Assembly (NCBI GenBank): GCA_903934925.1 | Contig: CAIZPS010000001.1 | Span: forward strand, 1-37,537 | Reading direction: 5' to 3' | Source: an uncultured bacterium | GTDB lineage: Bacteria > Actinomycetota > Actinomycetes > S36-B12 | DNA: 37,537 bases | Shown: positions 1 to 37,537 of the stretch, in pieces | Layout: each line of letters starts with the position of its first letter | How positions within the stretch are numbered: the first letter of the stretch is position 1 | Notes under the pieces: model-generated | What the model was told of the DNA's origin: nothing | Database searches by the model: none | The model's input: the letters and a program-made list of their open reading frames with translations, nothing else | Made by a program: the position numbers and the translations under genes

Positions 1-44
1 ACAGGCGAAGACACTCTTTCCCTACACGACGCTCTTCCGGATCT
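1..44 (+). other. Illumina TruSeq HT P5 adapter/index contamination at contig end (non-biological)
   Basis: Positions 11-44 read ACACTCTTTCCCTACACGACGCTCTTCCGgATCT, the TruSeq read-1 adapter with one extra G. Positions 3-10 AGGCGAAG match, from memory, the TruSeq HT i5 index D505, and positions 1-2 'AC' match the end of the P5 stem ...CTACAC. Confidence 0.96.
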
Positions 45-1924
45 CCGGCAGGCGTGGACTGTTCGCTGGGGTCGTCGGACGATATCGGGGCACGCTGCAG
101 CTCGCCCATCCGGACTTCTCGCTGCTGCCCGACGGAACTGCCGAGGACGCGCTGGCGGTGCTGGAGTTCGCCGGTGCCCTCATCCCGATCTACCCCGCCG
201 CGAAGTCCGTCACGTCCTGGCAGGTCAACTCGGCTGTCGAGGTCGTGCGCTCGTACTTCGATGAGTTGCCCGATCCCATTCCGGAGTCGGTGCGGCGCGA
301 GCACGATCTCGAGAGTCTCGGCGATGCGCTGACCGGGATCCACCGCCCCACGAGCCGTGCCGACATCGACGCGGCGGTGCGGCGCCTGCGCTTCGAGGAG
401 GCCTTCGTCCTGCAGGTCCTGCTCGCCCAGCGCCGCGCGGCCACGCGAGCGCTGTCCGCGACGCGCCGCATCCCTGCGGAGAGCGCGCTGGTGGAGGCGT
501 TCGATGCGCGCCTTCCGTTCGCCCTCACTGCCGGGCAGCTTGCCGTATCGGAGCAGATTGCCGACGACCTTGCCGACGAGCATCCGATGCACCGACTGCT
601 GCAGGGTGATGTGGGAAGCGGCAAGACAGTTGTGGCGCTGCGCGCGATGCTGCGCGTCGTGGATGCCGGTGGTCAGGCCGCACTCCTCGCCCCTACGGAG
701 GTCCTTGCCGCCCAGCACCATCGCTCCATCTCCGCCATGCTGGGGCCGCTGGCTCAGCGGGGACAGCTCGGTGGCTCGGACATCGGCACCAGGGTCGCAC
801 TGCTCACGGGCTCGCAGCGCATGTCGGAGAAGCGCAGCCAGCTTCTCGATGTGCTGTCCGGCGACGCTGGAATCGTCGTCGGCACCCATGCGCTGCTGCA
901 GGAGCATGTCGACTTCAACGACCTCGCCCTCGTGGTCGTCGACGAGCAGCACCGCTTCGGTGTTGAGCAGCGGGCGGCGCTCGCGGCGAAGTCGCGAGAG
1001 GGTACGCGGCCGCACGTTCTGGTCATGACGGCGACTCCTATTCCACGGACCGTGGCGATGACGACGTTCGGCGACGTTGACGTGTCGACTCTTGCGGAGG
1101 TCCCGGCCGGGCGCGCACCGGTGGCGACACACGTCATCCTGGCTGCGGAGCAACCGGCGCACCTGGCGCGTGCGTGGCAGCGGGCGACGGAGGAGGTGCA
1201 AGCGGGGCATCGCGTCTTCGTGGTGTGTCCCCGCATCGGCGACGGCTCGGACGAGGACGGTGGGCCGTCCGGCGACGGTGCGGCTGATGGCGATGCACCG
1301 CGCTCCGCGGCAGTCCTCGATGTCGCCCGGCAGCTGCGCGAGGGCCCGCTTGCTCAGGCCCGCGTCGGCGTCCTCCACGGTCGCATGACGTCGGAGGAGA
1401 AGGACGACGCCATGCGCCGGTTCGCCGGCCCGCGTGATGCTGACGCGCTCGATGTCCTCGTGGCTACCACGGTGATCGAAGTCGGTGTCGACGTGCCGGA
1501 GGCGACCATGATGGTGATCGTGGATGCGGATCGATTCGGCATGTCCCAGCTGCATCAGTTGCGCGGGCGCGTGGGCCGGGGATCCCTGCCAGGCCTGTGC
1601 CTGCTCATCACCGACGCCGAGTCCGGCTCTCCGGCTCGTTCGCGACTGGATGCCGTGGCCTCCACCACGGACGGCTTCGTGCTCTCCGAGCTCGACCTCG
1701 AACTCCGTCGGGAGGGTGACGTCCTCGGCACGTCGCAGTCAGGCATGCGTCGAACTCTGCGCCTGCTCGAGGTCGCGAGGCATGCCGATGTCATCGTGGC
1801 AGCACGGGAGGCAGCTGTTCGCACGATCGAGCAGGATCCAACCCTCGCGACCATTCCTGGTCTGGCTCATGCGGTCGATGCCCTGGTGCGCGATGACAGC
1901 ACCGAGTACCTCGAGAAGGCGTGA
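45..1924 (+). CDS. recG: ATP-dependent DNA helicase RecG, 5'-truncated
   Basis: Frame stays open from just after the adapter (GRRGLFAGVVGRYRGTLQLAHPDFSLLPDG). Walker A GDVGSGKT, DEQH box VVVDEQHRFGVEQR, TATPIPRT, HQLRGRVGRG. Confidence 0.95.
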
Positions 1925-1931
1925 TGAACGG

Positions 1932-2534
1932 ATGACGCGCATCATCGGCGGTGTGGCCGGCGGTCGACGGCTGGCCGTCCCGGCGCGGGGGACCCGACCG
2001 ACCGCCGACCGCGTACGGGAATCGCTGTTCTCCTCGCTGGACTCCGAGCTGCTTGCCGCCGGAGCCGGTTGGGGCGGCCTCGTGGTGCTCGACCTGTTCG
2101 CCGGGTCAGGGGCGCTCGGCCTCGAGGCGCTGAGTCGGGGCGCGGATTCGGCCTACCTGGTGGAATTCGACCGGGTGGCGGCTCGGACGTTGAAGGAGAA
2201 CTGCGCCACGGTGGGCCTGCCCGGGGCGCACGTTCTGGTGCGTCGAGCGGAGGCGCTGCCTGCCCTCGAACCTCCGGTGCCGGCCGCTTCGCTCGTTCTG
2301 GTCGATCCGCCCTATGCCATGGCGGCCGGCGAAGTCGCCGGTCTGCTCGCTCGGCTCGCTCGCGCGGGCTGGATCCAGGAGAACGCCCGCGTCGTCGTGG
2401 AGCGACCGGCTCGAGACGAGCAGGACCCCCTGCCGACAGGCTGGACGACTCTCCCGCGGCGCCGATTCGGTGACACCTGCCTTTGGTACGGTCGCGCCGT
2501 GGGGGGACGGCTGTCCGGAGAGGAAGGCTCCTGA
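1932..2534 (+). CDS. rsmD: 16S rRNA (guanine966-N2)-methyltransferase RsmD
   Basis: [62 protein letters not shown]; next to coaD. Confidence 0.93.
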
Positions 2535-3022
2535 TGCATGTGGCGGTATGCCCGGGTTCTTTCGACCCGGTGACGAATGGTCACCTTGACGTGTTCGAGC
2601 GTGCCGCCGCCATGGCGGATCAGGTGGTCGTCGCTGTCCTGGTGAACGAGTCCAAGTCCGGTCTCTTCACCATCGAGGAGCGCATGGAGATGCTTCGGGA
2701 GGTGGTCCAGCCCTACGGCAACATCACGGTGGAGTCCTTCCACGGTCTTCTCGTGGACTTCTGCCAGGAGCGGGGCATCACGGTCATCGTCAAGGGCCTC
2801 CGAGCCGTGAGTGACTTCGACTACGAGCTGCAGATGGGCCAGATGAACTACCGCCTCGCGGGCGTCGAGACCATCTTCATCACCACCAACCCCCTGTACA
2901 GCTTCCTGTCCTCCAGTCTCGTCAAGGAGGTCGCCAAGTTCGGCGGAGATGTCAGCGGACTGGTTCCGGACGCCGTGTTGACGCGGCTGAGGGGCCGACT
3001 GTCGGCCAGAATGGGGTCCTAG
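2534..3022 (+). CDS. coaD: Phosphopantetheine adenylyltransferase
   Basis: [25 protein letters not shown]; start overlaps the rsmD stop (TGATG). Confidence 0.96.
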
Positions 3023-3106
3023 CGTCGCTGTCGTCGTGTCGGACCCGTTGCCTGAAGGATCGCCCGAACGATCGCCGGTACCACCGAAACCCGCCAAGGA
3101 GACCTC

Positions 3107-3637
3107 GTGGATGTGCAGGAACGCCTCGACGAACTGGCGGTCCTCGTCGAGGACGCCAAGTCCATGCCCCTGTCGGCCTCGTGCATCGTCAACCGGGCTC
3201 AGGTCCTGGACCTGATCGAGGAGATCCGCAATCTCCTGCCGGAGTCGGTGCAGCGCGCGGATGAGCTGCTCGCCGACCGCGAGGCGGTTGTGCAGGACGG
3301 CCGCCGCGAGGCCGACCGGATCCTGGAGCGTGCCCGGGCCGAGGCCGACCGCCTCGTGTCGGAGCATGAGGTGTACCTCGCGGCGGTGGCGGAGGCCCAG
3401 GCGGTGGCTGACGCCACGGCATACGAGACCTCGCTCATGCGCAAGGAGACCGACGACTACATCGACGCCAAGCTGGCGACCTTCGAGATCACCCTGCAGA
3501 AGACCCTTCAGACCGTGGACCGCGGGCGCGAGCGGCTGCGCAGCCAGATGTACCAGGAGCTCGCTCCACAGGCGGGGGGCCGCGGAGCCGAGGAGGTCTT
3601 CGACGCCGAGGCGCTTGACGAGGGCGGGACCGTTTAG
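3107..3637 (+). CDS. DivIVA-like / ATP-synthase-b-like coiled-coil protein
   Basis: Long Ala/Glu/Arg coiled coil (ADRILERARAEADRLVSEHEVYLAAVAEAQAVADATAYET), in the actinobacterial coaD-DUF177 interval. Confidence 0.75.
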   Translation: MDVQERLDELAVLVEDAKSMPLSASCIVNRAQVLDLIEEIRNLLPESVQRADELLADREAVVQDGRREADRILERARAEADRLVSEHEVYLAAVAEAQAVADATAYETSLMRKETDDYIDAKLATFEITLQKTLQTVDRGRERLRSQMYQELAPQAGGRGAEEVFDAEALDEGGTV

Positions 3638-3718
3638 GCGGTTCCGGACCCGGCAGGGTAGCCTGCTGCGTGCCTCTCGCGAGGCCACGGTCCGTCATGC
3701 CGAGAGTGGTGAGCACCT

Positions 3719-4291
3719 GTGACCAGCCTCGACCCGTCCGACCCGCTCGTCCTCGACGCGCGGAGCCTGCAGCGCAGGCCGGGGTCGATGATCACGGTTG
3801 CCCGCACCGCTTCGGCCCCGGCAGATCTTGGCGTCGCGATGGCTCGGGTGCCCGAGGGATCGCCAATCGAGCTCGACCTGCGATTGGAGTCCGTTCTCGA
3901 GGGCATCCTCGTGTCCGGCACGGCGGATCTCGAGATCAGCGCGGAGTGCTCCCGCTGCCTCGACCCCGTGCACTGGCATGAGGAAGTGGACCTCACCGAG
4001 CTGTTCCGCTACCCCAGCACAGACGCCCGCGGTGCCGTGCTGGACGAACCGGACGAGTCTGAGGATCCGCTGCCCCTGGTTCAGGACGACTTCGTCGACC
4101 TGAACCCGGTGCTGAGGGACGCCGTGGTGATCGATCTGCCGCTGGCGCCTCTATGTCGCGAGGAGTGCCTCGGCCTGTGCCCCGACTGCGGGGTGCGGCT
4201 CGAGGATGAGCCGCAGCACCAGCACCAGACGTCCGACCCGCGCTGGGCCGCACTTGCGGACCTGCTCGAGTCAGACGAACCACACGCCTGA
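3719..4291 (+). CDS. DUF177 (YceD) family protein
   Basis: Conserved C-terminal CREECLGLCPDCGVRL motif, directly upstream of rpmF; GTG start. Confidence 0.88.
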   Translation: MTSLDPSDPLVLDARSLQRRPGSMITVARTASAPADLGVAMARVPEGSPIELDLRLESVLEGILVSGTADLEISAECSRCLDPVHWHEEVDLTELFRYPSTDARGAVLDEPDESEDPLPLVQDDFVDLNPVLRDAVVIDLPLAPLCREECLGLCPDCGVRLEDEPQHQHQTSDPRWAALADLLESDEPHA

Positions 4292-4327
4292 CACCTCGCA
4301 CGAGGTGCCTGACACGAAGGAAGCACC

Positions 4328-4501
4328 GTGGCCGTTCCCAAGCGGAAGATGTCCCGCTCCAACACCCGTCATCGTCGTTCGCAGTGGAAGGCGGCGACGC
4401 CGACGCTGGTCATCTGTGCCCGCTGCAAGGACAAGCACATCGCTCACACGGCGTGCCCGACGTGCGGCACATACGCCAAGCGTCGCGTCCTGGACGTCTA
4501 G
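4328..4501 (+). CDS. rpmF: 50S ribosomal protein L32 (Cys-containing form)
   Basis: [57 protein letters not shown] (57 aa, GTG start). Below the length cutoff of the supplied ORF track. CxxC...CxxC pairs present. Confidence 0.96.
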
Positions 4502-4504
4502 TCC

Positions 4505-5497
4505 TTGCCCACCGTCGCCCTCGACCTGCTCGGCGGGGACGGGGCACCTGAGATCGTCGCGGACGCCGTCGCACTGCTGCTCTCCGGGGAGTCGCCCGGC
4601 GAACCTGTCCCGGAACTCATCGTGGTGGGGCCACCGGAGCTTGCCCGCGACCTGATGACTGTCCGTGGCGTGGCCCACGAACGGGTCGAGGTCGTTGCGG
4701 CAGGCCGGGCGGTCGGCATGGATGAGGATCCCCTCGGGGTGATCCGTGCGCACGAAGACGTGAGCGTGACCGTCGCTGCCCGACTGGTGGCGCGTGGCCG
4801 GGCCGATGCCTGGGTCTCCGTGGGGCACACGGGTGCGGCGGTCGCGGCTGCCGTTCTGGAACTCGGCCGCCTGGCGGGGATGTCGCGGCCTGCGCTCGCC
4901 GTGGTCGTGCCGGCCCTTGCTGGTCCGGTGGTCCTCCTGGACGTCGGGGCGGCCCCGGACGCGACTCCGGATCTGCTGCGGCAGTTCGCCGTGGCCGGGT
5001 GCGCCTACGCGGAGAGCCTGGGGATCTGCGATCCCGGGGTCGGACTGCTCACGATCGGTGGCGAGGCAGGCAAGGGTGATCGGCTGCGCCGATCAGGGCA
5101 CGAGTTGCTCGAGGAGGTGCTGCCGCCGCGAGGCGTGCGCTACGTGGGCCCGGTCGAGGGGCATGACGTTGCCCTCGGACGTCGGGCGCAGGTCGTTGTC
5201 ACGGACGGATTCACCGGCAATGTCCTGCTCAAGGGACTTGAGGGGGCTGTCCAGTGGTCGGCGGCGCGGATAGGCCAGGCCTACCCGGATGCGTCCCCTG
5301 CCTGGCAGGTGGTCGTCGACACAGCGACGTCGGATTTCGCGGGAGGCATGCTGCTCGGTGTTGACGGGGTTACCGTGGTGGGGCACGGGGCTGGCACGGC
5401 GGAGGAGATCGGGGCCTGCGTTCGGCTGGCTGCTCGTGCGGCGACCCGGTCGCTGGTGACCCGTGCGGCCGGTGCGCTCGCGGGGTGGTCGGCGTGA
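4505..5497 (+). CDS. plsX: Phosphate acyltransferase PlsX
   Basis: MPTVALDLLGGDGAP, VSVGHTGAAVAAAVLELGRL, VVTDGFTGNVLLKGLEG; TTG start 3 nt after the rpmF stop. Confidence 0.9.
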   Translation: MPTVALDLLGGDGAPEIVADAVALLLSGESPGEPVPELIVVGPPELARDLMTVRGVAHERVEVVAAGRAVGMDEDPLGVIRAHEDVSVTVAARLVARGRADAWVSVGHTGAAVAAAVLELGRLAGMSRPALAVVVPALAGPVVLLDVGAAPDATPDLLRQFAVAGCAYAESLGICDPGVGLLTIGGEAGKGDRLRRSGHELLEEVLPPRGVRYVGPVEGHDVALGRRAQVVVTDGFTGNVLLKGLEGAVQWSAARIGQAYPDASPAWQVVVDTATSDFAGGMLLGVDGVTVVGHGAGTAEEIGACVRLAARAATRSLVTRAAGALAGWSA

Positions 5498-5778
5498 CGC
5501 CGGATCCGACCGCGGTCGTCCGTCAGGCCCTGGGGCGCGTCCTGGATCCCATGGTGGTCGAACACCTGCGCGGCGACTCTCCGGTGCTCGGCACCGGCGG
5601 CACCGTGGGACTCTCCGCAACGGATGCCATCGCGGTCGCGGACGCGGTGCAGGAAGTCGCCCGGGAGGCGGGGGCCGAATGCCTGCTGCAGGACGAGGAT
5701 CTGAACGCGGACCCTGACCCGGTCACCCTCGCGGGACTCGCGGCGTCGGTCGCCCGACAGTGGAGGGAGGAGGCATGA
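5494..5778 (+). CDS. Small hypothetical protein, possible divergent acyl-carrier-protein-like
   Basis: 94-aa ORF with GTGA overlap to plsX and ATGA overlap to rnc, so it is coupled to both. It sits where acpP often lies; length and helical pattern are ACP-like but no DSL motif is present. Confidence 0.6.
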
Positions 5779-6464
5779 CCTCAGACACCGGCCCGCTGGA
5801 GGCCGGCCTGGGCACCGCAGTCGATCCCGAGCTGCTGTCCCTGGCGCTCACGCACCGCTCGTACGCCTATGAGAACGGCGGGCTGCCGACGAATGAGCGG
5901 TTGGAGTTCCTGGGCGACAGCGTGCTCGGCATCGTCGTGACGGAAACGCTCTACCGCGACTTCCCGGACTGGTCGGAGGGACAGCTCGCCAAGCTCCGAG
6001 CTGCTGTGGTGAACGCTCAGGCCCTGGCGGAGGTTGCCCGTGGGCTGGAGCTGGGACGGCATCTGAAGCTGGGGCGCGGTGAGGAGGTCACGGGGGGCCG
6101 GGACAAGGTGTCCATCCTGGCCGACACCTTCGAGGCTGTTCTGGGAGCCGTGTACCTCGACAACGGCCTCGAGCGAGCCCGGGAGGTCATCCGGAGACTG
6201 GTCGGACCGGTCATCACCCGGGGTGCGGAGCTCGGCGCCGGTCTGGACTGGAAGACGTCACTCCAGGAGATCGCTGCAGCCACGGGTCGCGGCGTTCCGG
6301 AGTACCGGGTCCGGCACGAGGGCCCTGACCACGCTCGCGAGTTCTCCGCTGAGGTGGTGCTCGACGACGAGGTGATCGGCGAGGGGGTCGGTCGCTCGAA
6401 GAAGGCCGCAGAGCAGCAGGCGGCCGAACGGGCCTACCTCCGACTCGTCGAGGCTCATGCCTGA
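5775..6464 (+). CDS. rnc: Ribonuclease III
   Basis: [13 protein letters not shown] signature plus C-terminal dsRBD ([21 protein letters not shown]). Confidence 0.96.
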
Positions 6465-7332
6465 ACTGCCCGAGGTCGAGGTCGTGCGCTCCGGGCTGCA
6501 GCGCTGGGTGGCCGGGCGGTCGATCAGCGATGTCGAGGTGCTGCACGCCCGGTCGACGCGCCGCCACGAATCGGGGCCTGACGACCTCGTCTCCCGGCTT
6601 CGTGGACGCACGGTCCGCTGCGTTTCTCGGCGGGGAAAGTACCTGTGGCTGCCTCTGGGCGATGATGCCCTCGTCATCCACCTCGGCATGAGCGGGCAGG
6701 TCCTGATGCTGCCCGCCGATGTGCCCGATGAGGCGCACCTGCGCGTGCGCTTCGCCTTCACGGACGGTGGCCTAGGGATGCGCTTCGTGGACCAGCGCAC
6801 GTTCGGCGGTGTCATGGTCGACACCCTGGTGCCTGACGACGACGGCGGCCGGATCCCGTCCTGCGTCGCCCACATCGGCCGGGATCCCCTCGACCCGCTG
6901 TTCGATCGGGCTCGCTTCACCGTGGCCCTGCGACGACGGCGCACCGAGGTCAAGCGCGCCCTGCTCGACCAGAGTCTGGTGTCCGGTATCGGAAACATCT
7001 ATGCCGATGAGGCGCTGTGGCGCGCGCGACTGCACGGCGCTCGACCTACTGACCGGCTGACCCGGGGGCAGGTCGATGCCCTCCTCGGACATGCTCAGGA
7101 CGTCATGAAGGAGGCGCTGGCCAAGGGGGGTACGAGCTTCGACTCGCTGTACGTCAATGTCAACGGGCAATCCGGGTACTTCTCCCGATCCCTGAATGCG
7201 TACGGACAGGAGGGGGAGCCGTGCCCGCGGTGCGCGACACCGATCCGGCGCGAGTCATTCATGAATCGCTCCAGCTACTCGTGCCCGTCGTGCCAGCGTG
7301 GCCCGCGTCCCCGCACATCCGTTCGAAGGTAG
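6457..7332 (+). CDS. mutM: Formamidopyrimidine-DNA glycosylase (Fpg/MutM)
   Basis: [29 protein letters not shown]-terminal zinc finger [25 protein letters not shown]. Confidence 0.95.
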
Positions 7333-7341
7333 AGTCCGGCC

Positions 7342-10300
7342 GTGCATCTGAAGAGCCTGACTCTCAAGGGCTTCAAGTCCTTCGCGTCCTCGACCACGCT
7401 CTCCTTCGAGCCGGGCGTCACCTGCGTGGTCGGCCCGAACGGATCAGGCAAGTCGAACGTGGTGGATGCACTGTCGTGGGTCATGGGCGAACAGGGTGCC
7501 AAGTCGCTTCGTGGCGGCAAGATGGAGGACGTCATCTTCTCCGGGACCTCGGGGCGTGCGCCCCTGGGTCGGGCCGAGGTCTCGCTCACCATCGACAACA
7601 GCGACGGCGCGCTGCCGATCGACTACACCGAGGTCACCATTGCGCGGACGCTCTTTCGAAACGGAGGCTCGGAGTACTCCATCAACGGTGAGCCTTGCCG
7701 TCTGCTCGACGTTCAGGAACTCCTGAGCGACTCGGGCATCGGTCGTGAGATGCATGTCATCGTGGGCCAGAACCGGCTCACTTCGATCCTGGAAGCCACG
7801 CCCGAGGACCGCAGGCACATCATCGAAGAGGCCGCCGGGGTACTCAAGCACCGCAAGCGCAAGGAGAAGGCGCTGCGGAAGCTGGAGGCCATGGAGGCGA
7901 ATCTCCTGCGCCTGCAGGATCTCACCACCGAGCTCCGGCGGCAGTTGAAGCCGCTGGGGCGTCAGGCAGAGGTGGCCCGACGCGCGGTTGTCATCCAGTC
8001 CGAGGTGCGCGATGCGCGGCTGCGCCTCCACGCCGACGATCTCGTCGCTCTGAGGGTCGCGCTTGAGGCCGAGGTTGCTGACGAGACCGCATTGCGGGCG
8101 CGTCAAGACGAGGTCGACGCGCAGTTGGCCGATCTCCAGGACCGCCAGACGCTGGCCGAGGCCGAGGCGCAGGCTGATGCGCCGCGCATAGCAGCGATCC
8201 AGGAGACGTGGTTCTCGCTCAACGGTCTCCGCGAGCGGTTCCACGGATTGACCCAGGTTGCGGTCGAGCGGGTCCGGCACCTGCAGCCCGAGCCCGAAGA
8301 GGACGAGAACGGCCGCGACCCGGACCAGATCGACGCCGAGGCGCGAGCCTTGCGGGCCGAGGAGTTCGAACTCGGGCGGCTCGTGGAGTCCTCGCGCGAG
8401 CAGCTGTCGCACGCCGAGACCTCGCGGATCGCGGCGGAGTCCGCAGCTGCGGCGGAGGAGAAGCGCGTGGCTCAGGTTGAGCGTGCCGCCGCTGACCGGC
8501 GCGAGGGCCTGGCCCGACTCACCGGACAGGTGAATGCCGCCAAATCGCGAATGGATGCGCGCACGGCAGAGATTGATCGCCTGGCCCGTCAGATCGCCGA
8601 GGCCCGCGAGAGGGGGGAGTCGGCGCAGCAGGAGTTCACCAGGATCGAGATGGATGCTGCGGGACTCGACGCCGGCGAGGTCGATCTTGATCGCGAGCAC
8701 GAAAGGGCCGAGGCGTCGCTTGTTGAGGCGGATGCCGAGGTCGAGCGTCTCCGCGGTGAGGAGGCAGCCGCAGAGCGCCGGCGCGCCGCCTTGGCCGCAC
8801 GCCGTGAGGCTCTCGAGATCGGTCTGGAGCGCAAGGACGCCGGGGCTCGGCTGACCGGCGCGGATCAGCCCGTGGGCGGGGTTCTCGGAACCCTGGCCTC
8901 TTTGCTGCACGTGGAGACCGGAGCCCAGATTCCGGTCGCGGCGGCGCTCGGTGACATCGCTGACGCAGTGGTGGTGACGGGACTCGACGCTGCCATGAGC
9001 GCGGTCGTCCTGCTCAAGGACGAGGATGCCGGGCGAGCGGCGATCGTGCTGGCGGATTCAGGGGAAGTGCGGTCGCCACGGCCCCCCGTGCGCGAGGCCG
9101 GCCGTCCTGTCAGCGAACTCGTTCGATGCGAGCCGACGGTCCGGTCAGTCGTCGATCAACTGCTCGAGCGTTGGATGCTGGTGGGTGACCTTCGCGAGGC
9201 TGCTCAGCTCGCCGCCCACCATCCGGGCCTGTCCTTCGTCACTCCCGAGGGTGATGTTCTGGCCAGCGGCGTCGTGCATGGCGGCTCCACGAGCACGCCG
9301 AGCCGCCTTGAGGCGCAGGTGGCCTACGACGAGACGGTCGCCGACCTGGAGTCCGTCACGGCGACCCTCGAGCGGTTGCGGTTCGCGCTCGCGTCCGCCA
9401 AGGAGCGCCAGTCCCAGGCCGTGCAGCGCGTGGAGGCGACGCTGTCGCGACTGCACGAATCCGATGCCCGAATGGCGGCGGTCGCCGAACAGCTGGGCCA
9501 GCTGGGACAGGTGGCTCGGGCTGCACTGGCCGAGGCCGAGCGGCTGAGCGCTGCTCATGCGGCCGCAGAGGTGGCCCGCACTGCTGACCGCGAGCAGCAC
9601 GACCAACTGGTCGCCCGACTCGCAGCGGCCAGCAGCGAGGAGCCGCTCGATGGCGGCGCTGATGCCCGTGAGCACCTGAACTCGGTCGCGTCGGCGGCCC
9701 GACGGCATGAGGTCGATGCGCGGCTCGCCCTGCGCACGGCCGAGGAGCGGGTTGCGGCCGTTGGTGCGCGCGCCCAGCAACTTGAACGAGCAGCGGAGGG
9801 AGAGCGACAGGCCCGTGCCGCCGCCCTTGAGCGGCGGGAGCGGCGCGCACGTGAGCTCGTGGTGGCGCAGGCTGTTCTGGACGCTGCCCGAATGGTGTCG
9901 TCCCGGATCGACTCGTCGGTGGCGATCGCCGGCCGGGAGCGCGCATCGCTCGATCGGGCGGTCAAGACCCGTGACGCACTTCTCGCCACCCTCCGTGCTC
10001 AGTTGCGGGAGCTTGCGTCCGAGGCCGATCGGTTGAAGGACTCCGTCCACCGCGACGAGGTGGCACGGGCCGAGCAGCGCCTGCGGATCGAGCAGCTCGA
10101 GGATCGCGTCCTTGAGGACTTCGGTATCGAGTCCGAGGTGCTGGTCGCCGAGTACGGCCCGGACCAACTGGTTCCGCCGACGCCGCCCGCGCCCGGTGAC
10201 GAGTCCGAAGCGGAGGAGGAGAAGGCTCCCTATCCCTTCGTGCGCACGGAGCAGGAGAAGCGACTCAAGGCCGCCGAGCGCGACCTCGCCCTGCTGGGGA

Positions 10301-10902
10301 GGGTGAACCCCCTTGCCCTGGAGGAGTTCACGGCGATGGAGGAACGGCATCGGTTCCTCAGCGAGCAGCTCGACGACCTCAAGCGCACGCGCGATGACCT
10401 CCTGGCAATCGTCAAGGAAGTCGACGAGCGGGTGCAACAGGTGTTCGCGGAGGCCTATGCGGAGGTCGAGAGGGAGTTCGAAGGGGTGTTCGCCCGACTG
10501 TTCCCGGGCGGCGAGGGCCGTCTGGTGCTGACGGATCCGGCCGACATGCTCAACACGGGTGTCGACGTCGAGGCTCGCCCGCCTGGCAAGAAGGTCAAGC
10601 GCCTGTCGCTGCTGTCAGGAGGCGAGCGATCATTGACGGCCGTCGCGTTCCTCGTGGCGCTGTTCAAGGCACGACCGAGCCCGTTCTACGTGCTCGATGA
10701 GGTCGAGGCTGCCCTCGATGATGTCAATCTCGGTCGACTTATCGACATCATCGCCGAACTGCAGTCGACGTCACAGTTGATCGTCATCACGCATCAGAAG
10801 CGCACCATGGAGATCGCGGACGCGCTATACGGGGTCTCCATGCGTGGGGACGGGGTGTCACAGGTCATCGGCCAGCGTCTGCGCGAGGCGGTCAGCGCCT
10901 GA
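7342..10902 (+). CDS. smc: Chromosome segregation protein SMC
   Basis: [43 protein letters not shown], coiled coils, hinge, [36 protein letters not shown]. Confidence 0.97.
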   Translation: [1186 protein letters not shown]

Positions 10903-11653
10903 CCTCTGCCAGTTCGCTACGGGCCTGAGCGACGTCGCGCACGCCTGTCATCAGTCCTAGCGCGATGAGACCTTGTGCGGTGACGTAGGTGAGCATCACC
11001 AGTGAGTCGGTTGCGCGCGACTCGGCAAGGGACCCGAGTGCGGTGAGCGCGATCAGCGAATCGGAGGCGATGAAGGCCACGGAGCCGCCGAACGTGACCC
11101 AGGCCGCCTTGGCCGGCATTCGGTCGACGAGATTCAAGGCGCAGACAGACATCGCCAGCAGCGCGCAGCCGTAGGCCAGGATGGGCACTCGGAAGACGCC
11201 CGCCGTCGGCCACAGCATCCAGGTCAGCGCGATGAGGTAGGCGATGAAGGGCAGCGCGAGCGCTCGATGCTGCGCCACGAGTCCGTGCACCGGTCCGCGC
11301 GGAGGAATGACGATTCCACGGCGAATTCGCAGACCGGGCACCCGGCTGAAGGCGACGGCGTAGGTCACCTGGGTGACGAGGAAGGCGCCGATGCCGACGG
11401 CGAACAGCAGTTCTCCGTCCCCGAGGAGCAGTAGGTCGCCGATCCACGAGAACGTCATCCCGACGAGCAGCAGGAGCAGGGGTGCGGACAGAGCGCGACG
11501 TCCCTCGACGAGCAGCCAGGCGATCAGCAGCGGCATGAGCAGGGGCTTGGTCAGCTGCTCAGCCGAGATATTGGCCGTTGCCACCGCGATCACGTTGACG
11601 AGGCCGAGGAGCACGTAGGCGGACATCAGTGAACGGGCGGCCATGCGGGCCAT
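10892..11653 (-). CDS. Lysoplasmalogenase (YhhN/TMEM86) family membrane protein
   Basis: Multi-TM protein with LVGMTFSWIGDLLLLGDGELLFAVGIGAFLVTQVTYAVAF. Antisense-oriented; its 3' end overlaps smc by 11 bp. Confidence 0.78.
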   Translation of the reverse strand: MARMAARSLMSAYVLLGLVNVIAVATANISAEQLTKPLLMPLLIAWLLVEGRRALSAPLLLLLVGMTFSWIGDLLLLGDGELLFAVGIGAFLVTQVTYAVAFSRVPGLRIRRGIVIPPRGPVHGLVAQHRALALPFIAYLIALTWMLWPTAGVFRVPILAYGCALLAMSVCALNLVDRMPAKAAWVTFGGSVAFIASDSLIALTALGSLAESRATDSLVMLTYVTAQGLIALGLMTGVRDVAQARSELAEVRR

Positions 11654-11688
11654 CCTGCCGCGTCCGACCCCGTGGAAGGATGACCAGC

Positions 11689-12948
11689 ATGGATTCCGCA
11701 GCGCTCTACGTCGTCCTGGCTGTCGTGGTCGTCCTCGTACTCCTGGGGATCGGGGTCGCTCTCCTGCGACGTGGGCGCGGGGCACCCGCTGCGCCCAGGC
11801 CCCGCCCCGGTATCGACTACGCGCCTGGGGTCGGTGACGACGACAGTGTGCCTCGGGACACGCGGCGACGCTCGGTCGATGTGGTCGAGGTCGGCGATGC
11901 CCTGGGTGTTCCGGTCGACAGGGCGGCCGCGATCGTGGACGAGGCGACCGCTGAAACCGCCACGGACGTCACCGAGGAGCCCCAGTTCGAAGATCTCGAG
12001 GGTCTGCTCGAGGTGGAGGTGCCCGAACCTGCGGTGGGGCGCATGCAGCGCCTGCGGGCCCGCCTCGCCCGCTCCCAGAACGTGGTGGGACGCGGTCTGC
12101 TGACACTGCTCAGCCGTGACACGCTGGACGAGGCGACGTGGGACGAGGTGGAGGAGATCCTCCTGACCGCCGATCTCGGCGTTACCCCGACCATGGAGCT
12201 GATGGACCGGCTGCGCTCGCGGGTGCGCGTCGAGGGCTCCGCAGACCCGGCTCGTGTCCAGCAGATCCTGCGCGAGGAGCTCCTCGCTCTGGTCGACCCA
12301 GGTATGGATCGCCGCGTTCGAGCCGAGCGCATGGTGGACCGACCCGGGGTGGTGCTCGTGGTGGGCGTCAACGGCACGGGCAAGACGACCACCACGGGCA
12401 AGCTGGCCCGACTTGCGGTTGCGTCAGGCCAGACAGTCGTCCTCGGCGCCGCCGACACCTTCCGAGCCGCGGCGGCCGATCAGTTGCAGACCTGGGGCGA
12501 CCGCGTAGGCGCGGCGGTGGTGCGCGGGCCGGAGGGGGGCGATCCGGCAGCGGTGGCTTTCGATGCCGTCTCCACGGCTGCCGCCGCCGAGGTCGACACC
12601 GTCATCATCGACACCGCGGGTCGTCTCCACACCAAGACCGGTCTCATGGACGAACTCGGCAAAGTCAAGCGGGTGGTCGAGAAGCAGTCGCCAATCGATG
12701 AGGTGCTCCTCGTGCTCGACGCCACGACCGGACAGAACGGCCTGGTCCAGGCTCGGGTCTTCGCCGAGGTGGTCGATGTCACGGGCATCGTCCTGACCAA
12801 GCTCGATGGCACCGCCAAGGGCGGGATCGTGGTCGCGGTTCAGCGCGAGCTCGGCGTGCCCGTGAAGCTGGTCGGCCTGGGGGAGGGCCCTGATGACCTC
12901 GCCCCCTTCGAGCCAGCCGCCTTCGTCGACGCGCTCATCCACGAGTGA
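11689..12948 (+). CDS. ftsY: Signal recognition particle receptor FtsY
   Basis: N-terminal TM segment, VVGVNGTGKTTTTGKLARL, AADTFRAAAADQL, IIDTAGRLHT, LTKLDGTAKGG. Start chosen from SD GGAAGG. Confidence 0.95.
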   Translation: MDSAALYVVLAVVVVLVLLGIGVALLRRGRGAPAAPRPRPGIDYAPGVGDDDSVPRDTRRRSVDVVEVGDALGVPVDRAAAIVDEATAETATDVTEEPQFEDLEGLLEVEVPEPAVGRMQRLRARLARSQNVVGRGLLTLLSRDTLDEATWDEVEEILLTADLGVTPTMELMDRLRSRVRVEGSADPARVQQILREELLALVDPGMDRRVRAERMVDRPGVVLVVGVNGTGKTTTTGKLARLAVASGQTVVLGAADTFRAAAADQLQTWGDRVGAAVVRGPEGGDPAAVAFDAVSTAAAAEVDTVIIDTAGRLHTKTGLMDELGKVKRVVEKQSPIDEVLLVLDATTGQNGLVQARVFAEVVDVTGIVLTKLDGTAKGGIVVAVQRELGVPVKLVGLGEGPDDLAPFEPAAFVDALIHE

Positions 12949-12959
12949 GTCGGTTTCGC

Positions 12960-13006
12960 GTAACGGGAAGTTAACGCTGGGCCGGTGTCGGACACGCGCC
13001 GGAAAC
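12960..13006 (+). promoter_or_regulatory. Candidate GlnR-type binding region upstream of amt
   Basis: GTAAC-n6-TTAAC (12960-12975) and GACAC-n6-GAAAC (12991-13006), resembling the GTnAC-n6-GAAAC GlnR architecture; upstream of amt-glnB-glnD. Confidence 0.5.
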
Positions 13007-13085
13007 CTGCGAATCCATCGAGTGAAACCTCCCGCGTGGAGTGTCTGCCCCGCGAGGTGACAACGCCTCTGGAGGGAGAACTCGC

Positions 13086-14734
<1,649 letters not shown>

Positions 14735-14746
14735 GAGGCGGACGAC

Positions 14747-17068
14747 ATGGAACCGCGGGAGTTCTCCTCCGTGCGGAACGAGGTGGCACGTCGCCCCGGG
14801 CTGGATGGCCCGGGGCGACGTGCTGCGCTCACCGAGCTCACCGACGGGTGGCTGGTTGAGCTCTTTCAGCGTGCTCTTTCGTCCACCGCACAGTCCATGT
14901 GCCTGGTGGCGGTGGGTGGGTACGGTCGCCGGGAGCTCACGCTCGGCAGCGACCTCGATCTGGTGCTCCTGCACAGCGGTTCAGGTGCTGTGGCCGCTCA
15001 GGTGGCGGACCTGCTCTGGTACCCCATCTGGGATTCAGGTGTTGCGCTGGATCACAGTGTCCGAACCACCGACGAGGCCAGGAGTGTCGCTGCCGAGGAT
15101 GTTCGCGCACTGCTGGGCATGCTTGATCTGCGGGTCATCGCCGGCGATGCGGATCTCGCTGCGCGGGTCAGTGCCGACGTGCTCGCCGACTGGCGCGCGT
15201 CAGCTGAGCGGCGGCTGCCCGAACTGCACACCATGGTGTCGGACAGGCGCGCCCGCTTCGGCGAGGTCGGCCAGATGGTCGAGCCGAACCTGAAGGAGTC
15301 CTACGGCGGTCTGCGCGATGCGACTGTCCTCGCTGGCATCAGTGCCTCATGGATCACGGATGTGCCGCACACGGGGTGGGAGGAGAGCGTCGGCTTTCTG
15401 CTCGATGTGCGCGAGAGCCTGCATCGCCTGACGGGCTCCTCGGGAGATGTCCTGCTGATGCAGGAGCAGGCCGCGGTAGCCCAGGACCTCGTCGGCGTCG
15501 ACGATCCGGATGCGCTCCTGCGTGCGGTCTACGACAGCGCTCGAGCCGTCGCCTATGCCTCCGACGTCGCGTGGCACCGCGTCGAGCGCATCGTGGCCGG
15601 CCGCCGTCGTCGATCGATCCGGTCGCTGCGTAGCCGTGGTCCGATCCGCCTGCCGCTGGCCGAGGGCGTCGTGATGCAGGAGGGCGAGGCAGTGCTCGCC
15701 TTGGATGCGCGGCCGGCCGATGATCCGGGGCTCGCGCTTCGCTCGGCGGCCGCCGCGGCACAGGCCGGAGTGCTGCTGTCCCCGCACACGGTCGAGCGCC
15801 TGGCGACGGAGTCCGACCTGCCTCCCGTGCCCTGGACCCGCGAGATGCGGGAGTCCTTCGTGTCGCTGCTCGGCGCCGGGGCCGGACTTCCGGCGGTGTG
15901 GGAGGCCCTCGATCAGGCGGGCCTCGTCAGCAGCTGGCTGCCCGCCTGGCAGGTGGTGCGCTCGGCCCCGCAACGCAATGCCCTGCACCGGCATACCGTC
16001 GACAGGCACCTGGTCGAGGCAGCCGTGCAGGCCGGATCCCTCACACGCAACGTGGACCGCCCTGACCTTCTCCTCGTGGCTGCGCTCCTGCATGACATCG
16101 GCAAGGCTCGTGCCGGGGACCACAGCATCGTCGGCGCTCGGATCGCGGAGGAGCAGTGCGCGGCCATGGGCTTCGGGGCGCAGGACATCGCGGTGGTCGA
16201 GACTCTTGTGCGACTGCACCTTCTGCTCCCCGATACGGCGACGCGACGTGATCTCGACGATCCCACGGTGATCGACGAGGTGGCCCGCGCGGTGGGAACG
16301 GTCGAGGTCCTCGACCTGCTCCATGAGCTGACGATCGCGGACTCGTTGGCCACCGGACCTGCGGTCTGCTCGGAGTGGCGCTTCGGGCTGATCCACGATC
16401 TCGTCACGCGGGTGCGGGGAGCGCTCGACGGTCGCCATCTCCCTGAGCCACCCGGCCTGAGCGAGCACCAGCGAACCGCCCTCGAGCATGAGGGGGTGTG
16501 GGTGCTCATGGAGGTGGAGGAGGAGACCGTTCGCGTGACGGTCGCTGCGCGGGACCACCTGGGACTGCTGGGCACCGTGGCCGGGGTGCTGGCGCTCAAC
16601 CGGCTGCATGTGCTCGGCGCCCGTGTCACGACCGTTGAGGGCAGGGCGGTGCAGGAATGGACAGTGCGCCCCGCATTCGGCGACCCGCCATCGGCCACCC
16701 AGGTGGGCGACGACATCCGCCGTGCCATCGAGGGTACGTACGACGTCGCCGATCGCCTGGCTCGCCGCGAGGCCGACTATGCGGTGGCGCCCCCGCCCGG
16801 CGGCTTCCCCGCCCCGTCCGTCGAGGTCATCGACCAGCCGGGATCCGACACGACCGTTGTCGAGGTGCGTGCGCACGACGTCCCCGGGCTGCTCTTCCGT
16901 CTCGGGCGGGCCGTCGCCGCAGCGGATGTCGACATCGTGGGCGCCAAGGTCGACACGCTTGGGTCGGATGCCGTGGACGTGTTCTTCGTGCGCAGTCCTG
17001 ACGGTGGGCCGCTGGGCCCTGATCGTCGTGCGGCGCTGCGTGTCACGGTCCTCTCCGCGCTGTCCTGA
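14747..17068 (+). CDS. glnD: [Protein-PII] uridylyl-/adenylyltransferase GlnD
   Basis: Nucleotidyltransferase motif AVGGYGRRELTLGSDLDLVLLH, HD domain LLLVAALLHDIGKARAGDHS, C-terminal ACT repeats; downstream of glnB. Confidence 0.94.
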   Translation: MEPREFSSVRNEVARRPGLDGPGRRAALTELTDGWLVELFQRALSSTAQSMCLVAVGGYGRRELTLGSDLDLVLLHSGSGAVAAQVADLLWYPIWDSGVALDHSVRTTDEARSVAAEDVRALLGMLDLRVIAGDADLAARVSADVLADWRASAERRLPELHTMVSDRRARFGEVGQMVEPNLKESYGGLRDATVLAGISASWITDVPHTGWEESVGFLLDVRESLHRLTGSSGDVLLMQEQAAVAQDLVGVDDPDALLRAVYDSARAVAYASDVAWHRVERIVAGRRRRSIRSLRSRGPIRLPLAEGVVMQEGEAVLALDARPADDPGLALRSAAAAAQAGVLLSPHTVERLATESDLPPVPWTREMRESFVSLLGAGAGLPAVWEALDQAGLVSSWLPAWQVVRSAPQRNALHRHTVDRHLVEAAVQAGSLTRNVDRPDLLLVAALLHDIGKARAGDHSIVGARIAEEQCAAMGFGAQDIAVVETLVRLHLLLPDTATRRDLDDPTVIDEVARAVGTVEVLDLLHELTIADSLATGPAVCSEWRFGLIHDLVTRVRGALDGRHLPEPPGLSEHQRTALEHEGVWVLMEVEEETVRVTVAARDHLGLLGTVAGVLALNRLHVLGARVTTVEGRAVQEWTVRPAFGDPPSATQVGDDIRRAIEGTYDVADRLARREADYAVAPPPGGFPAPSVEVIDQPGSDTTVVEVRAHDVPGLLFRLGRAVAAADVDIVGAKVDTLGSDAVDVFFVRSPDGGPLGPDRRAALRVTVLSALS
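14786..14823 (+). repeat. Perfect 16-bp inverted repeat with 6-nt loop inside the 5' end of glnD
   Basis: GCACGTCGCCCCGGGC-tggatg-GCCCGGGGCGACGTGC; arms 14786-14801 and 14808-14823 are exact reverse complements. Confidence 0.95.
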
Positions 17069-17152
17069 CGCGCAGGTTGTCACGGTCCTCTCCGCGCTGC
17101 CCTGGCGCGCAGGTTGTCACGGTCCTCTCCGCGCTGCCCTGACGCGCAGGTA
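17042..17152 (+). repeat. Tandem direct repeat, 3 copies of 37 bp, glnD 3' end to ffh 5' end
   Basis: Unit GTCACGGTCCTCTCCGCGCTGCCCTGACGCGCAGGTT at 17042-17078, 17079-17115 and 17116-17152; copies differ by 1-2 substitutions. Confidence 0.95.
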
Positions 17153-17163
17153 GGGTGACGGAC

Positions 17164-18690
17164 GTGTTCGCCAGCCTCTCCGACCGCCTCGCCTCGACCT
17201 TCAAGGGACTGCGCGGCAAGGGTCGACTCAGCGAGGCGGATGTCGACGCCACCGTGCGCGAGATCCGCACGGCACTCCTTGAGGCTGACGTCGCCCTCCC
17301 CGTCGTGCGGCAGTTCACGGCGAGCGTCCGCGAGCGGGCGCTGTCCGCCGAGGTCTCGGGTGCTCTGAATCCGGCACAGCAGGTCGTCAAGATCGTGCAT
17401 GAGGAGCTGGTCACTGTCCTGGGTGGCGAGACTGCCCGACTTCAGTTCGCCAAGACCGGGCCCACCGTCATCCTGCTCGCCGGACTGCAGGGTGCAGGCA
17501 AGACCACTCTGGCCGGAAAGCTCGCCCTGCACCTGAAGGAGCAGGGCCACACGCCCCTGCTCGTGGCCGCGGATCTGCAGCGCCCCAACGCAGTCGACCA
17601 GCTGATGGTGGTGGGCGAACGCGCTGGCGTTGCGGTGTTCGCGCCGGAGCCCGGCAACGGGATCGGCGATCCGGTTGCGGTCACGCGTGCTGCGCGAGAG
17701 CACGCGGTGGCAAAGGTCCACGACATCGTCATCGTCGACACCGCGGGTCGGCTGGCCGTGGATGCCGACCTGATGCAGCAGTTGCGCAATGTCCGGGATG
17801 CGGCGCAGCCCGACAACACCCTCCTTGTCGTCGACGCGATGATCGGCCAGGACGCCGTCCGCACTGCGGAGGAGTTCCAGTCGGGAGTGGGCTTCGATGC
17901 GGTGGTGCTCACCAAGCTCGATGGTGATGCGCGCGGCGGTGCGGCGCTTTCGGTTGTCACCGTGACGGGTCGCCCGATCATGTTCGCCTCAGTGGGGGAG
18001 AAGCTCACCGACTTCGAGGCCTTCCACCCCGATCGCATGGCTTCACGCATCCTTGACATGGGCGACGTCATGACGCTCATCGAGCAGGCCGAGCGTGCGT
18101 TCGACGCCGAGCAGGCCGAGCGCATGGCGCGCAAGATGTCCACGGGCGAGGACTTCACCCTCGACGACTTCCTGGAGCAGATGCAGGCCGTCAAGAAGAT
18201 GGGATCGCTCGGCAAGATTCTCGGGATGCTGCCGGGCATGGGCGACATGAAGGCTCAGTTGGACCAGGTCGATGATCGCGAACTCGACCGCGTGGCAGCG
18301 ATCATCCAGTCGATGACCCCGCAGGAGAGGCGCGATCCCAAGATCCTCAACGGATCGCGGCGCGCGCGCATCGCGGCAGGCTCGGGCACGACCGTCAGCG
18401 ACGTCAACGGCCTGGTCGATCGCTTCGGGCAGGCCCAGAAGATGATGCGGCAGATGGGACCGGGCGGCATGCCCGGCATGGGCGGCATGCCAGGACTTCC
18501 GGGCATGGGGGGCAGCAAGAAGTCCAAGGGCCGGATGGTGAAGGCAGCCAAGCCCGCCAAGGGCAAGCGCAAGAGCGGCAATCCGGCCAAGCGAGCCCTC
18601 GGCCAGGAGGGGCTGTCGCCCGAGGCAGCAGACGGATTGGAGTTCGATCCCGCATCCCTGCCCAAGGAGCTGCGCGACCTTCTCCAGTAG
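17164..18690 (+). CDS. ffh: Signal recognition particle protein Ffh
   Basis: MFASLSDRLASTFKGLRGKGRLSEADVD, GLQGAGKTTLAGKLA, VDTAGRLAVD, Met-rich M domain. Alternative GTG start at 17155. Confidence 0.96.
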   Translation: MFASLSDRLASTFKGLRGKGRLSEADVDATVREIRTALLEADVALPVVRQFTASVRERALSAEVSGALNPAQQVVKIVHEELVTVLGGETARLQFAKTGPTVILLAGLQGAGKTTLAGKLALHLKEQGHTPLLVAADLQRPNAVDQLMVVGERAGVAVFAPEPGNGIGDPVAVTRAAREHAVAKVHDIVIVDTAGRLAVDADLMQQLRNVRDAAQPDNTLLVVDAMIGQDAVRTAEEFQSGVGFDAVVLTKLDGDARGGAALSVVTVTGRPIMFASVGEKLTDFEAFHPDRMASRILDMGDVMTLIEQAERAFDAEQAERMARKMSTGEDFTLDDFLEQMQAVKKMGSLGKILGMLPGMGDMKAQLDQVDDRELDRVAAIIQSMTPQERRDPKILNGSRRARIAAGSGTTVSDVNGLVDRFGQAQKMMRQMGPGGMPGMGGMPGLPGMGGSKKSKGRMVKAAKPAKGKRKSGNPAKRALGQEGLSPEAADGLEFDPASLPKELRDLLQ

Positions 18691-18716
18691 CCATCGGCGT
18701 GGACTACGGTCAGGAC

Positions 18717-19238
18717 ATGACACGGCCGTCGGCAACGACCCTCGGCGCAGGGATCACGGGACTGGCTGCCGCAGTCCTCCTATGCGTTCCCGCGCCCGCC
18801 CAGGCGCACGGCATCATCGATCTGGGCAGTGTCGACGCGGTGGCGGGACGGACGAGCACCATGACCCTCGAAGTCCAGCATGGCTGCATCACGAATGCGA
18901 CCGGGACCCTCCAGGTGGAGGCCTCCGTCGGCCGGCCGTGGCGTCGGGTCGCCCCTCAGCCTGTCCGCGGCTGGACGGTCGGGGTCCAGCGGCTGCCCTC
19001 CGGGGGGCAGCAGATCACCTGGACCAAGCAAGGCGATCCGCATCCCTTCGGCACCCCGGTCTTCTTCCCCATTCGGGTCACCTGGCCGCAGAAGCCGGGG
19101 GTCTACAGCATGAAGGTGGTTCAGGCCTGCCCGGGCGACGTGACCACGTGGGGGACCCCTCCGGGACCGGCCACGGCCAATTCCCCCTCCCCGCCGATCA
19201 CCCCCATTCCGCAGGTCAAAGTCCTCCCGGCGAACTGA
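18717..19238 (+). CDS. Secreted DUF1775/YcnI-like protein
   Basis: Signal peptide ending APAQA|HG. Mature region with VEVQHGC-like, PQPVRGWTVGVQRL and ITWTKQG...FFPIRVTWPQKPGVYSMKVVQACPG features typical of DUF1775. Confidence 0.65.
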   Translation: MTRPSATTLGAGITGLAAAVLLCVPAPAQAHGIIDLGSVDAVAGRTSTMTLEVQHGCITNATGTLQVEASVGRPWRRVAPQPVRGWTVGVQRLPSGGQQITWTKQGDPHPFGTPVFFPIRVTWPQKPGVYSMKVVQACPGDVTTWGTPPGPATANSPSPPITPIPQVKVLPAN

Positions 19239-19344
19239 CCACTCCTGCGGGTCTGGCACACTAGGGGGGCACTTGCCGCTCGGTAGGCCCTCTACCCTCC
19301 GAATCCGGCAGTCATCAGGAGCACAGAACCGGTCATGTCCCCAC

Positions 19345-19372
19345 GTGACGGGCGCTGAGCTCCGCCCCTCAC
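19345..19372 (+). promoter_or_regulatory. Hairpin immediately upstream of the rpsP Shine-Dalgarno
   Basis: GTGACGGGCG-ctgagctc-CGCCCCTCAC, 9 of 10 stem positions complementary; the stem ends next to AACAGGAG before the GTG at 19392. Confidence 0.55.
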
Positions 19373-19391
19373 AACAGGAGATAAGCCACCC

Positions 19392-19967
19392 GTGGCCGTC
19401 AAGATCAAGTTGAAGCGCGTCGGCAAGATCCACGCACCCCAGTACCGCATCGTCGTCGCCGACTCCCGCACCGCCCGCAACGGCCGTGCCATCGAGGAGG
19501 TCGGCATCTACCAGCCGCTCGACAACCCGAGCATGATCAAGGTCGAGTCCGAGCGCATCCAGTACTGGCTCGGCGTCGGCGCGCAGCCGACCGAGGCCGT
19601 CACGGCCATCCTGAAGGTCACCGGGGACTGGCAGAAGTTCAAGGGTCTGCCGGGTGCCGAGGGAACCCTCGAGGTGAAGGCCGCCAAGCCCAGCAAGGTC
19701 GTCGCCTTCGAGGCCGCGGTCAAGGCAGCAGGCGAGGAGCCCAAGCAGAAGCCGAAGCCCAAGCTGGCTGCCGAGGAACCCGCTGCCGCCCCGCCCGCTG
19801 CCGATGTGGTGAGCGAGGAGCTCGCGTCCGCCGACGAGGTTGTGGCGGAGGCCGTCGCCGAGACCGCGGCGGTGGACGAGGTCGTGGCCGACGAGGCTGC
19901 CGCCGAGGCGCTCGAGAACCTCGCTGACGAGGTCGCTGCCGAGGCTGCTGCCGAGGAGAACGCCTGA
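19392..19967 (+). CDS. rpsP: 30S ribosomal protein S16 with long acidic C-terminal tail
   Basis: [43 protein letters not shown]; about 80-residue Ala/Glu/Val-rich C-terminal extension. Confidence 0.96.
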
Positions 19968-20206
19968 TGCTCGAGGAGGCCCTCGGCCACCTCGTACGCG
20001 GCATCGTCGATCATCCCGACGACGTCGACGTGCGGATGCGCAGTGGGCGTCGGGGCAAGTCGCTCGACGTCCGGGTGCACCCGGACGACATGGGGCGTGT
20101 CATCGGACGCGGCGGGCGCACGGCTACAGCCCTGCGCACGGTGGTCACGGCACTGAACGACGATCGGGCTGTGCGCATCGACTTCCTCGACGTCGCCGAG
20201 CGCTAG
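19967..20206 (+). CDS. KH-domain RNA-binding protein (YlqC/KhpA type)
   Basis: [22 protein letters not shown]...VHPDDMGRVIGRGGRTATALRTVV; GxxG loop; between rpsP and rimM. Confidence 0.92.
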   Translation: MLEEALGHLVRGIVDHPDDVDVRMRSGRRGKSLDVRVHPDDMGRVIGRGGRTATALRTVVTALNDDRAVRIDFLDVAER

Positions 20207-20212
20207 TCCCCG

Positions 20213-20725
20213 ATGCGCGTCGTCGTGGGACGCATCGGGCGTCCGCACGGGATCCGGGGCGAGGTCACCGTCGAGACGCGCACGGACGAGCCGGAAGAGC
20301 GATTTGCGCCGGGCGCGGTGCTGCTCGTGGAATCCTCCGTCCGGCATCTGGTGGTCGACGGCATGCACTGGCACTCCGGACGCCTGCTGCTGTCCTTCGA
20401 GGGCGTGCACGACCGCACCGCGGCGGAGGGGCTTCGCGGCCTGGTGCTCGAGGTCGAGCGCGCCGATGATGAGGCACCGGAGGATCCGGAGGAGTTCTAC
20501 GACAGCGCCCTGATCGGCTGTGTCGTCGAGTTGGTGGATGGCACACGGATCGGAACCATCTCGGAGATCGCGCACCTGCCGGGCCAGGACCTGCTCGTGG
20601 TCGACCGGGAGCCGGGTGAACTGCTCGTGCCCTTCGTCGAGCAGTTCGTGCCGCAGGTCGACGTCAGTGGACGACGCATTGTGATCACTCCGCCGACTGG
20701 CCTGCTCGATGATGCGGGTTCCTGA
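20213..20725 (+). CDS. rimM: Ribosome maturation factor RimM
   Basis: [34 protein letters not shown]-barrel region; overlaps trmD. Confidence 0.94.
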
Positions 20726-21432
20726 TGCGGATCGACGTGGTCAGCATCTTCCCTGCGTACCTCGAGGCGCTCTCCTTGTCGCTCGTGGGCAAGGCTGTGG
20801 AGGCCGGTGTCATCTCCCTCGCGGTTCACGATCTTCGTGATGCGACTCACGACCGTCATCGCACGGTCGACGACACTCCGTACGGCGGCGGTCCGGGCAT
20901 GGTGATGAGCCCCGAGCCATGGGGGGAGTCCCTCGACGCTCTTCGGGCCAGCGGCGGCGAAGCAGCTCCGGTCCTCGTGATCCCGACGCCGTCTGGTGTG
21001 CGCTTCGACCAGGCGATGGCTGACGATTGGAGCGCCGCCGGCTGGCTGGTGTTCGCCTGCGGCCGGTACGAGGGCATCGACGCCAGGGTCGCCGATCACT
21101 ACCGGGAGCGGTCGGACTGGGCGGGGGTGCTGGAGGTCTCGATCGGCGACTATGTGCTTGCCGGGGGTGAGGCTGCCGCCCTGGTCATGATCGAGGCGGT
21201 GGCACGGCTGCTGCCAGGCGTGCTGGGCAATGAGGTGAGCGCTCGCGAGGACTCGTTCGCCGCGGGAGAGATGTCCCGTCGGGTCGAGGGTCCGATCTAC
21301 ACCAAACCCCCCACGTGGCGGGGCCTTGATGTCCCGGACGTGCTCATGAGCGGGCACCACGGTCGGATCGCCCAGTGGCGGCGCGAGCAGTCTGAGGAGC
21401 GCACGCGTCGAATGCGACCAGATCTGGGCTGA
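20725..21432 (+). CDS. trmD: tRNA (guanine37-N1)-methyltransferase TrmD
   Basis: [69 protein letters not shown]. Confidence 0.97.
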
Positions 21433-21640
21433 CCGCGGTCCGTGCCTCGGGACCACCCGGACCTGGTTTGGGTCTCGAGTGACCACCGTGGCAGACTACG
21501 CAGGCCTGATGAGCCGCTCCGGCTCCCGGCCCGCCCCGCCACAGGGGTCGCGGTCCGGAAGGGCTTCGGCTCCGGCCGAGCGCACCACCCCACCTCTGAG
21601 ATGTGGGCGACCTGTGGCGCCTGCAGGAAGCGATGCTCTG

Positions 21641-22003
21641 ATGAAGACCCTCGACGCCCTCGATGCTGACTCCCTGAAGGACGGCATCCCCGACTTCCGT
21701 CCCGGCGACACCGTCAAGGTGCACGTGAAGGTCGTCGAAGGCAACAAGACTCGCGTCCAGGTGTTTCAGGGTGTCGTGATCGCCCGCTCGGGCGCAGGCG
21801 TTGGCGAGACCTACACGGTCCGCAAGGTCTCCTATGGCGTGGGTGTCGAGCGGACCTTCCCGGTTCACACGCCCATCGTGGAGAAGATCGAGGTCGTCAC
21901 GCGCGGTGACGTCCGTCGCGCGAAGCTGTACTACCTGCGTGATCTCCGCGGCAAGAAGGCCAAGATCCGCGAGCGCCGCGAGAACGTCAAGTCCGACAAC
22001 TGA
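21641..22003 (+). CDS. rplS: 50S ribosomal protein L19
   Basis: [51 protein letters not shown]; true start well inside the longer supplied ORF. Confidence 0.96.
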
Positions 22004-22048
22004 TCCCGGGCCCCGGCCGGCCATCCGGAGGGCGAGGAGATCGACGAC

Positions 22049-22741
22049 GTGAGCAAGGCAGCGCGGCGAGGACAGCCGTGGTGGGACATCCCGGTCACCA
22101 TCGCCATTGCCGTGGGCGTGGTGCTGCTGGTCACGACCTTCATCGCGAAGCCGTTCTCGATCCCGTCGGGGTCGATGGAAGACACCCTGCAGGTGGGTGA
22201 CCGCATTCTCGTGAACCGACTCGTGTACCACACGCGGTCCATCGAGCGCGGTGACGTCGTCGTCTTCGACGGATCCGACAGCTTCGTGCCTGCAGGGGAT
22301 GTTCCTCAGCGCAACCCGATCGCAGGCGCAGTGGCGTGGGTAGGGCAGTCGCTGGGGATCATGGCTCCGGACTCGACGGACTTCGTCAAGCGCGTTATCG
22401 GAGTGGGCGGTGATCGCGTCGTGTGCTGCGACGCCGATGGATGGATCACCGTCAACGGCGTGCCCCTTGAGGAGTCGGCTTACCTGTTCATCGGTGATGA
22501 GCCGAGTGACCAGGCGTTCGACGTCGTCGTGCCGGAGGGCATGCTGTGGGTCATGGGCGACCATCGGTCGAATTCCGCAGACTCCCGCGCGCACATGGGT
22601 GATCCCGGGGGCGGCTTCGTTCCGGAGTCCAAGGTGGTGGGTCGGGCGATGGTCGTGCTGTGGCCGGTATCCCGCATCGGTGCGGTTGAGATTCCCGAGG
22701 CCTTCGCATCTCTTCCTGAGGCGAGCGGGTCGCAGCCTTGA
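22049..22741 (+). CDS. lepB: Signal peptidase I (first of tandem pair)
   Basis: N-terminal TM, FSIPSGSMEDTLQVGDRILVNRL, KRVIGVGGDRV, WVMGDHRSNSADSR. Confidence 0.95.
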   Translation: MSKAARRGQPWWDIPVTIAIAVGVVLLVTTFIAKPFSIPSGSMEDTLQVGDRILVNRLVYHTRSIERGDVVVFDGSDSFVPAGDVPQRNPIAGAVAWVGQSLGIMAPDSTDFVKRVIGVGGDRVVCCDADGWITVNGVPLEESAYLFIGDEPSDQAFDVVVPEGMLWVMGDHRSNSADSRAHMGDPGGGFVPESKVVGRAMVVLWPVSRIGAVEIPEAFASLPEASGSQP

Positions 22742-23502
22742 TGGTCGAGTCCGCAGGTGACCCCCAGGAGTCCGGGCTCGCGCGCGAGGCCGGCCGCGGT
22801 CGGCATGCTCGGGGAGGCGCGCCGAGGGAGTCAACCGGCTTCGTGCGGTGGCTGGGAGAGACCGCGATCATCGTCGTTTCGGCCCTGGTCCTGTCGGCCT
22901 TGGTCCGCGCATTCCTGATGCAGGCCTTCTACGTGCCCAGTGCCTCAATGGAGGACACCCTTGCCGTCAGTGACCGGATCATCGCCTCGAAGATCACCAC
23001 GACGATGGGTGGGGTCAGTCGCGGTGAGGTGGTGGTCTTCAAGGACCCGGGGGACTGGCTCCCGGATCCTCCCCCGCCGGCTGAGGGGTGGCGCGGCATG
23101 CTCCAATCCGGCCTTACATTCATCGGGCTCTTGCCCAGTGACACCGGTAACGATCTCGTGAAGCGCGTCATTGCCGTCGCGGGAGATCGGATTGCCTGCT
23201 GCGACGCTCAGGGTCGCATTCTTCTCAATGGCACTCCGCTTGACGAGGACTACATCATCGGCCCCACCGACCAGGTGCTGTTCGACGTCACCGTGCCTGT
23301 CGATGGCGTCTTCGTGATGGGTGACAACCGCGGCAACTCGCGTGACTCCCGATTCCACCTCGAGGTCGCCAGTGGGGCGGTGCCGGTCGATGATGTCGTC
23401 GGACGTGTGGTGCTCGTGCTGTGGCCGCTGAGCCGAATTGCGACCGTGCCGATCCCGGGCGTCTTCGGGGAGCCGGGAGTCGCTCCCCCCGCGATCTCGT
23501 AG
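22741..23502 (+). CDS. lepB: Signal peptidase I (second of tandem pair)
   Basis: FYVPSASMEDTLAVSDRIIASKI, KRVIAVAGDRI, FVMGDNRGNSRDSR; ATG overlaps the previous stop. Confidence 0.95.
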   Translation: MVESAGDPQESGLAREAGRGRHARGGAPRESTGFVRWLGETAIIVVSALVLSALVRAFLMQAFYVPSASMEDTLAVSDRIIASKITTTMGGVSRGEVVVFKDPGDWLPDPPPPAEGWRGMLQSGLTFIGLLPSDTGNDLVKRVIAVAGDRIACCDAQGRILLNGTPLDEDYIIGPTDQVLFDVTVPVDGVFVMGDNRGNSRDSRFHLEVASGAVPVDDVVGRVVLVLWPLSRIATVPIPGVFGEPGVAPPAIS

Positions 23503-23505
23503 GCC

Positions 23506-24339
23506 ATGCCCACGTCGCCGTCCCTGCGAGTCGAGCGTGCGCTGCTGCGGGCGGGGGCCACGCTGGTGTGCGGCATGGACGAGGTGGGGCGCGGCGCGCT
23601 GAGTGGGCCGGTGACCGTGGGGGTCGTGGTCGTCGACGACCGAAGCCGAAGCCTCGCCGGCGTTCGAGACAGCAAGCTGCTGACGCCCCACGTTCGCGAG
23701 GAACTCGTGCCCGTCATCCGCCGCTGGGCGGTCGACTGGGCCGTCGGTCATGCCACCGCTGCGGAGATCGACCGGTCCGGCATTGTCGCCGGTCTGCGCC
23801 TCGCGGGCCTGCGTGCGCTCAGTTCGCTGCGGGCAGCCCCTGATGCGATCGTGCTCGACGGGAGCCACGACTGGCTCAGCGCGCCGGTCCAGGGGAGTCT
23901 TTTCGACGAGCAGGACCGGGAGGCGATGTCGACGGACCTCCCCGCCTCCGTCCCCCCCGACGTCGCGATCCACATGCGCGTGAAGGCGGATCTGACGTGC
24001 ACCTCGGTTGCCGCCGCCAGCATCCTGGCGAAGGTCGAGCGGGACGCGCACATGCGTGATCTGCATCGTCGTTATCCGGACTACGGCTGGGCCGAGAACA
24101 AGGGCTATGCCTCACCCGATCATCGTGACGCCCTCGAGCAACTCGGACCCTGGTCGAACATCGTCGCAGCTGGCGACTGCCCGGAGTGCGCGAGCACTGA
24201 CGCGCGGTCCGCGTGGATCGGTCCCGTCTTCCGGCGGAGCCCCATCCACAGCCGGGCGCCGCATCCGCAGTCGTCCACAGCAGCGCTCTGGGTGATGCCT
24301 CAGGACGGTGCTCGTCAGCACAGTGGCTGGCGGAGGTGA
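23506..24339 (+). CDS. rnhB: Ribonuclease HII
   Basis: VCGMDEVGRGALSGPVTVGVVVV, DSKLLTP, KADLTCTSVAAASILAKVERDAHM, YGWAENKGYASPDH. Confidence 0.94.
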   Translation: MPTSPSLRVERALLRAGATLVCGMDEVGRGALSGPVTVGVVVVDDRSRSLAGVRDSKLLTPHVREELVPVIRRWAVDWAVGHATAAEIDRSGIVAGLRLAGLRALSSLRAAPDAIVLDGSHDWLSAPVQGSLFDEQDREAMSTDLPASVPPDVAIHMRVKADLTCTSVAAASILAKVERDAHMRDLHRRYPDYGWAENKGYASPDHRDALEQLGPWSNIVAAGDCPECASTDARSAWIGPVFRRSPIHSRAPHPQSSTAALWVMPQDGARQHSGWRR

Positions 24340-24344
24340 TCGCG

Positions 24345-24701
24345 ATGAACGCGAGGGGAGCACTCGGCCGCTATGGGGAGGACGTCGCCGCCGCGCTGCT
24401 GCAGAGCATGGGAATGACGATCCTGTGTCGAAACTGGCGGTGCGTCGCAGGGGAGCTCGACATCGTCGCCCGGGACGGCGATGCGCTGGTCGTGTGCGAG
24501 GTGAAGACGCGCCGGAGCATGTCCCATGGCTCACCAGCGGAGGCAGTCGGCCCGCGCAAGATGCAGCGCCTTCGGGCACTGGCCCTGCACTGGCTGGACG
24601 AGGCCGAGATCTACATCCCGACGGTGCGCTTCGACGTCGTCGGTGTGATCCTCCCGCGCACGGGCGCCCCGATCGTGTCCTACTTGCGCGGGGTGGAGTG
24701 A
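24345..24701 (+). CDS. UPF0102 (YraN) family endonuclease-like protein
   Basis: MNARGALGRYGEDVAAALLQSMGMTILCRNWRCVAGELDIVARDGDALVVCEVKTR (GELDIVA...VCEVK core). Confidence 0.92.
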   Translation: MNARGALGRYGEDVAAALLQSMGMTILCRNWRCVAGELDIVARDGDALVVCEVKTRRSMSHGSPAEAVGPRKMQRLRALALHWLDEAEIYIPTVRFDVVGVILPRTGAPIVSYLRGVE

Positions 24702-24702
24702 C

Positions 24703-26277
24703 ATGACGCTGGCGACGGCCCACGGTGTTGTGCTCGATGGAGTGCGCGGAGTGGTGGTGCGCGTAGAGGTGGCCGTATCGGACGGCCTGCCCTCCGTGGG
24801 GGTCGTGGGGTTGCCGGATGCCTCCGTGACCGAGGCGCGCTGGCGCGCCCGGTGCGCGGTGGAGGCGAGCGGTCGGTCGTGGCCCAATCGACGGGTCACG
24901 GTGAGCCTGTCTCCGGCCGAGGTGCGCAAGCACGGTGCTGGACTTGATCTGCCGATCGCCGTGGGCATCCTCGTCGCGGCCAGTGCTCTGCCCGCTGGCT
25001 CGCTGGAGAGCACCATCTTCGTCGGAGAGTTGGGACTCGATGGTCGCCTGCGGCCATCGCGCGGCCTGCTCGCGGCCATCCTCGCTGCTCGCCGTGCCGG
25101 CTTCACCCGAGTCGTCGTCCCCGACGAGGGGGCGTGCGAAGCGGACGTCGTGCCGGGCATCACGGTGGTGCGCGCGGTCGATCTGTCTCAGGTGTGCCGC
25201 ATTCTCGAGGGTGTCGACCCGGGGTGCGGTGCCGTGCGATCCGAGGTCCGCACGGACGGACGAGGTTCGGGTGAGCGCGATGGCGGCGAGGGCGGGCACG
25301 CGCACGCGGTGAGCGAGATCGGGGATCTCAGCGACGTTCGAGGCCATGCCCTGCCGCGCTGGGCACTGGAGGTGGCAGCGGCAGGCGGGCACCACCTGGC
25401 GATGGTCGGGCCTCCGGGCATCGGCAAGACGCTCTTGGCCAGCCGATTGCCCGGCCTGCTCCCCGACCTGAGCGATGACTCGGCGCTCGATGTCGCGGCC
25501 ATTCACTCGGTGGCTGGACGCAGGCGGCCGCCGGATGCGTTCACGGAGCCGCCCCTCTCGGCGCCGCACCACTCCGCGTCCGCGCCGGCGATCCTCGGCT
25601 CGGTGAGCGGTGGACGCGCGGTGCCTGGCGCAGTGACCCTCGCCCACAGAGGAGTGCTGTTCCTCGACGAGGCACCGGAGTTCTGCCGGCCCGCCCTCGA
25701 AGGACTCCGCCAGCCCCTGGAGTCGGGGTTGCTCACGCTGCACCGCACGGGCTGGAACGGGACACTGCCAGCGCGGTTCCAGCTGGTGATCGCGGCGAAT
25801 CCGTGCCCCTGTGGTCAGCGCACCGGTTCGGGAACCGGCTGTTCCTGTGCACCGGCTGCGGTTCGGCGGTACGCATCTCGATTGTCCGGCCCCCTGCTCG
25901 ACCGCGTGGACATCCGCTTGGCCGTGGACCGTCCCCACCCCGCGGAACTGGAGTCCACCGACCTGCCGGAGTCCAGCGCGGTGGTTCAGGATCGGGTCCG
26001 ATCGGCGCGGGCTCGGATGGCCCACCGTTACGAGGGCCTGCCCTGGCAGCTCACGTCAGAGGTGCCGACCGGTGACCTCCGCCGACGCTGGCCACCCGGT
26101 CCGGATGGGGCCGAGGTGCTCCGCGACTTCGAGCGCCGGTCGCCCAACCTGCGCGGCGTGGACCGCGTACTCCGCATGGCCTGGACCCTGGCCGACCTTC
26201 GGGCGGCCCCGGCACCCGGTCGTGATGACGTCGCCGGCGCCCTGGCCCTTCGCGGGGCTCACCTGGGGTGGTCGTGA
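24703..26277 (+). CDS. comM: ComM/YifB Mg-chelatase-like AAA+ ATPase
   Basis: GLPSVGVVGLPDASVTEARWRARCAVEASG, VGPPGIGKTLLASRLPGLLP, HHSASAPAILG, GVLFLDEAPEF, AANPCPCG. Confidence 0.94.
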   Translation: MTLATAHGVVLDGVRGVVVRVEVAVSDGLPSVGVVGLPDASVTEARWRARCAVEASGRSWPNRRVTVSLSPAEVRKHGAGLDLPIAVGILVAASALPAGSLESTIFVGELGLDGRLRPSRGLLAAILAARRAGFTRVVVPDEGACEADVVPGITVVRAVDLSQVCRILEGVDPGCGAVRSEVRTDGRGSGERDGGEGGHAHAVSEIGDLSDVRGHALPRWALEVAAAGGHHLAMVGPPGIGKTLLASRLPGLLPDLSDDSALDVAAIHSVAGRRRPPDAFTEPPLSAPHHSASAPAILGSVSGGRAVPGAVTLAHRGVLFLDEAPEFCRPALEGLRQPLESGLLTLHRTGWNGTLPARFQLVIAANPCPCGQRTGSGTGCSCAPAAVRRYASRLSGPLLDRVDIRLAVDRPHPAELESTDLPESSAVVQDRVRSARARMAHRYEGLPWQLTSEVPTGDLRRRWPPGPDGAEVLRDFERRSPNLRGVDRVLRMAWTLADLRAAPAPGRDDVAGALALRGAHLGWS

Positions 26278-27419
26278 TGCCATCCCTCTCGCGCGGTTCG
26301 ATCGACTCGGCGGATGCCTGGATCACCTTGGCCCATGCTGTGGAGCCGGATGACGCGGCTGTCGGGACTCTGCTGGCCCGGCTGGGTCCCCAGGAGGTGG
26401 TGGAGCGCATTGACTCCGGGCGCACCGGGCTCCGGCACGGTGAGGGTCTTGCGGCCCGACTGTCCGGGTTCTCCGTCGACCGGGCTCGCGACCGGGCCAG
26501 GGAGATCGGCGGACGCATCCTCACCCGCGACGATCCGGAGTGGCCGTGCACCCTTCACGACCTCCGCGAGCGCGGGCCGATGGCGCTGTGGGCGGTGGGG
26601 ACTGCGGATCTGCGCCTGCTGGGACTGCGCTCGGTGTCTGTCGTGGGCGCGCGAGCGTGCACGCTGTACGGGGAGGCGATCGCCCGCGGCTGGTCGATGG
26701 ACCTCGCGTCAGCCGGCTGGGCGGTGGTCTCGGGAGCCGCCTTCGGCATCGATGCGGCGGCCCACCGTGGGGCGTTGACCGCGGGGGGCCTCACGGTGGC
26801 CGTGGTGGCGGGCGGGGTCGATGTTCCCTACCCCCGTGCCCACGCGGCCCTGCTGGCCGGGATTGCCGATCAGGGTGCCGTCGTGAGTGAGGTGCCCCCG
26901 GGTGAACCGGTTCGACGGCAGCGCTTCCTGTCGCGAAACCGCCTGATCGCCGCCATCGGCCGGGCGACTGTCGTGGTCGAGGCTGCCGAACGCTCAGGCA
27001 CGACGGCGACCGCCCGCGCCGCCGCGGCGATGCTTCGCCCCGTCCTGGCCGTGCCCGGACCGATCACGTCACCCATGTCGGCGGGCTGTCACCGAATGGT
27101 CCAGGACGGTACGGCCATCCTCGCGACGGATGCGGCAGATGTGCTGGCGGCCGTTGATCTCTCGGCTGCAGCCCACCTCATGGCGGCGCCCGACGCGGGT
27201 GAGTCATCAACCTCGCCACGCGATCGGCTCGCGGATCGTGAGGCGCGACTCCTGGACGCCATGCCCGGCCGCGGATGGGTCGACCTCGCCGGGCTCGTCC
27301 GCTCAAGCGGCCTGGCCGCCCGGGATGTCCTCACCGGTACCTCGCTCCTCGCCGCTGGGGGATGGGTCACCGAGGGTGAACGCGGATGGACTCGCACCCG
27401 CGTGCCTCCCGCCCCCTGA
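26277..27419 (+). CDS. dprA: DNA-processing protein DprA
   Basis: SVVGARACTLYGEAIARGW, VSGAAFGIDAAAHRGAL, FLSRNRLIAAIGRATVVVEAAERSGTTATARAA. Confidence 0.95.
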   Translation: MPSLSRGSIDSADAWITLAHAVEPDDAAVGTLLARLGPQEVVERIDSGRTGLRHGEGLAARLSGFSVDRARDRAREIGGRILTRDDPEWPCTLHDLRERGPMALWAVGTADLRLLGLRSVSVVGARACTLYGEAIARGWSMDLASAGWAVVSGAAFGIDAAAHRGALTAGGLTVAVVAGGVDVPYPRAHAALLAGIADQGAVVSEVPPGEPVRRQRFLSRNRLIAAIGRATVVVEAAERSGTTATARAAAAMLRPVLAVPGPITSPMSAGCHRMVQDGTAILATDAADVLAAVDLSAAAHLMAAPDAGESSTSPRDRLADREARLLDAMPGRGWVDLAGLVRSSGLAARDVLTGTSLLAAGGWVTEGERGWTRTRVPPAP

Positions 27420-27444
27420 CCAGAGCGCTTGTCACGATGAGGGG

Positions 27445-28392
27445 GTGCCCACCGCCGCTTCCCCCTTCGTGCCGTGGGACGACGCCGTGGCCGGCTTCAT
27501 CCGCCACCTGTCGGACGAACGCCGGTTCAGTACCCACACGGTGCGCGCTTACGCCGGGGACCTTCGCTCGCTCGCGACGTTCGGGGTGAAGTCCGGCATC
27601 GTGGACGTGCGAAGCCTGACGCTTCCCCACCTGCGTACCTGGCTCGCAGCCCAGAGTGCTGCCGGACTGTCGCGGGCCACGCTGGCCCGGCGCTCGGCGG
27701 CTGCGCGCTCGTTCACGTCGTGGTGCCTGCGACGGGGGCTCATCGACGTGGATCCAGGCGAGCGCCTGGCCAGCCCCCAGGTGGCTCGGGTGCTGCCGAC
27801 CGTCCTGGGCGTCGACGAGGCGGTCGCCCTGATGGAGCACGCGGCCGTCGCCGCGGACGACGGATCGGTCCTCGGCTGCCGGGATCGCGCCATCCTGGAA
27901 CTGCTCTACGGCACGGGCATCCGGGTGGCCGAACTGTGCGGCCTCGACCTCGACGGCGTCGACCGGCTCGAGCGGACGATCCGGGTTCGGGGCAAGGGCG
28001 ACCGTGAGCGAACGGTGCCGTACGGAGGCCCCGCTGCGAAGGCGCTGGACGACTGGTGGGACAGACGCCTCGAGGTCGCCAACCAGGTTTCTGGTCGCGC
28101 GCTGTTCCTCGGTGCGCGCGGCAGGCGCATCGACCCGCGCACGGTGCGCGGTGCGGTGCATCGACTGAGCAGGCAGGCGGGGGTTCCGGAGGTTGCCCCG
28201 CATGCCCTGCGGCACAGCGCGGCCACCCATGTGCTCGAGGGCGGCGCCGACCTCCGCAGCGTTCAGGAGCTCCTCGGACATGCGACCCTGGCGACCACCC
28301 AGCGCTACACGCACGTCTCGGTCGAGCGATTGCGGGCCACCTATGCGCAGGCCCATCCGCGCGCTCTCACGGAGTCCGAGGAATCCCGGTGA
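27445..28392 (+). CDS. xerC: Tyrosine recombinase XerC
   Basis: Core-binding domain plus catalytic LLYGTGIRVAELCGLDL, PHALRHSAATHVLEGGADLRSVQELLGHATLATTQRYTHVS; GTG start with SD. Confidence 0.92.
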   Translation: MPTAASPFVPWDDAVAGFIRHLSDERRFSTHTVRAYAGDLRSLATFGVKSGIVDVRSLTLPHLRTWLAAQSAAGLSRATLARRSAAARSFTSWCLRRGLIDVDPGERLASPQVARVLPTVLGVDEAVALMEHAAVAADDGSVLGCRDRAILELLYGTGIRVAELCGLDLDGVDRLERTIRVRGKGDRERTVPYGGPAAKALDDWWDRRLEVANQVSGRALFLGARGRRIDPRTVRGAVHRLSRQAGVPEVAPHALRHSAATHVLEGGADLRSVQELLGHATLATTQRYTHVSVERLRATYAQAHPRALTESEESR

Positions 28393-28870
28393 TCGGCTTG
28401 AGCACCGATGGCCGACGGAACAGGGCGAGCGGATCCAGGTAGGTCTCTCCCCGGAGCAGGCCGACGTGCAGGCACCCGGCGAGGCCGCCGCAGTGGCCTC
28501 CCGTCGGTGCGACCGTGCCGATGGTGTCGCCGGCCGCCACCGGAGAGCCCGCCCGTCGGAGGGCATGCACCGGCTCGTAGGTGACGCGGCGTCCGTCCGC
28601 CAGCCGGACCGTCACAACGGGCTTTCCGGCGATGACGCCGGCGAAGTCGATGATTCCGTCGGTGGCCGAGCGGACCGGCTGGTCGGTCCGAGCGCCGAAG
28701 TCGATCCCTCGATGACCGGGACCCCAGCGGGACGTCGGGGGATCGAAGGAGGCCACTACGGCCACCGGCTCCACGGGCCATACGGGGCCAGGCACGGGGA
28801 GGCCCAGCGAGAAGGCGAAGACCATGACCGGGATGACGGGGATGACGGGGATGACGGGCACGGCGACCAT
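28367..28870 (-). CDS. Secreted M23-like (LytM/peptidase_M23) protein
   Basis: Signal-like N-terminus [27 protein letters not shown]23 core [25 protein letters not shown]...[35 protein letters not shown]. Confidence 0.85.
28832..28858 (+). repeat. Tandem 9-bp repeat (GATGACGGG x3) in the signal-peptide region of the M23-like gene
   Basis: Three perfect copies at 28832-28840, 28841-28849 and 28850-28858, preceded by a degenerate copy; encodes (Val-Ile-Pro)n on the - strand. Confidence 0.93.
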
Positions 28871-29126
28871 GCCGTCACCCTCATGCGCGGGTACCCGGTG
28901 CGGCCACGACGTCCGACGGTCGGTGGACGCCGGACCACCGGGGGCAGCCCTGTGGAGGAGCACCCCCACACAGGCCGTAGGATGCAGGCACCTGCTCGGG
29001 TTCTCCCGCACAGGAATTCGCACGGCCCGCGCCCGCAAGGGACGGCGGATGGTCGGTCCCACCCCGGTGGGCTCCATCCCCGGGGTCGTCAGGGGCCCGA
29101 CCACCCGGTCGCGGCCGACAACCGAA

Positions 29127-29180
29127 CAGGTCGCCCACGGGTGGCCGACACCACAGGTCGCCTACGGGCGGCCGGCAGGA
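29127..29180 (+). repeat. Imperfect 27-bp direct repeat in the rpsB leader
   Basis: ACAGGTCGCCCACGGGTGGCCGACACC (29127-29153) and ACAGGTCGCCTACGGGCGGCCGGCAGG (29154-29180), just before the rpsB ATG. Confidence 0.9.
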
Positions 29181-29189
29181 GCGCGCACC

Positions 29190-30008
29190 ATGGCAGTTGT
29201 GACCATGCGCCAGTTGCTCGAGAGCGGGGTTCACTTCGGGCATCAGACCCGTCGGTGGAATCCCAAGATGAAGCGATTCATCTTCACCGAGCGCAACGGC
29301 ATCTACATCATCGATCTCCAGCAGTCGCTGTCGTTCATCGACCGCGCCTACGAGTTCGTCAAGGAGACGGTGGCCCACGGGGGCTCCGTCATGTTCGTCG
29401 GCACCAAGAAGCAGGGCCAGGAGGCCATCGCCGAGCAGGCGACGCGGGTGGGCATGCCGTATGTCAATCAGCGGTGGCTCGGCGGCATGCTGACCAACTT
29501 CAACACCGTCCACAAGCGCCTTCAGCGGATGAAGGAACTCGAGGAGATGGATCTCGAGACGGTGGCAGCCTCCGGCTTCACCAAGAAGGAACTGCTGATG
29601 ATGCGCCGCGAGCGGGAGAAGCTCGAGCGCACTCTCGGCGGCATCCGCGACATGGCCAAGATTCCGAGCGCCATCTGGGTGGTCGACACCAAGAAGGAGC
29701 ACATCGCCGTCGGCGAGGCGCGCAAGCTGGGCATCCCGGTCATCGCCATTCTCGACACCAACTGCGATCCCGATGAGGTCGACTTCCCGATCCCGGGCAA
29801 CGACGACGCCATCCGCTCCGTCGCCCTTCTCACCCGGGTCATCGCTGACGCCGTCGCAGACGGCCTGATGTCCCGCGCCGGTGGTGCCGTCGGCGGCGCT
29901 GCTGATGCTGAGGAGCCTCTGGCCGAGTGGGAGCGCGAGCTCCTGGCTGGAAGCGAAGCCCCGGTGGAGACCGTCGTCGAGACGGTCGCTGAGACCCCAG
30001 CCGAATAG
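29190..30008 (+). CDS. rpsB: 30S ribosomal protein S2
   Basis: [45 protein letters not shown]. Confidence 0.97.
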
Positions 30009-30020
30009 CCGTACGCGGAT

Positions 30021-30051
30021 GCGTCCGGGTGCCCGAGAGGTGCCCGGACGC
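30021..30051 (+). terminator. Strong hairpin in rpsB-tsf spacer (possible attenuator or processing site)
   Basis: GCGTCCGGGTGCC-cgaga-GGTGCCCGGACGC: 13-bp RNA stem (11 Watson-Crick, 2 G-U), 5-nt loop; no T-tract follows. Confidence 0.6.
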
Positions 30052-30094
30052 CGCTTCGCCCTGAAACCGACCCCAGACACGAAGGACACCAGAC

Positions 30095-30913
30095 ATGGCG
30101 ACCATTTCCGCCGCAGACGTCAAGAAGCTCCGCGACATCACCGCCGCCGGGATGATGGAGTGCAAGAAGGCCTTGGAGGAGTCCGGTGGCGACTTCGACA
30201 AGGCAGTGGAGATCCTCCGCATCTCCGGTGCGGCGAAGGCGGCCAAGCGGGGTGCGGAGCGCGAGGCGTCCAATGGGCTGGTCGCTGCCGAGGGCAATGC
30301 GCTGGTGGAGCTGCTCTGCGAGACGGATTTCGTCGCCAAGAATGCCGACTTCCTCGCACTCGCGGCGCAGATTGCCGCTGCCGCCAATGCGGCAGGCCTG
30401 GGCGATCGCGACGCGGTGCTGGCTGCGGTGCTGCCGGACGGCCGCACGGTCGAGGCAGCGACGACCGAAATGGCCGGCGTGATCGGCGAGAAGATCGAGC
30501 TCGGTCGAGTGGCCGTGCTCGACGGCACGGTCACGACCTACCTGCACCATCGGGCCTCGGACCTCCCGCCGCAGGTCGGCGTCATCGTCGCGTTCACCGG
30601 TGACGAAGCAGCGGCTCGTGGTGCCGCCATGCAGATCGCGGCCATGCGTCCGCAGTACCTGACCCGTGACGAGGTACCGGCCGACGTGGTCGAGAACGAG
30701 CGCCGGATCGCCGAGGCGACGGCCAAGGAGGAGGGCAAGCCCGAGGCCGCCCTGCCCAAGATCGTCGAGGGCCGCGTCAATGCGTTCTTCAAGGACAATG
30801 TCCTCGTCGAGCAGCCCAGCGTGGTCGACAACAAGAAGTCGGTCGCCCAGGTGCTCCAGGAGGCCGGCACCACGGTGGTCGGCTTCGCCAGATTCGAGCC
30901 GGGCCAGGGCTGA
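30095..30913 (+). CDS. tsf: Elongation factor Ts
   Basis: [55 protein letters not shown]. Confidence 0.97.
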
Positions 30914-31759
<846 letters not shown>

Positions 31760-31777
31760 GAAGGAACGGGAGCGCAC

Positions 31778-32344
31778 GTGAGCGATCAGATCGACGCCGT
31801 CCTGCTCGACGCCGAGGAGAAGATGGACAAGGCCATCTCCGTCGCGCGCGAGGACTTCAGCACGATCCGCACCGGACGGGCCACGTCGGCCATGTTCAAC
31901 AAGGTGGTGGTCGACTACTACGGTGCGATGACCCCGGTGAACCAGCTGGCATCGATTCAGATCCCTGAGGCTCGCTCCATCATCATCTCGCCCTATGACA
32001 AGAGCTCGATGTCTGCCATTGAGAAGGCCCTGCGCGAGAGCGACCTGGGCCTGAACCCGAACAACGACGGCGATGTCATCCGCATCAACCTGCCGCAGCT
32101 CACCGAGGAGAGGCGCAAGGAGTACATCAAGGTCGCCAAGCAGAAGGCCGAGGAGGCGCGCGTGTCCGTGCGCAATATCCGACGTCATGCGAAGGACATT
32201 CTCGACAAGATGCAGAAGGACGGCGAGGCGGGCGAGGATGACGTCCGCCGCGCCGAGAAGCATCTCGATGACGTGACCCACAAGCACGTGGAGCACATCG
32301 ACGAGATTCTCAAGCACAAAGAAGCCGAACTCCTCGAGGTCTGA
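31778..32344 (+). CDS. frr: Ribosome recycling factor
   Basis: [48 protein letters not shown]. Confidence 0.97.
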
Positions 32345-32354
32345 GGGTCCCCTC

Positions 32355-33209
32355 ATGGGCGACACCTCCGCCGACCCGCCGGCACGGTCACGAGCCGGTC
32401 GCAACCTTCCTGCCGCCATCGGCTCGGGTGTGGTGCTCGGGATCGTCGTGATCGTGAGTCTGGCGTTCCTGCCGTGGCTGTTCGTCGTCGTGGTGATCGC
32501 GACGATGCTCGTGGCGGTGCACGAGGTCGTCACGGTGTTCGCGGGCGTCGGTGTGCGTGTAGCACGAACTCCCGCCTACGCAGCCACCGTCCTGATCCCG
32601 GCGGTCGCATACGTGTGGGGTCCGGTGGCGCTCATCGCCGTCACGGGAATCGCCATCCTCAGTGCGCTCATCTGGCGCATGCGCCGCGGCTACGAGGGTT
32701 ACGTACGTGACATCACCGCGAGCGTCTTCACGATCGCTTATCTGCCCTTCATGGCCGGCTTCCTGAGCCTTACCCTCGCCGCCGACAACGGACCGGCACG
32801 CGTCGTGGCATTCATCCTCCTGACGATCAGCAACGACATCGGCGGCTATGCCGCAGGTGTCCTGTTCGGCAAGCACCCGATCGCACCGCAGATCAGCCCG
32901 AAGAAGTCTTGGGAGGGGCTGGCTGGATCGTTCGTGCTCCAGGGAGTCGTGGGAGCTCTTTGCTTCGTCTACCTGCTCGACGCACCGTGGTGGCAGGGCG
33001 TGATCGTCGGCTTGGTGATGACGGTGAGTGCCACGGCAGGGGACTTCGCCGAGAGTGCCATCAAGCGCGACCTTGGCGTGAAGGACATGGGGTCGTTCCT
33101 GCCCGGCCACGGCGGGATGATGGACCGCTTCGACTCCCTGATCCCGAATGCCTTCGTCTCTTGGGCGCTGTTCACGCTCTTCCTGGGCACCGGAACGAGC
33201 CTGTACTAG
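32355..33209 (+). CDS. cdsA: Phosphatidate cytidylyltransferase
   Basis: Multi-[32 protein letters not shown]...[34 protein letters not shown] signature. Confidence 0.96.
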
Positions 33210-33211
33210 CC

Positions 33212-34315
33212 ATGCCGAGCCCCGGAGAACTCGTCTTCGACGCACCGCGTCGCGGGAAGCCACCGGTCCACCTGATGGATCTGGATCCCGCCGGGCGGAA
33301 GGCGGCGTTCATCGAGCACGGACTCCCCGGGTACCGGGCCGATCAGGTCTCCCGGCACTGGCTGGCGCGACTGAGCGACGACCCGGGGGAGTGGACGGAC
33401 ATCCCCGAGTCCGATCGCGCGGAGATCGTGCGCACGATGCTGCCAACCCTGCTCACCCCGGTACGCACGATCTCCTGTGATGACGGCACCACGGTCAAGT
33501 CGCTGTGGAGACTGCATGACGGTGCCCTGGTCGAGAGCGTGCTGATGCGCTACCCGGAGCGCGTCACGATGTGCATCTCGTCGCAGGCCGGGTGCGGCAT
33601 GAACTGCCCGTTCTGCGCCACGGGCCAGGCGGGACTGACCCGCAACCTCTCGACCGCGGAGATCGTCGAGCAGGTGGTCGCCGGTGCCCGCGCGCTGCAG
33701 CGCGGAGAGATCGAGGGCGGCCCCGGGCGGGTGAGCAACGTCGTCTTCATGGGCATGGGCGAGCCCCTGGCGAACTACCGGGCGGTGTTGGGGGCTCTGC
33801 ATCGACTGACGGAGCCGCCGCCGAGCGGGCTCGGGCTGAGCGCCCGGGGTATCACGGTGTCCACTGTCGGTCTGGTGCCCAGGATCCGTGAACTCGCCGA
33901 CGAGGGCCTGCCGGTCACCCTCGCGGTGTCCCTCCACGCACCCGACGATGACCTGCGCGACACGCTCGTGCCCGTCAACACTCGGTGGAAGGTGCGGGAG
34001 GTACTCGATGCGGCATGGGAGTACGCCCGCGCCACGCATCGGCGCGTCAGCATCGAGTACGCACTGATCCGCGATGTGAATGATCAGCGATGGCGGGCGG
34101 AACTGCTCGGCGACCTCCTCGCCGGGCACCTCGTGCACGTCAACCTCATTCCCCTGAACCCCACGCCGGGGTCGGCCTGGACGGCCTCGCGACCGCAGGA
34201 TGAGCGGGCCTTCGTGCGCGCACTCCAGGAGCGTGGGGTGGCGGTCACGGTGCGCGACACCCGCGGGCGCGAGATCGACGGTGCCTGCGGGCAGCTGGCC
34301 GCGGCCGCGCCCTGA
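33212..34315 (+). CDS. rlmN: 23S rRNA (adenine2503-C2)-methyltransferase RlmN
   Basis: Radical-SAM [51 protein letters not shown]. Confidence 0.95.
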
Positions 34316-34391
34316 AACGAATACGCATCCGCCGGGGCCGGCCACGCGTGAGGGCCGATCTGATGCGGGGGCGACGTGGCAGACTGCCCGC

Positions 34392-34997
34392 ATGACCGTG
34401 CTCGATCCGCTTGACGGGATCCCGTCGAGCAAACCCTCCCGACGCGACTACGTCGTGGCGTTGACCGGCACGCTCGTCCGGCTGGGCCTCGGCACGTTGC
34501 TGATCTACGTGATGCTCATGCTCGTGCCGAGCACTCCCGACGGACGAATGGCAGCCCCCATAGCCGTGGCAGCCATCGGGAGCACCATCTACATCCTTGA
34601 GTCCCGGCGTCAGTTGCGCCGGATCGTGCACTCGAAGTTTCCGGGCCTGATGGCAGGGGAGTCCCTGGTCCTTCTCGCAGCCATGTTCCTGGCGGTCTTC
34701 GCGATGATCTACGTCTCGATCTCCTACTCGGACACGAGCGCCTTCACGGAACCCCTGGATGCCTTCACCTCCTACTACTTTGCCCTGACGGTCCTGGCGA
34801 CCGTGGGATTCGGTGACATCACGCCGGTGACGACGATGGCGCGCGCCGTGACGATGGTCCAGATGGCCCTCGACCTGGTGTTCGTCGCCCTCCTGATTCG
34901 GGTGGTGAGCAGCGCGGCTCGCAAGGGGCTCCAGCACCGGGGCAAGGCAGTCGCGGTGGGGGCTGACGGGCACGAGGGACAGTCCGCCCAGCACTGA
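34392..34997 (+). CDS. Potassium channel-type membrane protein (ion_trans_2 pore)
   Basis: Pore helix and filter YYFALTVLATVGFGDITPVTTMARAVTM with flanking TM helices and two additional N-terminal hydrophobic segments. Confidence 0.85.
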   Translation: MTVLDPLDGIPSSKPSRRDYVVALTGTLVRLGLGTLLIYVMLMLVPSTPDGRMAAPIAVAAIGSTIYILESRRQLRRIVHSKFPGLMAGESLVLLAAMFLAVFAMIYVSISYSDTSAFTEPLDAFTSYYFALTVLATVGFGDITPVTTMARAVTMVQMALDLVFVALLIRVVSSAARKGLQHRGKAVAVGADGHEGQSAQH

Positions 34998-35003
34998 GCA
35001 GGA

Positions 35004-35034
35004 TTGTATACATTCGACGTTTTATTGGATACAA
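35004..35034 (+). promoter_or_regulatory. Paired GntR/FadR-type operator overlapping a candidate promoter
   Basis: TTGTATACAT (35004-35013) and TTGGATACAA (35025-35034), centres 21 bp apart. TACAAT at 35030-35035 fits a -10 element placing +1 near the ATG at 35042. Confidence 0.65.
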
Positions 35035-35041
35035 TCCCCGC

Positions 35042-36217
35042 ATGCCAGGCGCACTCGACGGACTCCTCGTCGCCGACTTCTCCCGCGTGCTCGCCGGTCC
35101 CTACGCCACGATGCTGCTGGCCGACCTTGGGGCGACCGTGGTCAAGGTGGAGCGACCGGGGGCCGGCGACGACACCCGGGCCTGGGGACCGCCCTATGCG
35201 GCGGACGGCCAGTCCACCTACTTCCAGTCGGTCAATCGCAACAAGCTGTCGGTGGCCCTCGACCTGAAGGATCCGGGCGACCTCGGGATCGCCGAGGCGC
35301 TCGCCGGCGCGTGCGACGTGCTGGTGGAGAACTACCGGCCGGGCCAGCTCGCACGCCTGGGGCTGGGCTTCGACGAGGTCTCCGCCCGCAATCCGGGTGT
35401 CATCTACTGCTCGATCTCCGGCTTCGGCTCCGGGCAGGGTTCCGAGCTCCCCGGCTACGACCTCCTTGTCCAGGCCATGGGGGGCCTGATGAGCATCACC
35501 GGCACCGAGGAGCCCACCAAGGCGGGTGTGGCACTGGTCGACGTCCTGGCCGGGCTGCACGCGACCGTCGGCATCCTCGCGGCACTCAATCATCGGGCCA
35601 GCACCGGCCAGGGCCAGCACCTGGAGGTCACTCTCCTGGGCAGTCTGCAGTCCGCCCTGGTGAACCAGATCTCGTCGGTCCTCGGCAGTGGCATGGTGCC
35701 TCGATTCCTGGGCAACGCGCATCCCTCCATCTCTCCCTATGAGGTCTTCGAGACCGCTGATCGACCCCTCGTCCTCGCTGTGGGCAATGACGCGCAGTTC
35801 CGGCGGCTGGCGGAGGTCATCGGTGATGCGGGCCTCGCCGACGACCCCCGCTTCTGCACCAACGCCCAGCGCGTGGCCCACCGCGACGAGCTGGTCGCCC
35901 GGATCAACGAGCTCCTGTCCGCGCACGCGGCCGATGCGTGGCAGGAGGCCATCACTGCGGCGGGCGTGCCATGCGGGCCGATCAACGACATCGCCCAGGG
36001 CATCGACCTGGCGACCTCGCTCGGACTGGAGCCCGTCGTCACCATCGACGACCCACGACGCGCGGCACCTCAGCGGCATGCGGCCAATCCGGTCCGCTAC
36101 TCGCGCACCCCGGTCGAGTACCGCACTGCGCCTCCGGATGTCGACGAGGATCGCATCGCGGTCCTCGCCCTGCTGGAGTCGGCGGCCGCCGGCGTCCACC
36201 GCGGGGCAGGGTCATGA
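35042..36217 (+). CDS. CaiB/BaiF (class III) CoA-transferase
   Basis: LDGLLVADFSRVLAGPYATMLLADLGATVVKVERPGAGDDTRAWGPPY; VENYRPG; GYDLLVQAMGGLMSITG. Confidence 0.93.
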   Translation: MPGALDGLLVADFSRVLAGPYATMLLADLGATVVKVERPGAGDDTRAWGPPYAADGQSTYFQSVNRNKLSVALDLKDPGDLGIAEALAGACDVLVENYRPGQLARLGLGFDEVSARNPGVIYCSISGFGSGQGSELPGYDLLVQAMGGLMSITGTEEPTKAGVALVDVLAGLHATVGILAALNHRASTGQGQHLEVTLLGSLQSALVNQISSVLGSGMVPRFLGNAHPSISPYEVFETADRPLVLAVGNDAQFRRLAEVIGDAGLADDPRFCTNAQRVAHRDELVARINELLSAHAADAWQEAITAAGVPCGPINDIAQGIDLATSLGLEPVVTIDDPRRAAPQRHAANPVRYSRTPVEYRTAPPDVDEDRIAVLALLESAAAGVHRGAGS

Positions 36218-36888
36218 AGCGGCGTCCCACGGCCCAGGACGCCGTGCTGTCCGCCCTGCGCGAGGACATCCTCGCGGGCGTCCTGGCGCCGGGCGACCAG
36301 CTCGTGCAGGAGTCCCTCGCCGAGCGCTACGGAGTGTCGCGGGTGCCCCTCCGTGAGGCACTGAAGATGCTGGAATCAGAGGGACAGGTGGTCAACCACC
36401 CGCATCGCGGCTACTTCGTCGCCGAGCTGAGCGTGGGCGACCTGCGCGAGGTGTACCACCTTCGCGGGCTGCTCGAGCGCGCGGCACTGGAGTCCGCCGT
36501 CCCGCTCCTCGAGGACTCCGACATCGACGAACTGACAGCCTTGTGCGACGAGGTCGACGCCGCTGCCGTCGATGCGGACGTGGTCGCGATGGCCGAGGCC
36601 AACCGGCGTTTCCATTTCGCCCTTTTCGACGCCGCCGGCCTTCCGCGACTCTCCCGACTCCTGCGGCAGCTCTGGGACGCCACGGACGCGTACCGCGCCC
36701 TGTACTACCAGGGGGCTCCCAACCGGACCCGCGTCCAGGACGAGCACGCGCGCATGCTCGATGCCCTGCGGCGTCGCGACATCGACCGCGTCATCGTGCT
36801 GCATGACGAGCACCGCGCGCATTCTGTGGCCGCAGTGGAGTCCATGCTCACCGCCTCCCTGCGTCCCGCCCTCCGATCCGTCCGATAA
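36214..36888 (+). CDS. GntR family (FadR/FCD) transcriptional regulator
   Basis: wHTH LREDILAGVLAPGDQLVQESLAERYGVSRVPLREALKMLESEGQV, then an all-helical FCD domain; overlaps the CoA-transferase stop. Confidence 0.94.
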   Translation: MKRRPTAQDAVLSALREDILAGVLAPGDQLVQESLAERYGVSRVPLREALKMLESEGQVVNHPHRGYFVAELSVGDLREVYHLRGLLERAALESAVPLLEDSDIDELTALCDEVDAAAVDADVVAMAEANRRFHFALFDAAGLPRLSRLLRQLWDATDAYRALYYQGAPNRTRVQDEHARMLDALRRRDIDRVIVLHDEHRAHSVAAVESMLTASLRPALRSVR

Positions 36889-36928
36889 GCCGACCGCACC
36901 TCACCACCACTGCCCACCTGGAGACACC

Positions 36929-37537
36929 ATGAGCGCCACCCCGCAGACCCCCGCTGAACTGATGAACATCGACTATCTCCTCAGTGAGGAGGAGAAGGCC
37001 ATCCGTGACGTGGTCCGCGACTATGTCGACCGGCGCATCCGCCCCGACGTGGCGGACTGGTTCGAGTCCGGTGACATCCCGGCCCGTGAGCTCGCCCGCG
37101 AGCTTGGCGAGCTCGGCGTGCTCGGCATGCATCTCGAGGGGTACGGGTGCCAGGGGACCTCTGCCGTGGCCTACGGACTGGCCTGCCTCGAGCTCGAGGC
37201 GGGTGACTCGGGTATTCGTTCGCTCGTGAGCGTGCAGGGCTCACTTGCGATGTATGCCATCCATGAGTTCGGGTCCGAGGAGCAGAAGCAGGAGTGGCTG
37301 CCCCGCATGGCCGCGGGCGAGGCGATCGGATGCTTCGGACTGACGGAAGCTGACTTTGGCTCCAACCCCTCGGGTATGCGCACGAGTGCCAAGCGCGACG
37401 GCGACGACTGGGTGCTCGACGGGTCCAAGATGTGGATCACCAACGGCATCGTGGCCGATGTCGCGGTCGTCTGGGCGCGCACGGTCGAGGGGATCCGCGG
37501 CTTCGTCGTGCCGACGGACACTCCCGGCTTCCAGGCC
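36929..37537 (+). CDS. Acyl-CoA dehydrogenase, probable glutaryl-CoA dehydrogenase, 3'-truncated by window end
   Basis: MSATPQTPAELMNIDYLLSEEEKAIRDVVRDYVDRRIRPDVADWFESGDIPARELARELGELGVLGMHLEGYGCQGTSAVAYGLACLELEAGDSGIRSLVSVQGSLAMYAI...GCFGLTEADFGSNP; frame open to the last base. Not in the supplied ORF track. Confidence 0.88.
   Translation, partial: MSATPQTPAELMNIDYLLSEEEKAIRDVVRDYVDRRIRPDVADWFESGDIPARELARELGELGVLGMHLEGYGCQGTSAVAYGLACLELEAGDSGIRSLVSVQGSLAMYAIHEFGSEEQKQEWLPRMAAGEAIGCFGLTEADFGSNPSGMRTSAKRDGDDWVLDGSKMWITNGIVADVAVVWARTVEGIRGFVVPTDTPGFQA

Follow-up and report, generated by a model that had tools for sequence, protein, structure and literature searches.

An untrimmed Illumina adapter with its sample barcode at the start of a bacterial contig, and the recG gene that it interrupts

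Introduction

The DNA analysed here (the window) is a contig of 37,537 nucleotides, C1, from the assembly of an uncultured bacterium (302 contigs, 2.73 Mb). Its start, which reads ACAGGCGAAGACACTCTTTCCCTACACGACGCTCTTCCGGATCTCCGGCAGG, runs directly into a recG gene lacking its own beginning, which raises the question of whether the first 44 bases belong to the bacterium at all, how they came to stand there and where the start of recG has gone. It is almost beyond doubt that bases 1-44 are an assembly artefact, a leftover Illumina adapter with a sample barcode and not bacterial DNA. No function attaches to them and they have no biological content, and artefacts of this kind are already known and published (PMC11536531). 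The recG interrupted here is an ordinary gene, and its missing first part lies at the end of a different contig in this assembly.

Results

Aligned over their full length, bases 1-44 correspond to the 3' portion of the dual-index P5/TruSeq Read 1 adapter, laid out as AC, the index AGGCGAAG and ACACTCTTTCCCTACACGACGCTCTTCC[G]GATCT (Table 1). In the alignment to P5 followed by AGGCGAAG and TruSeq Read 1, 43 bases matched, with one inserted G and no mismatches; positions 11-39 are identical to ACACTCTTTCCCTACACGACGCTCTTCCG, and no adapter match appeared in 100 dinucleotide shuffles of the window with up to three mismatches allowed. The G+C content is 55% at 1-44 versus 69% at 45-1000. In a comparison with the Illumina TruSeq dual-index (HT) P5/Read 1 adapter, 43 of the 44 bases agree in sequence and the index is one of the eight published codes; the differences are an extra G before GATCT and a P5 segment reduced to its final two bases. 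The window start shows the marks of a dual-index adapter read into an assembly: the Read 1 adapter with its one inserted base, an 8-base i5 code directly before it and the P5 bases AC before the code, the whole sitting at base 1 of C1 with its 5' side toward the outside of the contig. The index is the one known as D505; a literature search for AGGCGAAG together with that label found no paper. The barcode itself is the fifth in the eight-barcode list TATAGCCT...GTACTGAC (PMC6481090, PMC7465061).

Table 1. Positions of the adapter parts, the interrupted gene and the false extension in the window.
Feature	Positions	Strand	Basis
P5 flow-cell segment, final two bases AC of ...GAGATCTACAC	1..2	+	Alignment; longer P5 before the same index on C66
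i5 index AGGCGAAG, fifth of eight TruSeq HT i5 codes	3..10	+	Sequence; C66; lists in PMC6481090 and PMC7465061; five other public contigs
TruSeq Read 1 adapter with one inserted G, CTCTTCCGGATCT in place of CTCTTCCGATCT	11..44	+	Shuffle search and alignment
False N-terminal extension QAKTLFPYTTLFRIS	2..46	+	Open-ended ORF 2..1924; not to be translated
recG, 5'-truncated, about codon 110 to stop	45..1924	+	NCBIfam PRK10917.2-1; Pfam; alignment to same-genus full-length recG

A second copy occupies bases 1-55 of contig C66 (G000, locus L002) of the same assembly, which begins CACCGAGATCTACAC-AGGCGAAG-ACACTCTTTCCCTACACGACGCTCTCCGATCT. Its index is identical to that of the window, more of P5 is retained, and its indel is a one-base deletion, not an insertion; the same index at the starts of C1 and C66 points to one barcoded library. 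The 12-base string CTCTTCCGATCT is absent, as an exact match, from the window and from the C66 start, and a search of the genome with up to three mismatches found no intact adapter end, because both copies carry indels; an exact search for CTCTTCCGATCT therefore misses them. The P7/read 2 adapter was likewise not found in this genome with up to three mismatches. The original prediction, that the contig starts with a TruSeq read-1/P5 adapter with one inserted G, is thus confirmed by the alignment and the shuffles, its assignment of the preceding index to the TruSeq HT i5 set agrees with both published lists, and the view that AC completes the P5 stem gains support from C66, where CACCGAGATCTACAC stands before the same index.

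Homology to recG is certain from base 47 onward. The NCBIfam model PRK10917.2-1 was matched from profile position 107-108 through 744 of 744, and the Pfam domains DEAD, Helicase_C and RecG_dom3_C were found, both the helicase motor and the C-terminal domain of RecG being present in the window. Bases 45-1924 hence follow the family model of this ATP-dependent DNA helicase to its end, but the first ~109 codons of a full RecG are absent from the window and were located on contig C117. The break interrupts the ~737-codon protein at about codon 109-110, inside the wedge domain, which is cut off in the window and is found only when C117 is added, the piece there carrying Pfam RecG_wedge (E 3e-14). 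When the N-terminus of a relative was used as the query, the missing part was found in a single place in the genome (C117:1-324, minus strand), the C117 piece covering residues 2-108 and the window residues 110-134. The last of these 108 N-terminal codons finishes precisely on base 1 of C117, with no adapter there, and lies 0-4 bases from the recG of the window; upstream of the N-terminal codons C117 continues into another long open frame, which is consistent with real chromosome. With two unassigned codons set between them, the C117 piece and the window tail match L125, a full-length relative, with 566 identities in 735 positions. A recG is present in each of the 13 other same-genus genomes searched, its open frame mostly spanning at least 740 codons, and no second recG was found in the genome of the window. 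Since the pieces on C117 and C1 fit one full-length relative, C117 and C1 are neighbouring contigs, the adapter lying where the sequence was broken.

The missing recG N-terminus that had been predicted is therefore the one found on C117. The further claim, of untrimmed library sequence fused to the middle of recG, stands as to the fusion, given the C66 copy, the N-terminus on C117 and such artefacts in many unrelated assemblies, but not as to the place, which is near the start of the gene. Also well founded was the warning that no ORF should be called across the adapter: in the open-ended ORF 2..1924 the recG frame crosses it uninterrupted by a stop, so that gene callers allowing open ends can add the false peptide QAKTLFPYTTLFRIS. 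The practical value of these results is one of housekeeping, namely trimming of bases 1-44, annotation of recG as 5'-partial and an indel-tolerant adapter screen of the assembly (at least C1 and C66); left untrimmed, the adapter conceals that C117 and C1 adjoin.

Exact adapter matches in a sample of public sequences comprised at least 123 copies on at least 120 genome contigs. Among the matches listed, 122 of the 123 copies lie no more than 200 bases from the contig end that their 5' side faces, and for viral contigs, again among the matches listed, 126 of 128 copies lie within that distance of such an end. The same eight-code list is represented among the public matches listed by at least seven of its eight i5 codes, AGGCGAAG occurring at least five times. 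Within the genus of the window, three of 14 genomes are affected, the window's own and two others. Adapters were also observed in the first 60 bases of contigs of genus or family relatives, namely L135 (G001:C95), L137 and L139 (G013:C135 and C261) and L140 (G170:C93); the index is TAATCTTA in L137 and GGCTCTGA in L140, and the adapter of L139 carries an inserted C.

Discussion

According to the threshold used, 1,020-1,110 of the 15,657 MGnify reference assemblies have been reported to contain adapters, which are concentrated at contig ends and break contigs; the problem is widespread in MAG databases (Moeller et al. 2024, PMC11536531). The window likewise has its adapter at a contig start, in reverse-complement orientation and at a contig break, but the exact 12-base CTCTTCCGATCT screen of those authors would miss the copies on C1 and C66. 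It is conceivable, though we are doubtful, that adapters surviving in released genomes are enriched for indels in some pipelines, trimming and screening having removed the intact ones; if so, contamination would be undercounted by exact-match screens. The numbers behind this idea are too small for a conclusion: indels occur in both copies here and in one of the two of a sister genome, versus five variants of any kind in 123 copies of the general sample (among the matches listed). As a general cause of adapter survival, indels are weakened as a candidate by the intact TTCCGATCT in 118 of the 123 public copies among the matches listed.

As to how the artefact arose, sequencing of a short library fragment would have run past the insert and into the P5 adapter; adapter, index and orientation are as observed, and the read-through was probably that of read 2. 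The adapter would have been left untrimmed, possibly owing to an indel within or close to its end, and the assembler may have taken the adapter-bearing read at a weakly covered point of recG, the contig ending there. The first 108 recG codons would thereby have been left at the end of C117, where they are located. The chance that bases 1-44 are instead genuine bacterial DNA resembling an adapter is negligible. Nothing was found in its favour, and an adapter, a listed index and the P5 stem would have to follow one another in the right order, do so twice, occur nowhere but at contig starts and divide a conserved gene. Moreover, a sample of the class has the adapter in two of 395 genomes, both of the window's family, and lacks it in the other 393, and the one match outside the window's genome is likewise an adapter opening a contig. 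This reading is refuted by the recurrence of the index where a second contig begins and by the continuation of recG on C117. An assembly of 302 contigs with an estimated contamination of 4.4% could also harbour a true chimera, the adapter joining unrelated pieces and the recG tail being foreign to the genome. We consider this very improbable, since the C117 piece and the window tail, two codons apart, are both close to the same full-length relative and the genome has no other recG.

The exact junction can be read in two ways. C117 ends in ...GAACTG, in frame, and by homology the next conserved codon, window 47-49, lies six bases on; window 41-46 reads ATCTCC, exactly six bases. We favour the reading in which 41-44 are adapter with a G inserted at 39/40 and four genomic bases are missing between the contigs, because the end of an adapter is retained on ligation and the C66 copy also has an indel. 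Alternatively, bases 40/41-44 could be genomic, which would place the junction 4-5 bases earlier and join a 3'-shortened adapter, ...CTCTTCCG, to genomic (G)ATCTCCGGC with no inserted G. C117 would then abut the window exactly (...GAACTG + ATCTCCGGC), translating ...REL-I-S-GRRGLF, with a genomic ATCT between GAACTG and CCGGCAGG. That C117 stops in frame just as many bases before the conserved codon as window 41-46 supplies speaks for such a junction, and relatives differ at these two codons (RA, TP, KA, KV), so that IS is allowed. The genome would, however, have to share the last four or five bases of the adapter by chance, a ligated adapter normally retains its 3' T, and the one-base indel of the C66 copy arises without need of such a reading. 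On balance the earlier junction seems unlikely; it would be a variant of the same artefact and leaves its nature unchanged.

An error in the adapter oligo or in the read may explain the extra base, as may a shortened adapter followed by genomic sequence that happens to read GATCT. Exact searches of viral contigs for the G-inserted and T-deleted forms gave no match, the intact form being abundant there, so that the inserted G is an uncommon form. A long-read or consensus error, or an adapter-synthesis variant, had been put forward for it; of these, a long-read origin is improbable, both adapter and index being Illumina sequences and the second copy having a different indel, and an error in the adapter oligo may still account for it.

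At the far end of the window, no adapter and no overlapping contig in the assembly were found, and the contig ends inside an acyl-CoA dehydrogenase-like frame (36572-37537). Elsewhere in the window, a 37-base tandem repeat (17041-17151; three copies, 95% matches) spans the end of a glnD-like gene (stop 17068) and the gap before an ffh-like gene (start 17155), and a 9-base tandem repeat, ATGACGGGG, is present in 3.9 copies at 28824-28858, in or beside a minus-strand open frame preceding an rpsB-like gene.
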